Part shown: positions 1 to 64,000 of the stretch, piece by piece
Layout of the letters: each line of letters opens with the position of its first letter
Numbering within the stretch: the first letter of the stretch is position 1
Assembly (NCBI RefSeq): GCF_000970205.1
Contig: NZ_CP009512.1
Location: 1,798,001 to 1,862,000 of the forward strand
DNA from: Methanosarcina mazei S-6
GTDB lineage: Archaea > Halobacteriota > Methanosarcinia > Methanosarcinales > Methanosarcinaceae
Length of the DNA: 64,000 nt
Reading direction: 5' to 3'
Made by a program: the position numbers and the translations under genes
Notes under the pieces: model-generated
Databases searched by the model: none
What the model saw: only the letters and a program-made list of their open reading frames with translations
What the model was told of the DNA's origin: nothing

Positions 1-259
1 TGAAAAGCTGTATTTTCTCAGGCAGCCCGGTAAACCCGAGATTTTCCGAGATCCAGCCAATGGAGTTTTCGGAACTGGAATAAATAGCATATTCGCCTTT
101 TCCTTTTATGAATTCGATAAACTCAGCTTCTTCAAGAAGCCTGAGCTTTTTTTCTGTATCAATTCCGGTTGCCATTTCATTTTTTAAAACGGGGATCTGG
201 AGCTCTGCAGCAGTGTTTTTTAAAAATTCAGAGACATAAGGGTAGTCGAGGATCAACAT
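1..259 (-). CDS. N-terminal part of a conserved hypothetical protein
   Basis: An open frame runs from an ATG at 259 leftward off the window edge, about 86 codons. It starts MLILDYPYVSEF and continues with charged and aliphatic residues without a membrane segment or signal peptide. The beginning recalls ATP-grasp-like proteins of Methanosarcina, but the conserved ATP-binding part would lie outside the window, so no function is assigned. It precedes a cell-surface polysaccharide flippase on the same strand (gap about 120 bp), which gives a weak hint of a surface-glycan context. Confidence 0.6.
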   Translation of the reverse strand, partial: MLILDYPYVSEFLKNTAAELQIPVLKNEMATGIDTEKKLRLLEEAEFIEFIKGKGEYAIYSSSENSIGWISENLGFTGLPEKIQLF

Positions 260-383
260 TTTTCTAACCTTTCTTAATATTTTTCGGCGTGGGGTATAAA
301 GCCGGATAACACGGGAGATGAGTAATTAAGACAGGCTGATAATATTAGTTTTGGGGTTGATTTTGTGATCTAATGCACTAAAA

Positions 384-1829
384 TTAAAATTTTTTAGAGT
401 TAAGGCGTGATGCAGGAAAAAGTTTTAAAAAAATAGTTTTATCATCGGAGTCTATCCAGCCCGTGGTATAAAGGACTGCAGCAAAAAGAGGGACTGAAAC
501 AGCACTGAGAAACATGATGTCGGCATACGGTTCCAGAAGGATAATGAATAAAGAAACTACGCCTGCGCCTATGATGGGAGAAATTGTTCCTTTGAGCGGG
601 TTTTCATGTAAAAGGTTCTTATGGACCCAGATCAGACCAAACACCATTGACCCCAGTACTGAAAGTACCGTGGCGACAGCAGCGCCGATGTAACCTGTTG
701 AAGGGATCAGGATAAGGTTCAGGGATACGTTCAGGAGAGCGGCTAAAATAGCTGTTTTTGAGATTATTTGCTGGTTTCCGCTTGAAACACAGGTAGAACT
801 GATAAGTACACTTATGAATGTGATGGCTGTTGCCCAGATAAGGATCTGCAAAGCAATTACTGAGTTCTGATACTCCGGGCCGTAAAAGATCAGGATAATC
901 TTTTCCGAAGCAAAGGTTACCAGAACTGCAATTAGCAAACCTGAAGCAAAAAGATACTTGAATGTCCTGGCATATGCGAAACTGAATGAGTTAAAAGATT
1001 CCTTAAAGTATCTGGACATTAAAGGAAAGGTGGAGGTTGTAAAAGCGGATGGGAGGAAGACAAGAGCATCCGTAAGGCGGTAGGCAGCGGAATAAAAGCC
1101 TACTTCAGCATCCCCGCGCAAAAACGAGAGCATGAGTACATCGATCTTGAAATATACCACTGTAAAGACCGAAGCAATTGCTATTGGAATAGCTTCCCTC
1201 AATAACTGTTTTATTAAAGTGATATCAGGATTAAATGATACTTTAACTAATTTCTTTGAAAATAATACCATTAACAAGTTGTGCACGAAAGTGGCTGAAA
1301 CAGAGGCAAAAATAAAGGTATTGAGCGTTGAGTTTATAGCAACTGCAAGGAAAACAAATAACAGAAGACAGACCCGGCTTACAAGGTTAAATAACAGAGA
1401 GTATTCCATTCTCAGTTTTGCTTCATATATGATTCCGTAAGCTCCTGTCCCACTTATCAGGAGGCCCAGAGATGCTATATAAAGGGCATTTTTTGTTGAG
1501 GAAGGAAATCCTATGAGGTTTATCAGAATAAAGGCTAAAATTATGGCAACGAATGAAAGAAAAAATTTTATTATAGTCCCGTTGCCTATAAGTTTTCCAG
1601 CTTTTCCAGGTTCTTTTGCAGCCTCTCTTACAAGTATCTGATGAACTCCCATATCAGGGATAAAACTGAAGAAATAGATAAAAGCAAAAGCGAAAGAAAA
1701 TATTCCATAGTCTTCGGGTCCAAGGTGACGGGCGATATATAACATCGCGAAGAAACTTAGAATATTTGTTGCAATGCCGTTAAGAAACAAAAACCCGCTA
1801 TTTCGTGCAAGGTATTTAACTGTCTGCAT
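384..1829 (-). CDS. Polysaccharide flippase, Wzx/MATE-like (MOP superfamily)
   Basis: This 481-residue protein is almost entirely hydrophobic, with about 12 to 14 predicted membrane segments, the usual size for O-antigen or polysaccharide flippases. The N-terminus (MQTVKYLARNSGFLFLNG) and the motif ARHLGPEDYGIFSFAF near residue 35 are typical of Polysacc_synt proteins, which move lipid-linked oligosaccharides across the membrane. The ATG at 1829 is the first in frame. It is divergent from the family 2 glycosyltransferase at 2034, with about 200 bp between starts, consistent with a glycan assembly locus. The exact substrate cannot be inferred. Confidence 0.85.
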   Translation of the reverse strand: MQTVKYLARNSGFLFLNGIATNILSFFAMLYIARHLGPEDYGIFSFAFAFIYFFSFIPDMGVHQILVREAAKEPGKAGKLIGNGTIIKFFLSFVAIILAFILINLIGFPSSTKNALYIASLGLLISGTGAYGIIYEAKLRMEYSLLFNLVSRVCLLLFVFLAVAINSTLNTFIFASVSATFVHNLLMVLFSKKLVKVSFNPDITLIKQLLREAIPIAIASVFTVVYFKIDVLMLSFLRGDAEVGFYSAAYRLTDALVFLPSAFTTSTFPLMSRYFKESFNSFSFAYARTFKYLFASGLLIAVLVTFASEKIILIFYGPEYQNSVIALQILIWATAITFISVLISSTCVSSGNQQIISKTAILAALLNVSLNLILIPSTGYIGAAVATVLSVLGSMVFGLIWVHKNLLHENPLKGTISPIIGAGVVSLFIILLEPYADIMFLSAVSVPLFAAVLYTTGWIDSDDKTIFLKLFPASRLNSKKF

Positions 1830-2033
1830 AAAAATATCTATAAGGACTAGGGGGTAGAAGGATATAACTTTATTGCTGATTCATTCCGGAGGCGATTATT
1901 AAATTTAACATAAAATAATTGTAATGCTTCCAGTACTCCCTGTAAAAATAAGTTTAAGAAGAGATATATTTGTTAACACAGTAACTATATATCCCTCTAA
2001 CTTTATTTAGTTATTGAGGGGGAATGAATACCT

Positions 2034-2942
2034 GTGTATGTTTTGATAACACCTGTAAAAGATGAGGACAAGCTTCTTCAAGACGTAGCTGCATCCGTAA
2101 TAAATCAGACTGTAAAGCCTGTCCTCTGGTTAATTATTGATGACGGAAGTACAGACAGCTCTCCAAAAATAATACACAGTCTTGTGTCCAGGTATTTCTG
2201 GATAAAAACCATACGTTTGCCTCCCCATACCAGAGACATAATTTTTCACGTATCTTATGTGTATAAAACCGGGTTTGATTTCGCATTGAGTTATTGCGAG
2301 AGGAACAATATTGACTATAATTTTATCGCTTCAATAGACTCGGATACCATACTTGAAGAAGAATATTTTGAAAAAGTAATAAGAGAATTTGAAGCCAATA
2401 AAAAACTGGGAATTGCGAGCGGGGGATTATACCATGAAATTGATGGAAAATTAAAGCTTTCCGGGCAGGCTGAAAACTTCCCTTCAGGTACAGGAAGAGT
2501 ATGGTCAAAAGAATGTTTTTTCGATACTGATGGCTTTTCCTTAGAACCCTCTGCGGATTCGATCTCAAATGTGAAAGCCATACTCAGAGGCTGGCAAATC
2601 CAGAGGTTTAACGAAATCCAGATGGTAGAAAAAAGATTAACAAGCAGTGCCGAAGGCTTGTGGAAAGGATACAGGTACAACGGATACATGGCTTATTATT
2701 TAAATAAAAATCCGGTATTAATACTGCTAAATGTATTGAATTACACTTTAAAGAGACCGCATTACACAGGAGTGGCCTTTTTACTCGGATATATAAAGCC
2801 AGTAATTAAAAAAGAAGAACGAATAAAAGATATCGAAATTCGGGAGTATTACTGGAGTTACAGGTTAATCGAATACAAAAAACTGGTACACAGGAGAATG
2901 AAATCCCTGGTTTCCGCAGCTGAAACAGCTCAACTTAAATAA
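2034..2942 (+). CDS. Family 2 glycosyltransferase
   Basis: A 302-residue GT-A fold glycosyltransferase. The nucleotide-sugar binding region includes the acidic DDGSTD (residues 36-41) and a DSD metal-binding motif at 102-104 (IASIDSDTIL). No membrane segment is evident, so it is probably a cytosolic or peripheral enzyme transferring a sugar to a glycan or lipid carrier. The start is a GTG at 2034, preceded by TTGAGGGGG around 2014-2020; the ATG at 2023 is out of frame. It faces away from the flippase gene and is followed directly by a 16-bp tandem repeat. Donor and acceptor are unknown. Confidence 0.85.
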   Translation: MYVLITPVKDEDKLLQDVAASVINQTVKPVLWLIIDDGSTDSSPKIIHSLVSRYFWIKTIRLPPHTRDIIFHVSYVYKTGFDFALSYCERNNIDYNFIASIDSDTILEEEYFEKVIREFEANKKLGIASGGLYHEIDGKLKLSGQAENFPSGTGRVWSKECFFDTDGFSLEPSADSISNVKAILRGWQIQRFNEIQMVEKRLTSSAEGLWKGYRYNGYMAYYLNKNPVLILLNVLNYTLKRPHYTGVAFLLGYIKPVIKKEERIKDIEIREYYWSYRLIEYKKLVHRRMKSLVSAAETAQLK

Positions 2943-2958
2943 GATTTCTATCTAATTG

Positions 2959-3054
2959 TATTTTGTTCAAATAATATTTTGTTCAAATAATATTTTGTTC
3001 AAATAATATTTTGTTCAAATAATATTTTGTTCAAATAATATTTTGTTCAAATAA
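2959..3054. repeat. Six tandem copies of a 16-bp unit
   Basis: The unit TATTTTGTTCAAATAA is repeated six times without mismatch, starting 17 bp after the stop of the glycosyltransferase. The length is not a multiple of 3 and the array is AT-rich, so it is not coding. It belongs to a set of short arrays in this window that lie just behind genes. Confidence 0.95.
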
Positions 3055-3242
3055 TATGGCAGTGTCGCGAATTTGTTGTAAATTCCAGGTTAATTTTTTG
3101 GAGACTGTATGCGGAACTAATTTACCGACCTCGAATTTTTGACTCAAAAACTTCTTAAATTTGTAATTTTACAGAAAAATTGGCACACTGCCTTCAAATA
3201 CGTTACAAAAAATTTTTACACGACATTGAAAGTGTTAGTAAT

Positions 3243-3605
3243 ATGAAAATACTTCAAATCCTCTCCCGCCTCTATGTAGCCGACCTTAATCCCGCTCTCG
3301 AATTCTACGAGGAACTCCTCGAAACTCCTGTGGCTATGCGTTTTGAAATCCCGCAAACAGGCGTGGAACTGGCTCAGATAAGTACTATTTTGCTTATAGC
3401 TGGCTCTGAAGAGGCTCTGAAACCATTCAGAAACACACAGGCTACGTTTCTTGTTGATTCTCTCGATAAGTTCAAAACTTTTCTTGAAGAAAATGGAGCA
3501 GAAATCATCCGGGGACCTTCAAAAGTTCCGACAGGCAGGAACATGACGGTAAGACATTCAGACGGGTCGGTGATAGAATATGTGGAGCATTCAAAAATAG
3601 AGTGA
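3243..3605 (+). CDS. VOC (glyoxalase/dioxygenase fold) family protein
   Basis: A 120-residue protein beginning MKILQILSRLYVADLNPALEFYEELL, a typical start of a vicinal oxygen chelate domain: strand, then a helix with FYEELL. The end, GSVIEYVEH, contains the usual last strand with a Glu metal-ligand position. The open frame extends upstream to a TTG at 3180, but the ATG at 3243 gives the normal domain start. Members range from glyoxalases to antibiotic-binding proteins; with only one domain and no partner gene, the substrate is unknown. Confidence 0.75.
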   Translation: MKILQILSRLYVADLNPALEFYEELLETPVAMRFEIPQTGVELAQISTILLIAGSEEALKPFRNTQATFLVDSLDKFKTFLEENGAEIIRGPSKVPTGRNMTVRHSDGSVIEYVEHSKIE

Positions 3606-3737
3606 AAAACCCGTAATTCACTGAATAATCATTGGTGGACTTGCAGGCATAATATCCATTATTCAGGCTCCTACAGTAAATTAAAAGTTTAGAAATACTT
3701 ATTTTTTTAATTAACCTATTTTAAACGTTTTTTTATG

Positions 3738-3831
3738 ATAAGTATATTTATATTTAATCCAATCAATATTTAAATCAGCAATTAATAGATCCCCTATCTA
3801 TGAGCAATTCCATTTAATAGAATGGAATTGC
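3738..3831 (+). promoter_or_regulatory. Promoter and leader hairpin of the YKDG-repeat secreted protein
   Basis: A TATA-rich core at 3738-3760 (containing AAGTATATTTATATTTAAT) is identical over 22 bases to the core at 7613-7634 upstream of the other small secreted protein. About 45 bp further the leader carries a perfect 11-bp hairpin: GCAATTCCATT (3804-3814), loop TAATAG, AATGGAATTGC (3821-3831). A purine-rich GGGAGTAGGG precedes the ATG at 3864. The TATA function is inferred from archaeal promoter spacing. Confidence 0.6.
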
Positions 3832-3863
3832 CATTTCATTGAATTGAACCGGGAGTAGGGTTT

Positions 3864-4190
3864 ATGGAAAATAAGAAATTCACTAAAATAAAAAAGACTC
3901 TTGCTATTTTGCTGGTACTGTGTTTCGCTCTGTCAGTGATAGCTGCGCCAGCAACCGCAGCTTCTAATAACAAAGGCTATAAAGACGGTTATAATAAGGG
4001 ATATAAAGATGGCAAAAAACAGAGCGACAAAGATTGTAAACAATATGGCAGCATGGAAAACCTCCTGAAAATTCCCGCGCCTGTCCTTAAGGATAGCTGG
4101 AAAAAATCCTATAAAAATAGTTACAGAAAAGGCTACGAAAAAGGATACATAGACGGCTATAATGGAAATAGATATTTATGTTTGAAATAA
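3864..4190 (+). CDS. Small secreted protein with YKDG/YxKGY repeats
   Basis: A 108-residue protein with a clear Sec signal peptide: basic start, hydrophobic stretch LAILLVLCFALSVIA, and likely cleavage near residue 32 (ATAA/SNN). The mature part has two blocks of Gly-Tyr-Lys/Asp repeats (GYKDGYNKGYKDG near residues 38-50, and YRKGYEKGYIDGYNG near 90-104) separated by a linker with one Cys. The regular Tyr/Gly/Lys spacing suggests a surface, scaffold or ligand-binding protein, but no known family was recognised. Its promoter core is shared with the gene at 7009, and its 3' end is triplicated (4177-4227). Confidence 0.75.
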   Translation: MENKKFTKIKKTLAILLVLCFALSVIAAPATAASNNKGYKDGYNKGYKDGKKQSDKDCKQYGSMENLLKIPAPVLKDSWKKSYKNSYRKGYEKGYIDGYNGNRYLCLK

Positions 4191-4227
4191 GATTGTGTTT
4201 GAAATAAGGTTATGTTTGAAATAAGGA
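4177..4227. repeat. Three 17-bp copies of a gene 3' end including the stop
   Basis: Units at 4177-4193, 4194-4210 and 4211-4227 share the core TGTTTGAAATAAG. The first unit contains the last codons (Cys-Leu-Lys) and TAA stop of the secreted protein; two more copies follow directly, with 2 to 3 changes each. Confidence 0.9.
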
Positions 4228-5034
4228 AGAAAATTTTCGAAAACCTGAATTTTCAAACATAAAAATATGCGTCCTTTTTAAGCACTGATACTTCACTTAT
4301 CAGGATGCTATTTTATTCCCTCTTTTTTTGTTTAGAGCATAGAATACTCAAAGAATTTTATCCGCTCTATCCTTAACAGAATCTAATAAAGAAAAGTTTC
4401 TATAATTAAGTTATATTAAAATTTTTGGTAATATATAACCTGCATTAATTCGTAATTCGTATCAGGTTTTTTGGATTGTATTTTTACGATGTTATAAATT
4501 CAGATCATAATATGTTTCATATAAATATAAATAATATGAACGAAATGAATTCATAAACTCAATAGAATACAGTAAATATCGAATGGGGATTGGAGAAGGC
4601 TATAAAATTAAAGAGCTGCAGGCATGCGCAAGAATATCAGTGAACTTGGGTTAAGTTTATCAAACTTATCCCGACATAAACATTATTTATAATCGACATC
4701 AGTTAGACACCTTATCATAACAGAAACTTATGATTATTTCTAATTGAGAATCAATATAATATTGAATCTGAAATAGCCCGTGCTAAAAGAGACAATTTAA
4801 ACGTGACAGTAATAACAACACCAGGGTTAAGTTATTGAATGAGGGAGAGGGGACAAGCCGTATTACGCAAAAAAACAGCAGGTTCAAAAAAAGGATGTTA
4901 AAACATGTATTTTGAATGCAGGTAATTTTGAATCCGACAGTGCCCTGTATTTGAATTGATGCAAAGAAATTTCATACTCGCAGTTTTAGCACATAATCCC
5001 CTAGACCCAATTTACATATTGAATTCAGGGGGAA
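4228..5034. other. Intergenic, AT-rich, one hairpin, no convincing gene
   Basis: About 800 bp without a supported gene. A near-perfect hairpin lies at 4648-4672 (GGGTTAAGTTT, loop ATC, AAACTTATCCC, one mismatch) inside a possible 22-codon frame starting ATG at 4624. A purine-rich site (AGGGGGAA) at 5028-5034 is the likely ribosome binding site of the next gene. Confidence 0.5.
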
Positions 5035-5970
5035 ATGAATCTGAGGGTTTACATCATTTGCATTGGTGTTTTACTTGTTTTAGGGTTATCCGGGCTCGCT
5101 TCTGGGGTGCCCTTCATGGAAGACAAAAACACCACAATTGCAACAGTCCATGGAGTGACATATGCGTGGGATACCCTTGAGCCTGTAAATGATACTGTAA
5201 TTGATGTAAACTCCAATCCACCTCAATCAATAGTAGCAAAAGACGGCGCTTATTCTTTTGAATTAACGCCTGGGGACTATACTATAAAAGCCAGTTATTA
5301 CGAGAACAATAGTCTGATTTATTCGAAAGAAACAACCATCGAGATTGAAGATGAAGGAACTTACGTTCTTGATCTCCTTCTTTATCCGGTTTCAGATAAG
5401 AGGGCAACTGAAACAGTCGCGGCTAAAATGAATTCAAATGGTGCGGTTGCCAGCGGGCAAACAAAAAACATCTTGTCAATTATAAGTTATCTGCCAGTAG
5501 CTATTGCACTTTTCCTGCCAGTAGCTATTGTAGTAGCTATTGTACTTTTTCTTCTCGGGGGAGTTTATGAAATAACTAAAAAGTATAGAAAAAGAAATGA
5601 AAAAAGGTCTCAGCAGGGAAAAATTAACATCTCCGGGCTCCTGGTAAAGGCTCTCACCAGGCCCACTTATTCTGGCTTTAACCCGGTTGGAGAAGCGTCC
5701 ATGATAGAGCCGGTAATAGAATCCGGAGAAAACTCTGTAATTGAGACCAATGCTCTTAAAAAAGAGCCGCTCACTCCGGAACTGAATGATGTCCTGAATA
5801 TAATTAGAGGCAATAAGGGAAGGATTACTCAGAAAGACCTGCGGGGCAGATTGAAGTATTCAGAGGTAAAAGTCAGCCTTCTCCTGTCAGAACTTGAAAA
5901 AAGAGGATTGATTAAGAAGTTTAAGAATGGGCGAGAGAATATTGTGGTTTTAATAGAAGAAGATCCCTGA
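5035..5970 (+). CDS. Membrane-anchored protein with ectodomain and C-terminal winged helix
   Basis: A 311-residue protein with four parts: a signal peptide or anchor (residues 1-23, ICIGVLLVLGLSGLASG); an extracellular beta-rich domain of carboxypeptidase-regulatory/Ig type (about 35-120, with GDYTIKASYY and GTYVLDLLLYP); a long membrane segment (about 150-182, LPVAIALFLPVAIVVAIVLF); and a cytosolic winged helix (about 245-311, with GRITQKDLRGRLKYSEVKVS and LEKRGLIKK). This matches archaeal membrane-associated transcription regulators (COG2512-like). It probably senses something outside the cell and acts on DNA inside. The ATG at 5035 follows AGGGGGAA. The 3' end is present three times in tandem (5941-6030). 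Confidence 0.75.
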   Translation: MNLRVYIICIGVLLVLGLSGLASGVPFMEDKNTTIATVHGVTYAWDTLEPVNDTVIDVNSNPPQSIVAKDGAYSFELTPGDYTIKASYYENNSLIYSKETTIEIEDEGTYVLDLLLYPVSDKRATETVAAKMNSNGAVASGQTKNILSIISYLPVAIALFLPVAIVVAIVLFLLGGVYEITKKYRKRNEKRSQQGKINISGLLVKALTRPTYSGFNPVGEASMIEPVIESGENSVIETNALKKEPLTPELNDVLNIIRGNKGRITQKDLRGRLKYSEVKVSLLLSELEKRGLIKKFKNGRENIVVLIEEDP

Positions 5971-6030
5971 ATTGTGATTTTAATAGAGAAAGAGTTCTGA
6001 TTTGTAATTTTTATAGAAAAAGAGCCCTGA
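5941..6030. repeat. Three 30-bp in-frame copies of a gene 3' end with stop
   Basis: 5941-5970, 5971-6000 and 6001-6030 are imperfect copies. Each encodes a nonapeptide like IVVLIEEDP, IVILIEKEF and FVIFIEKEP and each ends in an in-frame TGA. The first copy is the natural end of the membrane-anchored HTH protein. Confidence 0.9.
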
Positions 6031-6133
6031 AACTCCGGGTATCCAGGAAATAGTTTGGAATTTTCAGGATTATTTCTGAAATTTATTCCAGCCTCTGTAT
6101 TTAAGGCCTCTGTGTTTGAGAATAAAAGCAACT

Positions 6134-6215
6134 AAGGGGTTACTTTACTCCTTACAGAGAATGGAATCGTAACCCCTTTACTCCTCCACAGTAAAGAAGC
6201 CATAGTTTCTTTACT
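6134..6215. terminator. Two consecutive perfect hairpins
   Basis: AAGGGGTTAC (6134-6143) pairs with GTAACCCCTT (6169-6178), and AGTAAAGAA (6190-6198) pairs with TTCTTTACT (6207-6215). The phrase CTTTACTCC occurs three times here. The hairpins lie behind the HTH gene and before the IS200 element. They could be termination or processing structures, or a remnant of a small element. Confidence 0.5.
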
Positions 6216-6277
6216 CCAGAGGGGTATATGATAATGAATTAAATCTTTATTACTAAGGGAGCGCAGAGGGTCACGAA

Positions 6278-6962
6278 TACCCCATCCTTTAGGGTGGGGA
6301 TGAAGTGAACCCTCGCCTCTTCGTTTTTCACTTTAAATATCTTAATCCTTGCTTTTTTTGTAAAATAAGCTTGTTTTTGGCACCATAGCCACCGATGGTG
6401 CCATCCATCTATGGCTAGGATGTGATATCAGTTGGAATTACACAGTTTTAGCCATGGCTATGGTCAGATTACCTACCACATCGTGTTGGTGCCTAAGTAT
6501 CGATACAGTATATTCTACAATAAGCGAATTAAAAAAGATTGCGAGTTAATTTTCAGTAACATTTGCACTAAAAATGGCTACAAAATACATGCAATGGAAG
6601 TAGTAAACAATCATGTTCACTTGTTTCTGGAATTCCATCCAAGTAATTCTCTGTCAGAGGTAATTCAATATTTGAAAGGAGGCAGTTCTTACAGACTGTT
6701 CAAGCTCCATCCTGATCTTAAAAACAGTATTGGGGTGGAAGTCTATGGTCAAATGGAAAGTTCTATCGATCCGTTGGAAACGTAACTGCTGATACAATTA
6801 AGCATTACATTAAAGAATCGCAAGGAAAACCGAGTGAAGAGTCTCAATTGTATAGATTCATGAGATCCGAGCAAAGAAAACTTGATGATTTCTAACTACC
6901 AGAACAACCGGGCGGGCGGCCCGAAGCATACCCCATCCTTTAGGGTGGGGTGGCCGCCCGCA
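6278..6962 (+). mobile_element. IS200/IS605-family element (tnpA only), decayed
   Basis: Both ends carry the same sequence in the same orientation, with hairpin CCCCATCCTTTAGGGTGGGG at 6280-6299 and 6931-6950. Same-orientation subterminal hairpins are typical of IS200/IS605 elements recognised by a Y1 HUH transposase. The right hairpin is enclosed in a second 10-bp stem (6912-6921 with 6952-6961, GCGGGCGGCC/GGCCGCCCGC). Exact boundaries are uncertain because these elements make no target duplication. No tnpB is present. The transposase is frameshifted. Confidence 0.75.
6432..6895 (+). pseudogene. tnpA: IS200-family transposase TnpA, frameshifted
   Basis: The first 117 codons encode a Y1 transposase start (SHGYGQITYHIVLVPKYRY) and the HUH motif HVH at residues 61-63. 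The frame then leaves the family sequence after HPDLK and stops at 6783-6785. The -1 frame continues with WGGSLWSNGKFYRSVGNVT, which contains the expected catalytic Tyr region, and runs to TAA at 6893-6895. The break lies at an A run (6720-6724); one more A would restore the whole protein. This is a one-base deletion, a sequencing error, or less likely recoding. Confidence 0.8.
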
Positions 6963-7008
6963 ATTTGATTTTTTATACTAGATTTAATTAACTTCTGCCT
7001 TTATATAA

Positions 7009-7398
7009 TTAGCACACCTTATAGCAGCCGCCGAACCAGCTGTTATACATGAAGAGCCATTTCATGTAAGCATTAAACCATTTCATATAGAGTATGTACC
7101 ATTTTTTGTATGCCTGGGTGTGTTTCTTCGTATTCCAGTGCTTCCTCTCTTTGTCGAATTTACCCTTTTGTTTGTTCCAGTTGTTCTTTTCTTTATCAAG
7201 TTTCTTCTTCTTGGCACTGTCTACTTTTTTGAACCTATCGTCTTTCTTAGGGTCCTTCTTATTGAACTTATCAAACTTATTGTCCCTCTTATCGTCCTTC
7301 TTGTACTTTTCATCATATCCCGCACTTGCCGATGCAGCTGTCACTGACAGTAAAAAACAGACTGCTATAAATACGCTCAGTATTTTCTTTATTTTCAA
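7009..7398 (-). CDS. Small secreted Lys/Asp-rich protein with aromatic tail
   Basis: A 129-residue protein with a Sec signal peptide (KKILSVFIAVCFLLSVTAASASA, likely cut near residue 27). A charged low-complexity region follows, with repeats such as KYKKDDKRDNKFDKF (about residues 32-75, possibly helical). The C-terminal third is rich in Trp, Tyr and Met (KWYILYMKWFNAYMKWLFMY) and ends with two Cys. The start is a TTG at 7398 preceded by AAAGGAG about 10 bases upstream. No family was recognised. Signal peptide style and promoter core match the gene at 3864, so both may belong to one surface-protein regulon. Confidence 0.65.
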   Translation of the reverse strand: MKIKKILSVFIAVCFLLSVTAASASAGYDEKYKKDDKRDNKFDKFNKKDPKKDDRFKKVDSAKKKKLDKEKNNWNKQKGKFDKERKHWNTKKHTQAYKKWYILYMKWFNAYMKWLFMYNSWFGGCYKVC

Positions 7399-7527
7399 CT
7401 ACCATCCACTCCTTTATTTTATTTTGATCTTTTATTGATGTTAGATATGGAAAATCGATGATTTTTCCAGACATTCCTGACTTTTCCGAAAACACCGATT
7501 TGTTCTGTTTTGCCCCAAAATGTCTTT

Positions 7528-7634
7528 CCGGCTATCTGCCGGTTGCTGAAATCAATTTATATTCAAACCGTCTTGCCGCCATCTTGCGGCTTGACAATTC
7601 TAAAATTCCCCAGATTAAATATAAATATACTTAT
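7528..7634 (-). promoter_or_regulatory. Promoter and double-hairpin leader of the gene at 7009
   Basis: Read on the minus strand, a promoter core at 7634-7613 (identical over 22 bases to 3738-3759) is followed by two short GC hairpins in an AT-rich leader: GCCGC-AAGATG-GCGGC (7590-7575) and CCGGC-AGATA-GCCGG (7542-7528). Both loops contain AGAT. The gene starts at 7398, so the transcript would have a leader of about 200 bases. Confidence 0.55.
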
Positions 7635-8194
7635 ATCTGAAAACAACTTATACTGGTTTAATTAAGAAAATAAATGTTATTAAGAATCTGAAAGAAAAAA
7701 TAAGATTTTTTAAGTTTTTAAATCGATTAATAATTCTATTTGATCCGTATAAAGTTGTTAAAATACCTTAAACATCATATTTTGTAAATGGATTCTTGAA
7801 AAAATCGGGAATAAAAGTTCCATTTCATTTCGTCCCGGAGAAAAAAGGCACCTCTTTTATTAAATATTGGTAATTTAATTTTATCAATAGTTTGCGTCAG
7901 TTGTTTATTTACCAGGCATTTCTGTAAGTTACTGGCAAAGAAATTTCCTTATTAAAAAAAGAGATAAACTTAAATTTACTTTAAAGTGAAAAGTGATTAA
8001 AAGAAGATATGTGGAGAAATAAATATTTCTAAACTTTTAATTTCAGATAAGTTTGCCATCAGACAGCAGAATACATATAAAGGCTTTTAAAATATCATAT
8101 TTTAAAAAATAAGCGCTATTTTCGCCTATTCAATAATTATTCATTGCTGGCAAGAACAGGCAAATATAGTAGATAAAGGAGAAATGGAAGAGAA
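7635..8194. other. AT-rich spacer without recognised features
   Basis: About 560 bp with stops in all frames and no repeat array. It presumably holds the promoter of the EFR1-type gene at 8195. Nothing else is supported. Confidence 0.5.
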
Positions 8195-9043
8195 ATGGAA
8201 ATTTATTATTTTTCTGGAACCGGCAATTCTCTATATGTAGCAAAGGAATTACAAAATAGAGTTCCAGAAACAGATCTGATCCCTGTTGTAAGCCTTCTGG
8301 AGAAAGACATTATAGAAACAAACGCAGAAACAGTAGGTTTCGTCTTCCCTATCCATAGAATGACAATCCCCATTCCTGTAAAGAAGTTCCTTAAGAAACT
8401 GAATCTAAAATCAGCCAGCTATATATTTGCAGTAGCTACAAGGGCGGGAACTCAGCACGTAGCTTTTGTTGAGATAGATAATATTCTGAAAAAACAGGGC
8501 AAAATTCTGAACTCATGTTTTTCTATAAACATGGCCTGTAATGATCCGAGAGATAAAGACTGGCACCCGGTAACAAAAGAGATGATTGAAAATCTTGAAT
8601 CCGGGGTCCGGATCAGACTGAATTCAATCCGGAAAATAATCGTGAATAAAGAAAACAGCCGGGAAGAATACTCTGAGCTCACTCCTGCCGGTTACTTACT
8701 GGAACACTCTCTTCGTTTAGGACTGGCTTATTCTGAACACAGGGGCACAGAAGATTATTTTTATTCAGATTCAAAATGTACGGGCTGCGGCATATGTGAA
8801 AAGGTTTGCTTATCCGGAAAAATAAAAATAATTGATAAAAAACCTGTATGGCAGAGAGGCATCAATTGTTACATCTGCTATGCCTGTCTTAATTATTGCC
8901 CTGTACACTCCATTCAAATCAAATCCAGAATCTACCTGAAATCGTATACCGAAGAAAATGAAAGGTACTGTCACCCATATGCAACGGCAGATGATATTGC
9001 AGCACAAAAAAGTAACTCGTATAAACAGGGCGAAATGGCTTGA
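8195..9043 (+). CDS. EFR1-type flavodoxin/ferredoxin fusion protein
   Basis: A 282-residue protein. The N-terminus (EIYYFSGTGNSLYVAKEL) is a flavodoxin-like FMN-binding loop of the EFR1 family. Two 4Fe-4S motifs follow near the C-terminus, CTGCGICEKVC (about residues 196-206) and CYICYACLNYCP (about 228-239). Such proteins transfer electrons between ferredoxin-level donors and unknown partners in anaerobes. It has its own spacer on both sides and faces hcp convergently, with a shared terminator hairpin at 9068-9104. A purine-rich stretch (AAAGGAG, GGAAGAG) precedes the ATG. Confidence 0.85.
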   Translation: MEIYYFSGTGNSLYVAKELQNRVPETDLIPVVSLLEKDIIETNAETVGFVFPIHRMTIPIPVKKFLKKLNLKSASYIFAVATRAGTQHVAFVEIDNILKKQGKILNSCFSINMACNDPRDKDWHPVTKEMIENLESGVRIRLNSIRKIIVNKENSREEYSELTPAGYLLEHSLRLGLAYSEHRGTEDYFYSDSKCTGCGICEKVCLSGKIKIIDKKPVWQRGINCYICYACLNYCPVHSIQIKSRIYLKSYTEENERYCHPYATADDIAAQKSNSYKQGEMA

Positions 9044-9067
9044 TGTTGTCACTTAAAAAAGAAAATT

Positions 9068-9104
9068 AAGTAAGATGCCGGCTTTAAGAAGCATCTTACT
9101 TTTC
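9068..9104. terminator. Bidirectional terminator-like hairpin
   Basis: AAGTAAGATGC (9068-9078) and GCATCTTACTT (9091-9101) form a perfect 11-bp stem followed by T residues on the plus strand, between the convergent EFR1-type gene and hcp. Confidence 0.7.
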
Positions 9105-9193
9105 CGGATAACTTCCGGGCGGTGTGCGTTTTAACTGGATTTTTCTTTAAATTTGATCTATCGGTCTCAAACTTCAGGAATGCTTTTACCCGC

Positions 9194-10816
9194 TCAACCC
9201 AGCAGGACTTTCATATCTTCTTCTACAGTTGTGTTGGGTCTGATATTGAAGTTATCAACCAGTACCTTGAGAACATTCGGAGAGACAAAAGCCGGAAGGG
9301 TCGGGCCGAGGACTATGTTTTTCACTCCGAGGCTCAGAAGGGCGAGCAGGACAAGTACGGCTTTCTGCTCATACCAGGCAATGTTGTAAGAGATAGGAAG
9401 GTCATTTATGTCCTCAAGCCCGAAGGCTTCTGCAAGCTTCTGGGCTATTACCACAAGCGAGTAACAGTCGTTGCACTGCCCGGCGTCGAGAACTCTCGGA
9501 ATTCCTCCGATGTCGCCCAGGTCGAGCTTGTTGTAGCGGTATTTTGCACAGCCTGCGGTCAGGATTACTGTGTTTTCTGGAAGGGCTTTTGCAAACTCGG
9601 TGTAATATGCCCTTTCCTTGTGCCTTCCGTCACAGCCTGCCATGACCATGAACCTGCTGATTTTTCCTGTTTTTACGGCATCTATGATCTTATCCGCAAC
9701 CGATAAGGCTGCTTCATGTGCAAAGCCTCCCATGATTGTCCCGCTTTCCAGTTGTTCAGGGGGCTTGCTCATTTTTGCCTGTTCTATAAGGGAGGTGAAA
9801 TCTTTTGTTCCGTCTTCTTTTTCGTGGATATGTGGAAGCCCTTCAAAGCCCACAACCCCGGTCGTGTAGATCCTGTTTCTGTATGACTCTCTTGGCGGGA
9901 TTATGCAATTTGTGGTCATGAGGACTGGGCCGTTAAACTTTTCAAACTCCTCATTCTGTCTCCACCAGGCGTTACCATAGTTGCCCGCAAAATTGTCGTA
10001 CTTCTTAAAGGCAGGATATGAGTTTGCGGGAAGCATCTCTCCGTGAGTGTAGACATCGATTCCTGTTCCCTTTGTCTGCTCAAGGAGCTGTTCAAGGTCC
10101 AGAAGGTCATGCCCGCTGATGAGGATTCCCGGATTTCCCCTTACGCCAATATTGACTGCAGTCGGCTCGGGGCTACCATAGGTCTCGGTGTTTGCCTTAT
10201 CAAGCAGTGCAAGTACTGATACGCCTTTTTGCCCGCATTCAAGAACAAGGCCGATAAGGTCATCCACACCTATGGTGTCGTCTGTTGTGGCAACCAGCCC
10301 TTTTTCAATGAATTTAAAGATCTCTTCGTCTTTATACCCGAGGATATAGGCGTGGTGTGCATATGCAGCCATTCCCTTCATTCCATATGTCAGCAATTCT
10401 CTAAGAGACCGGACATCTTCGTTTTGCGTGGAGTGGACAGCGACATCCATCCCTGTTATGTTTTCGGGGGTGACCTTTGCCACATCAGGGAGGTCTTCTT
10501 CGGCAGGCAGAGTTCCGGCTGGCAGTTTTGCCTTAATGGAGTCACGGATCTCAAACCCTTTCTTTATATAGGATTCAATTGCCTGTTTGTCAAAGTTAGT
10601 GTTCGTAAGAGTTGCAAAGAAAGCGTCAAGTACAATTTTGTCGGCTGTTTCCTCATTAAGGCCCAGTTCTCTTGCCTTCAGGTTATAATAAGAGACGCTT
10701 TTAAGGACGTATAAAAGCCTGTCCTGCAGGTCTGCAACTTCCCCTTTTTTGCCGCATACGCCGTTTTTAGTACACCCTATTACGTTAAGCGCTTCCTGAC
10801 ATTGATTACAGAACAT
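9194..10816 (-). CDS. hcp: Hydroxylamine reductase / hybrid cluster protein
   Basis: A 540-residue protein with the N-terminal cluster motif C3-X2-C6-X8-C15-X5-C21 ([21 protein letters not shown]) and hybrid-cluster ligands in [29 protein letters not shown] and [11 protein letters not shown]. The length and Cys spacing fit the full-length [4Fe-4S] class rather than the enterobacterial CX11C type. Hcp reduces hydroxylamine in vitro and is tied to NO and nitrosative or oxidative stress in the cytosol. The ATG at 10816 is preceded by AGGTGAAAT. Four 35-bp repeats containing TATA-like sequences lie directly upstream. No hcr reductase gene is adjacent. Confidence 0.95.
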
Positions 10817-10885
10817 AAAATTTCACCTCATATATGTTTAAACTATTAGCTTCCAGCTTTCCCTTTATTCAATTTTTTTCTGCAG

Positions 10886-11025
10886 TTTTTATACCTTTTA
10901 TTGTTCTTAAGAAAGATATCTTTTTATACCTTTTATTGTTCTTAAGAAAGATATCTTTTTATACCTTTTATTGTTCTTAAGAAAGATATCTTTTTATGCC
11001 TTTTATTTTTCTTAAGAAAGATATC
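10886..11025 (-). repeat. Four tandem 35-bp repeats upstream of hcp
   Basis: Copies at 10886-10920, 10921-10955, 10956-10990 and 10991-11025; the first three are identical and the fourth has two changes. Each contains two palindromes, TTCTTAAGAA and AAGATATCTT, and on the minus strand a TATA-like AAAAGGTATAAAAA. The copy nearest the gene would place a transcription start about 50 bases before the hcp ATG. The array could be multiplied promoter or regulator sites. Confidence 0.9.
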
Positions 11026-11299
11026 TTTTTAATACCGCTATCATTAAGATACTCTTTTCTATGTGATTGTAAATCATATATAGCAGACAGTTTCGAAATA
11101 GGTATCAGTATCGAAGCCTATACTAACTAAGAACATATCAGGAGCCTGAAGATAGATAAAACCGCTGAATAGAAAATGCAGGAAGTTTGGGGAGTTCAGA
11201 GACGGGCTTTTTCTTGCACTGTTATTTTTCTGGTACAGGATTACTATTTTTGATGAAATACAGAGAATAGTTTTAAACTTCAGATTTTAACGTTAACTT

Positions 11300-11376
11300 A
11301 TTGTCAACGAAAAGGTTTATTACTGAGTAAACGCTCTTTACCGCTGCCATTTTGGAATTATTTGAAGGTTGACAAT
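11300..11376. promoter_or_regulatory. Inverted 9-bp pair upstream of ppcA
   Basis: ATTGTCAAC (11300-11308) and its inverse GTTGACAAT (11368-11376) lie 100 to 175 bp before the PEP carboxylase start. They may be half sites of an operator; a chance pair is possible in this AT-rich spacer. No other feature is seen in 11026-11473. Confidence 0.3.
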
Positions 11377-11473
11377 ATAGCAGAACTGACAATTAATATG
11401 TCAGCCGATAAAAAGAATTGAAAAATGAAGAAATTTAGAAGTTGCCCCTGTCAGGCAGCGAGGGTACAGTTTC

Positions 11474-13054
11474 ATGAGCAAAAAAGCAACCTATCCGAAA
11501 GTAATGTGCACGCAGCACCCGGACTCTGCATCAAAATATATCTCCACGCAGGAAGAACCCGGTGAAGCCATTGAAGCTGCGGTGGTATTCGGCTGTGACG
11601 AATATATGCCGGATTATGAAGGGAAGGCAACTCCTTACCACCAGAACGTCCAGATAGTATCCAGATTCATAGAAGAAACGGACCTTATACCCGGAAAAGA
11701 CATTTTCATTACTCCGCGTGCTCCGAGCGCAGCTCAGGAAAACCGGTTCAGGCAGCTTATGGTCATGATGTCCATTGCCGAAGCCAACCACGGAGCCCTT
11801 GAATATTCGGATGTGCAGGCAATTAACGAATTTGTTCACCCAATGACAGGCACGGTAGGGGAAATTCTTGACGCTCAGCAGCACATGGTAGATGTGGGCG
11901 AACTTGCAAAAAAAGAATTCGGTGTTGCAATGGAGGTCCCACGTATAATTCCCCTGATAGAGGATGCTCCTGCCCTGCTTCATGCAAAAGAACTTGCAGA
12001 AAACACACTCCTTTCCTGGGAAAAACGGTTTGGAGCTGCACCGGAAAAATTCAGGGTATTCCTGGGCAAATCCGATTCTGCCCTCTCTTTCGGGCACGTG
12101 GCAAGTACGCTCTCATGCAAATACGCCATAAGCGGGATTTCCGAAATGGACTTAGAACTTGACACCAGCACAGGCATCATATTCGGAGCAGGGACTCTGC
12201 CTTTTAGAGGGCACCTGAGCCTGAAAAATGCTGAAAACTTTTTCAGGGAATATCGGGGCATAGGGACAATCACCCTCCAGTCAGCTCTCAGGTACAGCCA
12301 CGATAAAGGAGAAGCTGAAGCCCTGGTACGCCTTGCAGAAGAGAGGCTTCCGGAATCTCCAGAAATCTATTCCGGCGAAGAAAAAGAAGAGATTGTAAAC
12401 CTTATAGGAATTTTCGGGGCAAGGTATAACCGCATTATCCGTGAAATGTCCTGCACCATAAACCAGCTTGCAGGCCTCCTACCTCAGCAGCGGGACCGCC
12501 TTATGCATAAAGGGACAGGAGGTTATTCGAGGAATGTTCCCGATATTTCAGGCCTGGTATGCCTCTGCCGGAAGGATGTCGGAAAAGAGCTCAGCGCGAG
12601 TATGCCTGCAGAAGACCTGAACCTTCCACGGGCTATTAAGTTCACAGGTGCGCTTTATTCTATAGGCCTGCCTCCGGAGTTTATAGGCACGGGCACAGCC
12701 CTTGAAGAAGCCAGGGAAAAGCTGGGAGAAGAATCCTGTGAAAGGCTGCTTAAGAAATATTTCCCTTCCCTTGCCAGTGACCTGAGCTTTGCATCCGGCT
12801 ACCTGGACCTCAATGTAGCTTCCCGCTTCCTTCCAGAAGCCTGCCTGAAAGAAATCCGCAAAGACGTTGAGGTCTTGCGCGACACTTTCAGCCTTAAAGT
12901 CCAGCCAGAACCCTCGTACCGCATCCTGCTCGAAATGATGCAGCCAGACCTTTTGCAGGCAGGAACGAAAGGAAACTGCATGGATGAAGAAGTCTCGCAG
13001 CTTGTATGTTCAACTCTCACCAAAATGGGAAAAATCAGAAAGGCTCTGGGTTAA
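11474..13054 (+). CDS. ppcA: Phosphoenolpyruvate carboxylase, archaeal type
   Basis: A 526-residue enzyme of the short archaeal PEPC family (about 500 residues, against about 900 in bacterial PEPC). It begins KKATYPKVMCTQHPDSASKY, the usual PpcA start, and contains conserved FLGKSDSALSFG, GAGTLPFRGH and the C-terminal KGTGGYSRN and QGNC-like KGNCMDEEV segments. It carboxylates PEP with bicarbonate to oxaloacetate in the cytosol and so feeds the partial oxidative or reductive TCA reactions and aspartate and glutamate synthesis. It is monocistronic, with a long upstream spacer. The ATG at 11474 follows GAGGGT at 11460. Confidence 0.97.
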   Translation: MSKKATYPKVMCTQHPDSASKYISTQEEPGEAIEAAVVFGCDEYMPDYEGKATPYHQNVQIVSRFIEETDLIPGKDIFITPRAPSAAQENRFRQLMVMMSIAEANHGALEYSDVQAINEFVHPMTGTVGEILDAQQHMVDVGELAKKEFGVAMEVPRIIPLIEDAPALLHAKELAENTLLSWEKRFGAAPEKFRVFLGKSDSALSFGHVASTLSCKYAISGISEMDLELDTSTGIIFGAGTLPFRGHLSLKNAENFFREYRGIGTITLQSALRYSHDKGEAEALVRLAEERLPESPEIYSGEEKEEIVNLIGIFGARYNRIIREMSCTINQLAGLLPQQRDRLMHKGTGGYSRNVPDISGLVCLCRKDVGKELSASMPAEDLNLPRAIKFTGALYSIGLPPEFIGTGTALEEAREKLGEESCERLLKKYFPSLASDLSFASGYLDLNVASRFLPEACLKEIRKDVEVLRDTFSLKVQPEPSYRILLEMMQPDLLQAGTKGNCMDEEVSQLVCSTLTKMGKIRKALG

Positions 13055-13488
13055 GGATAAAAATTCCCTAACCTCCTGAACCTTTTTGAATCAATATATT
13101 ATAGAAGCCCCAGCCAGCTTGTCTGACAGCCCTTCATAAAAATTAGAAAATAGTTGAAGGGATGAGCATAAAATACTTGAAATAGATAGGGCATTAGATC
13201 ACTGTTTGTCCATTATCTTCTTTTTGCTTTTTGGTAAAGGCCACTCTCCTGCGTCGAGCGGGACAAAAAAGCATGAAAAAGTCTTTACTGGAAGATTCAT
13301 ATTTTTAGCAAAAAATCACTCATTTTTATTACTATTTCCAGAATATGCCTCGCAGAGACGGCTTTATAAAGTAAATTATTGAGAGTAATCAAATTCAGGC
13401 GATCTTGAGAAAATAGTCAACCGTGTTATAAACACATATAAATTTATGATAATTTGTAAGTTTATCTGCTTTTTAGTAATTAATTTAT
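13055..13488. other. Spacer with no recognised feature
   Basis: About 430 bp between ppcA and the IS66-type element. No gene, strong hairpin or repeat array was found. The last 8 bases (13481-13488, TAATTTAT) are the left target duplication of the element. Confidence 0.5.
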
Positions 13489-13582
13489 GTAACTATTCAG
13501 GTAGAGCCTTTGAAAGGCTACAATTTTTCCTCTTTTCGAGGAAAAATTGCATATAAATTGAATCCTATTTCCTTTCGTTATT

Positions 13583-15040
13583 ATGCTTACACGTGAAGAG
13601 ATTCTTATCATTTATGACGCTGGTCCTGAAGCTGTAATTTCTGTAATCCAGAGGCTTGAGACTATCATAGAAGAACAATCTATTCGTATTGCTGAACTCG
13701 AAGAACGTGTAAAGGTATTAGAATCTCGTTTAAACCAAAACAGTCGTAACAGCAGTCGCCCTCCTTCTACTGATTTTTTTATCAAGGAGAAACCTAACCC
13801 CAAGAGTCTCCGTAAAAAGAGTGGCAAAAAACCTGGAGGTCAAGATGGTCATCCAGGAACAACTCTTGAAATGGTTGATCATCCTGAGTAGGTAATAGAA
13901 CATTCTTTGAGTTGCTGCAAAGAATGTGGCCATACTCTTGAGAATGTTGAAGTTGAAGCCTATGAGAAAAGACAGGTCTTTGATATTCCTCCTGTAAATC
14001 TGATTGTTACAGAACACAAAAGTCAGATAAAGACCTGCCCTTACTGTGGAAAAATAAATAAAGCTGTTTTTCCTGAATCAGTTAAATATCCAGTTCAGTA
14101 TGGTCCAAATATTTTAGCTTCAGCTATTTACTGTAAAAATCACCATTTTATCCCCTATGAAAGAATTTCCGAATTTTTTGAGGACATAATGGGAATAAAA
14201 ATCTGTCCTGCTACGATAATTAGAGCAGAAAGAGAATGTTTCCAGAATTTAGAGGAATTTGAAAACGTTATTAGAGAGAAGTTATTAGCCTCGCCTGTAA
14301 TCAATTTTGATGAAACTGGTATGAAGATTGAAGGAAAAAGACACTGGCTTCATGTAGCTTCTAATGAGAAATACACCTGTTATTTACCTCACTCAAAAAG
14401 AGGAGCAGAAGCAATAGACGCTATGGGTATTCTTCCGGAGTTTAAGGGAGTAGCAGTTCACGACGGATGGAAACCTTACAACGTTTATGACTGTGATCAT
14501 GCTCTCTGTAATGCTCATTTACAGAGAGAACTTACTGGAATTGAAGAGAACTATAAACAGCAGTGGGCTAAAGAAATGAATGAATTGCTCACTGAGATGA
14601 AAAAGTATACCGACGAATGCAAGGATCAAGTCAAAGAACTGGATTTTGAGCAAATTAAAGCATTGGAAGAAAGGTTCGATGCTATCATAATTAAAGGAAT
14701 TGAAGAAAATCCACAATCTCTAAATCCTGAAAAGAAAGGAAAACGTGGAAAAAATCCAAAAACAAAAGCAAGGAATCTGCTAGATAGGTTTATAGAACAC
14801 AAAGAAAATATTCTGAGATTCCTGACAGATTTGAAAGTTCCGTTTGAGAATAATCAAGCAGAAAGAGATATCAGGATGATGAAATTACAGCAGAAAATAT
14901 CAGGAACTTTCAGAACTATACAAGGAGCGGAAGCTTTCTGCAGAATTAGAGCTTACATCTCTACAATTAGAAAGAACGGATTACCTGTTTTGGAGGGTAT
15001 TATAGCGGCGCTCAAGAGAGCGCCGTTAACTATACCCTGA
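13583..15040 (+). CDS. tnp: IS66-family transposase with in-frame UAG (probable pyrrolysine)
   Basis: The reading frame is 486 codons if TAG at 13889-13891 (codon 103) is read as pyrrolysine, giving 485 residues. Before it lie a coiled start and the IS66 segment SRPPSTDFFIKEKPNPKSL. After it, in the same frame, come the zinc-binding domain (CCKECG and CPYCGK), a DDE catalytic core (NFDETGMKIEG, AVHDGWKPYN, NNQAERDIRMMK) and the end at a TGA. Conventional calling splits it into 102 and 377 residue pieces; neither alone has both the N-terminal DNA-binding part and the catalytic core. The second copy at 27493 has UAG at the same aligned codon. Confidence 0.9.
13900..13927 (+). promoter_or_regulatory. 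Stem-loop 8 bases after the UAG codon (copy A)
   Basis: ACATTCTTT (13900-13908) and AAAGAATGT (13919-13927) form a perfect 9-bp stem with a 10-base loop. It lies where PYLIS elements have been proposed in Methanosarcina genes. It also encodes His-Ser-Leu and the Cys-Lys-Glu-Cys zinc motif, so part of its conservation is coding. Confidence 0.5.
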
Positions 15041-15262
15041 ATAGTTACTAATTTATTTTTTATCAACAAGATTATAGCTAAAATTTAGAGTAAACACTGC
15101 AGCAGCATGGTATATGAAGCTTGTAGGTCTCATTGAATCATAGAGCACATAGAACATTGTATTTTTTTATAATATTTTCCAAATAAACTTACACAATGGT
15201 GCAAAGAAAAAATAATGCTCTGAACCTCAATACTTTCTCATAAACCTCATTTTTTATGCAAA

Positions 15263-16034
15263 TCAGGTTCTTTTATTAGTGGCTGCCTTCTGTAAAACGG
15301 GCACAAAGTGGAAGCATTCGCCGGGAGCTGTGCTGGGATCTACATGAATATTAGTACCTGAAATATGTGGCAAACTCTTCAGAAGCTTTTCTCTTGTTCT
15401 ATTGGCAATTTCGTGCCCTTCTTCAACTGAAAGCGAAGGCGAAACAGAAATGTTGATCTCTGCATGAAGCCTATGCCCTATCCAGCGAACTCTGAGATCC
15501 GTGACTTCGCAAACCCCATCGACGCTTTCAGCAATACTTTTTACTTTATCGATGGTCTCAGGCTCAACACCATCAAGAAGACGAATAAATACAGGCTTAC
15601 TTGTATCAATAACTATTTTCAGAATAGCAACTATAATCAGCAGACCAATAAGGGGATCAATTATTGGATATCCTAACCATACTCCTATTGCTCCTATAAG
15701 TACTGCAAGACTGGTCAAGCCATCAAAAAAACTATTGCAAGGGGAATTGCAGTTGCAGAGTCCCCAAAATTATGAATTGTGTCCGCAAGAAGGGCAACAC
15801 TTCCAGACATAAAAACAATGATAAATTGCAGAATCGCTGTTACCATCATTCCTATAAATGACCATTTAAGAACTCGGAGACCTTTACTCGTAGCAAGTGT
15901 AGAGGGATCTACCTTTCCATGAGTATTGCTGTGCCCGTGAAAATGAGAGAGAAACCCATGTTTATGATTTTGCTCATGAGATCCTCATAAGTATTATTCT
16001 CATTTAATTGATTGTTGGTATTCTCACTGTTCAT
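15263..16034 (-). pseudogene. Cation diffusion facilitator (zinc/metal efflux), degenerate
   Basis: The C-terminal part (15263-15718) reads TSLAVLIGAIGVWLGYPIID and continues through the cytosolic CDF domain to the end. Upstream, another frame encodes a His-rich start (HEQNHKHGFLSHFHGH) and the first membrane segments (SGSVALLADTIHNFGDSATA), then stops at LMA. The sequence between that point and DGLTSLAVL, which should hold several membrane segments, is missing, so there is an internal deletion of roughly 200 to 300 bp. The apparent ATG at 16034 is in a third frame and needs a shift to join the His-rich part. It cannot make a working transporter. Confidence 0.85.
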
Positions 16035-16238
16035 TTTTTTGCCAAATTTAATTTAGTTTTTAAGCCCAAGTTTGGTGAATATTTTATAAATAAATATTTA
16101 TAAATATAATCTCATTTCTTATTTTTTTCATCATAAGTTTTTTTAAAGAATTAATACAGATAGAAAGTTTCTCATAATGCATTTATTCCAAATTTAAGGC
16201 AAATGTAGTAAGTATAGAAGAATCTACTTTTCCGTAAG

Positions 16239-17159
16239 TCACGTTGTAAAAAACACCACCACGGGAATCGTCACTATACTTACAGCCAGCGTTGCAGCCG
16301 TTATCCCAGCGGCGTAGGCACCTTCGTGTCCGTATAGCTTTGCGATCATTGGCACGACCGTCATCGTCGGCAGGGACATCAGGATGATCATGGACCAGAT
16401 CATGTTATTCGGCAGACCCGTCATCAACAGGAGCTTGCCCAAAAGGATCGGCAAAATGATCATTTTAACAACAATGCCGAAATACAGATCTTTTGTTTTG
16501 AATGCGGTCTTCCAGTCGGAGTAGAAGATCAAAGCGCCCAGATAGATCATGGCCATAGCACCTACCGCGTTTTTGATCGTCTGAAGTGTATCATCAATGA
16601 CTGTCGGCAGCTTTGCACCGATCATAATGAAGATGAGTGCCAAAGCAATTGCAACGATGTTGGGGTTCACAAAGCTCTTTAATGTTATTTTCGCTTTTTT
16701 ATCGGATGCAGTTGCAAGATACACCCCATAAGTCCAGAACAGGAGTTGATCAACAATACTGAACAACGCTAGATACAAAATGCCGTCCTTCGGAAATAGA
16801 GCTATAAGCAGCGGTACACCGACAAATCCGGTGTTTCCGAAAATGAACGCAAACTGAAAAACCTTTGCTTTGTCGCCGGCCGGGCGAAGCCCTTTTGCTA
16901 TAATCCAGGTAACGGCTGAAATGACCACATAAAACAGAGCCGCAAGACCGATCATTGCGGCATTCTCCCAGACCATCTGCCTTGTCGTTCCGGCATAGGT
17001 CATATAAAAGATCAGCACAGGCAGAAAGATCTTTGAAACCAGTTTGGCAAGATCCGGTAGATAATTTTCCTGGATAACACCCTGCTTAGCCGCCACATTT
17101 CCGACTAGAAGAATACTGAAGAAAAGGATCATCTGATGAACGACGATTGAAAACAACAT
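16239..17159 (-). CDS. AEC (auxin efflux carrier) family transporter
   Basis: A 306-residue membrane protein with about ten hydrophobic segments in two five-helix halves. The family pattern is visible in LFFSILLVGNVAAKQGV and FIFGNTGFVGVPLLIALF. AEC proteins are secondary transporters of organic anions or similar small molecules; the substrate is unknown. The frame opens at 17213, but ATG 17159 has an excellent ribosome site (AAAGGAG, 8 bases upstream) and gives the usual start. The ArsR-type gene lies upstream on the same strand with operator-like repeats between them. It resembles carriers of anaerobic bacteria, which suggests transfer. Confidence 0.85.
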   Translation of the reverse strand: MLFSIVVHQMILFFSILLVGNVAAKQGVIQENYLPDLAKLVSKIFLPVLIFYMTYAGTTRQMVWENAAMIGLAALFYVVISAVTWIIAKGLRPAGDKAKVFQFAFIFGNTGFVGVPLLIALFPKDGILYLALFSIVDQLLFWTYGVYLATASDKKAKITLKSFVNPNIVAIALALIFIMIGAKLPTVIDDTLQTIKNAVGAMAMIYLGALIFYSDWKTAFKTKDLYFGIVVKMIILPILLGKLLLMTGLPNNMIWSMIILMSLPTMTVVPMIAKLYGHEGAYAAGITAATLAVSIVTIPVVVFFTT

Positions 17160-17282
17160 CTTGTAAATCTCCTTTTTGTTAATCTTGAAAGCGCGATAGG
17201 AATGCTGAGCCACACACGAGCCTGCGATATTTACGGATCAGTTCATATAATTATAGTTCCATTCTCTATAAGATTATAGGCA

Positions 17283-17339
17283 AATACTTATAGTCAAGAC
17301 ATTATATATTCATTAACACTCGAATACTTATAATCAAGA
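17283..17339 (-). promoter_or_regulatory. Two direct repeats, possible ArsR sites, before the AEC gene
   Basis: AATACTTATAGTCAAGA (17283-17299) and AATACTTATAATCAAGA (17323-17339) differ at one base and start 40 bp apart. Their core ATACTTAT recurs inverted at 17783-17790 upstream of the ArsR gene. Shared sites before both genes suggest common control by this regulator. Confidence 0.45.
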
Positions 17340-17351
17340 AGCAATATCCGC

Positions 17352-17765
<414 letters not shown>

Positions 17766-18002
17766 AAATTTACCTCTCAATTATAAGTATATAAGCATTC
17801 ACTTATACATATCAGTCAGGTATTACAAATATTTTTCTTATTTATCCTTGAGATAGTTGTGCTGCAACTAGCAAACAGGTTTCTTTTTTCGGGTTCTTAG
17901 TAAAGAAAGTTATTCCTCAATCCTTACAGGCTTTTTCTATCAGGGATTTCTCTCGTTTCCCTGTTGTTGAACGAGCGAAGCGAGTGAAATAGACTTCGTG
18001 CT

Positions 18003-18044
18003 GTTGCACTTGCAGTGCAACTCCCAGGAAATCTCCGATTTCCT
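18003..18044. other. Two adjacent perfect palindromes downstream of the U32 gene
   Basis: GTTGCACT-TGC-AGTGCAAC (18003-18021) and AGGAAATC-TCC-GATTTCCT (18026-18044) are each perfect 8-bp stems with 3-base loops, separated by 4 bases. CGAGCGAAGCGAG, also partly palindromic, lies just before. Downstream of the U32 peptidase they could act in termination or RNA processing. The rest of 17781-18118 holds the ArsR promoter and a tandem array. Confidence 0.6.
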
Positions 18045-18051
18045 GTGATCC

Positions 18052-18115
18052 CGAGGCACAATTCGGGCGAGGCACAATTCGGGCGAGGCACAATTCGGGC
18101 GAGGCACAATTCGGG
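18052..18115. repeat. Four perfect 16-bp tandem repeats
   Basis: The unit CGAGGCACAATTCGGG occurs at 18052, 18068, 18084 and 18100 without mismatch, 3 bp downstream of the stop of the minus-strand U32 peptidase gene. Its GC content is higher than the surrounding spacer. Confidence 0.97.
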
Positions 18116-18118
18116 TAA

Positions 18119-20755
18119 TTAAACTCCCTTAAAATAATGCCCTGTCGTATATTCAATCCCTCTTGCAGGCTTCAATTTTACCTCTTCTCCTGCAATAGCC
18201 TGTTTATACACTTTTGTAATCTCTTTTACCTCGGTAGGGGTATTGAGCGAAAGGTCAAGCCTGAGCACGTCCACGCCGTACCCTTTCATATTCTTAACAT
18301 ACTTCAGCATATCAAGTACCTTCGAATTATAGATCAGAGTTCTGGTGCCAAGGCGCTGGACAGGAAATTCGGAGCCACTCTGATCGACAAGGAGTACCTC
18401 GCTTTCTTTTCTTATCATCTTCCTGTCAACAAGGGGCTTTAAGAGGTCATTTTCCGTAATAAGCATCAATTCCCTGCCGTAAACTAAAACTTCGGTCTGG
18501 CCTGAAACCTCACATGCCTGGAGCGTCTCACAGACGTTTTTTATTTCGCTCAGGTTCAGTTCGCTCGAAAGGGTTACCCTGTATGCACCTGCCTGGTAGA
18601 AGGTGCTTGCAGTAAAGGCATTGAAGATATTGAGATCTTTCTGGGCAACAAAAGGTATGGAAAGCTTTTTTGCAAGCTGTGATGCTCCCAGATTTGAACA
18701 TGCCACTGTAAAACCAGCGTCTCTTACTTTTTCCAGAAGGGGTTTTAATCCCCCCAGTTCCCGATCGTGCGTAATTCTGGGGATCCTGAAAACCAGTTCT
18801 GTTTTTTCTGCTTTCAAATCCTCAAGCCTATCAGCACTGTTGGGAGACATCAGTACTTCAAAGAAAGAAATCGGGATATAAGCAATATCAGCCCCGGCTG
18901 AGGCTGCCTGCAAGAGAGAAGGAATATTCTGCACTTCAACGCTCAGAAGGAGTTTCTTTGAAGCTGTGTCTCTTAACCCTCTCCCTTCCTTTTTCATGCC
19001 GACTGCACTTATCCGGGCTGCTTCATTTTTACTCCCGGCATCGCCTTCTAAAGAGCACAGGTGATTGAAACCTTCCAGGTCAGGGCATTTTTGCTCTTTT
19101 TTATTTGTCTTCAGGATTTTTTCGAGCAGGAGATCAGCAGCCTTTCGCCTCGTATTCTTCAGCACGCCGACAGGGATAAAGATATTTTCATCAGCTTCTA
19201 TCTCAACTGAAGCGGCTTCAAAAGGAGTGTCTCCAAGGCTCTCCATTGCTTTTCTTATCTGCTCTTCGGTTGTTGGCGCTTTTTCAGCTCTCTGGACGAT
19301 ATAATCATCAGCAAATTCCGCATAAGAGGTATCTTCGGTTTTGCTGCCTTTTTCTTTTTCTTCTCTTTTTTCTTTTTCTTCTCTTTTGTCGATTTCCTTT
19401 CTTATCTCGACCGCAAATTTCTCTCCCTTCCTGGCATTTGCCCTCAGGCTTACAGGGATAGTTTTCAGTTTTGTTTTCTGGAGGGTATCAAGGAGCTGCG
19501 TGTCTGTTGTGAGATAGAGTTCATCTCCTCTCTGGACTGCTCTGCCTGTTTTTGAACTTATCTCAAGCCCGACTTTCTCGCCTTTTTTTGCACTTTTTAC
19601 GTGCTCGCCTGAAATAGTGACAATTCCGGTTACTGCAGAGCCAAGCATCCTTTCTCTTGTAAAGATGCTTATGCCGTCTTTTACCTGAATATTCTCTTCA
19701 AGCCGGACTGTAAGTTTTGTACTTCCTTTTGAGCGGGAAATGTCCAGGACTTTCCCAAGGAACGCCCCATAATTTGAGCTGTATTTGGGATGAGATACTC
19801 CTTTTTCCCCCAGTATGAAGCCCCTGGTAAATCCCCTGTAAAAAAGTTTTGCAAGCTCGGCTTCCCCCGCTTCAAGCTCCGCCCTTGTAGGTTTTTCTCC
19901 ACGGGTGCAGATCTTTTCAACTGCGGTTTTGTAAGCGGCAGCACTTGCAGTCACATATTCGGGTTTTTTCATCCTGCCTTCAATTTTAAGGCTTACAACT
20001 CCGGTTTTTATTATGTCTTCAATCCCTGTGAGGGTGGAAAGTTCGGCACAGCTTATGGGATAGCTGCCTGCGACATATTTTTCGTCAATTTCCCTATCGT
20101 TTACCAGAAACCTGTACCTCCGTCTGCACGGCTGGGCACAGGCTCCCCTGTTTGCGCTTCTGTCGTGCAGGAAACTGCTGAAGAGGCATTTGCCCGAGTA
20201 GGAATAGCAGAGGGCTCCGTGGACAAAGACTTCAATATCCACTCCAGAGTTGTCTACAATATCTTTTACCTCAGCTGTGGTGAGTTCCCTTGAAACTATC
20301 ACCCTTTTTGCTCCCAGCCCCGCTACAAAGTCAACTCCTTCTTTGCTGTGGATGGTCATCTGCGTGCTTGCGTGAAGGCTCAGGTCAGGATAGATTTCGT
20401 TTAAAAGCCTGAGAAGCCCGAGGTCCTGCAGGATAACTGCATCTATCCCGGCTGCGTATGCACGGTCCACAATATCAAGGGCATGCTGAAGTTCTTTTTG
20501 TTTGAGAGGGATGTTCAGGGCAAGGTATACACGGACTCCGTGCGAATGTGCAAGGTCAACGGCAGCTTCCAGGTCATCAATGGTGAAATTTTTAGCTCCC
20601 TGACGGGCATTGAATTCGCCGACCCCAAGGTAGACAGCATCAGCTCCTCCTTTTATCGCTCCAAGCAGGGCTTCATGATCTCCAGCAGGAGAAAGGATTT
20701 CCGGGGGAGTACAGATTAAATTTTTAGCATATATATCAGGTATTTTAGCAGACAT
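18119..20755 (-). CDS. U32 family peptidase with C-terminal collagenase-like domain
   Basis: An 878-residue cytosolic protein. The N-terminal half is a TIM-barrel U32 domain starting PEILSPAGDHEALLGAIKGG and holding the family signature EVFVHGALCYSYSGKCLFSS and GACAQPCRRRY (about residues 175-210), whose Cys residues are cluster ligands in RNA-modifying relatives. A DUF3656-like region follows, then a charged insertion (KREEKEKREEKEKG near 460) and a second barrel-like half. Relatives include YhbU and the 23S rRNA hydroxylation factor RlhA, so RNA modification is as likely as proteolysis. It is monocistronic. Confidence 0.88.
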   Translation of the reverse strand: MSAKIPDIYAKNLICTPPEILSPAGDHEALLGAIKGGADAVYLGVGEFNARQGAKNFTIDDLEAAVDLAHSHGVRVYLALNIPLKQKELQHALDIVDRAYAAGIDAVILQDLGLLRLLNEIYPDLSLHASTQMTIHSKEGVDFVAGLGAKRVIVSRELTTAEVKDIVDNSGVDIEVFVHGALCYSYSGKCLFSSFLHDRSANRGACAQPCRRRYRFLVNDREIDEKYVAGSYPISCAELSTLTGIEDIIKTGVVSLKIEGRMKKPEYVTASAAAYKTAVEKICTRGEKPTRAELEAGEAELAKLFYRGFTRGFILGEKGVSHPKYSSNYGAFLGKVLDISRSKGSTKLTVRLEENIQVKDGISIFTRERMLGSAVTGIVTISGEHVKSAKKGEKVGLEISSKTGRAVQRGDELYLTTDTQLLDTLQKTKLKTIPVSLRANARKGEKFAVEIRKEIDKREEKEKREEKEKGSKTEDTSYAEFADDYIVQRAEKAPTTEEQIRKAMESLGDTPFEAASVEIEADENIFIPVGVLKNTRRKAADLLLEKILKTNKKEQKCPDLEGFNHLCSLEGDAGSKNEAARISAVGMKKEGRGLRDTASKKLLLSVEVQNIPSLLQAASAGADIAYIPISFFEVLMSPNSADRLEDLKAEKTELVFRIPRITHDRELGGLKPLLEKVRDAGFTVACSNLGASQLAKKLSIPFVAQKDLNIFNAFTASTFYQAGAYRVTLSSELNLSEIKNVCETLQACEVSGQTEVLVYGRELMLITENDLLKPLVDRKMIRKESEVLLVDQSGSEFPVQRLGTRTLIYNSKVLDMLKYVKNMKGYGVDVLRLDLSLNTPTEVKEITKVYKQAIAGEEVKLKPARGIEYTTGHYFKGV

Positions 20756-20813
20756 GATGATCAGCAGTATTTTTCAGATAAATTGAATCTTCACTAAATC
20801 TAATTTTCAGGTG

Positions 20814-20955
20814 GATTGAATTCTTCAGACAAATCCAATCTTAAAGGTAAATAAATCCAATCTTAGAGGTAGATTGAATTCTTCAGACAAATCCAATCTC
20901 ATATGTAAATCGAAGCCTCAGACAAATCGAATCTTAAAGGTGAATCAAATCTTCA
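20814..20955. repeat. Imperfect 58-bp-period direct repeats before the U32 gene
   Basis: A 28-bp segment containing GAATTCTTCAGACAAATCC is identical at 20814-20841 and 20872-20899, and a diverged third copy lies around 20930-20955. It lies in the spacer upstream of the U32 peptidase start and may overlap its promoter. Confidence 0.8.
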
Positions 20956-21637
20956 GGTAAATTTTATTATGTCGGACAGGAACTTTAATAACTGCAAATA
21001 AAAATCACTGCAAAAAAGGGCTTAAGCAATTCGTTCAGAAAGATTGTGAACTACCCCTGCTCCTCTGGAGTTGAGTAAGAACTCTCTACCTTAAAGTAAA
21101 AGCGTAAACGTGCTTTTCGCATAAAAAACAGATGGTAAAAAAATATTAACAAAGTGTTTATTAGTGAAATATATCAATATATTAAGTATCAATATAGTAA
21201 TATAGTGAAAACTGCTGTAAGCCCATCTTATTAAGATTTGCCCTGGATGACTATTTTTAAGATATATTCTGGATATTGTTATTGAGATTTACGCTGGATA
21301 ACTGTTTTTGAGACCTTCTCTAAATTCTTTTTTAAGATATTCTCCGGGCTAATTTTTTGAGACTCACGCCGAGTGAATTTTTCAGGTTCATCCTGCGATT
21401 TATTTTCACTTTACGGTGGTACATAGACCACCATGCCCCGATAATGGCAATATAAATATATTTATTTGAATTAATACTGAAACTTATTTAAATAACTAAA
21501 TTAAATATACCAATAAATATTAGTAAGTTTAACGAATTTCTTTTAAGGGAATATTTATTCCGGTAAAAAAATAATGCATGTAAGTTCATGTAAGGCTGCG
21601 AAAGTTAGGGGGAAAAATAATACGGAGGCCGTTGCCT
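20956..21637. other. AT-rich spacer before the response regulator
   Basis: Contains degenerate repeats of the phrase CTGGAT(A/G)(A/T)C(T)…TTTTTGAGA between about 21240 and 21370 and a TATA-like AAATATATTTATTTGAAT near 21456. A ribosome site GGAGG is at 21624-21628. No gene is supported. Confidence 0.45.
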
Positions 21638-22000
21638 GTGAAAAATATACTTGTTGTTGAAGACAATCCGTTAATTATGGAACTTGTCAGGACTTTATTG
21701 CTCTCATTCGGGTATGAGTCACTGGAAGCTTATGATGGGATTACAGCCTTAAGACTTTGTAAAAAATATAAATTAAACTTAATATTATTAGATATACAGT
21801 TACCCGGGATTGATGGGGCAGAGGTACTAAAAATATTAAAAGAAGACCCTGGGACAGAGGAAATCCCTGTTGTTGCTTTTACAGCCCATGCCATGCGTGG
21901 AGATGAGGAGAAGTTTCTGAAAGCAGGGTGCAGTGCTTATATTTCCAAGCCCATCGACATCCAGAGGTTTAAATCTGTTGTAGAAAAATTCATTGCATGA
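21638..22000 (+). CDS. Stand-alone response regulator receiver (CheY-like)
   Basis: A 120-residue single receiver domain: acidic pair ED at residues 8-9, phospho-acceptor Asp52 (LLDIQLPG), Thr82 (FTAHA) and Lys104 (YISKP). There is no output domain, so it would act by protein contact or as a phosphate relay. GTG at 21638 lies 9 bases after GGAGG; the TTG at 21632 is too close. It precedes a hybrid histidine kinase by about 50 bp and is its likely partner. Confidence 0.9.
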   Translation: MKNILVVEDNPLIMELVRTLLLSFGYESLEAYDGITALRLCKKYKLNLILLDIQLPGIDGAEVLKILKEDPGTEEIPVVAFTAHAMRGDEEKFLKAGCSAYISKPIDIQRFKSVVEKFIA

Positions 22001-22049
22001 AGTGAAAACTGGAATCAAGAGTATTATCTTTACTTATGGGGTTTATATA

Positions 22050-24728
22050 ATGCCAGATCTTTTCAAGGGTCTATTTGGGAAAAAATCGAATGAACTGTTC
22101 ATTATTCTAGCTGTCGGTCTCTTATTCACATTCTTTGCCTCGTATTTTGGCCTTTTCGAATCCATTGTTTTATTTGTTGAAGAATACAATCCCCGGAAAC
22201 TTGGGGGTCTTCTCACTCTCTCAGTCTATCTCGCTTTTGCTCTTGGAATTTTTTCCCTGAGGCGCTGGATGGAACTTGAAAATGCTCTGGTGCTTCAGGA
22301 GAAGACAGAAGAAAGCCTCAAAGAAAAAGATAAAAGATACAGGGCTCTCTTTGAACATTCAAATGATGCGATCATAATTCTTAACGGTGAAAAAGTCCTG
22401 GACCTCAATAAAAAAGGACGTGAAGCCTTCGGACTGGGTGCGAGGGAGCTTGATAATATCTCAATTGGGTCTCTGTTGTCTGAAAAAGATCTACCGGCAG
22501 TTAGAGATGCCCTGAAAACAACCCTCGAAAACGGGAGTGCATGTTTTGAAATGAAATTTCGGAAGCAGAATGGAGAGGTTATTGATGTGGAGGTCAGCTC
22601 TTCCTTCCTGAGCCTTGAGGAAGGAGAAATACAGTGTGTTGCAAGGGATATAACCACACGTAAAAAAGCTGAAAAAAATGAACGTGAAAGCCGGGAAAGG
22701 CTCAAAAAAATAATAGACAATGCACTTTGCGGTATCCTGCTTGTAGATGCCTCCACGCACGAAATTGTAGATGCGAATCCAGCAGCAGTAGAAGCAATAG
22801 GACTTCCAGGGCACAGGCTCACAGGAAACGTCTGTCATAAGTTCATTTGCCCTGTTGAGGAAGGGAAATGTCCGATAACAGACTTCAAGCAGTCCGTAGA
22901 TAAGTCTGAAAGGATGCTTCTCAACGGAAAAGGGGAATCGTTTCCCGTCCTGAAGAGTGTTGTCCCTGTAAAAATAGGGGAAAATGAATACCTTATAGAA
23001 AGTTTCATTGACCTTTCGGAACGCAAAAAAACTGAAGAAGAACTGCTGCAGGCAAAACTGGCTGCAGAGAGCGCAAACCGTGCCAAGAGCGAGTTCCTGA
23101 CTAACATGAGCCATGAACTGCGGACTCCCCTTACTGCGATAATAGGGTTTTCGGATGTAATGCTGGGCGGAATAAGCGGGGAATTCAGTGAGCAGAATAA
23201 AAAGTTTCTCAATAATATAGCTAACAGCGGAAAGCATCTCCTGACTCTCATAAATAACATTCTTGACCTTTCCAAAATTGAAGCAGGAAAAATGGAACTT
23301 GAGTTTGAGATGTTCTCTGTGTCCGAGGTATTTAATGATACAAGAGCCGTAACCTCTGCTCTTGCCCTGAAGAAGGACATTTCAATGAAATACAATGTAG
23401 ATTCTGAAATCTTAGTCTATGCCGACAGGGTGCGTTTCAAGCAGATCATTTACAACCTTGTAAGCAACGCCATAAAATTCACCCCAGACAGAGGCTCGGT
23501 AATTGTTTCAGCATTAAAGACTGAAGATTCTGTCAGGATCAGTGTCTCTGATACAGGGATAGGAATCTCAGAGGAAAACCAGAAGCTCCTTTTCCAGCCA
23601 TTCAGGCAGATAGATGCGAGTATTAACCGCCATTACGAAGGCACAGGGCTGGGGCTGGCGCTTGTGAAAAAATTCGTAAACCTTCATGGAGGCAGGGTGT
23701 GGGCCGAAAGCGAACCCGGAAAAGGCTCGACTTTTGAATTTGAATTGCCTTTGAAATGCGGAATAACTTCCGAAACCAGGATAAATAATCCGGATGCTTC
23801 CAAAAAAATAGCCTCTTCACCGGCTGAAAAAACAGTACCTGAAAACCATGTATCAGACAAACCAGCATTTGAAAAGCCCGAAAGAGAAGAAAACATAAAA
23901 CCAGAAGCAAACAATAAAAGCAGGCTTCCGGAAATTATAGAGCCTTCGGGAGATTCAGGGGAAAAGAACCTTGTGATGGTCGTTGAAGACGACGAAATGG
24001 CAAAAGAACTTTTAACTATCACACTTTCGGAGGCCGGGTACAGAGTTGTTACCGTTTCCAGCGGGAGGGAGGCTCTTTTGCTTGCACGTGAGCTGAAACC
24101 TTCAGTAATTACTCTTGACATAATGCTCCCCGGAGTGAGCGGCTGGGATATCCTCAAAAACCTGAAACACGATTCTGCAACGTCCGATATTCCTATCCTG
24201 GTTATCTCCATGAATGATGAAAAAAACTGCAGCATTTTATGGGGTGCAGTTGACCACCTGATAAAGCCTGTGGAAAAAGAACGCCTCCTATCAAGCCTGC
24301 AAAAAGTAAAAGGGGCAATAAATGCAAAGTCATCCCCCAGGGTTTTAATCGTGGACGACGAACCAACAATAGTCGAGCTTTTCAGTTCCATTATCAAAGA
24401 GGAAGGATACGAACCTGTCTGTGCATATGGAGGCAAAGAAGCAGTCGATAAGATTAGAAACGGCCATCCCGATATAATCATTCTTGACCTGATGATGCCT
24501 CATTTTACAGGTTTTGACCTTATCAAAGTCCTCAAAGAAAATCCAGAGACCATAGATATACCTGTTATCGTGTGTACTGCAAAGGAACTAACGTTTGAAG
24601 AAAAGGATCAGCTCAATAGAAACGTTTCTTATATTATGAAGAAAGGAAACATAACAAGAGAAGTACTTCTAAGTGTACTACAGAAAGTTGAGGATAAAAA
24701 ATTCAAAAGCAAGCAGACAAATTCCTGA
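22050..24728 (+). CDS. Hybrid sensor histidine kinase with two PAS and two receiver domains
   Basis: About 892 residues from ATG 22050 (the frame is open from 21993). Order: two membrane segments (FIILAVGLLFTFFASYFGLF and LLTLSVYLAFALGIFSL); PAS1 (from RYRALFEHSNDAIIIL); PAS2 (from LKKIIDNALCGILLV), which contains a three-Cys insertion CHKFICPVEEGKCPITD; HisKA with NMSHELRTPL; HATPase with NAIKF, DTGIGIS and GTGLGLAL; then two receivers with LVMVVEDDEMA/TLDIMLPG and RVLIVDDEPTI/ILDLMMPH. The Cys-rich PAS loop could sense redox state or metals. It forms an operon with the receiver gene upstream. The signal is unknown. Confidence 0.93.
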   Translation: MPDLFKGLFGKKSNELFIILAVGLLFTFFASYFGLFESIVLFVEEYNPRKLGGLLTLSVYLAFALGIFSLRRWMELENALVLQEKTEESLKEKDKRYRALFEHSNDAIIILNGEKVLDLNKKGREAFGLGARELDNISIGSLLSEKDLPAVRDALKTTLENGSACFEMKFRKQNGEVIDVEVSSSFLSLEEGEIQCVARDITTRKKAEKNERESRERLKKIIDNALCGILLVDASTHEIVDANPAAVEAIGLPGHRLTGNVCHKFICPVEEGKCPITDFKQSVDKSERMLLNGKGESFPVLKSVVPVKIGENEYLIESFIDLSERKKTEEELLQAKLAAESANRAKSEFLTNMSHELRTPLTAIIGFSDVMLGGISGEFSEQNKKFLNNIANSGKHLLTLINNILDLSKIEAGKMELEFEMFSVSEVFNDTRAVTSALALKKDISMKYNVDSEILVYADRVRFKQIIYNLVSNAIKFTPDRGSVIVSALKTEDSVRISVSDTGIGISEENQKLLFQPFRQIDASINRHYEGTGLGLALVKKFVNLHGGRVWAESEPGKGSTFEFELPLKCGITSETRINNPDASKKIASSPAEKTVPENHVSDKPAFEKPEREENIKPEANNKSRLPEIIEPSGDSGEKNLVMVVEDDEMAKELLTITLSEAGYRVVTVSSGREALLLARELKPSVITLDIMLPGVSGWDILKNLKHDSATSDIPILVISMNDEKNCSILWGAVDHLIKPVEKERLLSSLQKVKGAINAKSSPRVLIVDDEPTIVELFSSIIKEEGYEPVCAYGGKEAVDKIRNGHPDIIILDLMMPHFTGFDLIKVLKENPETIDIPVIVCTAKELTFEEKDQLNRNVSYIMKKGNITREVLLSVLQKVEDKKFKSKQTNS

Positions 24729-25665
24729 CTCTCAGAAATCAGAAGCCAGGAGTATTATTGTCTCATGGATTATTTTCGGGATTTTTGAAATAGTTCCTGG
24801 AAAGATTTTTTAAAAGGATCTGACTACAATATGCAATCTGAAAATACATAACATTGACAGGGCAGCATATTGCAAATTAAAGAGTAAAGCTTACTCTCTT
24901 TTATCTGTTCTTTATTTCTGATCTTTCTTCCTCACCTTAACTTTTTGGTATATTTTAGATAACAAATCTGGAGATCAGGTTAAAGGAGACTCCATTCTTT
25001 ATGAGGACAGATAAGGAGGCTCCATTATTTTATGATGACAGATCTCCGATAGAGGTCATCGTATGTGTTTTTTGTCTCTGAATGAACAACTTGGTTAAAG
25101 AGAAGAGAACGTGAATGTATAAATATAGCATAAATAGTAATTAATGTTTAAATATCCACAAGTGAAGCTGAAAGATCAACTATTCAGTCTAAAAATCTGG
25201 ACATTAGCTTGTTATCAATATTTATAGATCACATAATCACTGTTCAGAATTTTAATCTGAAAGTCTTACGCATTAATTCCTGTTCGGAATTTTTATCAAG
25301 GGGACTTTATCGAAAATTTCTTGTCTGGATTGAATCCGGATTTGCCGGTATAACTATGATGGAACTTTGTAACAATTTACTTTGTAACAATTTACTTTGT
25401 AACAATCTAAAATCGTTTTCCTGAAGCATCACAGGGACGGAAAATGTTACTCTCTCAACCGCTTAAAAGGTTGATCAGTGCTGTTAAATTTTTAAAAGAA
25501 CTGGAAACCGGAAAAAAACACTTTCAATCATCTCGAATACTCTCAATCGTCTCGATTTGAAGAGGTTCATGATGGAAAAAGCCCGGGCTTTTATCTGTCT
25601 ACAATGATTGAAGACATGTCTGTATTTTCATGAAGTAGAGGTCCGCAGCCTGAGGAGGCCATGGC
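24729..25665. other. Long spacer with short direct repeats
   Basis: About 940 bp without a credible gene. A direct repeat with core GGAG(A/G)CTCCATT lies at about 24987-25050, and ACTTTGTAACAATTT is repeated three times near 25363-25410. An AGGAGG ribosome site precedes the MATE gene at 25652-25657. Confidence 0.5.
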
Positions 25666-27159
25666 ATGATCAGCAATGAAGAAATGAAGTCCGGAAATAT
25701 ATTAAATCTGTTCTGTAAATTCGCCCTCCCGGCAGTTGTGGGAGTGCTTATCGCCGGAATTCAGGGAATTATTGACGGCTTTTTTATAGGGAATGCAATT
25801 GGAAGCCATGGACTCGCAGGAATCACCCTCGCATATCCCCCCTATCTGGCTATAATTGCAGCAGGAATAATTATAGGAATAGGCTCATCCAGCCTGATAG
25901 CCCTGAGACTTGGAGAAGGAAAAACGGGGGAAGCCCTGGAAATTATGAATAACGCCTTTCCTTTATGCCTCATTGCAGGAGCAGTCTTTACAGCAGGAGG
26001 ATTGATTTTTTGCAGGACTTCCATAAGCTTGCTCGGGACAAACGGACCTGCACTTTCCTTAGCCAGTGAATATCTCCACATAATCTTCGCGGGCTCGGTC
26101 TTTATGATCCTTGCAATTGCCCTCGACCCTCTTGTAAGGAATAATGGAAAGCCCAGGCTCTGCATGAAAATAATGGTTGCAGGCGTGCTTGCAAATATTA
26201 TTCTTGACTATCTTCTGGTCATGCACATGGAAATGGGGATGTCAGGTGCAGCCACAGCAACAGTCCTTTCCTTTGTCCTGCCGGCAGTGCTGCTTACTCA
26301 TCACCTTCTCAGCAGCCAGGCAAAGCTCAGGCTCAGGATAAAATCCATGAGAGTCAAAACTGCTACCGCATTGAAGATCCTTAATGCCGGTGTCCCGTCC
26401 TTTGTCATGCAGATGTCATTTGCTCTTATGCTTTTTGTACAGAACTACATGCTTCTCAGGTACGGCTCGGAACTTGCAGTCTCAGCATATGGCGTTATAG
26501 GATACATATTTTCAATATTCTACATGCTCTTTGAAGGCATAGCTCTCGGAGTCCAGCCGATTATAGGCTTCAACTACGGAGCCGGTAATTACGGAAGAGT
26601 GTTAAAAACCCTGAAATTGACAATATTATCATGTACCCTGATAGGAGCTCTGGGGTTTACGCTGATATACCTCTTCCCTGAGAGCCTGGTTCAGATCTTC
26701 AGCCAGAGGGACTCGGAGCTGCTCGATGCCACGCTTCAGGGAATGGATATTTTCATGTTCTCTCTGCTTGTTGAAGGGACAGTTTTGCTCACTGCGGTTT
26801 ATTACCAGTCAATCAACAGGGTCAGAGCAGCACTTTTCATCCATCTTGGAAAGATATTCATCTTCCTTTTCCCCCTGCTTTTTATTCTGCCCCATTTCTT
26901 TGACCTGAACGGTGTCTGGGCTGCATCACCAGCTACGGAATATCTTATGGCAGCAGTTGTGATGGTCATGCTTTCGAAAGAGTTTGATTTCCTGAGAAAC
27001 AGCAGAAAAGTAGAAATCAAGCAGCCAGTAACTTTAAAGATAACTTCAGAGGTAACTTCAAAACATGAAACATCTGCTTCCAGAAACACCGTAAAAACGG
27101 GGAATGAAGAATGTACAGGTTTTATTCCTTTCAAGCATACTGAAAGGGAAGCCTCGTAA
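25666..27159 (+). CDS. MATE family efflux transporter
   Basis: 497 residues with about 12 membrane helices in two repeats, starting NILNLFCKFALPAVVGVLIAG and containing GIIDGFFIGNAIGSHGLAGI, the typical first-repeat motif, and YGVIGYIFSIFYMLFEGIALGVQPIIGFNYGAG in the second (given in parts: GIALGVQPIIGFNYGAG). MATE pumps expel cationic drugs or metabolites in exchange for Na+ or H+. The last 60 residues are polar and extend past the usual domain. It is monocistronic here, with AGGAGG upstream. It is a paralogue of the pump at 40412. Confidence 0.92.
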   Translation: MISNEEMKSGNILNLFCKFALPAVVGVLIAGIQGIIDGFFIGNAIGSHGLAGITLAYPPYLAIIAAGIIIGIGSSSLIALRLGEGKTGEALEIMNNAFPLCLIAGAVFTAGGLIFCRTSISLLGTNGPALSLASEYLHIIFAGSVFMILAIALDPLVRNNGKPRLCMKIMVAGVLANIILDYLLVMHMEMGMSGAATATVLSFVLPAVLLTHHLLSSQAKLRLRIKSMRVKTATALKILNAGVPSFVMQMSFALMLFVQNYMLLRYGSELAVSAYGVIGYIFSIFYMLFEGIALGVQPIIGFNYGAGNYGRVLKTLKLTILSCTLIGALGFTLIYLFPESLVQIFSQRDSELLDATLQGMDIFMFSLLVEGTVLLTAVYYQSINRVRAALFIHLGKIFIFLFPLLFILPHFFDLNGVWAASPATEYLMAAVVMVMLSKEFDFLRNSRKVEIKQPVTLKITSEVTSKHETSASRNTVKTGNEECTGFIPFKHTEREAS

Positions 27160-27219
27160 ATTATCTTCTTCTGAGCCTTCCTAAATTACTTTCTACCAAA
27201 TACTTCATTTTTTAATCAT

Positions 27220-27315
27220 CTTATTCATAATCTGAATATTTTTCTTATTCATAATCTGAATATTTTTCTTATTCATAATCTGAATATTTTTCTTATTCAT
27301 GATCTGAATATTTTC
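27220..27315. repeat. Four 24-bp tandem repeats behind the MATE gene
   Basis: The unit CTTATTCATAATCTGAATATTTTT occurs at 27220, 27244, 27268 and 27292 (in 24-base steps); the last copy has one base change and a varied end. It starts about 60 bp after the MATE stop and ends 90 bp before IS66 copy B. Confidence 0.95.
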
Positions 27316-27492
27316 CAACAATCATATTCCCAATGATATTATTTTTTAGCGATCGCGTCTTTTGTGATATTGATGTAATCTACCATACATTTATAAAAAT
27401 AATCTGTAACTATTCAGGTAGCCTTAACGAGGCTACACATTTTTCCTCGTTCCGAGGAAAAATTGGATATAAAATGATTCCTTTTTAGCTTT

Positions 27493-28926
27493 ATGAAACG
27501 TGATGAGATTCTTTCTTACTGTGCTTCAAATCCTGAAATTATTGTAGCTTACATTGAGAGTTTAGAATCTCAAGTTAAAGAACTCACTGAAAGACTTGTA
27601 GCCTTAGAATCTCGTTTAAATCAAAACAGTCGTAACAGCAGTCGACCTCCTTCTACTGATTATTTTGTCAAAGAGAAACCTAATCCCAAGAGTCTGCGTA
27701 AACCAAGCGGGAAGAAACCTGGAGGTCAGGAAGGTCATCCAGGCACGACTCTTGATATGGTTGATCATCCTGAGTAGGTAATAGAACATTCTTTGACCTG
27801 CTGCAAAGAATGCGGATCTACCCTTGAGAATGTTGAAGTTGAAGCTTATGAGAGAAGACAGGTCTTTGACATTCCTCCCGTAAATCTAATTGTTACAGAA
27901 CATAAAAGTCAGATTAAAACCTGTCCTTGTTGTGGAAAGTTGAATAAAGCCGTTTTTCCCGAATCAGTGAAATATCCGGTTCAGTATGGCCCTAATATTT
28001 TAGCTTCAGCTATTTACTGTAAAAATTACCAGTTTGTTCCTTATGATAGAATTTCTGAGTTATTTGAAGACATTATGGGAATAAAAATCTGTCCTGCTAC
28101 GATAATTAGAGCAGAAAGAGAATGTTTCCAGAATTTAGAGGAATTTGAAAACGTTATTAGAGAGAAGTTATTAGCCTCGCCTGTAATCAATTTTGATGAA
28201 ACTGGTATGAAGATTGAAGGAAAAAGACACTGGCTTCATGTAGCTTCTAATGAAAAATACACATGTTATTTTGCTCATACAAAAAGAGGAGCAGAAGCAA
28301 TAGATGCTATGGGAATTCTTCCGAAGTTTAAGGGAGTAGCAGTTCATGATGGATGGAAACCTTACAACGTTTATGATTGTGATCATGCTCTGTGTAACGC
28401 TCATTTACAGAGAGAACTTACAGGAATTGAAGAGAACTATAAACAGACATGGGCTAAAGAGATGAATGAACTGCTCACTGAGATGAAGAAATACACTGAT
28501 GAGTGTAAAGAGCAATTAAGAGAACCTGATTTTGAGCAAATTAAAGCATTGGAAGAAAGGTTTGATGCAATTATCATTAGAGCGCTTGAAGAAAATCCGC
28601 ATTCTCTAAATCCTGAAAAACAGGGAAAACGCGGTAAAAATCCAAAAACAAAATCAAGGAATCTGCTGGATAGGTTTATAGAACACAAAGAAAAGATTCT
28701 GAGATTCCTGACAGATTTGAAAGTTCCATTTGATAATAATCAGGCAGAAAGAGATATCAGGATGATGAAACTACAGCAGAAAATATCGGGAACTTTCAGA
28801 AAAGCAATGGGAGCGCAAGCTTTCTGCAGAATTAGGGCGTACATTTCTACAGGAAAAAAGAACGGTTTACCTGTTTTAGAGGGTATTCGTGCGGCGCTCA
28901 TAGGAGCGCCGTTAACTATACTCTGA
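27493..28926 (+). CDS. tnp: IS66-family transposase with in-frame UAG (probable pyrrolysine)
   Basis: 478 codons including stop, 477 residues if TAG at 27775-27777 (codon 95) is read through. It has a shorter N-terminus than copy A (MKRDEILSYCASNPEIIVAY) but the same order: coiled segment, SRPPSTDYFVKEKPNPKSL, UAG in the context HPE-UAG-VIEHSL, zinc motif CCKECG/CPCCGK, and catalytic residues in NFDETGM, AVHDGWK and NNQAERDIR. The protein is highly similar to copy A after the UAG while synonymous sites differ, which argues for selection on the full-length frame. Confidence 0.9.
27787..27812 (+). promoter_or_regulatory. Stem-loop after the UAG codon (copy B)
   Basis: CATTCTTT (27787-27794) pairs with AAAGAATG (27805-27812), 8 bp, with a 10-base loop that differs from copy A (GACCTGCTGC against GAGTTGCTGC). 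Position relative to the UAG is the same as in copy A. Confidence 0.5.
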
Positions 28927-28942
28927 GCAGTTACAATAATCT

Positions 28943-29397
28943 TATTGTTGGAACAGTATACTACGATTATAGATTTATGATTATAGATTCTTTTTTAAAA
29001 AATCATGAAAACTTTATATATTAAAATATAAATAAAACTATTAAAAAATAATATAAGAGCAAAAACAATATATAGGTTACTGATTTTTTTAATATGTATG
29101 CTTTTTCAGCATTAAAACTTGATTTTTTCTTCAAATGTTAGGCATAAATGGCCCAATATTTTTCAAATTGTAACTATGGATGAGCTCATCTCAAAATCAA
29201 TCTGATTCTCAATAGGCAGGAGCTTCACAATTTTTTGCCAGCAGCATACAATCAATCTGTTATCAGGAGTTTGAAATTCCGAGACTTATACTGAGTTTTG
29301 GGACCAGCTCGATGAATATACATGCTTCAAGAGTAGACTTTTGTAATTTTTTTAATAGATATTCAAGACATTTTATAAAGTTAGAAAGGAGATGCAC
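28943..29397. other. AT-rich spacer before the C1 peptidase
   Basis: About 455 bp after the target duplication. Only a ribosome site, AAAGGAG at 29387-29393, is recognised. No gene, array or strong hairpin was seen. Confidence 0.5.
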
Positions 29398-31389
29398 ATG
29401 AAAGGAAGAAACAGAATTCAAGAAATCAATACAAAATATAACAATAGCAAGAAAAAAAGAGTTACAATCTTCAGCGGATTGATATTTTTACTTCTGATTC
29501 TTGGTTCATTGACAGCGTTTGGGGCTGATTCTTCAATCCCTGAACTCGCGCCGGAAAACCCTGAATTTGAAGAATACCAGGAAAGCGATATTTCCCCCGA
29601 ACCTGACCCTTTCCTGGATGGACATCAAATCGGTCTTGTACCTTCACCTATTGAGCTTTCTTACATCAGCGACATTTCTGTCCCGAAAGCGGCGTCTGCT
29701 CCGGCTTATTATGATCTGAGGGCTCTTAACAGACTGACCAGTGTGAAAGACCAGGGTACTGCGGGGACATGCTGGGCTTTTGCAAGTTACTCATCTCTGG
29801 AATCATACTTAAAGCCTGGAGAGGACTGGGATTTTTCGGAAAATAACATGAAAAACCTTCTCTCTTCTGCGTATCAGGAAGGATTTGACCGCGACCCCAA
29901 TGATGGAGGAAACAGGATTCAAGCAGCAGCCTACCTTGCCCGCTGGAGCGGGCCTGTAAAGGAGAGCGATGATCCTTATTCAACTTTTTCAGGCGTTTCT
30001 CCGGCAGACCTGCCTATAAAAAAACATGTCCAGGATGTTATTTTTATTCCGGACAGAGCAGACCCCCTCGATAATGAAGCAATAAAATGGGCGGTGCAGA
30101 ATTACGGAGCAGTATATACCACAATGCATTATAATAATACTTTTTACTCTCCCGAATACTACAGTTATTACTTTAATGGGACTTCAGAACCTAACCATGC
30201 AGTGGCCATCGTGGGATGGGATGACTCCTACGACAGAAATAATTTTTCAAAAGTTCCTCCGGGAAATGGTGCATTTATTATGAAAAATAGCTGGGGACCG
30301 GAATGGGGCGACAAAGGGTATTTTTATGTATCTTATTATGATTCAAAGGCGGGTAATGGAAGTTCTGTCTTTACTGCTGAGAATCCGGAGAATTATGAAT
30401 ACATCTACCAGTATGACCCCTTTGGGTGGGTCTCCAGCATGGGATACAGTAAACCCTTAGCATGGGTCTCAAATGTCTTTACCGCAAAATCCGATGAGGT
30501 ACTTAAAGCCGTAAGTTTCTATACCACGGATTCAAACTGCAACTATGAAATTTATATTTACACAGATCCGGTCTCGGGCCCAATAAATCCGGCAGGTCCT
30601 GTTCTTTCCAAGAATGGGACATGCTTAACCGCAGGCTACCACACAATACCCCTTGATTCCGAAGTTCGGCTTATAGCAGGCCAGAAATTCTCAGTCGTTA
30701 TAAAACTCACAAATCCCTCCTACAGGTATCTGATTCCCCTTGAAAAGCCTAAAGATAGCTGGAGCAGTAAAGCAAGAGCGAATACGGGAGAGAGCTTCAT
30801 AAGTAGTAGCGGGTCAACCTGGACAGATGTCAATACATCCTATGCAAATTCAAACGTATGCATCAAGGCTTTTACTAACTCTGTTCTGCTCCCCATTGCA
30901 AACTTCAGCAGCAATATTACGGAGGGTTATGCTCCCCTTTCTGTACAATTCAGAGACCTATCTGGACACTCAACAGACAGGACATGGGACTTTGAAAACG
31001 ACGGAAATATAGATTCCGTAGAAGCAAATCCGATTCACCTGTTTTCAGCTCCAGGAAGCTATACCGTTAACCTTACGGCAATCAGTGAAAACGGCACGAA
31101 TTCAAAAATGGGTACGATAAATGTTTTAGAAAAGCCATTTCCTCCTGTAGCCAGGTTCTACAGTGATGTTACTCAGGGTCTTGCCCCCCTTTCTGTAAAG
31201 TTTACCGACATATCGGAAAACGCAACTGAAAGGATCTGGGACTTTGGGGACGGCACATATTCGACAGCTCCTGCAGTGGCCCACACATACAGTACAGCCG
31301 GGAAATACACTGTCAGCTTAATCGTGAACAACATCAATGGAACGGACACGGAAACAAAACGCAAATATATTACAGTCAGCAAAAAATGA
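29398..31389 (+). CDS. Secreted papain-like (C1) cysteine protease with lectin-like and two PKD domains
   Basis: 663 residues. A membrane or signal segment lies at 24-43 (IFSGLIFLLLILGSLTAFGA). The C1 peptidase domain follows with catalytic Cys125 (DQGTAGTCWAFASY), His267 (EPNHAVAIVGWDD) and Asn297 (MKNSWGPEWGDKGYF). A lectin-like domain typical of bacterial and archaeal C1 peptidases spans about 330-490, then two PKD domains (about 500-575 and 580-663, with TWDFENDGN and IWDFGDGTYS). It acts outside the cell, probably on surface or environmental proteins. ATG 29398 has GGAG at a 6-base distance; the ATG at 29392 is too close to it. The 3' end is repeated four times. Confidence 0.92.
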   Translation: MKGRNRIQEINTKYNNSKKKRVTIFSGLIFLLLILGSLTAFGADSSIPELAPENPEFEEYQESDISPEPDPFLDGHQIGLVPSPIELSYISDISVPKAASAPAYYDLRALNRLTSVKDQGTAGTCWAFASYSSLESYLKPGEDWDFSENNMKNLLSSAYQEGFDRDPNDGGNRIQAAAYLARWSGPVKESDDPYSTFSGVSPADLPIKKHVQDVIFIPDRADPLDNEAIKWAVQNYGAVYTTMHYNNTFYSPEYYSYYFNGTSEPNHAVAIVGWDDSYDRNNFSKVPPGNGAFIMKNSWGPEWGDKGYFYVSYYDSKAGNGSSVFTAENPENYEYIYQYDPFGWVSSMGYSKPLAWVSNVFTAKSDEVLKAVSFYTTDSNCNYEIYIYTDPVSGPINPAGPVLSKNGTCLTAGYHTIPLDSEVRLIAGQKFSVVIKLTNPSYRYLIPLEKPKDSWSSKARANTGESFISSSGSTWTDVNTSYANSNVCIKAFTNSVLLPIANFSSNITEGYAPLSVQFRDLSGHSTDRTWDFENDGNIDSVEANPIHLFSAPGSYTVNLTAISENGTNSKMGTINVLEKPFPPVARFYSDVTQGLAPLSVKFTDISENATERIWDFGDGTYSTAPAVAHTYSTAGKYTVSLIVNNINGTDTETKRKYITVSKK

Positions 31390-31462
31390 AAGCTTTAAAT
31401 TAAAAAATGAAAACTTTAAGCTAAAAATGGAAATTTTAAGCTAAAAATGGAAATTTTAAGCT
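31381..31462. repeat. Four 20-21-bp copies of the C1 peptidase gene end
   Basis: Units at 31381-31401, 31402-31422, 31423-31442 and 31443-31462 share AAAAATG(A/G)AA(A/G)(C/T)TTTAA. The first copy contains the stop TGA (31387-31389). The last two are identical. Confidence 0.9.
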
Positions 31463-31725
31463 AAAAAAATATGAATCGGATTGGAGCAGACTTTCAAATA
31501 TTGGATGCCTGATATATGACCGACGTTTTTATTTCAGGCAAATTTCTTTTTTATTATTTAAATAACATCACACGAATTCTTTTAAAACTGACAAAAAATA
31601 TATTTACTTTAAAAGAGTAAAATCAACACCGTGAATTTTTGTTTCTGAACCTTGATTCGTAACTCAACTACTTTATTAACTCTACACTAATCTGAGCTTA
31701 TAACGCAAAAGGATACTCGATCCTG

Positions 31726-34308
31726 ATGAAAGAAAACGGTAGTACACAGGAAAAAGCCCTTAAAGTAAAGAGGCTTGTCAGTTATCTTTTACCAGCTATC
31801 ATATTTGCCCTGGCTTTATGGACCCTGGATAAGCAGATGGAACAGCTGGGCCTGAGCTATATCCTGAAAAGTATTGCCAGTGTCCCTTTAAGCCAGATAG
31901 GTATTGCTATCCTACTGACTTTTTTAAGTTATGCTGCATTAACCGGTTACGACTATCTTGCATCTCGCCATATCAACCGTACCCTGCCTTATAAGCAGGT
32001 AGCAAGGACTTCATTTATCAGCACGTCCATCAGCTACACCGCCGGTTTTAATTTCCTGACAGGAGGCTCACTTCGCTACAGGTTATATTCCGGGTATGGT
32101 TTAAGCCTTGCTCAGATATGGGAAATCATAATTTTTTGCATCTCCACCTTCTGGATCGGGTTTTTCTTTATTACAGGCTTGCTTTTCACATTTTATCCTT
32201 TGAAATTGTCGGAATATGCGCCTGAGTTCCCGGTCCCCTTAAATCTTGCCGGAATCCTGTTATTGCTGCTTCTTGCTGCTTATTTTTATCTCTCATTCAA
32301 AAAGCACGAACTGGAGCTAAAGGGGTATAAAATAAGGATCCCTGAGCCGAAAATTGCCTTAATGCAGCTCGGGTTGTCCTCCGGGGACTACCTGCTTCCC
32401 GGGAGCATTATTTATTTGCTTCTGCCCGCAAATCCGCAGATCACTCTGCTGCATGTGCTTGTTTTCTTTGCACTGGCACAGCTGATAGGACTGATAAGCA
32501 CCGTCCCTGGCGGGCTTGTTGTTTTCGAAACAATCATGCTGTTTCTGCTGGATCCTTATTTTGGGACAGTGGACATTATAGGAGCTCTAGTAGTCTTCAG
32601 GCTCATATATTATTTTGTCCCGTTCCTCCTGGGTTTTTTGACCCTCATATTTCACGAATTTGAATCGAAAAAAGAGTTCCTTAAGAAAGCTGGAAAGGTA
32701 ACATATTCCAGCCTGCTGGAAATAACTCCTCAGGTCTTTTCTATTCTGATTTTTTTGGGAGGAATTTCTCTCCTTTTTTCCGGAGCACTGCCTTCAGACC
32801 CCAGATCACTGGACAAAATCGTGTACTTCGTGCCTTTGCCACTCATAGAGGCTTCAAGGATGTTTGGGAGCATAATAGGTGTACTGCTCCTGCTTCTGGC
32901 AAACGGGCTCTGGAAAAGGATCGATGGAGCTTATGTGCTCTCTCTCATAGTTCTTTTCCTCGGAGGAATCTTTGCCCTCCTTAAGGACTTTGATGTTCAC
33001 GAAGCTGCAGTGCTTCTTACGATGTTTATTCTTCTTCTTCCCTCAAGGAAACACTTTTACAGGAAATCCTCGCTCCTGCACCAGTCCTTCAGCAGGGAAA
33101 ACATAATTGCAATAATTCTGGTGCTAGTGAGCTTTGTCTGGCTCGGGTTTTTTTCATACAGGAATGTGGAATATTCGAACGAACTCTGGTGGCAATTTGG
33201 GGTTAATTCCCAGGCTTCAAGCTTTTTAAGGGCACTGGTAGGAGTTTTCTTTATCCTGCTCGTCCTCGGGACCACAAAGATGCTCAGCCCCTTTTCAAAA
33301 GACATCCATCTCCCCGGAAATGAAGAGCTTGAGCTTGCAAAAGAAATTGAAAGATGCAGTCAGGAAACCTGGGGGAACCTGGCATTTACAGGAGACAAAT
33401 ACCTGCTTTTTGACGACAGAAAAAAAGCTTTCTTAATGTACGGAATCTCGGGAAAAAGCTGGATTGCAATGGGAGATCCTGTAGGAGAGAGGGACCAGAT
33501 AAAAGAACTTATCTGGGACTTCTATGAAATGAGCAAACTGCACCAGGGAAGGGCTGTTTTTTATGAAGTTAGCGAAAAATATATTCCGGTTTATCTCGAT
33601 CTCGGCCTGACGCTCGTCAAAATCGGTGAGGAAGCTAAAGTTCCTCTCGAATCATTTACCCTGGAAGGCAGTGCAGGCAAAGATTTCCGCTATACAGTGA
33701 GAAATGTAGAAAAAAAGGGTTACAGGTTTGAAATCATACCCTCAGAAGAAGTACCCGCCCTGATCCCCGAGCTCAAAAAAGTTTCGGATGCCTGGCTGGA
33801 AATAAAAACCGGAAAAGAGATGAGGTTCTCAGTGGGCTTTTTTGGTGAGAAGTACCTGAGCAATTTTCCTCTCGCACTTGTAAGAAATGATGAAGAAATA
33901 GTTGCCTTTGCAAACGTATGGGCAGGAGGAAATAAAGAAGAACTCAGTGTCGACCTTATGCGCTACGGCTCAACTGCCCCTGACAGGACTATGGAATATC
34001 TTTTTATCAAACTGATGCTCTGGGGAAAAGAAAACGGGTACGGACGATTCTCCCTCGGGATGGCTCCTCTTTCAGGTCTTGAAAAGAGGCAGTTTGCTCC
34101 ACTCTGGCATAAAGTGGGGTCTCTGATCTTTGCCAACGGCGACTACATTTATAACTACAAGGGCCTGCGGGACTTTAAGGAAAAGTTTAACCCGGTCTGG
34201 AGCCCGAAATATATCGCTCTCCCCACAGGATTTAAGAAGAGCCTGGCACTGAAAGATATTGCAACCCTTATCTCAGGGGTGAAAGATCCTTTTAAAGACT
34301 TCTTTTAA
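31726..34308 (+). CDS. mprF: MprF-like bifunctional aminoacyl-phospholipid synthase/flippase
   Basis: 860 residues. The N-terminal two thirds is a multi-helix membrane domain with flippase features (SYTAGFNFLTGGSLRYRLYS and STVPGGLVVFETIMLF). The C-terminal cytosolic domain (about 540-860, DUF2156, GNAT-like) contains KYLLFDDRKKAFLMYGISGKSW, here given as parts FDDRKKAF and GDPVG, and ends GDYIYNYKGLRDFKEKF. In bacteria MprF attaches Lys or Ala from aminoacyl-tRNA to phosphatidylglycerol and flips it, lowering surface charge. In Methanosarcina the acceptor would be an archaeal ether lipid; this is inferred. It converges on the glutamine amidotransferase gene with 6 bp between stops. Confidence 0.9.
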   Translation: MKENGSTQEKALKVKRLVSYLLPAIIFALALWTLDKQMEQLGLSYILKSIASVPLSQIGIAILLTFLSYAALTGYDYLASRHINRTLPYKQVARTSFISTSISYTAGFNFLTGGSLRYRLYSGYGLSLAQIWEIIIFCISTFWIGFFFITGLLFTFYPLKLSEYAPEFPVPLNLAGILLLLLLAAYFYLSFKKHELELKGYKIRIPEPKIALMQLGLSSGDYLLPGSIIYLLLPANPQITLLHVLVFFALAQLIGLISTVPGGLVVFETIMLFLLDPYFGTVDIIGALVVFRLIYYFVPFLLGFLTLIFHEFESKKEFLKKAGKVTYSSLLEITPQVFSILIFLGGISLLFSGALPSDPRSLDKIVYFVPLPLIEASRMFGSIIGVLLLLLANGLWKRIDGAYVLSLIVLFLGGIFALLKDFDVHEAAVLLTMFILLLPSRKHFYRKSSLLHQSFSRENIIAIILVLVSFVWLGFFSYRNVEYSNELWWQFGVNSQASSFLRALVGVFFILLVLGTTKMLSPFSKDIHLPGNEELELAKEIERCSQETWGNLAFTGDKYLLFDDRKKAFLMYGISGKSWIAMGDPVGERDQIKELIWDFYEMSKLHQGRAVFYEVSEKYIPVYLDLGLTLVKIGEEAKVPLESFTLEGSAGKDFRYTVRNVEKKGYRFEIIPSEEVPALIPELKKVSDAWLEIKTGKEMRFSVGFFGEKYLSNFPLALVRNDEEIVAFANVWAGGNKEELSVDLMRYGSTAPDRTMEYLFIKLMLWGKENGYGRFSLGMAPLSGLEKRQFAPLWHKVGSLIFANGDYIYNYKGLRDFKEKFNPVWSPKYIALPTGFKKSLALKDIATLISGVKDPFKDFF

Positions 34309-34314
34309 GGATGT

Positions 34315-35034
34315 TTAAATATCTTCAGGCATGCTGGAATGAACCATTTTTTCAAAAACGTCGAGCAGCTTGAACATGAACTCTTTAGTTTCAGCCAGGT
34401 ATCTCTCCTGTCCGAGCATTTCCTCTTTTTTCTGCATATAAAGCCCGTCCCCAATTTCAAGCCCGAACCGACCTATCATGCTTCTGATCCTCTCATCCGT
34501 AGCTTCAGGGTGAAACTGGAAAGCTACAACCCTGCCTTCGTAAATAAATCCCTGATTTTTGCACCCCTCGCTCCGGAAGAGATGTACAGCTCCGGCTGGA
34601 GTATCAAAGGTCCGGGAGTGCCAGTGAAAAACCGTAATTTCTTCAGGCAGCCCTTTGAGTATTTCCGGTTTACTTTCTGCTGCTATCGCCCTTACAGGGA
34701 ACCAGCCCATTTCCCTGTGCCGGTTTTCGTATACACGAGCTCCGAGCACATCGGCAAGCATTTGAGCTCCAAGGCAGATCCCAAGGACCGGTTTTCCTGC
34801 GCCAATTGCCTGTTTGATAAAGGCTTTTTCATCTCTTAACCAGGGGTTTTCTTCATAGTCGTAAATTCCCATGGGACCGCCCATAATAATGAGGAGGTCA
34901 AAAGAACCAGGGGCTGGAGGATTCGTTGTTTTGTAAAAACGGGTTGACTCAAGAGAATGATTTCTGGTTCTGATATATTCTTCTATGCTACCGAGTGTGT
35001 TAAGAGCGGAATGCTGCAGGGCATGGATTTTCAT
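34315..35034 (-). CDS. Class I glutamine amidotransferase-like protein
   Basis: A 239-residue stand-alone GATase with complete triad Cys87 (LGICLGAQML), His175 and Glu177 (AFQFHPEATD). The oxyanion strand is MGGPMGIYDYEEN and the HWHSRTFDTP segment matches GuaA-like stand-alone members. It hydrolyses glutamine or acts on gamma-glutamyl compounds in the cytosol; no synthetase domain or partner gene is adjacent, so the acceptor is unknown. The ATG at 35034 is the first in frame. Confidence 0.88.
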   Translation of the reverse strand: MKIHALQHSALNTLGSIEEYIRTRNHSLESTRFYKTTNPPAPGSFDLLIIMGGPMGIYDYEENPWLRDEKAFIKQAIGAGKPVLGICLGAQMLADVLGARVYENRHREMGWFPVRAIAAESKPEILKGLPEEITVFHWHSRTFDTPAGAVHLFRSEGCKNQGFIYEGRVVAFQFHPEATDERIRSMIGRFGLEIGDGLYMQKKEEMLGQERYLAETKEFMFKLLDVFEKMVHSSMPEDI

Positions 35035-35252
35035 AAGAGGTCAAATTTACTTTGAAGAACATACTTTTAGACTTTTCCATTATTATTTTCGGGCGGAAGA
35101 AACTACATCCCTGAAAAAGAAGCGTTTTTTGAACCGCAAATAAATATGGAACTCTTCCGGCAACTTTCTGCGGCTCTGCCAGGATTGAGAAATAACCTTG
35201 TGAAAGAGGGCTTAAAATGGTTGAAATCGAATTGGGATTGATAAATAGATTT

Positions 35253-35378
35253 GAGATGGTAAATAAAATTGAGATGGTAAATAAAATTGAGATGGTAAAT
35301 AAAATTGAGATGGTAAATAAAATTGAGATGGTAAATAAAATTGAGATGGTAAATAAAATTGAGATGGTAAATAAAAGT
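35253..35378. repeat. Seven 18-bp tandem repeats, open as EMVNKI hexapeptides
   Basis: The unit GAGATGGTAAATAAAATT starts at 35253 and recurs six more times, the last copy with one change. Because 18 is a multiple of 3, a 62-codon frame from ATG 35218 is open: MVEIELGLINRF, six EMVNKI, EMVNKSEIGIFKND. A GAAAGAGG stands before the ATG. It could be a small repeat protein, but the opposite strand is open too, as expected for any such array. The rest of 35035-35633 holds nothing recognised. Confidence 0.85.
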
Positions 35379-35633
35379 GAGATTGGTATTTTCAAGAATG
35401 ATTAGAACGGATTTTTTGAGACTCGAAGAATTTTTGCATCTTATTTGCTGGCATTCTGGCTCTTTTTTGTTTTGAGACAGGCTGTTTTACTTCTTAAGCA
35501 TGACAGGAAAGGTATGGCTAATATGGTTTATAGGTCAGGATTTTTACTGGTTCTTTCATGTGAGACTGAGAGTGTGGAGAGTGTGGAATAACAGTAATTT
35601 TATTTGAAGTCTTGTAATTTTTCACGGTAAAAA

Positions 35634-36593
35634 TCAATATTTTTCGGTGACTTCGGCAGGGTCCGTGAAATTTGTAAAATTCATTGCCGGTTTTGGAGAG
35701 CCATTGAAACTCACAAGTATAGCCGCGACAAGCACAAGAACACAACCTGCAAGTGTACCTGTTGAGAGAGCAACTCCAAGGAAGACCAGATCAAAAAAGA
35801 CACCCGCAACAGGCTCAATTAAAGCAAGAAGGCTACCTGTTTGAGATTCAAGGTTTGCATACCCGATGGTCGTTAAAACCCCTCCTATGCCCACGGAAAC
35901 GATCCCGAAAGCAGCCAGAGTTGACAGGTTCGGGGCAAGTACAGAAAAGGATGTTTCAGACGCAAAAGGCAGCATAAGTATACAGCTAACAGCCGTACCC
36001 CAGAAAGCAATCGCAAATTCCGAATGATCCCTTTTCAGGACCCTTACATTCATAATGATAACTGCAAGGAGAATCCCCGCAAAAAGCCCGGATGCAATTC
36101 CAGTTAACTGGCTGCCGGAAAAATCAGAGGCTCCAAATCCGCCTTCAGGCCGGATTACCAGGTAAACACCCGCAATTGCAAGAAAAAGAGCTGCAATACT
36201 CTCTTTTCCTACCTTTTCTTTCAAAACGAAAGGTGAAGCCAGCATCACGTAAATCGGGGCAGTATATTCAAGCAGGATCGCCACGGAGAAACATGTTTCT
36301 CTCACGCAGAGGAAATAAAAGAACATGTTTACGGTGACAATAACACCCTGCAGGAGAAGGCGAAATTTTCTTTTTCCAGGTTTAAGTTCTCCAAGCCTCC
36401 CGGTTGCCAGAAGAAAAGTAAAGATAAAGGCAAGCCCGAAGAACAGGCGATAAAATATTATTGAAGTTATGGGCAGGTTATTAATGCCGGCAAGAAATAA
36501 GCCTGTCATCCCGTAGAGAATACAACCGAGAAGGACTGCCAGATGAGGACCTTTTTTTACCTGGAACATACGGCAGTAAAAAGCCTGATACAT
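35634..36593 (-). CDS. DMT superfamily (EamA) transporter
   Basis: A 319-residue membrane protein with ten hydrophobic segments forming two EamA repeats (GCILYGMTGLFLAGIN, then SGLFAGILLAVIIMNVRV and GGVLTTIGYANLESQTGSLLALIEPVAG). EamA proteins export or import small metabolites; the substrate is unknown. ATG 36593 leaves only 29 bp to the divergent hydrolase start at 36623, and ATG 36569 (MFQVKKGPHLAV) is an equally good start that would widen the gap. Neither has a clear ribosome site, so a leaderless message is possible. Confidence 0.85.
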   Translation of the reverse strand: MYQAFYCRMFQVKKGPHLAVLLGCILYGMTGLFLAGINNLPITSIIFYRLFFGLAFIFTFLLATGRLGELKPGKRKFRLLLQGVIVTVNMFFYFLCVRETCFSVAILLEYTAPIYVMLASPFVLKEKVGKESIAALFLAIAGVYLVIRPEGGFGASDFSGSQLTGIASGLFAGILLAVIIMNVRVLKRDHSEFAIAFWGTAVSCILMLPFASETSFSVLAPNLSTLAAFGIVSVGIGGVLTTIGYANLESQTGSLLALIEPVAGVFFDLVFLGVALSTGTLAGCVLVLVAAILVSFNGSPKPAMNFTNFTDPAEVTEKY

Positions 36594-36622
36594 TTAAATA
36601 TCTTGTCGAAGCAAGGCTTTTT

Positions 36623-38104
36623 ATGAATTCTAAAATAGTAATCTGTCTATTCTTGCTGCTTATTATCGCAGCTTGTTCCGGATGTGTCTCCAAGCCGGCT
36701 GAGTCTGAAGTGAATACTGATAATAACCAGGACCTCAAAGAAGTGGAAGGGCTCTGGCTTGGGACCCTTGAAGTTCAGGGCGGAATGGAAGTAAGGCTGT
36801 TATTCAATATTTCTTCCAGCCCTGATGGTTCCGTTAATGCTACAATGGACAGTCTTGACCAGGGAGTAAAAGGAATACCTGTAGAAACTGTCACCTATAA
36901 GGACAGTAAACTCCGCCTTGATGTAAAATCCATAAGGGGCAGTTTTGAGGGTACACTCAAAGAGGACGGAAAGACAATAGAAGGGGAATGGAAACAGTCA
37001 GGTATATCTCTCCCGCTTGTGCTTTCTCGCATAGACGAAACCCCTGACACGCGAAGAGAGCAGGACCCTGTAAGACCCTATCCTTATGACGAAGAAGAAG
37101 TGGTTTATGAAAATGAAGGAGCAGGAGTGAAGCTTGCAGGCACATTAACCCTCCCGAGGTCTGAAGGTCCTTTCCCGGCAGTGATCCTTATAAGTGGTTC
37201 CGGCCAGCAAAACCGTGACGAAGAACTCCTGGGACACCGTCCGTTCCTTGTACTGTCGGACTACCTGACTCAAAGGGGAATCGCTGTCCTGCGGGTCGAT
37301 GACCGTGGAACAGGAGGTTCAACCGGAGACTTCTCACAGGCTACTTCTGAAGATTTCGCAGGAGATGTGCTTGCAGGTATTGATTATTTAAAAAGCCGCG
37401 AAGAGATAGACCCGACGCAGATAGGATTGATAGGGCACAGTGAAGGAGGTTTAATTGCTCCAATTGTAGCAGTGGAGTCCCGGGACGTTGCATTCATCGT
37501 ACTGATGGCAGGGCCCGGAATTACAGGCGAGGAAATCCTCTACCTTCAAAGTGAACTGATTTCCAGGGCAGAAGGGGTGGACAATGAGACAATAGCCCGG
37601 AATAATGCCCTTATGAAAAGCATATACTCTGCGATAAAAGAGGAACAGAATGATGAAATTGCTGCAGAAAAACTTCGGAAGCTTATGATGGATGAAATGG
37701 CAAATATGAGCGAAGAAGAAAAACAGAGCGCCGGCTATTCCGAAGCCGACCTCGATGCCCAGATCCAGTCTCTACTATCACCCTGGATGCGAAACTTCCT
37801 GACATACGATCCCAGACCCACCCTCATAAAAGTTAAATGCCCCGTACTCGCAATAAATGGTGAAAAAGACCTCCAGGTGCCTCCTGAGGAGAACCTTCAG
37901 GCAATAGAAGAAGCCCTTGAAGCAGGAGGCAACCAGGACTATACGGTAAAAGAACTTCCGGGTCTCAATCACCTTTTCCAGACCTCTCAAACAGGATCTC
38001 CATCTGAGTATGCAAGAATTGAAGAAACGATTTCACCGACAGCTCTGGAATTGATCGGAGACTGGATTTCGGAGAGGACCAGCGCTGCTGTAGAAAAACA
38101 ATAA
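36623..38104 (+). CDS. Alpha/beta hydrolase lipoprotein
   Basis: 493 residues. A lipoprotein signal peptide (CLFLLLIIAACSGC, anchoring Cys18 or Cys21) is followed by a beta-rich N-terminal domain (about 40-138, LWLGTLEVQGGMEVRLLF, a type often found before this hydrolase) and an alpha/beta hydrolase domain with oxyanion SGSGQQNRDE, nucleophile Ser273 in GHSEGG, and a C-terminal His in LPGLNHLFQ. It would act as an esterase or acyl peptidase outside the membrane. Divergent from the EamA gene. An eight-copy 13-bp array starts right behind its stop. Confidence 0.9.
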   Translation: MNSKIVICLFLLLIIAACSGCVSKPAESEVNTDNNQDLKEVEGLWLGTLEVQGGMEVRLLFNISSSPDGSVNATMDSLDQGVKGIPVETVTYKDSKLRLDVKSIRGSFEGTLKEDGKTIEGEWKQSGISLPLVLSRIDETPDTRREQDPVRPYPYDEEEVVYENEGAGVKLAGTLTLPRSEGPFPAVILISGSGQQNRDEELLGHRPFLVLSDYLTQRGIAVLRVDDRGTGGSTGDFSQATSEDFAGDVLAGIDYLKSREEIDPTQIGLIGHSEGGLIAPIVAVESRDVAFIVLMAGPGITGEEILYLQSELISRAEGVDNETIARNNALMKSIYSAIKEEQNDEIAAEKLRKLMMDEMANMSEEEKQSAGYSEADLDAQIQSLLSPWMRNFLTYDPRPTLIKVKCPVLAINGEKDLQVPPEENLQAIEEALEAGGNQDYTVKELPGLNHLFQTSQTGSPSEYARIEETISPTALELIGDWISERTSAAVEKQ

Positions 38105-38208
38105 AAGGTAATCATAGAAGGTAACTATAGAAGGTAATCATAGAAGGTAACTATAGAAGGTAACTATAGAAGGTAACTATAGAAGGTAACTATAGAAGGT
38201 AACCGTAG
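38105..38208. repeat. Eight 13-bp tandem repeats
   Basis: The unit AAGGTAACTATAG, with variants AAGGTAATCATAG (copies 1 and 3) and AAGGTAACCGTAG (copy 8), is repeated eight times starting immediately after the hydrolase stop codon. Confidence 0.96.
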
Positions 38209-38210
38209 AA

Positions 38211-38230
38211 GGAAAGAGAAGATTCTTTCC
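38211..38230 (+). terminator. Terminator-like hairpin behind the hydrolase
   Basis: GGAAAGA (38211-38217), a 6-base loop and TCTTTCC (38224-38230), followed by TCCCTTTACTTTTTTG, at the end of the 13-bp array. Confidence 0.5.
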
Positions 38231-38337
38231 TCCCTTTACTTTTTTGTTTTTGGAAGCTCTTTCAGAAGGGGCTATATTCTGAATAGAGATGTTCTTTCTG
38301 AATAAAGATGTTCTTTCTGGACGAATTTGAAATCAGA

Positions 38338-39399
38338 TTAAATATCTACCTCCTCCCCGCCGATTAATAAGCTCCTGATCACGGCATTTCCGTATCTGTC
38401 AACAACAACCTTTACATCAACTTCTTCTCTTCCGGAAAATTGAACCTTCAGCTCCCTTCTTTTTCTTTTCAGAACAATACTTATGACCAGCAGGACAAAG
38501 CCGCCGAGCATAAAAAAGAGTGACCTCGGAAGCAGTTCCCAGAAGAAGTCGAAATATCTCGCAAAAATGAGGAGAATAAACCAGAACATTGCAGTGCTTA
38601 CTGTTCCTATATCTTCTGTGCTGTATCCGGCATAAAGGAGAAGAGTCAAAAGACCCAGAAAGATCACATTAAAAAGAATCATGTAAAATTTTTCCGGGGA
38701 GGGGATAAAATCAGGGATATATATTGTTGTGAGAGTTATCCCTGCCATCAGGAGTGAGATTATAGAAATGCCCAGGTCTGCATGAAAGCTCCCTGTGACT
38801 TTTCATGTAGTGGTTTTGAGAGCAGGACCGCCAGAAAGAGGATTCCTGATATAGCATAAATTACAGGGATTATTTCCTCTACTTTATATTGCCAGATTTC
38901 GAAGGTGTAAGCAAATAAAGCAATAAGTACAGCCTGTAATCCCATGAACTTAAAAAGTCTTTTCAGCGTGTTTTGCTTTTTCTGCAAGGCTGTGGAGAAT
39001 CCCGGAAAAATGTACAGCAATTCCTGATATGAGGAACAGGTCTTTCATACTTATCAGGTTCTCAAGGCCGGTTCTCTCAGAATAAAGAAGGCCGATCCAG
39101 AGGTAAAAGAGAAGAGAGCAAAGTCCTGCTATCGGAGTGGACATGTAACCGTAAATGAGTGGAAAAACCCCAATAATCCATATCAGGACAAGAGTGCTGT
39201 TATTAGCATTGATATTGTAAATCTGGGTAATCAAAAAAAGGCTGGCTCCAAAAAAGAGGGATGAGAGCAAAATCAGGGCAGAACCAGGCCTGGGATACTT
39301 CTAATTTTCGTATTTAAAATGATAGCCAGCGTAATGTATGCCTATTGTGCTTCCAGCAAGCAGCAGAACCTTAACGCTATTTCCGATTTGAATGGGTTG
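38338..39399 (-). pseudogene. DUF2157-type membrane protein, broken
   Basis: Three frames encode consecutive parts of one multi-helix protein: SVKVLLLAGSTIGIHYAGYH and SALILLSSLFFGASLFLI, then NTLKRLFKFMGLQAVL, then SFHADLGISIISLLMAGITL and LPRSLFFMLGGFVLLVISIV. Lesions: an in-frame UAG at 39301-39303 (context KYEN-UAG-KYPRPG), a one-base shift at an A run near 38985, another shift near 38800, and a missing N-terminus (TAA at 39400-39402). The charged C-terminus (FSGREEVDVKVVVD) is intact. UAG alone could be pyrrolysine, but the two frameshifts make it a pseudogene unless the sequence is wrong there. Confidence 0.8.
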
Positions 39400-39480
39400 T
39401 TATTTGTGCAATTATTATTGGTTTGTTAATTTGCTGTTGTGTCATAGTGTATATTATGATAAAATTTTTTTATGCTATCA

Positions 39481-39524
<44 letters not shown>

Positions 39525-39919
39525 GCCACACATGCGTGTTGTGATTATCCACACGTGTACGTATTATTCCAAAAATTCATAAAAAGAGCCTGAGGGCTGG
39601 AAAAAGTTCCAGTAATGGCATTAATTCACTGCTTTTACTACTTTAGTGGAAACTAAAAAAATTAAACTACAAAAAACTCCCAGTAATTTTTAAAGGAAGA
39701 AAAAAATTAGTAATTGTGTTTTTAAAACTCCTGACTTCATACTCCTGAATAATTACTGTTTTTTCTGTCATTCCTCCATAACTATTATATATATAAAGCC
39801 CTTACAGAGGGCAAGAATATAGTTTCACATGTAACTATTATATTAATCTCTATAAAATTACCTGTTAAACTATTTTATCCTAAAACAAGCCTCCCAGCTT
39901 ATAAAACGGAGGATAACTC

Positions 39920-40387
39920 ATGGAAGACCCAAGAGAGATCTGCGGCCCGATCGCCCACATCTACCGGAGCCACCTTGCATATATGGCAAAGGAACTTGAA
40001 GATTACGGGATTGGGAGCGGACAATTTGATTTCCTGATGGTCCTGTACCGGAAGGACGGCATTTCTCAGGAAGCCCTTGCGAAAATACTGAAAATAAGCA
40101 AAGCCACAAGCACCAGGGCGATTCAGAGCCTGGAAAAAGAGGGGTATGTTTACAGGCAAAAAGATGAAAACGATCTCCGTGCTTACAGGGTTTACCTTAC
40201 TGAAAAAGGGAAGGAAATGAGAGATATAATTCTTGAAAAGCTGAATTCTTTCGTTGATACTCTTCTTTCAGATTTCACACACGAAGAAAAAGAAAATTTC
40301 AGGCTGCTTGTCCACAAAGCTTCGGTTAAACTCTGCGGATCAGGAATCGAACAGAGGTGTCAGGAAAAGCAGTGTGATGCGAAATAA
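39920..40387 (+). CDS. MarR-family transcriptional regulator
   Basis: 155 residues with a MarR winged helix: FDFLMVLYRKDGISQEALAKIL, ISKATSTRAIQSLEKEGYVYR (recognition helix and wing start), DENDLRAYRVYLTEKGKEM, and dimerisation helices at both ends. A Cys-containing tail (CGSGIEQRCQEKQC) could serve as a redox or metal sensor. It is 24 bp upstream of a MATE pump and most likely represses it until a substrate binds. ATG 39920 has GGAGGA 8 bases before. Confidence 0.92.
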   Translation: MEDPREICGPIAHIYRSHLAYMAKELEDYGIGSGQFDFLMVLYRKDGISQEALAKILKISKATSTRAIQSLEKEGYVYRQKDENDLRAYRVYLTEKGKEMRDIILEKLNSFVDTLLSDFTHEEKENFRLLVHKASVKLCGSGIEQRCQEKQCDAK

Positions 40388-40411
40388 AAACGATATGGAA
40401 GCGCATAAAAT

Positions 40412-41833
40412 ATGGAACAAAAAAGTGAATTTCTGGGAAAAGAGAGTATAGGGAAGCTCCTGTTCAAGCTTTCGGCTCCTGTAATAGTCGGAATGTTAGT
40501 TCAGGCTCTCTATAATGTTGTGGATACATTTTTCGTGGGGCAGGTATATGGGGCAGACAGTGTCCAGGCTATAGGCGGGCTGTCGATAGCTTTCCCGATC
40601 CAGATGATAATCATGGCCTTCGGGGTTGTTCTCGGGACAGGAGGGTCTTCGATAATCTCGCGAGCCCTCGGAGCAAAAGAGTTAGAAAAAGCCGAGAAAA
40701 CTCTGGGAAACGTTTTTTCCCTTAGCCTGATCCTCAGCATAATTATTGCTATTCCCTACCTTCTTTTCCTGGATACAATTCTGGAAATCTTCGGTGCAAC
40801 TCCAGGCATCATGCCCTATGCCAGGGAATACCTTGAATACATAATTTTAGGAGCGGTTTTCTTTGTCTTCGGAGTGGCTGTTCAGAATATTGTCAGAGCC
40901 GAAGGAAATGCCCGCCTTGCAATGAATGTAATGCTTATAGGAGCGGGCCTCAATATTATCCTTGACCCTGTCTTTATGTTCGGCTTAGATATGGGTGTGA
41001 AGGGAGCTGCAATTGCAACCGTACTGTCTCAGGTAGTGAGCTCTATCTGGCTGCTTCAGTACTGCCTTAAAGGAAAAGGAGCTGTGCATTTTAAATCCAG
41101 ATACCTGAAACCTGACATTAAAATTATAAAAGATATCGGGTCCATAGGAGTCGGCTCTTTTGTCATGCAGATATCGAGCAGTATTATGATGATCTTCGTA
41201 TACAACGCCCTTGCAACCTATGGAGGAGATGTTGCAGTCGCTGTTTTTGGCGTAATAATCAAGGTCAATTCCTTCATCTTCCTGCCGCTTCTTGGCATGT
41301 CCTTTGGCCTGCAGCCAATCGTAGGGTATAATTACGGAGCAAAGCAGTTTGGAAGGATAGCTAGAGCCATAAAACTGACTCTTATGGCAACCACGGCATT
41401 TGGGACATTTGGCCTGCTTGTCATTTATTTCTTCACGGAACAGATTCTCGGGCTTTTCAGTGCAGATCCGCAGTACCTCGATGTCGGGACACACGCTGTA
41501 AAGATCATGCTTCTCGGGATGCCTCTGGTAGGATTGAACGTGGTCTCTATGACGGTTTTCCAGGCGCTTGGAAAAGCCAGACCGTCTTTCCTCCTCTCTC
41601 TCAGCAGGCAGATTCTTTTCCTGATCCCGCTTGTTGTCATCCTTCCTGGCTTTTACGAGCTGGACGGAGTCTGGGCAGCTTACCCGATCTCGGATGTTCT
41701 GTCGTTTTTGCTCTCAGGATACCTGCTGCTCAGAATATACAGGATTTTTAAAGAACATCCGGGCTCTCCGGGAATTACCGCTGCTAAAGAACTGGCAGTT
41801 TCCAGAGGGGTTGAATCAAGTCTGGATCGCTGA
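40412..41833 (+). CDS. MATE family efflux transporter
   Basis: 473 residues with 12 membrane helices and MATE motifs: LSAPVIVGMLVQALYNVVD, GLSIAFPIQMIIMAFGVVLG, and GMSFGLQPIVGYNYGAKQFG in the second half. It exports cationic or other toxic compounds with Na+ or H+ exchange. It forms an operon with the preceding marR gene (24-bp gap). A terminator-like hairpin follows at 41852-41878. Confidence 0.93.
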   Translation: MEQKSEFLGKESIGKLLFKLSAPVIVGMLVQALYNVVDTFFVGQVYGADSVQAIGGLSIAFPIQMIIMAFGVVLGTGGSSIISRALGAKELEKAEKTLGNVFSLSLILSIIIAIPYLLFLDTILEIFGATPGIMPYAREYLEYIILGAVFFVFGVAVQNIVRAEGNARLAMNVMLIGAGLNIILDPVFMFGLDMGVKGAAIATVLSQVVSSIWLLQYCLKGKGAVHFKSRYLKPDIKIIKDIGSIGVGSFVMQISSSIMMIFVYNALATYGGDVAVAVFGVIIKVNSFIFLPLLGMSFGLQPIVGYNYGAKQFGRIARAIKLTLMATTAFGTFGLLVIYFFTEQILGLFSADPQYLDVGTHAVKIMLLGMPLVGLNVVSMTVFQALGKARPSFLLSLSRQILFLIPLVVILPGFYELDGVWAAYPISDVLSFLLSGYLLLRIYRIFKEHPGSPGITAAKELAVSRGVESSLDR

Positions 41834-41851
41834 AAAAGATAAACCGTGAAA

Positions 41852-41878
41852 GAAGGAAAGGTTTCTGCCTTTTCCTTC
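41852..41878 (+). terminator. Terminator-like hairpin behind the MATE gene
   Basis: GAAGGAAAGG (41852-41861) faces CCTTTTCCTTC (41868-41878), one bulge, followed by a pyrimidine-rich run. Confidence 0.5.
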
Positions 41879-42017
41879 CTCTTCTTTCCCTCTTATTTTT
41901 TCAGGCACAGCTAAAGAATCTCCGCCTTCATGGAACAATGTTCAGAATCACTGTTTCAAAAGCAGTTTGAACCTGAGTTACATACTTTTTTACATCAATC
42001 AAATTGAGGTGACACGA

Positions 42018-42179
42018 ATGAACTGCAGCGAATTGAAAGAGGGTCAGGTTCTTGTCTGTGAAGGGTGCGGGTTTGAGCTCAAAGTTGTAAATGCATGTGG
42101 GGAAGCCTGCTGTTCGACCGATGCCTGCTGTATCGGCAACATAACATGTTGCGGGGAGCCGATGAAAATAAAACAATAA
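42018..42179 (+). CDS. Small Cys-rich protein (ten Cys in 53 residues)
   Basis: 53 residues, MNCSELKEGQVLVCEGCGFEL..., with Cys at 3, 14, 17, 27, 31, 32, 37, 38, 44 and 45. The CEGCG knuckle and final TCCGEPM look like a zinc or iron ribbon, related in style to desulfoferrodoxin N-terminal domains, and the CC pairs recall metallothioneins. ATG 42018 has GAGGTG 7 bases before; the frame upstream of it lacks such a site. It is probably a cytosolic metal-binding protein. It lies behind the marR-MATE operon but has its own spacer. Confidence 0.75.
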   Translation: MNCSELKEGQVLVCEGCGFELKVVNACGEACCSTDACCIGNITCCGEPMKIKQ

Positions 42180-42349
42180 TCAGAGAAATAGAGAAAAAAG
42201 AAATTGCAGGGATTTTGGAAGAAATTAACTGGAAAAATTTGAGTGATAAGAATTATTGGACGAAATTAAGTTAAGAAATTGAGTATAAGAATTGAGTATA
42301 AGAAACTGAGTACAAAAAATTGAGCCAGAGTTTGGATCAAACTAAAATA

Positions 42350-42772
42350 TTAAGGCTTTTCTGAAGCCTGAATCTTAAAATTCCTTTTACCTGCTGTTTC
42401 TTTTTCTTTTTCCTTTTTCGAGAATACCTGCATCAATGTAATTGCTGCATAAGAACTGAAAAACCAGGCAATAAGTGCGATCTCCAGGGATAAACCCCAG
42501 AGATTCAGGTGTTCCATACAAAAAGTAGCCGTAAGCACGCAAACAGCACAGCCGATCATCCCTGCGCTGGCTCCGAGAGCAATATCCGATGCCTGTTCGG
42601 AACTCCCGAAGTGGCCTGCCATAATTACGGCTGCAGCCATTACAGCCGGAAATGCGGCAAAGACCCCTGCAAAGGATTTTGAGGGAAGGTGCTGAAGCAG
42701 GATGTAACAGGCAGCAACAGCCGTGCCCCCAAAAACAAACCTTATGCCGAGATCCCGAAGATCAAGTTCCAT
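42350..42772 (-). CDS. DUF3147-like membrane protein (paralogue 1)
   Basis: 140 residues with four hydrophobic segments: FVFGGTAVAACYILLQHL, FAAFPAVMAAAVIMAGHF, ASAGMIGCAVCVLTATFC and LEIALIAWFFSSYAAITL. A charged tail (KKEKEKETAGKR) lies in the cytosol. The pattern FGGTAV...GGVFAAFPAV is shared with the gene at 42932, so these are tandem paralogues. Such pairs often form hetero-oligomeric membrane proteins; the function is unknown. Confidence 0.75.
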   Translation of the reverse strand: MELDLRDLGIRFVFGGTAVAACYILLQHLPSKSFAGVFAAFPAVMAAAVIMAGHFGSSEQASDIALGASAGMIGCAVCVLTATFCMEHLNLWGLSLEIALIAWFFSSYAAITLMQVFSKKEKEKETAGKRNFKIQASEKP

Positions 42773-42793
42773 TAAAAATACTCCTGAATGAAT

Positions 42794-42880
42794 CTGATTT
42801 TAGTTTGTCTGATTTTAGTTTTTCTAAATCTGGTTTTTCTAAACCTGGCTTTTCTAAATTTAGTTTGTCTGATTTTTTTC
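42794..42880. repeat. Six degenerate 15-bp repeats between paralogues
   Basis: Units of the type CT(G/A)A(T/A)(T/C)(T/C)(T/A/G)(G)(T)TTTT begin at 42794 and repeat every 15 bases. On the minus strand they read as Leu-Glu-Lys-Pro or Lys-Ser-Asp-Lys-Leu pentads in an open frame, but no gene is supported there. Confidence 0.75.
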
Positions 42881-42931
42881 TTTTATCCGTTAACGTTTTT
42901 TTTCCGGCATTCGGTTTGATTTTGTTCAGAA

Positions 42932-43288
42932 TCAGAACCATGTAAAATAAATAACCGGGGCGAGCACAGCCCAGAAGAGGAGAGAGAGGCTCAGGCCTGT
43001 TTTCCATCCGTATTTTAGTATTAAATAGCTGGCTGCGAGGGCACAGCATATATCTGCCGACATTCCCACAAGTGCCCCTCTGGAAAGCTGCTCGGAAACT
43101 GAAAGCAATTCACTACCTTCGTATTCCATGCTCAGGCCCGCAACCGCTGCAAGGTAAACCGCAGGAAAAGCCGCAAAAACGCCTCCAAGCCTGCCTCCGA
43201 AACTCCGGGCAACCAGCCTTGAAGCCACAACCGCAGTTCCGCCAAAAAGAAAACGGAGAATAATGGGAGAGATACCAGTAATGAGCAT
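42932..43288 (-). CDS. DUF3147-like membrane protein (paralogue 2)
   Basis: 118 residues from ATG 43288, with four hydrophobic segments (FLFGGTAVVASRLVARSF, GGVFAAFPAVYLAAVAGL, ALVGMSADICCALAASYL and LSLSLLFWAVLAPVIYFT). Start chosen because it gives the same distance to the FGGTAV motif as in paralogue 1; a GTG at 43306 is also possible. It is cotranscribed with paralogue 1 if the 160-bp spacer allows. The function is unknown. Confidence 0.75.
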   Translation of the reverse strand: MLITGISPIILRFLFGGTAVVASRLVARSFGGRLGGVFAAFPAVYLAAVAGLSMEYEGSELLSVSEQLSRGALVGMSADICCALAASYLILKYGWKTGLSLSLLFWAVLAPVIYFTWF

Positions 43289-43336
43289 TAAGTCCCGACC
43301 TGTCACTGAAAAGTTATCTATTTATAACGGTGGATT

Positions 43337-43434
43337 TTAATCATCAAGCCTTAATTATCAAGCCTTAATTATCAAGCCTTAATTATCAAGCCTTAATTAT
43401 CAAGCCTTAATTATCAAGCCTTAATCATCAAGCC
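43337..43434. repeat. Seven 14-bp copies of the dtdA gene end
   Basis: Plus-strand unit TTAAT(T/C)ATCAAGCC at 43337, 43351, 43365, 43379, 43393, 43407 and 43421. On the minus strand the last of these is the dtdA end (Gly-Leu-Asp-Asp-stop) and each copy carries TAA. Confidence 0.95.
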
Positions 43435-44314
43435 CGTAATTTTCCCGGATTTCCGATTCCTTCAATACCCTGAGACCGAGCTTCTCAAGAATTTCAGAGA
43501 TCTTTTTCCTGTCTTCGCTTTTCATGGATTTCCTATCAAAATAAGCAAATTCGGCACCGGATTTTTCAACAGCCTGCCTTACAAGGGCTTCGTCCACGAA
43601 TTCTAACTGGTATTTTGGGAAATTGTGCCCGAAAGAAATTTTTGTTTCAAGCAAAAGCCCGGTCTGGCGCATGGCATAATGCCCTCCCCCGAACCCAACT
43701 GCGACAGGAACTTTTTCAAGGGAAACTGCAAGTATGGATTTTGCTGCCACCTCTCCTGCGTCAGGGTCTTCCCACTGCTTCTCAGTGCTGCCTATCTCGG
43801 CATAAATTGATGGGACAGAGAGTTCTGTCGGGCCGTGGTGGGTCACTTCAAGGGTTACATCATACTTCAGCCCTTTCTCTCCTGCAAGCTTTTTCATCCC
43901 GCTCAGGATCGACTTCATAGCAGCAGGTGAAGAGACTGCAAGCTCTTTAGGGTGACCCCCAAGCCTTGCTTCTCCTGAAGGGTTTCCTGTGCAGTGTACG
44001 GTGAGAGAATTAATTTCTTCTTTGCTCCTGTGCTTGGAGGCAAAAATTATCAGGGAAGCCGGCAGACCTGCAGCTTCAAGCTTTCTGTCAAGCCCGTCCT
44101 GAAATACATGAATCTCTTCTATGTCCACAAGTCTGAATTTTCCGTCTATTGATTCTCTGGCTGCCGAAAATCTGGACTCCGGCGGTAGTTCCAGGTTTTT
44201 CCATTCGGTCAGGTTCAAAAGGTGATTTTTGATGTTCTGGCTGGCAAGGTCTGGGGCAGAACAGATTATGGTGATTTTTGAATTATTAACATTTTCTGGG
44301 ATTATATCTGTCAT
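43421..44314 (-). CDS. dtdA: D-aminoacyl-tRNA deacylase, archaeal DtdA type
   Basis: 297 residues from ATG 44314. Features of the DtdA/GEK1 family: SAPDLASQNIKNHLL at the start, IIFASKHRSKEE, LTVHCTGNPSGEARLGG, VTHHGPTELSVPSIYAEIGS and GFGGGHYA. The His residues in VTHHGPT and GGGHYA are likely zinc ligands or catalytic. It hydrolyses D-amino acids (notably D-Tyr) from tRNA in the cytosol as translation quality control. A TTG at 44356 is an upstream alternative. The stop region is repeated seven times downstream. Confidence 0.93.
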   Translation of the reverse strand: MTDIIPENVNNSKITIICSAPDLASQNIKNHLLNLTEWKNLELPPESRFSAARESIDGKFRLVDIEEIHVFQDGLDRKLEAAGLPASLIIFASKHRSKEEINSLTVHCTGNPSGEARLGGHPKELAVSSPAAMKSILSGMKKLAGEKGLKYDVTLEVTHHGPTELSVPSIYAEIGSTEKQWEDPDAGEVAAKSILAVSLEKVPVAVGFGGGHYAMRQTGLLLETKISFGHNFPKYQLEFVDEALVRQAVEKSGAEFAYFDRKSMKSEDRKKISEILEKLGLRVLKESEIRENYGLDD

Positions 44315-44440
44315 TGTCGGATCAGTCCGGTTCCTTCTGAATTTATTCTGTATCAAATTATTCTGTATCTATTCTGGATTTTTGTTCAGAAACAATTGCC
44401 TTTAGAATTCGTAAAGATAGATAAAGCCAACCCTGAAGTT

Positions 44441-45292
44441 TCACGAGCGTATCTCCAGTTCTGCTCCACAGCGTTTGCAGAATTTCGCATCACTTTCATG
44501 CCCTTCAAAACTGCAGTTCTGGCACACCCTTCCTTTGGTGTACCTGCTTGCATAAGAAATCTCGGACGTGATGATACCTGTCGGGACTGCTATGATGCTG
44601 TAACCTGTTATCATAACAACAGAAGCAACCGCCTGCCCGAGACCTGTTTCGGGGACTATATCTCCGTATCCCACTGTTGTAAGAGTTATTATTGCCCAGT
44701 AAACGCTCGTTGGTATGCTTGTAAACCCATTCTTTCCGCCTTCGATAACGTACATCAGGGAACCAAGTATTATCACCAGATTCAAAACAGTAAAAAGGAA
44801 CAGGGTTATTTTTCTCCGGCTTGCGCGTAAGGCTCTTATCAATAAGTCAGCTTCTCCGAGGTACTGAACAAGTTTGAGCACCCTGAAAATCCTGAGCAGC
44901 CGTAAACTCCGGATTACCAGAAGGTATTCGCTTCCTGGCAAAAGCAGGCTGAAATACGCCGGGAGGATTGCTATCAGGTCTATTATCCCAAAAAAACTTG
45001 TGGCGTACCGCACCGGCCTGCCGACACAGACCAGGCGCAGAAGATATTCCACGGTAAACATTATTGTGAAAATCCATTCAAGGGAATAGAAAAAATCGCC
45101 ATAGGACGCCGCAATCTCCTTTACACTATCCAGCATGACAACAATGACGCTGAGCAGGATGGTAACTATCAGGATTTCGTCAAATCTCTTTCCTGCAGGT
45201 GTGTCTGCTTCAAATATTATCGTATATAGCGTATTTCTCCAGTCATCATCAGGCGGCTTATTTTGTGGGCTTTTTTTCACTGATCCAGCCAT
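44441..45292 (-). CDS. Voltage-gated-type potassium channel with C-terminal zinc ribbon
   Basis: 283 residues from ATG 45292 (GTG 45304 also in frame). Six membrane segments: S4-like basic segment RSLRLLRIFRVLKLVQYL, pore helix and selectivity filter TLTTVGYGDIVPE, and the inner helix ending AVPTGIITSEI. The last 30 residues form a zinc ribbon, VCQNCSFEGH...FCKRCGAELE. It conducts K+ across the cytoplasmic membrane. No separate RCK domain is present, so the zinc ribbon is the only cytosolic module and may assist assembly or sense metal or redox state. Confidence 0.92.
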   Translation of the reverse strand: MAGSVKKSPQNKPPDDDWRNTLYTIIFEADTPAGKRFDEILIVTILLSVIVVMLDSVKEIAASYGDFFYSLEWIFTIMFTVEYLLRLVCVGRPVRYATSFFGIIDLIAILPAYFSLLLPGSEYLLVIRSLRLLRIFRVLKLVQYLGEADLLIRALRASRRKITLFLFTVLNLVIILGSLMYVIEGGKNGFTSIPTSVYWAIITLTTVGYGDIVPETGLGQAVASVVMITGYSIIAVPTGIITSEISYASRYTKGRVCQNCSFEGHESDAKFCKRCGAELEIRS

Positions 45293-45543
45293 GTTAACAT
45301 CCACGCAGCAGGAATTTGATACGCAATTCAGGTTTTTGAATATACATTTATAAAGTAATTACCTTTGTGAAATCATCTTCTCTAAAATGATTACGCTCAC
45401 ATATGTTTCGAAGAGTAATAAGTATTTCTTAAAGTGGCTTCAGTGCTTGTTATTTGCATTGAAAAGGAATGGTTCAGGAAAGCTATTATGCCCGGTTCAC
45501 AGGGCAGCTGAGTGCCGCAAAAATAAGGAGGAAATTCGTTTTT

Positions 45544-45576
45544 GCAGGGCCTGCTTTCTGACAGGCAGAGCCCTGC
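45544..45576. terminator. GC-rich hairpin between channel and glutamine synthetase genes
   Basis: GCAGGGC (45544-45550) pairs with GCCCTGC (45570-45576), with additional inner pairing CCTG/CAGG, in the spacer downstream of the minus-strand glutamine synthetase. Nothing else was recognised in 45305-45626. Confidence 0.45.
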
Positions 45577-45626
45577 TTTTCTCGTGAAAAAAAGAAAACG
45601 GTTTTTAAAAGTTGCCGTTATCGAGC

Positions 45627-47147
45627 TCAGCCAATGTGGATGTAGTTGTCCACAAGCTTCCTGATCTCTTCATTCTTGCCGTAGAGTTTCTCGCTCAGCT
45701 GGTAGTCGTTGTAGGATTCAAGGTTGCTGATAATTCCGTCAAGCATACCCTCGGTAAAGACATCATACTGCATGAAGATATCTTTCTGTTTCTTAAGAGC
45801 CTGGGCGGACTCGTAGCAGGAAGCAGGCAGGTGCTCAAGCTGGGCAAGCCTGTCTTTGTGCTCTTCTTTGAAGATGTTCACGTTGATGTAGAGCTTATCT
45901 GCTAGCTCAAGGGAGTTGTCCATCTGGAGCCCGTGGCGGGTACCTACACAGAGACCGGTGAGGAGGAGGTAGATGTCAGCAGAACCGTCTGCAGCACGGA
46001 ACTCATAAGTCTGTTTGTAGTAGTGTTCTTTGAGTTCTTCGCTGTAGTTCGGGTTTGCAATGGTGATCATCTTGCTGGCTTCTCCGGACCAGCCGAGAGG
46101 CACACGGATAAGTGCGGAACGGTTCCTGTCTCCCCAGCAGATGTTGGTTGGTGCTTCCTGGTGAGGCACAAGGCGCAGGTAGGATGTAGGAATTGTGTTT
46201 CCAAAAGCAGTGATTGAACCGGCAATGTCAAGGCATCCAACGATAGCTTTCTTTGCGGCATCTGTGAGCTTTCCGCCGTTTTCGACTGTTGCGGTCTTGC
46301 CGTCTTTCAGGAGCTTCATGTGGATGTGGAGCCCGCTTCCTGCCTTTCCGACAGTGATCTTGGGGGCGTAGCTGACTGAAACACCGTACTGAGCTGCAAG
46401 CATCCTGAGGATCCATTTTCCGATGAGCAGGCGGTCAGCAGCGTCTTCGAGGCTTGTTGTTTCAAACTCGATTTCATTCTGCTCATAGTAATACTTGTCA
46501 TCGGTAAAGTTTCCGACTTCGGAGTGTCCGTATTTGATTGTTCCGCCGGCTTCGGCAATTGCGAGCATGGCATCTTTCCTGAGCTGGTCGAACTTGGTGA
46601 AGGGACCTGCCTCGTGGTATCCTCTCTGGTCAATTGCAGGAAAGTCGGTGTCAATCATTTCTTTGTCGCTGATGATGTAGTATTCGAGTTCAGCCATTGC
46701 GTTTAACTCGTACCCGGTCTCTTCCTTCAGAACAGCATGAGCTTTCTTCATGATGTTTTCAGCAGAGCTTGCAAGAGGGTTTCCGTCCTTGTCGAAGTAG
46801 GAACAGAGAAGGTCAAGGGTCGGGATTTCCTCAAACGGGTTTACAAAAGCAGTGCGGTATTTCGGGACAACATAAAGGTCGCTTGAGTCGGCTTCTATGT
46901 ATTTGAAAAGGCTTGAGCCGTCCACTCTTTCTCCGGTAGAAAGCACATTGTCGAGGTGTTCCTCGTTCCTGATGATGAAGCTGAGGGCTTTGAGCCTGCC
47001 ATCTCCGCCAACGTAGCGGAAGGTCAGCATCTTAATACCGTTATCTTTGACGAATTTGATGATGTCATCTTTGGTGAATTCACTTGCTGGCTTTTTAAGG
47101 TACTGTACCAGTCTGTTTGGATTCAGTTCTACTGATGATGTTTTCAT
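45627..47147 (-). CDS. glnA: Glutamine synthetase-family protein (type I-like)
   Basis: 506 residues. Beta-grasp N-terminal domain (about 25-120, with GGDGRLKALSF and DGSSLFKYIEADSSD) and catalytic domain with MAELEYYII, HSEVGNF, NEIEF, GSGLHIHM, NRSALIRVP and EFRAADGSADIYL. These cover the metal- and glutamate-binding residues of GSI. It is longer than the canonical 440-450 residue GlnA, with an N-terminal and a C-terminal extension, so it may be a GlnA2-type paralogue. It makes glutamine from glutamate and ammonia with ATP, if active. No adenylylation site is expected in archaea. ATG 47147 follows GAAGGGA. Confidence 0.88.
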   Translation of the reverse strand: MKTSSVELNPNRLVQYLKKPASEFTKDDIIKFVKDNGIKMLTFRYVGGDGRLKALSFIIRNEEHLDNVLSTGERVDGSSLFKYIEADSSDLYVVPKYRTAFVNPFEEIPTLDLLCSYFDKDGNPLASSAENIMKKAHAVLKEETGYELNAMAELEYYIISDKEMIDTDFPAIDQRGYHEAGPFTKFDQLRKDAMLAIAEAGGTIKYGHSEVGNFTDDKYYYEQNEIEFETTSLEDAADRLLIGKWILRMLAAQYGVSVSYAPKITVGKAGSGLHIHMKLLKDGKTATVENGGKLTDAAKKAIVGCLDIAGSITAFGNTIPTSYLRLVPHQEAPTNICWGDRNRSALIRVPLGWSGEASKMITIANPNYSEELKEHYYKQTYEFRAADGSADIYLLLTGLCVGTRHGLQMDNSLELADKLYINVNIFKEEHKDRLAQLEHLPASCYESAQALKKQKDIFMQYDVFTEGMLDGIISNLESYNDYQLSEKLYGKNEEIRKLVDNYIHIG

Positions 47148-47538
47148 AAATATCCCTTCTTTATGGTTGTATATTCGAGTATCAAAGCCTCAATTCAATA
47201 CTGAATATTTCAGGCTCCAGTGTACCCACATTAATCATAAATTTGTGAATTATGGCCTGCTAGGAAGAAGATAACTTACTGCTGTCTATATAAGCTTTTC
47301 TTTCCCCCCGGTTTTTCTGAAAAGCTGCGTCCTGAAAAAAGGCATTAATAGACTGTATGTTTCCTGTTTCTCCATACATTATCTTTTTTAGAAAATTGCC
47401 TGTGCATGCATCAGACGGTCACAGCTAATACATATATTGGACGAATACATATAGACTGATTATAAAAGCTGTCGGATGAAAAAGCTATATTCAGGCCTTT
47501 AATTCATTCATGCTTATTTAGCCGGCACTGTAACGGGG
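47148..47538. promoter_or_regulatory. Divergent promoter region of glnA-like gene and fprA
   Basis: About 390 bp between divergent starts. AATACATATA occurs twice, near 47430 and 47445, closer to fprA, and may be part of its promoter. No clear NrpR-type GGTA-N6-TACC operator was found by eye. Confidence 0.35.
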
Positions 47539-48729
47539 ATGAAAAATATGAAAAATTATAATATTCCGGAAATAGCCCGGAACGTATTCTGGGTTGGGGC
47601 AAAGGACTGGAACCGCAGGATGTTTGACGCTCTGATTCCTCTGCCTCAGGGGACAAGCTATAACGCTTACCTTGTAAAAGGAGAAAAGAAAACAGCCCTC
47701 ATAGATACCGTAAACCCGGGATTTGAAGAGGAGTTCGAACAAAAAATAAACCTTGTTTCCGACCTGGAAAAGCTTGACTACCTGGTCATGAACCATGCCG
47801 AGCCTGACCATTCCAGTGCGATTCGTTATATTATGGATAAGGCTCCTGACTCCATACTTGTCGCGACTGAAAGGGGAATAAAGATGGCAGGCCTTTATCA
47901 TGAGCTTCCTGAAGATCGCATAAAGGTTGTTGCCGAAGGGGACAGCATTGACCTGGGCGGGAAGACTCTCCGCTTCATAGAAGCGCCCTGGCTCCACTGG
48001 CCGGAAACCATGTTTACATATCTGCCGGAAGAAAGAGTACTTTTCCCATGTGACTTTTTCGGAGCTCATACTGCCCAGGGAGTTTATGACGACGACCTGG
48101 AAGACCTTATCCCCCTGGCAAAACGCTATTACGGGGAAATAATGATGCCCTTCAATAAAATGGGGGCAAAGGCTCTTGAAAAAATAAAGGACCTCGAGAT
48201 TGACATTATAGCTCCAAGCCACGGGCCGATATATAAGAATCCAGAGAGGATACTTGAGCCCTACAGAAAATGGACTGCTGGAGAAACTGAAAATAAAGCC
48301 CTTGTTGTCTACATAAGCATGTGGGGCTCAACAAAAGAGATGGTAAATGCAATTGCAGAAACTCTTCTTAAAGAAGGAGTTGATGTAAGGATGTATGACC
48401 TTGCGGCCTCAGACCTGGGGGATGTTGCCAGAGAGCTTGTAGACTCAAGAGCCATTATACTGGGGACTCCTACAGTGCTTGCAGGAATGCACCCGCTTGC
48501 CCTGTACGGTGCTTACCTGGTAAAAGCGCTCAAACCTCCGGCTAAATACGGAGTTGTCCTGGGGTCATTCGGCTGGGGAGGAGGAGCATTGAGACAGGCA
48601 GGAGATATCCTGACCCCTTCGAGTATGGAAGTTGTTGGTACGCACCAGGTTAAGGGCAGGGCGAAAGAGGAAGACCTAAAGAAAATAGAAGAGATAGGCA
48701 GGCAACTTGCTCAAAAAATGAAAGCTTAA
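47539..48729 (+). CDS. fprA: FprA-type flavodiiron protein, probable F420H2 oxidase
   Basis: 396 residues. N-terminal metallo-beta-lactamase-like domain with di-iron ligands His86, Glu88, Asp90 and His91 (NHAEPDHSS), Asp in FPCDFFGAH and His in SHGPIY. The C-terminal flavodoxin domain begins ALVVYISMWGSTKEM and holds FMN-loop GTPTVLAGMHP. In methanogens this protein reduces O2 to water with F420H2 and so protects the anaerobe from oxygen; some relatives reduce NO. It is monocistronic and cytosolic. ATG 47539 follows GGGGATG; a second Met four codons in is possible. Confidence 0.95.
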   Translation: MKNMKNYNIPEIARNVFWVGAKDWNRRMFDALIPLPQGTSYNAYLVKGEKKTALIDTVNPGFEEEFEQKINLVSDLEKLDYLVMNHAEPDHSSAIRYIMDKAPDSILVATERGIKMAGLYHELPEDRIKVVAEGDSIDLGGKTLRFIEAPWLHWPETMFTYLPEERVLFPCDFFGAHTAQGVYDDDLEDLIPLAKRYYGEIMMPFNKMGAKALEKIKDLEIDIIAPSHGPIYKNPERILEPYRKWTAGETENKALVVYISMWGSTKEMVNAIAETLLKEGVDVRMYDLAASDLGDVARELVDSRAIILGTPTVLAGMHPLALYGAYLVKALKPPAKYGVVLGSFGWGGGALRQAGDILTPSSMEVVGTHQVKGRAKEEDLKKIEEIGRQLAQKMKA

Positions 48730-49024
48730 AAGTATACTTTTAAGACTGTACAGACCTGACATTCCTGCGAAACTGCATGAGAAAACAGCGCTGAGAGCTC
48801 CGGTATTACCGGGTGTCATTTTGCCTAAAAACAGCAATTTTAATTTTTCGGGAATATCTTCAAGTGTCAGTAATGTGACGTATTAAACTCGGCTCCAGAA
48901 AGCCTCCCTAAAGACACAATGCTCTCAGCCCGTGCATTTTCCTGGAATAAATTAAAAATATGTTTTTCCTCTCAAAACCAGTTCTCTAAACGTTTTTTTC
49001 TGTGATGTAAGCAGGGAGCTTATT

Positions 49025-50305
49025 ATGGAAGAAAAATCCGATTTAAAAAGAGACCTGAGTTTGGTTGAGATTACTCTAACCGGAATTGGCAATATTCTCG
49101 GAGCCGGAATTTACGTGCTTATGGGAAAAGCTGCCGGTCTTGCGGGCAATTTTGTCTGGTTCTCTTTTCTGTTTGCTGGTGTCACTGCCGCACTTTCCGC
49201 TTTCAGCTACATGGAACTATCATCCATGTATCCGCGGGCGGGAGCAGAGTATGAGTTTGTAAAAAGAGCTTTTGGAGAACGCACAGGACTTTTTGCCGGG
49301 CTCCTTGTGGTCTATTATGTGATAATCACAAGTTCTGCTGTTGCTCTCGGGTTTGGGAGGTATTTCAGCAGCCTTTTCGGAGCTAGCAGTCTGGTCGGGG
49401 TAGCTGGCCTTTTTCTTTTCCTCAGCCTTGTCATGGTCTACGGTGTCAAGGAATCTGCCCGGCTGGCTGTTTTTATCAGCCTGATAGAACTTACCGGTCT
49501 TCTGGTGATTGTTTATGCAGGGTTCCCTTATATCGGGACAGTAAATTATTTTGAGGCTCCGGACCTCGCAGGGCTGTTTGAAGCTTCTGCCCTGATTTTT
49601 TTTGCATTTCTCGGTTTTGAGGATATCGTCAGGCTGTCCCAGGAAACAAAAAATGCAGAGAAAACAACCCCAAGAGCCCTGATTATCGCGATATCAGTTA
49701 CGGTTTTCCTCTATGTCTGTGTGGCCATAGCTTCCGTAAGTGTCCTCGATTTCCGCGTGTTAGGGCTCTCGGAAGTGCCGCTTGCGGATGTCGCGGCTGT
49801 AGCTTTCGGAAATGACGCTTTTGTCCTTCTGTCCTGGATAGCTCTTTTTTCCACAATGAATACCGTACTTGTGGTCATGCTCGGAGGGTCAAGGATTGTC
49901 TACGGGATGGCAGATGCAGGATCTTTTCCCAGAGCCCTTGCACGCGTACATCCCCGCTTCAGAACCCCCTGGGCCGCAATTTTCGGAATTGCCTTTATCT
50001 CGGGTTTTTTTGTCCTTCTGGGAGACATAACAACCGTAGCAAATATTGCTAATTTTATGATCTTCATAGTCTTTTTTATGGTTAATGTCTCCCTGATAAA
50101 ACTCCGTTATGCAGAGCCGGAAAGACATCGTCCTTTCAGGGTCCCTGTCAGCATAGGGCGTTTGCCGCTCTTCCCATCACTCGGCGCATTATCTGCTGTT
50201 TTTCTTTTTTCTCAGATCAGCCTCGAGATCATGGCTTATGGTTTTTTCCTTATAGTAATAGGGTTCATAATTGTCCTGATAAGAACCCGAAAAATCCCTC
50301 CCTGA
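49025..50305 (+). CDS. APC-superfamily amino acid permease
   Basis: 426 residues with about 12 membrane helices. The first helix carries the substrate-binding GIGNILGAGIYVLMGKAAG, and PRAGAEYEFVKRAFG and ALIFFAFLGFEDIVRLSQETKNAEK-type segments (given as AFLGFEDIVRLSQE) are typical of APC permeases. It takes up amino acids or polyamines by cation symport or antiport. The PLP-dependent decarboxylase gene at 51015 downstream is a possible functional neighbour but is 700 bp away. ATG 49025 lies after AGGGAG. Confidence 0.9.
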   Translation: MEEKSDLKRDLSLVEITLTGIGNILGAGIYVLMGKAAGLAGNFVWFSFLFAGVTAALSAFSYMELSSMYPRAGAEYEFVKRAFGERTGLFAGLLVVYYVIITSSAVALGFGRYFSSLFGASSLVGVAGLFLFLSLVMVYGVKESARLAVFISLIELTGLLVIVYAGFPYIGTVNYFEAPDLAGLFEASALIFFAFLGFEDIVRLSQETKNAEKTTPRALIIAISVTVFLYVCVAIASVSVLDFRVLGLSEVPLADVAAVAFGNDAFVLLSWIALFSTMNTVLVVMLGGSRIVYGMADAGSFPRALARVHPRFRTPWAAIFGIAFISGFFVLLGDITTVANIANFMIFIVFFMVNVSLIKLRYAEPERHRPFRVPVSIGRLPLFPSLGALSAVFLFSQISLEIMAYGFFLIVIGFIIVLIRTRKIPP

Positions 50306-50348
50306 CTCTGAAGCCGGGACTATGAGGGTTCGAATTGTTAAAATATGA

Positions 50349-50430
50349 TCTTAATTTTAGTTTTTCTATTATTATCGTAATTTTAGTTTTCCCATTATTA
50401 TCGTAATTTTAATTCTCTTATTCTTAATTC
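50349..50430. repeat. Two to three degenerate 26-bp repeats in a 700-bp spacer
   Basis: The phrase TTTTAGTTTT(T/C)C(T/C)ATTATTATCG recurs twice and is followed by a shorter derivative. The rest of 50431-51014 is very AT-rich, with TATA-like sequences near 50830 and 50950 but no gene. Confidence 0.7.
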
Positions 50431-51014
50431 TGCATATTGATTCAAAATAATTCAAAAGTTTGCATGAACATCTATAAATAAAATAAATAGTAAACAGCGT
50501 TTTTTCTGGTTTTTTATTGTTTTTATGGCTTAATATTGCTCAAATATGGATTTATTCCTTTAAGCAGGCTTTATTTGCTCATTACTCTGTTAAAACCCTT
50601 TTTTACATGTTTAAACTGCAGGTCTATTTTCTCAGAAAAGATCAGCGTTTCTGAGAGGTTTTATGCCAATATATTTGCTTTAAATGCTTTTAATAGGATA
50701 ATAAAGCTTATTTGTAGCTTTAATTAATTAATAAAACTTAATTACACTTTTCTACAAAATCTGACGATTTATATTGAATATTTTTAGATTTTAGATGTTT
50801 TTGAGTCTGTATATTCAACAAGAATTAGTTTTATATACCTAAAACCCTATTTGATTCGTTTTATTTCAGGGATTATCTATATTATTTATTATAAATCCCG
50901 TAACCAGAATGAATCCGTAATATACTAAAAATTTATAAACAGAACTGCCTAAATATAAATCATAATTATTGTCAGTTTTGCTTACAAGTTAATCAGGTTA
51001 AAAAGGGAGTAGAT

Positions 51015-52187
51015 ATGAGAAAAGAGCCTTATGATTTCCCGCTGGATGATTACATCTCAAGAGAGGAATTTAATAAAATCAAAAAATTCTCGCGGGATAA
51101 AGAAACACCGTTTTTGATCGTCGACCTTCAAAAGATCGAACGAAGCTACGACGAACTTGTAGAGCATATGCCTTTTGCAAAAATACATTATGCTGTTAAG
51201 GCGAATCCTTTAGATAAGGTAGTGCTTGCCCTGAAGAGAAAAGGTTCCAATTTTGATGTGGCGACCATTTACGAGCTTGACCAGTTGATAAGGCTCGGGG
51301 TGGAACCTGAGAGGATAAGTTACGGGAATACAATAAAAAAAGAAAAAGACATAGCTTATGCCTATGATAATGGAGTAAGGCTCTTTGTTACGGATTCCGA
51401 AAGTGATTTGAAAAAATTAGCCAGAAGAGCTCCAGGTTCCAGAGTCTTTTTCAGGATTCTTACGGAAAGTGATGGTGCTGACTGGCCCCTTTCCAGAAAA
51501 TTCGGCTCCCATCCTGACCTGATATATAAATTGATTTTAAAAGCTGAAAAGCTCGGGCTTGAACCTTACGGTCTTTCCTTCCATGTAGGCTCCCAGCAGA
51601 GGGATATAGGACAGTGGGACAATGCAATTGCCAAGTGTAAATATCTCTTTGAGGCAGTAGCTGAAAAAGGAATCCATCTGAAAATGATCAACCTCGGTGG
51701 AGGCTTTCCTGCAAAATACCAGTCTCAGGCGCATGACCTTGAAACATATGCACATGAAATCCGCCGCTTTTTGCATGAAGACTTCGGGGAAGAGCTTCCT
51801 GAAATTCTTATCGAACCGGGCAGGTCTCTGGTTGCCGATGCGGGCATAATCGTAAGTGAAGTCATTATGATCGCAAAGAAGGCAAGGTTTAACCAGTACA
51901 AATGGGTTTACCTTGACATAGGAAAGTTTGGCGGCCTCATCGAAACCCTTGACGAATGCATCAAATATCCAATTTTCTGTGATAAAAAAGGATGTGCAGA
52001 AGAGGTTATACTTGCAGGCCCGACATGCGACAGCATGGATATTCTTTACGAGCACCATAAGTATTCTTTTCCCCACACCATGAGAGACGGCAACAGGGTG
52101 TATATTTTCACTACCGGAGCCTATACCCAGAGTTATAGCTCCATCTGTTTTAATGGCTTCCCGCCCCTGAAAGCCTATGTTATCTAA
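51015..52187 (+). CDS. Fold-type III PLP-dependent decarboxylase (ornithine/arginine/DAP family)
   Basis: 390 residues. PLP lysine Lys62 in HYAVKANPLDK; phosphate and substrate loops SFHVGSQQ, NLGGGFPAKY and EPGRSLVADAG; and the C-terminal active site GPTCDSMDILY with Cys typical of ornithine decarboxylases. It lacks the longer insertions of DAP decarboxylase (lysA). The most likely role is formation of putrescine or a related diamine in the cytosol, as a polyamine step. ATG 51015 follows AAAAGGGAG. A hairpin at 52259-52278 lies behind it. Confidence 0.88.
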   Translation: MRKEPYDFPLDDYISREEFNKIKKFSRDKETPFLIVDLQKIERSYDELVEHMPFAKIHYAVKANPLDKVVLALKRKGSNFDVATIYELDQLIRLGVEPERISYGNTIKKEKDIAYAYDNGVRLFVTDSESDLKKLARRAPGSRVFFRILTESDGADWPLSRKFGSHPDLIYKLILKAEKLGLEPYGLSFHVGSQQRDIGQWDNAIAKCKYLFEAVAEKGIHLKMINLGGGFPAKYQSQAHDLETYAHEIRRFLHEDFGEELPEILIEPGRSLVADAGIIVSEVIMIAKKARFNQYKWVYLDIGKFGGLIETLDECIKYPIFCDKKGCAEEVILAGPTCDSMDILYEHHKYSFPHTMRDGNRVYIFTTGAYTQSYSSICFNGFPPLKAYVI

Positions 52188-52258
52188 AGGGCATCTGCCC
52201 TTTTATTTCTATTTTGAAATAGCTATTCCTGTCTGAAATTTTTCCTTATTTTTACTAC

Positions 52259-52278
52259 TATACTTCTTTTGAAGTATA
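52259..52278. terminator. Hairpin behind the decarboxylase gene
   Basis: TATACTTC (52259-52266), loop TTTT, GAAGTATA (52271-52278), a perfect 8-bp palindrome about 70 bp after the stop. AT-rich; termination is one possible role. Confidence 0.4.
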
Positions 52279-52395
52279 TTTATGTCCTGTTAAATGTTTT
52301 AAACCGAGCAAAATATATGTTGAGATAAAATCTTTAGATGGCAAATTATTTTTTGAATCGGTTATGATATATATTTTTATGCTGTTATAGAGTAC

Positions 52396-52485
52396 GCACA
52401 GGTTGGGAGCAAACGCATTTTCTCTCAATCTTGCGGGGTTGGATCATCTTAGGGGTCTGGCTAAAAAGATCCCTATTCACTATGA
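52396..52485 (+). ncRNA. Putative small RNA, copy 1 (diverged)
   Basis: The promoter at about 52350-52374 (TTTTGAATCGG then GATATATAT) is nearly identical to those of copies 2 and 3. The RNA would begin about 25 bases after the TATA box. The first stem is GTTGGGAG with CTCTCAAT, held by G-U pairs; the linker GGGGTTGGATC is shared with the other copies; then GGATC (52441-52445) can pair with GATCC further on around a loop with TAGGGG. Ends are estimates. No open frame is supported. Confidence 0.5.
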
Positions 52486-52837
52486 ATGGCATTTATCCTC
52501 AAATAAAGAAACAAAAAACAGACATGAAATTCTTCGACAACAGGCGCAAAAAATGAAAGTCAGAAGTACTTTCATGCCAGGAAAACCAGAAAACAAAAAT
52601 CCGTATATTTTTTTCATTTTCACTTATATATCGGGCTTTTTACATTTTCGTTCTTAACTTTTTTCCTTCAACTTTTTTTAATAAAATAATAGAATATCCA
52701 TTTCATTTATTCATTTTATTTTTTTGCTATTAAATATTTTTACCGGAAATAAATTTTTGATGGGATTAAAAAAATCTATCATCATGGATATTTTTAATCG
52801 GTGATGATATATATGTCTACATGATTATAAAACGGAT

Positions 52838-52935
52838 GTAGATTGAGAGTAATAGGGTTTCCTCTCAATTTCGGGTTGGATCGCGGGTAGGGACCTCGAG
52901 AATAGGGACTCGACCCCTGCCCATCTGCTTCTAAA
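52838..52935 (+). ncRNA. Putative small RNA, copy 2
   Basis: A TATA box GATATATAT at 52806-52814 is preceded by AATCGGTGAT. Hairpin 1: ATTGAGAG (52842-52849) with CTCTCAAT (52862-52869). Linker TTCGGGTTGGATCGC. Hairpin 2: GGGTAGGG (52885-52892) with CCCTGCCC (52915-52922), and inner stem TCGAG/CTCGA, loop AATAGGGA. About 90 bases are closely similar to copy 3, with a G-U in place of a Watson-Crick pair. The 3' end, near CTTCTAAA, is an estimate. Confidence 0.65.
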
Positions 52936-53187
52936 TCAGTTATTTTCAAACTAATATTAAGCTTGATTATTACTTTTTTTATACTGTTCTGTTTTTGATA
53001 AGCTTTATGACAGCACATCATTTTAAAAATCTGTACTATTCTTTCAATTTTATATTTTATTAAGAAAAATATTTTAATATCATTGAAACTTTCAATTCTG
53101 GAAAAATCATTAAATTCAGATGAATTTTATGTTACTAACACTTTTTTGAATCGATTATGATATATATCTCGATAGCATTATGAAAAG

Positions 53188-53286
53188 TGCGTAGATTGAG
53201 AGTATAGGGTTTCCTCTCAATCTCGGGTTGGATCGCAGGTAGGGACCTCGAGAATAGGGACTCGACCCCTACCATCTACTTCTAAA
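53188..53286 (+). ncRNA. Putative small RNA, copy 3
   Basis: TATA box GATATATAT at 53159-53167, preceded by TTTTTTGAATCGATT. Hairpin 1: ATTGAGAG (53195-53202) with CTCTCAAT (53214-53221). Hairpin 2: GGTAGGG (53238-53244) with CCCTACC (53267-53273), inner stem TCGAG/CTCGA and loop AATAGGGA. The TAC stem base replaces TGC of copy 2 and restores full pairing. It ends near CTTCTAAA like copy 2. Confidence 0.65.
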
Positions 53287-54022
53287 CTGAATAAAAATTA
53301 AACCTGATCTTAATTAATCTTCAATAAATCCCTGTATATAACTGCTAATTCTCGCTCTGATATAACTACTTCTAAATTAATTTTGAGGGAAACTTTCTGT
53401 TTTTTATAATGTCTTTATTTTAAATAAACCTTATGAGCGTTCCTAAATCTCTTACTTTATTCAATCAGTCTTCCCGCCAGTTATAATTTCCTTTTCAGCT
53501 GCTTCTTTGAAATCCTGCTATGTAAAATATGAAGCCAAAAACTATCAGGGAAGTCCTGAAAAGCGTATCACGGAAAATAATCAAAAAAGGATCATAGAAG
53601 ATAATTCAAAATCAGATTATAATTCAAAACAGATAATAAAAGAAAAGTCAAAAAACGTATCATAAAAAAGTCAAAAACAGATCACAGAAGATGATTCAAT
53701 AAGCATATTACAGAATATGGTTGGAGAACGGCAAAATCTAGCTGGAGAGGTAATGACTGTTTTGCCGTTCTATCCAGATACGACTTTTCACAACTATTTT
53801 AATGTTTCTTCAGTTTATTGCCTGAATAAAGGCTTTCAACAGGCAGATACAACTAAAGTATCTATAAGTCATGGGCGCATGGGATGGGAAGAAATGTGAA
53901 AAAAAGATTACAGGCGAGCCAGAAGTTTTCCCGCCTGTTCTGAGTTATTTATTGCTTTCTCTGTAGTTATTTATTGCCTTTCTGTAATTATTGATTATTT
54001 CTGCTTGCTGTCTTCCGACAGA
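53287..54022. other. Gene-poor stretch with degenerate repeats and a 12-bp inverted repeat
   Basis: Degenerate phrases like AAAAGTCAAAAA(A)C and CAGATAAT recur between 53570 and 53710. A perfect inverted repeat AGAACGGCAAAA (53725-53736) and TTTTGCCGTTCT (53760-53771) encloses 23 bases. A 60-codon frame starts at 53717 across it but resembles nothing. Near 53910-53940 AGGCGAG...CGCCTG may help terminate vorA. Confidence 0.45.
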
Positions 54023-55474
54023 TTATACTTTTACGTTCTCTCTTGCCCATTCTGCACCGGCTTCGAGCATCTGCTGGTTAAAAGCGATAACTCTGGGTTT
54101 GCCTGCAAAGTTTTCGGCAAGAGCTCCTTTAAAGGCTTCTTCTTCAAGCCCTGTTGCGTTAAGGCCAAGCAATACGCCGAGCATGAACGAATTTGCAGCC
54201 CTTTCATCGCCCGCTTCTTTGGCTTTTTCGGTTGCAGGGACTGAAACAGCTTTTACACCTTCAGGGGTCTCGGCTTCCCCGATGGTTGAGTCATAAAGGA
54301 TAAAGCCTCCTTTTCTTACAGCTCCTTCGAACCTTTCCAGAGAGGGGCGGTTCATGGCTATAAGGATGTCAGGTGTGTAAACCGTAGGAGAGCCTATGGG
54401 CTGTCCTGAAATCATCACCGAGCAATTTGAAGTCCCTCCGCGCTGTTCCGGTCCGTAGGACGGGAACCAGGAAGCGTTGAGGTTTGCTTTAACCCCTGCC
54501 TGCGCAAGGACAATGCCCATACTCAGGACCCCCTGCCCTCCGAAACCTGCAATCTTGGTCTGGATAGGGGCAAAGTCAGCTCTGACAGGTTTTTCTCCGG
54601 CATCCGCTTCAATTCCGTAAAGCTTCTCAAGGGATTCGGTTGTGAAATCGCTGACCCCGCGGTAAAGAGGTTCGGTTGATTCGAAATCGTCCCTGAAATT
54701 CCTGAGAGGGAATTCCTTTTCCATCTCTTCGTTTATGAAACTGACAGCCTGCTCTGCGTCCATCCTGAGGTTGGTAGGGCAGGCTGCAAGGACTTCTACA
54801 AAAGCATAGCCTTTGCCATCGCGCTGGACTTCAAGCGCTTTTCTAATGGCTTTTCTTGCTTTTCTAATGTGGGAGATATCCGAGACCGAAACTCTTTCAA
54901 TAAAAACCGGAGCCTTCAGGTTGTCCAGAAGCTCGCACATATGAAGGGGATAACCTGCAAATCTGGGATCGCGGCCTTCAGGGGTTGTTGTTGTCTTTTC
55001 CCCTATCAGGGTCGTGGGAGCCATCTGTCCGCCCGTCATGCCGTAAACGGTATTGTTTACGAAAAAGACTGCAATCTTTTCTCCCCTGTTTGCTGCCTGC
55101 AAGGTCTCGTTAAGTCCGATTGAAGCAAGGTCCCCGTCACCCTGGTAGGATATAACCACAGCATTCTCTTCAGCCCTTGAGACGCCTGTACCAACTGCAG
55201 GGGCACGCCCGTGGGCTACCTGGATGTTGCCGGTATCAAAGTAATAATAAGCAAAGACCGCACAGCCCACAGGGCTTATCATAACTGTCCTGTCCTGTAT
55301 CCCGAGGTCGTCAATTGCCTCGGCAATGAGCTTATGCAAAACCCCGTGACCGCAGCCAGGGCAATAGTGGGTGGCTGTTGAGGCTGCCCCTCCTTTGCGG
55401 GGATAGTCCGAATACAGCGCATTTGGCTTCCTTATAACCTTTTCTCCGTTGATGATTTCTGCTGCCATTTTCAT
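54023..55474 (-). CDS. vorA: 2-oxoisovalerate:ferredoxin oxidoreductase, fused beta (TPP) and gamma subunits
   Basis: 483 residues. The N-terminal TPP domain carries [41 protein letters not shown] (the GDG...N TPP-Mg motif) and [18 protein letters not shown]. The gamma domain from about residue 305 has [19 protein letters not shown] and [15 protein letters not shown]. Fusion of these two subunits is known for the three-subunit methanogen VOR. With VorB and VorC it interconverts branched-chain 2-oxoacids and acyl-CoA using ferredoxin and CoA. The start ATG overlaps the vorB stop by 4 bases (ATGA), so translation is coupled. Confidence 0.88.
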
Positions 55475-56526
55475 GCCTCCCCTGAAATCTTTCTTATCCT
55501 GTCCATGATCTGGTCGAGAGTGATAAGATTTCCTCCCATACGGTTTACCAGTTCAACAGGCCTTGAACAGCCGATAGCAAGCCTGATGTCGTCTATCATC
55601 TGCCCGTTGCTCATCTCCACTGAGATAAAAGAGCACCCTTTATCCGCGAGGGCTTTCAACTGCGCCTCCGGGAAGGGGAAAAGTGTCTTTGGCCTGAAAA
55701 GTCCGACTCTGATTCCTTCCTGCCTTGCAAGGTCAACCGCCGACCTGCAGATCCTGCTGCTTATCCCGTAAGAAACAAGCACTATTGAGGCATCTCCGGT
55801 CATGTATTCTTCGTAATCTACCTCATTCTGTTTTATCAGCTCGTACTTTGCCTGAAGCCTCTCATTGAAGGCTCCGAGTTCATTAAAGTCCAGGAAGATT
55901 GAGGTTATCAGGTTAGGTCTTGTTTCGGCTGTGCCGTTAACTGCCCAGCTTGTGTCGATTTCCGGGTTGAGTGCTTTCTTCGGGAACTCAAGAGACTCGA
56001 TCATCTGCCCGAGAACTCCGTCAGCGAGTACAACTGCAGGGTTCCTGTATTTGAAAGCAAGTTCGAAGGCTTTCATGGTAAAGTCGCACATCTCCTGCAC
56101 GGAATTGGGGGCAAGTACGATGTTTTTGTAGTTCCCGTGCCCCCCGCCTTTCACGACCTGGTTGTAATCTGCCTGTTCAGGTCCTATGTTTCCAAGCCCG
56201 GGACCTGCTCTCATAACATCTATAACCACGCAGGGAAGTTCTGCACCTGCCAGGTAAGAGATACCTTCCTGCATCAGGCTAATTCCCGGACCTGAAGAAG
56301 ATGTCATTACCCTGTGGCCTGCTGAGGCTCCCCCGTAGACCATATTGATTGCAGCCTCCTCAGACTCTGCCTGCACGAATTTTCTTCCTATCATGGGGAA
56401 ATATTTGGAAGCATCGTGCAGAATCTCACTTGCCGGAGTGATGGGGTATCCGAAGAAACAGTCGCATCCGGCATAAAGTGCACCAACAACTATTGCGGAG
56501 TTGCCTTTTATGAGTTGTGTTGCCAT
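55471..56526 (-). CDS. vorB: 2-oxoisovalerate:ferredoxin oxidoreductase, alpha subunit
   Basis: 351 residues with the POR alpha-type pyrimidine-binding domain: [29 protein letters not shown], of which YPITPASEI is the hallmark; [32 protein letters not shown]; and domain II from [13 protein letters not shown]. It lies 19 bp after vorC and overlaps vorA. Similar alpha subunits occur in KorA, but the three-gene set with a beta/gamma fusion favours Vor. Cytosolic. Confidence 0.88.
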
Positions 56527-56545
56527 CTTTTTTCCTCCTTCTGCC

Positions 56546-56794
56546 TTATTCGGCTTCCTCCTTTTTCAGGGGAATATGGATTTCCAGTGCCAGGGGCTCG
56601 GGGCAGGTATAATAGCAGCTCGCACAGCCTGAGCAGCCTTCCCCTTTATACTCTATGTAATGGTAACCCCGCGCATTCAGGTTCTCACTCATGAAAAGTA
56701 CGTCCTTGGGGCAGGCAAGAAGACAGCGCCCACATGCCTTGCACTCCAGAATATTGATAACAGGGTACGGTTCTTTCCGATCATTTTTTGCCAT
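56546..56794 (-). CDS. vorC: 2-oxoisovalerate:ferredoxin oxidoreductase, ferredoxin-like subunit
   Basis: 82 residues with two [4Fe-4S] motifs, [16 protein letters not shown] (about 15-30) and [15 protein letters not shown] (about 55-69). It passes electrons from the TPP site of VorA to external ferredoxin. It is the first gene of the vorCBA set; its ATG at 56794 lies about 280 bp after the acyl-CoA synthetase stop, so a separate promoter is possible. Confidence 0.88.
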
Positions 56795-57075
56795 ATAGAA
56801 TCCTCACGCTATTCTTCCAGTCCCTGTTTTTCTCCGGCCGGTTTATATGGCAGACAGGAGAGCCTATCATTTTTAAGGGGCTTTCTGAATTCTTATATGC
56901 TCTTTAATTTTTCTTGAATTTTACTTATTAATAACAGCGATTTTGATTACAGTAAATTGAGAGTAAATCCGAATCCTTCTTTAAGCGAATTTTGAGAAAA
57001 AGTTTAAGGTACTTATCTCTTTCCTTTCTTTTTCCTTTTGCTAATTCAATCGGATTCACTGCTCAGAAAAATCTC

Positions 57076-58749
57076 TTACTGAGTCTGGTCTTTGTCCCTG
57101 ATTTCAACCCTGCGGATTTTTCCGCTGATGGTCTTCGGAAGCTCTGGAACAAATTCCACTATCCTGGGATACTTATACGGAGCTGTAACGTTTTTGACAT
57201 GGTTCTGCAGCTCTTTTTTAAGGGCATCACCTGGAGTATAATCTCTGGTGAGCACTATTGTCGCCTTAATGACCTGCCCTCTTACAGGGTCCGGGACTCC
57301 CGTGATTGCACATTCGAGAACAGCAGGGTGCTGGATAAGGGCACTTTCCACTTCAAAGGGCCCAACTTTATATCCTGAGGTCTTGATTATATCATCAGCC
57401 CTTCCCACAAACCAGAAATACCCGTCCTCATCCATCCAGGCCATATCTCCTGTATGGTAATATCCATCATGCCAGGTTTCCTCTGTCTTTTTAGGGTCTT
57501 TTCCGTAGTGAGCAAAAAGCCCCACAGGCTTTCCTGCCATTGTATTGATTACGATTTCCCCTTCCTCTCCAACTTCACAGAGCCTTCCGTCCCTGTCCAT
57601 AAGTTCGATCTTGTATCCGGGAACCGGCTTTCCGATAGATCCCGGTTTTGGCTCCATCCACGGGAAGGTAGCAATCGTAACAACTGTTTCGGTCTGCCCG
57701 AACCCTTCCATAAGCTTTATTCCTGTAAACTCAAGGAAACGGTTGAAGACCTCGGGGTTAAGGGGTTCGCCTGCAACTACCGCATATTTCAGGGTACTGA
57801 AATTATAGTGGGAAAGGTCTTCTTTTATCAGGAAACGATAAATTGTCGGAGGGGCGCAGAAGGTCGTAACCCCATACTTTGAGGCTTTTTCAAGCATGTG
57901 TTTTGCTTCAAACCTGTCATAATCATAGACAAAAACCCCACATCCGGCTATCCACTGCCCGTACAGTTTGCCCCACACACATTTTCCCCAGCCGCTGTCA
58001 GCAACAGTATAGTGCAGGCCGTTATCCTCAACTTTTTGCCAGTATTTTGCGGTCAGGATGTGCCCTAGAGGGTAGGTATTGTCGTGTTCTACCATTTTAG
58101 GGAAACCTGCTGTCCCTGAGGAGAAATAAACAAGGCAGATATCTTCATTCTTTGTTGCAGCCTCACCAGTAGGGCGTTCAAATTCCGGGGAAGCTTCCTC
58201 CAGCTCCTTTCTGAAATCAATCCAGCCTTCCCGGGCTTTACCTCCCACCATGGCTTTTTTGAGCGGGACGTCCCCGCATTCCATATGGGCTTCGTCGACC
58301 TGCTCAGGGACATCGTCCTCCGATATGCAGACAATCATCTTGAGCCCGGCTTTTTCTATTCTGTATACTATGTCCCGGGTTTTCAGCATATGAGTTGCAG
58401 GAACGGCAATAGCCCCTAGCTTGTGGAGACCCAGGATGCAGAACCAGAACTCGTAACGGCTCTTCAAGGTCAGCATTACATAGTCGCCTTTTCCGATGCC
58501 GTGTTTTACAAAGAAGTTTGCAGCCCTGTCACTGTAATATTTCATGTCTTTGAAAGTAAAGACCCTCTCCTCTCCATAGTCATCACACCATACCATGGCA
58601 ATTTTCTCAGGAGAGTCTCTTGCGTAGGCATCAACAACGTCATAGGCGAAATTGAAATTTTCAGGGACCAGGATTTTGAAGTTTTCCTGGAAATCCTCAT
58701 AGGATTCGAAATCGGTTCTGGAAACAAATTGGCTTAGCAAGGAAGTCAT
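57076..58749 (-). CDS. Acyl-CoA synthetase (AMP-forming), medium/branched-chain type
   Basis: 557 residues from ATG 58749 (GTG 58758 also in frame). ANL-superfamily motifs: P-loop [44 protein letters not shown] and the C-terminal catalytic Lys in [10 protein letters not shown]. Similar to ACSM-type synthetases; a medium-chain acyl-CoA synthetase of Methanosarcina acetivorans that favours branched substrates has been characterised, and this looks like its orthologue. It activates 2-methylpropionate or 2-methylbutyrate to the CoA ester. Adjacent vorCBA can convert such esters to 2-oxoacids. A cupin regulator gene is directly upstream. Confidence 0.88.
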
Positions 58750-58910
58750 TCTGGACACCCGTTTTATTCTAATTTTTGAATGTTTTATATCTTTTAAAAC
58801 TTCAGGAAGCTTTATTATTTGAAAAAGCTTTCAGAGCTTTTTCTGATTCCGAGTTTTATGCGCATTTTTCAGTTATTCCGGCTGGGTTAATCTGTCACAT
58901 TCAATCCGGG

Positions 58911-59471
58911 TTACATAATTACTGCCAGGAACTTGGCGGTTTTTCCGTTCATGGCTTCCATGGCATGCTGATAGTTGGAATCGAAATAAATGGAATCTCC
59001 CTCATTGAGGATAATTTCGTTGTGATGGATGTAAACCTTCAGGCTTCCCTCGAGCACGTAGTTGAATTCCTGCCCTGGATGGGAATTGGTATCGGGTTTT
59101 GTTCCCTGAGGCTTGGGGTCGACTGTAACAATGAAAAACTCAGCTTTTTTATGAATGAATTTTTCAGCAAGGTTCTGGTACTTATACTGCTCTCTTCTTT
59201 CAACACTTACTCCTTTCCCACTCCTTGTAAGTGTGAAAACGTTCATGCGGGGCTCTTCCCCTGTCAGGAGAGTAGCCATGTCCACCTGCAACCTGTGTGC
59301 AATTTCAAAAAGAATGCTTGCCGGAATATCCTCTGTCCCGTTTTCATATTTCTCATAAATTTCCTTTGAAACCTGGAGGTATTCTGCCATTTTTTCAACA
59401 GAAATCTCTGACAGTTCCCGCAGTTCGCGGACGCGAGATGCTATTTCCTTTATTTTTTCCTGCATAATCAA
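58911..59471 (-). CDS. XRE-family regulator with cupin domain
   Basis: 186 residues. The helix-turn-helix lies at about 10-65 ([21 protein letters not shown], with [16 protein letters not shown]), followed by a linker and a cupin barrel (about 115-186, with [20 protein letters not shown] and [13 protein letters not shown]). The cupin would bind a small ligand such as an acyl-CoA or acid. It precedes the acyl-CoA synthetase on the same strand by about 160 bp, and probably regulates that gene and perhaps vorCBA. Confidence 0.9.
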
Positions 59472-59755
59472 ACCTTCTCCAGAGGTATTTTTTTAAGAAA
59501 CCTAACTCGAATATTTACTTAAAAACCTTTGTACTCAACCCGGGACTGCCTGAACCTGTTAGATAACAAAGTTTTTTCCAGAACCAATGCAAATTATCAT
59601 AAATATACATTACCATTCAGGTGCCTTAACAAAATTTTCAATCCGGGAATATAATTTTAGTATGTAATACGATTTTAATACCTGCTACAAACTTAATATT
59701 ACTGCAAACTTAATATTACTGCAAAATTAACATTGCTACAAAATCAACATTGCTT

Positions 59756-59830
59756 CAAACTTACATTATGCAAACTTACATTATGCAAACTTACATTATG
59801 CAAACTTACATTATGCAAACTTACATTATG
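59756..59830. repeat. Five perfect 15-bp tandem repeats within a larger degenerate array
   Basis: CAAACTTACATTATG occurs at 59756, 59771, 59786, 59801 and 59816. Degenerate units (AAACTTAATATTACTGC and AAATTTAACATTGATGC types) extend the array to about 59685-59880. The remaining spacer (59472-60076) shows a T-rich tract and a TATA-like TATATGCTTTACTTATAA near 60015-60032. Confidence 0.93.
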
Positions 59831-60076
59831 CAAACTTAACATCTGCTGCAAATTTAACATTGATGCAAATCTAACTTGATAAGTGTAAATAACAGGTTTT
59901 ATTTTACCTGTTATTTATCTTTATTTTTATCTGGTTTTATTTTTTATTCACTCTTATTTTTTATTGATTTTAATTTTAATTTCTTTTTTCTAATATTTCT
60001 TTAAACCAACAATTTTATATGCTTTACTTATAAAAACTTGTAAGTAAAATTCTGGACCTTTCCCGGGGCTGAAACA

Positions 60077-61795
60077 ATGAACGCAAAAACTATAGAACGA
60101 ACCTGTTTTTTACTGGCGATTTTAATTCTCATTTTAGTCCCGGATGTCGGAATGGCGTCAGAATTGCATGTTAAGGCAGGAGAATCCATCCAGGGGGTGG
60201 TAGATAAAGCACTTCCCGGGGATACTATTTTCATAGAACCTGGAGAATTTAATGAAAGTATCCTAATTAACAAGGAAAATTTAACAATAAAGTCGTCTTC
60301 AGGAAATCCTGATAATACAATTATCAAGGGAATAAATGCAGAAAGTTACGTTTTTGAGATAACTGCCATTGGCGTAAATATTAGCGGTTTTTCTATCACT
60401 GAAGGGAGATGTGGAGTCTTCCTAAACAGGGTTGACAACTGTACAGTAAATGATAACAAAATCTCAAACCTGGAAGCAGGAATATATCTTTTTGAATCCA
60501 GCAATAATCTGTTGAGCAATAATATGGTATATTCGAACCTGGACTGCGGCATCAAACTCTTAAGTTCTCCTGATAACGTAATATACAGAAATTATTTCAA
60601 TAATACAAATAATGCCAGGGATAATAAGTTTAACACCTGGAACGACAGCAGAGGTAACTACTGGAGTGATTATGAAGGGTCGGACGAAAACGGAGACGGT
60701 ATTGGGGATTCCGCATATGCTGTCAACCCTGAAGCCGGCAGCATGGATTACATGCCTTTAATGGAATATCTGCATTCTTCTCCGGTGCTGCCGACAGCAC
60801 GTTTTACCTCAGATATAACAGAAGGATTTGCTCCCCTATCTGTCAGGTTTAAAGATTTCTCCGAAAATGCAACTTCCAGGCTGTGGATGTTTGGAGACGG
60901 GAATACTTCAGATAGTCCCAGTCCTTTGCACACTTTTTTTAATGAAGGAGAATATATTGTTTCTCTTATCGTAAGCAACGAAAATGACAGCGATTCAGCA
61001 TCTGTAACTATAAGAGCCCTGAATGCTTCCAGACAATCCGACCCCGTACTTCCAGAAGCCAAACTTATTTCAAATGCAACAGGAGGTCGTGTCCCTCTTG
61101 TTATAAAATTTGTAGACCTTTCCAGAAATGCAGATTGCATTACATGGTCTTTTGGGGACGGAAAAAAATCCTGTTGCCCTGAACCCGAACACACCTTCTG
61201 CTGCCCAGGGAATTATACAGTTTCTCTTGTCGCTGGAAATGAAAACGGGACTTCCACCACATGTATAGCCATATCCGTCCTGAAAAATGAAACCGATATG
61301 AACACAAAAGAAAATCTCGAGGGTGAGGAAGCTTCCGGCACAGAAAACAAGGGTCTGATAGGCTGTATTACAAGATACATCGGCGGCACTTCTGATGAAG
61401 TCCAGGATGATAATGAAGTCCAGGATGAGAGTATTGATGCTGAAGCAACCGGAAACTCAGAACCTGAGAATGAAAGTAAGAGAATAATTCAAGGAATAAT
61501 TCACAAAGGAGAACTTGAATCTATAAAAAGCTCAGTTGTCTCCACCAAAGATTCAGTTGTCTCTGCTGTCAGCTCAAAGGTTCATACGGAAACCGGGATT
61601 TCTCTGGAAAACGGAACCTTAAGGGTTCAAAAGAGCATTGAAGGCTTCATTGATAATCACGCACCAGAATCTTCAAAGAACTCCCTGCCTGAAATGAAGA
61701 AAAGAATCGCACCCTGGGTCCCTTCATTTCTGGGGCTTGCCGGGGTAGCTTTCATGGTTTCCATGCTGAAAAGAGGCAGAAGGTCACGAAAGTAA
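60077..61795 (+). CDS. Surface protein with NosD-type beta helix, two PKD domains and C-terminal anchor
   Basis: 572 residues. Signal peptide 1-27; a right-handed beta-helix of NosD/CASH type (about 28-215, with GESIQGVVDKALPGDTIFIE and the ending NYWSDYEGSDENGDGIGD); PKD1 (about 230-310, LWMFGDGNTSDSPSPLHTF) and PKD2 (about 325-400, TWSFGDGKKS with Cys pairs CCPEPEHTFCCPG unusual for PKD); a charged, Ser-rich stalk; then one membrane segment and basic tail (SFLGLAGVAFMVSMLKRGRRSRK, in part). It is exposed at the cell surface and may bind or process carbohydrate. Confidence 0.87.
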   Translation: MNAKTIERTCFLLAILILILVPDVGMASELHVKAGESIQGVVDKALPGDTIFIEPGEFNESILINKENLTIKSSSGNPDNTIIKGINAESYVFEITAIGVNISGFSITEGRCGVFLNRVDNCTVNDNKISNLEAGIYLFESSNNLLSNNMVYSNLDCGIKLLSSPDNVIYRNYFNNTNNARDNKFNTWNDSRGNYWSDYEGSDENGDGIGDSAYAVNPEAGSMDYMPLMEYLHSSPVLPTARFTSDITEGFAPLSVRFKDFSENATSRLWMFGDGNTSDSPSPLHTFFNEGEYIVSLIVSNENDSDSASVTIRALNASRQSDPVLPEAKLISNATGGRVPLVIKFVDLSRNADCITWSFGDGKKSCCPEPEHTFCCPGNYTVSLVAGNENGTSTTCIAISVLKNETDMNTKENLEGEEASGTENKGLIGCITRYIGGTSDEVQDDNEVQDESIDAEATGNSEPENESKRIIQGIIHKGELESIKSSVVSTKDSVVSAVSSKVHTETGISLENGTLRVQKSIEGFIDNHAPESSKNSLPEMKKRIAPWVPSFLGLAGVAFMVSMLKRGRRSRK

Positions 61796-61830
61796 CAAAA
61801 AAGTAAACCTGCCCGCATCAGAAAAGGAAT

Positions 61831-61903
61831 AATATTGTCGAGAGCTGCTCACAATAAGGGCTACATAAATATTATCGAGAGCAGCTCACAATAAGGGCTA
61901 CAT
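61831..61903. repeat. Duplicated 36-bp end of the phosphatase-like gene
   Basis: 61831-61866 and 61868-61903 match at 34 of 36 positions. The right copy contains the last codons (Tyr-Val-Ala-Leu-Ile-Val-Ser-Cys-Ser-Arg) and TAA stop (61872-61874) of the minus-strand gene; the left copy is downstream of that stop. Confidence 0.93.
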
Positions 61904-62690
61904 AATTCTTCTCATGGTTCATGATTTCTTCCTGTGTAGCGTTTTCCAACCATTTTTTCCCACCATGGACCGCATGGTCTCCGCATATAAAGAACATAGT
62001 GCCTTTTTCTGCACTCTGGAAAATCATTTCTAAATTTTTGTCAATAGCTTTTGCAGCTTTTTTCATTTCTTTCCAGGTCTCTGCCCTGTGGGAATAGCGG
62101 TCAAGGGCTCTCAGGTGCACAGACAGGACATCGGGCTTTTCTTTCATAGCCTGAAGGGCGTATTCTGTTATCCTGCAGTCATAATCCAGTATGTCTTCGG
62201 AATTCGGGACCCCGTAAAAGTCTTTTATCCTTCCTCTGAAACTCTCCGCTCCTTCCGTTTCTATTACAGCGGCGGATTTCATGCCTGCCCTGCAAGCCCA
62301 TTCCATAATACTTCTTAGCCTTGGATTTTCAGAGTTTTTTGCTCTTTCACTATAAATGTCAGCAGTCGAGTAAATATTATGTTCTTCCGGAAGATAGCCA
62401 GTAAAGATTGAAGCAATTGCAGGAGATGTAATAGTTGCCGGAGACCTGCATTTGAAAAGCAGTCCACTTTCCGTAATTTCATGCAGGTTTTTCATCACCG
62501 GTGAGAGGTGCCGGTAAATGGAATATCCAAGGCTGTCAACCACTATAATTACTGCCCTTTTACAGCCTCTTTCTTTTGCATAGTTTTCTACCTCAGGAAT
62601 AGGACTCCCCGAAGGAGGAACCATGGGTATTTTTAACAATCTGGAAATCGTGGGCGCAATGTCAATGGTACTGCATTCTAAAGCTTTCAT
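61872..62690 (-). CDS. Alkaline phosphatase/phosphodiesterase superfamily protein
   Basis: 272 residues, shorter than most family members. Metal-binding Asp in VVDSLGYS, a nucleophile region SPATITSPAIASIFTGYLPEEH with Thr/Ser typical of nucleotide pyrophosphatase and phosphodiesterase enzymes, a His in SVHLRALDRYSHR and GDHAVHGGKKW near the end. No signal peptide, so cytosolic. It may hydrolyse phosphate mono- or diesters; the substrate is unknown. The gene end is duplicated downstream. Confidence 0.8.
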   Translation of the reverse strand: MKALECSTIDIAPTISRLLKIPMVPPSGSPIPEVENYAKERGCKRAVIIVVDSLGYSIYRHLSPVMKNLHEITESGLLFKCRSPATITSPAIASIFTGYLPEEHNIYSTADIYSERAKNSENPRLRSIMEWACRAGMKSAAVIETEGAESFRGRIKDFYGVPNSEDILDYDCRITEYALQAMKEKPDVLSVHLRALDRYSHRAETWKEMKKAAKAIDKNLEMIFQSAEKGTMFFICGDHAVHGGKKWLENATQEEIMNHEKNYVALIVSCSR

Positions 62691-62880
62691 GGGTCTCCCT
62701 TATACTTATATTATCTGGCACAACTGTTTATATGTGTTTCCAGAGCTGCTCTGGTTTTATCTGTTCCGGATTAATGAAAAGTTATTAGCATTATTTTTGG
62801 ATACCCGGAATAAATATACTCATTAATAAAGCAGTCCAGAAACATTCTGAACTGGAGAAAATGAGTTTGAGGGTCGAGAA

Positions 62881-63555
62881 ATGAGTATAAAATATGAGGA
62901 ACTTTCTGAAGAATTCCCTGAGGAAGGATTTTCTGAAAATGAATTCCTTGAAGAAGGTGAAGAGTTCTCAGAACTTATAAAATATACGATCCCCGGGTAC
63001 ATTTTAGGGCTTCTTGCAGGGGTTTTTCTGGATTTCCAGGGATATCAGCGGAGCCCTGTGGGGCAGTGGCTTGTCAGGACTCTAGCCGGAGAAGGGGAGA
63101 GCATTTTTGAGGGAATTTTTTCCATCCGCCAGCGCATCCGGCAGGCTGAAGGAAGTATGGCAGAAGCTTATGGCTGGGGAAAATTTTTTGGGATTGCTTT
63201 TCCCTGGATAATTGACCTTGGGAGCCGGCTAGCTGGGGTAGATGTTTACGGGGTTGAAGGTTTTTATATCCCGTATTTTTATGCACTCAGTGACCAGATC
63301 GGAGCCAATATTTCAGGTATGCTCTTCCTCAAACGTACTGAAGGATCATGGAAAGCCGGCTTTTCCAGGTATGTCCGTCATCCGGTAATGCTTGCTAGTC
63401 TTTTTATAATCATACTTGTCCCTCTCGGACTGCTTGGTGCAAGAATTCTGGGTTTCAGCCCTACAACTCAGACATTTACAGCCCTCGAGACCATTGCAGC
63501 AAACCTCTGCTGGGTCCCGCCGCTTGCTGGATGGCTAAATGAAAAGTACCGCTGA
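62881..63555 (+). CDS. Conserved membrane protein of unknown function
   Basis: 224 residues. An acidic N-terminus ([20 protein letters not shown]) precedes hydrophobic stretches at about 38-52 ([16 protein letters not shown]), 100-120 ([18 protein letters not shown]) and 165-188 ([19 protein letters not shown]). It is probably an integral membrane protein with 3 to 5 segments. The motif [10 protein letters not shown] is reminiscent of, but not enough to assign, isoprenylcysteine methyltransferases. Neighbours are unrelated. Confidence 0.7.
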
Positions 63556-63588
63556 ATTTAAAGAAAAAAAAGCAGTAGCGATCAAAAG

Positions 63589-63620
63589 TTATATATCTCT
63601 CGAATGACTACATATGTAGT
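63589..63620 (+). promoter_or_regulatory. TATA box and 14-bp palindrome before the last gene
   Basis: TTATATATC at 63589-63597 resembles an archaeal TATA box. The perfect palindrome ACTACATATGTAGT at 63607-63620 lies about where transcription would start, a typical place for a repressor operator. GAGGGTG precedes ATG 63700. Confidence 0.5.
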
Positions 63621-63699
63621 ATAAACACTGCATATAGCAAAAGTAGTGTCCAGCAAGGTATATCGAAAAAAACAAAATAACTTGATGAGGGTGTAAAAA

Positions 63700-64000
63700 A
63701 TGAGGAAAACAATAACAGCAATTCTTATGGGCATACTGCTGATAGGCACTTTCGGAGCGTTTGCTGTCAGTGCAGTTGCTTCGGAAGATGCCGGAAAAGG
63801 ATACGTTTCTGGACCCATGAACAGGTGGGCTGCCAGATATGCGGATTCAGGAGATGGTGCAGGGGACCACCCTTACTGTCCTTATTACGGGACAGGTGAA
63901 ACCGCAGAACTTGAGGTCAAAACTGCAGACGAGGCTTATGAAATAGCAAAATCGGAAATCGATGACAGCATTTCCAGAGATGATATATATCAGAAGGGCC
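63700..64000 (+). CDS. Secreted protein, N-terminal part (cut by window end)
   Basis: 100 codons are visible. Signal peptide MRKTITAILMGILLIGTFGA with likely cleavage near residue 28 (VSAVASEDAG). The mature part has NRWAARYADSGDGAGDHPYCPYYG and then a helical acidic segment (TADEAYEIAKSEIDD) that recalls PepSY-like secreted proteins of methanogens. The gene continues past the window, so length and function cannot be given. Confidence 0.7.
   Translation, partial: MRKTITAILMGILLIGTFGAFAVSAVASEDAGKGYVSGPMNRWAARYADSGDGAGDHPYCPYYGTGETAELEVKTADEAYEIAKSEIDDSISRDDIYQKG

Follow-up and report, generated by a model that had tools for sequence, protein, structure and literature searches.

Introduction

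YodB and HypR are redox repressors of bacteria that belong to the HxlR family, and NsrR and HxlR represent different families of regulators. For the hybrid cluster protein (HCP) of bacteria the function is NO reduction, and the role of Hcp in methanogens is treated as open, according to the excerpted text of PMC10210160; NsrR is named as a regulator of bacterial hcp in the references of the same paper. The genus Methanosarcina is also conspicuous for its satellites, of which 1908 were counted in nine genomes (excerpt of Subirana and Messeguer 2019, PMC6749651). Satellites were defined there as at least four regular tandem repeats with a unit of 10-200 nt. Table 1 of that paper lists 155 satellites for Methanosarcina mazei NZ_CP009512 (4.14 Mb), and units longer than 30 nt make up 4.52% of them.

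Here, we investigated a tandem array in front of hcp in M. mazei, for which a first-pass annotation of the sequence had proposed that promoter or operator sites may be multiplied. The array, the leaders of related hcp genes, and the distribution of their promoter motif in the family were compared.

Materials and Methods

The window, that is, the whole 64-kb stretch of DNA analysed, comprises bases 1798001-1862000 of the single-contig genome (4,142,816 bp). The hcp copies were collected from 30 Methanosarcina genomes by protein search, and with three more upstream regions 26 were examined. One of them without a promoter match (L120) was kept out of the promoter alignment A1, whose 25 sequences are related and not independent. 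Broken or cut hcp genes (L121-L123) were unused, and weak matches (L030-L036) were treated as not hcp. Dyad spacers were counted in 35 other promoters, namely 24 from Methanosarcina hcp genes (one being the second hcp of the M. mazei genome itself) and 11 from other genera; L008 is absent from the dyad and spacer enrichment counts. Profile R1 is sequence-only and was built solely from Methanosarcina hcp promoters. The search with it covered 80 family genomes, including 13 of Methanosarcina. The genome sets searched contained one genome per species.

Results

Structure of the Array

The array is situated between hcp and the divergent phosphoenolpyruvate carboxylase gene (table 1). The fourfold 35-bp repeat that the first-pass annotation had noticed before hcp is real, with four units at 10886-11025 and 4.3 copies in the whole array. 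Read on the hcp strand, units 2-4 are the same and the promoter-proximal unit is two substitutions away from them. The divergence of unit 1 and the identity of units 2-4 fit an older first duplication and then a recent gain of units at the hcp end; the recent amplification suggested earlier from the near-identity of the copies is supported as a local expansion before hcp. Each unit contains two 10-bp palindromes, TTCTTAAGAA and AAGATATCTT, which are present four times each and perfect in all cases, as had been described. The TATA-like motif assigned to every unit was borne out in three of them, where GGTATAAAA stands at leader offsets 110, 145, and 180; the promoter-proximal unit has GGCATAAAAA at this place.

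Table 1. Positions in the Window of the hcp Locus, Its Predicted Leader, and Its Promoter Motifs
Feature	Position	Strand	Basis
hcp, hybrid cluster protein/prismane, 540 aa	9194..10816	-	ORF; Pfam PF03063, E 1.3e-174
GAGGTG, likely hcp ribosome-binding site	10824..10829	-	Read from sequence
Tandem array, 35 bp x 4.3, in the predicted transcribed hcp leader	10886..11036	-	TRF; 96% matches, no indels, score 279
Array units 2-4, mutually identical	10891..10995	-	Unit comparison
Three D2-like motifs GGYATAAAAAGATATC, N4 spacer, across the unit 1/2, 2/3, and 3/4 borders	10915..11000	-	Dyad scan; 11000-10985, 10965-10950, 10930-10915
Array unit 1, promoter-proximal, two substitutions versus the others	10996..11030	-	Leader offset 45 (offset 0 = 11075)
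Dyad D2 GGTATTAAAAAGATATC (N5), conserved, overlaps the promoter-side array end	11020..11036	-	Dyad scan, promoter comparison
Dyad D1 AGTATCTTAATGATAGC (N5), conserved, abuts D2	11037..11053	-	Dyad scan, promoter comparison
Conserved hcp promoter core GAAACTGTCTGCTATATAT (BRE + TATA)	11076..11094	-	25/26 hcp copies
Upstream N6 dyads	11089..11124	-	11124-11107 (9/12), 11118-11101 (10/12)
Phosphoenolpyruvate carboxylase (ppcA type), divergent neighbour of hcp	11474..13054	+	ORF; Pfam PF14010, E 6.1e-113

The array as such is far above chance expectation. For a single 35-bp unit to hold two such palindromes is only slightly uncommon: this was so in 0.4-0.5% of units from shuffling or a Markov model, and in 4.6% of 673 AT-rich 35-mers from the window, a sample that includes the array itself. 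When a 19-bp motif of the unit was searched in the genome with at most three mismatches, the four array copies and three single sites with 2-3 mismatches were obtained, and the reversed control gave three matches. A scan of 17 unit bases against viral contigs returned eight contigs with one match apiece.

By the definition cited above, the hcp array reaches the minimum of four tandem repeats with its 4.3 copies, and its 35-bp unit falls within the size range and, as judged by TRF, repeats regularly (96% matches, no indels). In the 64-kb window, 12 arrays with at least four copies and a period of at least 10 were detected by TRF, the hcp array included. The 11 that were tested, with 59911-59981 left out, lay each at most 14% inside ORFs of at least 150 aa. 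Other arrays, at 2959-3057, 35230-35388, 38097-38212, 43337-43434, and 59688-59869, have units of 13-18 bp in 6-11 copies and are mostly outside ORFs of that length. A run of (TTA)24 at 17362-17434 is placed inside a 142-aa frame (17352-17780), which reads like an ArsR-type regulator; the run encodes a poly-Asn tail, whose length its contraction or expansion would alter.

Small arrays occurred in 5 of the 24 other hcp leaders and in 28 of 118 pieces of 160 nt taken from non-coding parts of the window, with no excess in the leaders. The idea that the hcp leader is a duplication hot spot selected for extra dyads is unsupported by these counts.

The Promoter Upstream of the Array and the Length of the Leader

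The motif GAAACT-N7-ATATAT with its flanks was strongly conserved in 25 of the 26 Methanosarcina hcp copies, L120 being the exception, and both GAAACT and ATATAT were invariant across the 25-sequence alignment. In the window, this promoter (11094-11076, minus strand) is upstream of the array. In archaea, transcription is expected to start 20-25 nt below the TATA box. The hcp start is accordingly predicted near 11050-11055, about 20-25 nt downstream of TATA, which would place the array in the transcribed leader.

The proposal of multiplied promoters, in which every repeat would carry a TATA box in AAAAGGTATAAAAA and several starts would lie 35 bp apart, has to be weighed against this position. 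On its face AAAAGGTATAAAAA is a plausible TBP site for a second promoter within the array, TATAAAAA after A-rich sequence could bind TBP/TFB and occurs in three exact copies, and if transcription began from the last copy of AAAAGGTATAAAAA, the leader would be about 50 nt long. However, the BRE/TATA conserved throughout the genus is upstream of the repeats, and the TATA/BRE of the repeat was not conserved in hcp leaders: GGTATAAAA was found in none of the 24 other Methanosarcina leaders, and plain TATAAAA in one. We consider a row of promoters highly improbable; it was dropped as the main reading after the alignment of the 25 promoters, and the claim of multiplied promoters is left unsupported.

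The distance from TATA to ATG is 259 nt in the window hcp, 230 nt in L017, and 133-197 nt in the other 23 leaders. If three of the four units are removed in silico, the M. mazei leader shrinks to 154 nt, which by this comparison would be a normal length. The one-unit leader outscored the full leader in alignments to all seven relatives tested, a gain that is partly just saved gap cost. For instance, the alignment to L026 scored 165.5 with one unit, 134.5 with the full leader, and 77 with a shuffled one; the smallest gain was 119.5 versus 118 (L011). GAGGTG or AAGGTG was seen in most orthologous hcp leaders. The other hcp copy in this genome, L037, has no array in its leader.

Considering that the array is downstream of the predicted start, it might also act in the RNA, where a self-complementary AU-rich leader would alter the translation of hcp or the stability of its mRNA. 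The leader folds somewhat more stably than dinucleotide shuffles (z score -2.18, 3/200), as expected from palindromic repeats, which fold well regardless of function. Moreover, hardly any structure is predicted for the 84 nt adjoining the start codon (-3.1 kcal/mol), and no credible Rfam family was matched, the one chance match reaching 18.9 bits where the cutoff is 135. A role in the RNA is very unlikely in our view.

Several displaced promoters were observed in the course of the comparison. An hcp-type promoter (L168, G025:C199:29645-29754) is found about 1.4 kb upstream of L120, the hcp copy that is itself promoterless, and now precedes a different 412-aa frame, possibly as a promoter captured after an insertion. 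A weaker second copy of the hcp promoter occurs near ppcA in L010, L171, and L169 (G007, G001, and G010). Downstream of it, L010 and L171 have a short frame similar to the N-terminus of Hcp, in which a cysteine is changed in G001; judged by eye, this second copy resembles what is left of a tandem duplication of hcp.

Dyads Around the Promoter

Repeated dyads of the form GGTATC-N5-GATACC surround the conserved promoter, and in many leaders they are phased 5, 22, and 39 nt past TATA. An N5 dyad matching at least 9/12 within 82 nt was found in 18 of the 24 other leaders versus 1.6% of shuffles; this contrast is descriptive, as the dyads were scored on the very sequences from which the consensus had been chosen, and the search of other genera with profile R1 is the more independent test. 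The leaders in the group of second hcp copies (L012, L014, and L118) were mostly without good dyads, and L037 looks similar. A conserved N6 dyad of the relatives corresponds to 11106-11089 in the window (GATACC-N6-GAAACT, 8/12 here by reading), and its right half is the BRE itself. Among dyads of at least 9/12 in the 35 other promoters, a spacer of N5 was found 49 times, N6 34 times, and N4 three times, against a shuffled background of 1-2 each. Spacers of 0, 11, and 12 bp were also above background (16, 17, and 22), and we read this excess as neighbouring half-sites of abutting dyads.

Since the array begins inside dyad D2, the extra units could multiply accessory sites for an HxlR-type (or other dimeric) regulator, so that copy number would tune the repression or induction of hcp. 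The overlap with D2 and the threefold repetition of GGYATAAAAAGATATC, with half-site matches of 9-10/12, speak for this possibility. Additional N5 dyads with 9/12 or better also occur lower down in the leaders of L017 and L028 (2/24 versus 1.9% of shuffles), and in L017 a duplicated leader segment carries two further N5 dyads; together with the start of the array within D2, this segment could reflect selection for extra sites. On the other hand, the repeated units lack the conserved 5- or 6-bp spacer, N5 being present only in the pre-existing D2. The extra copies are poor operator candidates because their N4 spacer is rare in other promoters, and at the canonical spacing they match 6/12 only. 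The missing GGTATAAAA in the other leaders and the array-free leader of the second hcp copy also argue against a tuned row of sites. The regulator may bind the N4 copies weakly, and a function of the array as an accessory operator is conceivable but unlikely. The operator multiplication proposed in the first-pass annotation is weakly supported, by the start of the array inside a conserved dyad, and was given a lower rank because the spacer of the extra copies differs.

An HxlR-Family Regulator Associated With the Motif

In the M. mazei genome, profile R1 gave three convincing sites, namely both hcp copies (E 1.2e-21 and 7.2e-19) and a third at E 1.1e-5; the next match followed at E 0.017. The third site (G000:C1:1116885-1116972; L126, L170) is shared between two divergent genes. 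One, at G000:C1:1116966-1117319, encodes an HxlR-family regulator of 118 aa (PF01638), and the other a nitrite/sulfite-reductase-like protein of 219 aa (PF01077, PF03460), an arrangement that points to an operator common to the regulator and its neighbour. Sites of this type also exist in Methanosarcina genomes for which the protein search gave no full hcp, e.g., G001, G005, and G009. A second HxlR gene of the same genome (1118198-1118548, within the region G000:C1:1117380-1118548) is 71% identical to the first and adjoins a second frame that reads like a reductase. No R1 match was found beside it up to E 10, and one N6 dyad of 9/12 was present.

In the 80 family genomes, HxlR was found in 65 at E <= 1e-20 and hcp in 61 at E <= 1e-40; outside Methanosarcina, each is present in 52 genomes. 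Matches of R1 at E <= 0.01 occurred in 44 of the 80, and 36 were without a match at this threshold under stricter filters. Outside Methanosarcina there were 43 matches: 20 before hcp, 9 before HxlR, 8 between both, and 6 by neither. In other words, 37 of the 43 were at hcp and/or the divergent HxlR gene, and 17 abut HxlR. Of the six remaining matches, two precede an hcp-side match on the same contig by about 500 nt, one is an hcp-side match read on the other strand, and three are stray.

HxlR and hcp were divergent neighbours in 15 genomes outside Methanosarcina. We examined 11 of these intergenic regions: 9 contain an N5 dyad of at least 9/12 (L213 and L214 do not), and all 11 have an N6 dyad whose right half at the BRE position is GAAACT, GAAACC, or GACACT. 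By our own reading of the sequences, the HxlR protein of all 11 pairs starts with Met-Lys-Asp/Asn-Cys-Thr. At 14 named loci, R1 matched upstream of the hcp start at E <= 0.01 in six (E 8e-12 to 0.006), comprising three of Methanolobus, two of Methanomethylovorans, and one other Methanosarcinaceae MAG; no match at this threshold was obtained at two Methanococcoides and five bacterial or other loci among the 14. Only 1 of 80 named hcp loci, mostly from bacteria, had HxlR near hcp (tblastn E <= 1e-3, flanks of at most 2.5 kb). This one, the Thermoplasmata MAG L055, has the same divergent HxlR-hcp pair with an operator that is similar by eye (R1 E 0.21).

Discussion

Based on these comparisons, we think it likely that the array represents a young minisatellite within the transcribed hcp leader, that the promoter is probably under HxlR control, and that the extra units have a minor effect at most. 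The sequences themselves show the array and its collinearity with leaders that have a single copy, as well as the conservation of promoter and dyads and the association with HxlR. The array would have been made by tandem duplication, probably through slippage or else through unequal recombination, with GGTATtAAAAA and GGTATAAAAA as the similar flanks involved. Its place would be within the transcribed 5' leader, downstream of the conserved promoter/operator and ahead of the ribosome-binding site. Transcription of hcp would proceed from the conserved BRE/TATA, and an HxlR-family winged-helix regulator would bind in the start region, at the 17-bp dyads in tandem (RGTATC-N5-GATACY), and also over the BRE, at the N6 dyad, presumably as a repressor. 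The extra units would chiefly lengthen the leader by 105 nt, and we infer that this change is nearly neutral.

Control of the hcp promoter by an HxlR-family regulator on tandem 17-bp dyads is probable, judging from motif and gene order, and the reductase-like gene is likely co-regulated with hcp. The N-terminal cysteine and the targets lead us to guess that the signal sensed is a thiol or NO. A more far-reaching scenario can be envisaged, in which a previously unnoticed HxlR thiol sensor of Methanosarcinaceae controls hcp (and the siroheme-type reductase in Methanosarcina) on tandem 17-bp dyads, and in this M. mazei lineage the last dyad has become, through slippage, a low-affinity row of sites in the leader whose variable copy number sets the strength of the hcp response. 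We regard this scenario as improbable and prefer the near-neutral minisatellite.

By itself, the array is one more archaeal minisatellite, perhaps of use as a strain marker. The comparison of promoters yields a specific and cheaply testable prediction, namely an HxlR-family regulator of hcp across much of the Methanosarcinaceae. Among the matches listed for the literature on Methanosarcina, hcp, and HxlR, the titles and abstract openings contained no published description of HxlR control of hcp in this family. In addition, the likely co-regulated sulfite/nitrite-reductase-like protein is a useful clue to the role of Hcp in methanogens, since that role is treated as open in the excerpted text of PMC10210160.

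Compared with the satellites described for Methanosarcina (excerpt of PMC6749651), the hcp array likewise consists of at least four regular tandem repeats with a unit within 10-200 nt. In contrast, its 35-bp unit is longer than most, and it lies in a gene leader where it overlaps a conserved operator. The predicted regulator resembles YodB and HypR in its HxlR domain (PF01638), in dyads over the promoter, and, by our own reading of the sequences, in a cysteine near the N-terminus. It differs from them in that the promoter is archaeal, that the HxlR protein is predicted to bind 17-bp tandem dyads with GTATC half-sites, and that the predicted targets are hcp and a sulfite/nitrite-reductase-like gene. 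As with NsrR in bacteria, a regulator would act on hcp, here one predicted to belong to the HxlR family.

Follow-up and report, generated by a model that had tools for sequence, protein, structure and literature searches.

The question raised by this locus is what is encoded between a decarboxylase gene and a convergently oriented ferredoxin oxidoreductase gene of Methanosarcina mazei, where three similar blocks follow one another in tandem without an evident protein product. The window (i.e., the whole 64-kb stretch of DNA that was analyzed) had been given a preliminary description in which these blocks were read as small RNA genes that arose by duplication. Our analysis supports and extends that reading: structural covariation, a shared promoter, and recurrence across most genomes of the genus all bear on it, and the units almost certainly constitute a family of structured RNA genes.

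To locate the units, a consensus and a covariance model were built from 59 distinct aligned copies, and the full 64 kb was searched using cmsearch with filters off. Exactly three units were returned, all on the + strand and each where the preliminary description had placed it (Table 1); the next-ranked matches were the opposite strand of the same three units, and no other unit was found at an E value of <0.1. A repeat search recovered the same three units. Local alignment scores were 40.5 for unit 1 versus unit 2, 43 for unit 1 versus unit 3, and 105 for unit 2 versus unit 3, compared with a best score of ≤23 among 300 dinucleotide shuffles per pair. The units had been said to lack a common protein frame, which agrees with a consensus RNA devoid of ATG and with conserved stretches that hold TGA, TAA, and TAG.

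Table 1. Features of the three units and their neighbors (positions within the window)
Feature	Position	Strand	Evidence or remark
Upstream neighbor, ornithine/DAP/arginine decarboxylase family gene	51015-52187	+	PF02784, PF00278 on ortholog; syntenic in genus
Promoter block, unit 1	52358-52374	+	BRE/TATA, TCGGTTATGATATATAT; exact family-motif match
Unit 1, diverged copy	52394-52486	+	cmsearch 35.5 bits, E 6e-6
Unit 1, hairpin 1	52400-52431	+	
Unit 1, linker GGGTTGGATC	52436-52445	+	
Unit 1, hairpin 2	52450-52475	+	
Promoter block, unit 2	52798-52814	+	One mismatch to family motif
Unit 2	52834-52934	+	cmsearch 98.6 bits, E 6e-20
Unit 2, hairpin 1	52841-52870	+	
Unit 2, linker GGGTTGGATC	52873-52882	+	
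Unit 2, hairpin 2	52886-52922	+	
Promoter block, unit 3	53151-53167	+	Exact family-motif match
Unit 3	53187-53285	+	cmsearch 108.6 bits, E 4e-22
Unit 3, hairpin 1	53194-53222	+	
Unit 3, linker GGGTTGGATC	53225-53234	+	
Unit 3, hairpin 2	53238-53273	+	
Downstream convergent neighbor, 2-oxoacid:ferredoxin oxidoreductase subunit, korB-like	54023-55474	-	PF01558, PF02775 on ortholog; syntenic

Unit 1 had been singled out as diverged, and this proved correct: it retains the promoter, the linker, and a 10-bp first stem with G-U pairs, while both loops differ (fold z score, -3.2). Unit 1 is a relic of the GGATCATC subfamily; in several relatives, the unit nearest the decarboxylase gene on its downstream side has diverged as well. 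The extent proposed for the family, ending at position 53286, holds in that all three + strand units lie within it, but a weakly conserved T-rich tail continues beyond this point and additional copies occur outside the window, at G000:C1:1908516, 3796671, and 1748699 of the same genome (detected by BLASTN and the covariance model).

In the RNA predicted for the main subfamily, hairpin 1 has 9 bp and loop UAAUAGGGUUUC; after a single-stranded linker (GGGUUGGAUC) comes hairpin 2, which is bipartite (7 bp plus 5 bp) and has loop AAUAGGGA. On the consensus structure, 94% of cells are paired, and when the partner is displaced by one column, only about half as many cells remain paired. Both hairpins covary: two-sided changes were observed in 12 of 24 pairs among the 59 copies, a count reached by none of 500 shuffles, which bears out the earlier observation that changes in the stems keep pairing. 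Across paralogs and species, the stems drift with compensation, whereas the columns of the loops and linker are invariant or nearly so in the same set of copies. Read on the - strand, the G-U changes would become A-C mismatches, which points to the + strand as the RNA sense. A lower helix (P1, GUAG/CUAC) was also considered; as only 72% of its cells pair, it is not claimed.

An AUAGGG-like motif is found in each hairpin loop, with UAGGG recurring in stem 2. The exact AAUAGGG is common to both loops in the main subfamily, whereas other subfamilies share the GGG core only. Of the six occurrences of the linker GGGTTGGATC in the 4.1-Mb genome, five are inside units.

Each unit is preceded by a near-identical block, as the preliminary description had noted, and hairpin 1 begins ∼25 nt past this block in all three cases. 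When ≤1 mismatch is allowed, the block is found at five sites genome-wide, every one of which precedes a unit. Since the block is exclusive to the units, we regard it as the dedicated promoter of the family, in keeping with the common control that had been suggested. When 59 copies that include the promoter were aligned, most of TCGGTTATGATATATAT proved 90 to 100% conserved, and conservation was high over a TTATAA element ∼15 nt downstream of the BRE/TATA block; the ∼10 nt ahead of the predicted start show low conservation. The RNA part is then mostly 80 to 100% conserved up to CTACTTCTAA, after which conservation decays in the T-rich tail. For unit 3, the predicted start is at ∼53187, ∼26 nt past the TATA center, and conservation begins and ends with the unit plus its T-rich tail. 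Outside the promoter and RNA, conservation falls. The lack of both covariation and conservation beyond the promoter block had been named as grounds against an RNA gene family; both are present, the RNA part being as conserved as the promoter.

Within Methanosarcina, the covariance model detected the RNA in 29 of 31 genomes, the copy number per genome ranging from 1 to 14 over several places; BLASTN detected copies in 27. An order-wide covariance search of 186 genomes found it in 3 of 27 genera, namely, Methanosarcina and two more genera of the Methanosarcinaceae; the other 24 genera gave no match. In an independent collection, all named records with the RNA belonged to Methanosarcina, Methanosarcinaceae, or unplaced euryarchaeal bins, and the viral contigs searched yielded none. 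None of the 4,227 families of Rfam 15 scored at its gathering threshold on the units, and the best subthreshold match between positions 52200 and 53500 had an E value of >1. Elsewhere in the window, two PYLIS_5 elements (the pyrrolysine insertion sequence of a transposase) scored far above the Rfam gathering score, at positions 13889 to 13988 and 27775 to 27874.

A literature search with the unit sequences retrieved no paper. A 2009 catalogue of M. mazei lists 199 intergenic sRNAs, as cited in PMC3432209, and individual copies may already be among them; what is new is therefore the description of the family rather than each transcript.

The copies fall into subfamilies A (GGATCGCAGGTAGGG, with loop 2 AATAGGGA), B (GGGGTTGGATCATCGATAGGG), and C (GGGGTTGAATCACA), the last of which is found alongside B at a second site. 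Small arrays of stripped relatives were also observed in one genome (L186, G022:C3, positions 2500 to 4760 and 18500 to 18900); these comprise hairpin 1 and a GGGGTTGGATCAC-type linker only, without hairpin 2 and without the promoter block. Gene order at site 1, the site in the window, is amino acid permease, decarboxylase, units, and convergent korB/korA; at site 2, units lie between a gene for a FilR1-like regulator and an FmdE-like gene. Both sites are conserved into a second genus (G110). At site 3, the units are convergent with a LysE-type exporter gene, near which units alternate with HisKA_2 sensor kinase genes at three loci (L180, L183, and L184; G020 and G018). We do not claim an association with the kinases because orthologous sites are not independent. 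Head-to-tail pairs of units without a second promoter occur in at least 8 genomes, and at site 1 in many species.

In the model that we propose, the window would carry three paralogous, free-standing sRNA genes of ∼95 to 100 nt each, transcribed from the + strand with putative starts at ∼52395, 52834, and 53187 and ends at the T-rich tail. The family very probably acts in trans, and all copies would serve one common partner. This last proposal follows from two patterns: the ∼150 copies keep the same loops, and across paralogs the stems vary while the loops and linker stay fixed. The partner could be an RNA-binding protein that recognizes GGG-containing loops and is titrated by the RNAs, in which case the dose would be set by the number of paralogs and by head-to-tail dimers within one transcript. 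We rate such titration as the most likely mechanism, with at best an even chance of being correct. It is slightly favored over pairing with mRNA because both loops show the GGG motif, because units have been multiplied within transcripts as well as between loci, and because none of the leaders examined contained a conserved site of complementarity.

The family could instead comprise trans-acting sRNAs whose loops or linker base pair with mRNA leaders or another sRNA, masking ribosome binding sites or changing stability, with the paralogs providing redundancy and dose. We treat this as a realistic second explanation, nearly as likely as titration, since base pairing has been reported for sRNA162, sRNA154, and sRNA41 and our target search covered a limited set of leaders. 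In PMC3510493 and PMC5867862, pairing is the only mechanism shown for Methanosarcina sRNAs, and the multicopy Yfr2 sRNAs of cyanobacteria offer a precedent (PMC6778093). The predicted structure leaves the invariant loops and linker exposed, and invariant loops fit pairing with a conserved RNA equally well. The searches, however, yielded no conserved site among the leaders examined: those recurring 13-of-14 matches to the loop 1 complement that were checked fall within coding sequence or on the strand opposite, and the single extra genomic match to the linker is away from gene starts. In a duplex scan of neighbor-gene leaders, the one outlier (korB leader; z score, -2.4) maps to korA codons, and no covariation between it and the sRNA was seen. 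On the - strand mRNA at ∼55516 to 55537, korA codons upstream of korB complement loop 1 over 12 to 14 nt in many species (GGAGGAAACCTGATTACC type). This complementarity is attributed to protein conservation, no covariation having been seen.

Titration of a loop-binding protein retains its slight preference, and the remaining explanations fare far worse. One of these is mimicry of the 3′ end of 16S rRNA, in which an AGGG-loop hairpin followed by UUGGAUCA(C) would serve as a decoy for Dim2/Pno1 and Nob1. The organism's own 16S rRNA ends in ...CCGTAGGGGAATCTGCGGCTGGATCACCTCCT (L194), and the hairpin is followed by GGATCAT, GAATCAC, or GGATCAC in subfamilies B and C and in the stripped G022 copies. 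The common string is only 6 to 8 nt long, however, the hairpin spacing differs, subfamily A has GGATCGC, and no anti-SD sequence follows, which leaves mimicry improbable.

More improbable still is a cis-acting leader, such as a riboswitch or attenuator, controlling the downstream genes. Structure and conservation would suit such an element, and at several sites the units adjoin genes for an amino acid permease, decarboxylase, LysE, or AzlC transporter. Yet the units have their own promoter, and the downstream gene is convergent for 74 of 94 units; where it is on the same strand, it lies a median of 622 nt away and differs between sites, so that no gene is consistently downstream. With downstream genes mostly convergent or distant, we conclude that the units are independent genes and not riboswitches. 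The least probable reading, a mobile or repeated MITE-like element whose palindromes merely resemble RNA hairpins, would account for the 1 to 14 copies scattered over several places per genome, but synteny of the sites extends throughout the genus and, for sites 1 and 2, even to the second genus (G110), the compensatory changes favor pairing in a + strand RNA, and a promoter at fixed distance belongs to the unit.

To our knowledge, the mode of action has been established for only a small number of archaeal small RNAs, and few of these RNAs are recognized as families whose structure is statistically supported. The present family is multicopy, near-universal in a genetically tractable genus, and equipped with its own dedicated promoter.

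Among known systems, sRNA162/sRNA171 of M. mazei resembles the family in being intergenic in Methanosarcina and duplicated, with a conserved promoter and stem loops set apart by a single-stranded linker. That RNA is 191 nt long and has three stem loops, its variable linker measures 39 nt, its locus is flanked by an ArsR-family gene and MM2442, and M. acetivorans and M. barkeri have one copy each (PMC3510493). The family described here, by contrast, has a predicted length of ∼100 nt, with two hairpins, an invariant linker, and ≤14 copies at other loci; on comparison with the published description, identity was rejected because locus, length, and architecture differ. Like our units, sRNA154 is structured, forms two stem loops, and belongs to Methanosarcina. 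It has an NrpR operator (GGTA-N6-TACC) in its promoter (PMC3177094) and a single locus, MM3337/MM3338 (PMC3177094, PMC5867862), whereas the family here has several loci under a promoter block exclusive to it. The operator has no match anywhere in the 64-kb window, and with locus and promoter also differing from those in the published description, identity with sRNA154 was likewise rejected.

Closest in style is the Yfr2 family of cyanobacteria, a multicopy sRNA family with two to nine genes per genome, a conserved exposed motif, and nonconserved loci (PMC6778093). No sequence relation to Yfr2 is expected. In mode of action, the proposed titration can be likened to CsrB/RsmZ, although this comparison extends only to repeated hairpins that expose the same G-rich loop motif and does not imply CsrA here. 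CsrB and RsmZ are bacterial protein-titrating RNAs that present a GGA motif to their partner CsrA. It is conceivable, though doubtful, that the family represents a CsrB-type system in archaea, the first of its kind there: a dosage-controlled, multigene, multiunit sponge for a Methanosarcina RNA-binding protein that recognizes GGG hairpin loops. If the family is indeed a protein sponge, global posttranscriptional control by titration would exist in archaea, too.
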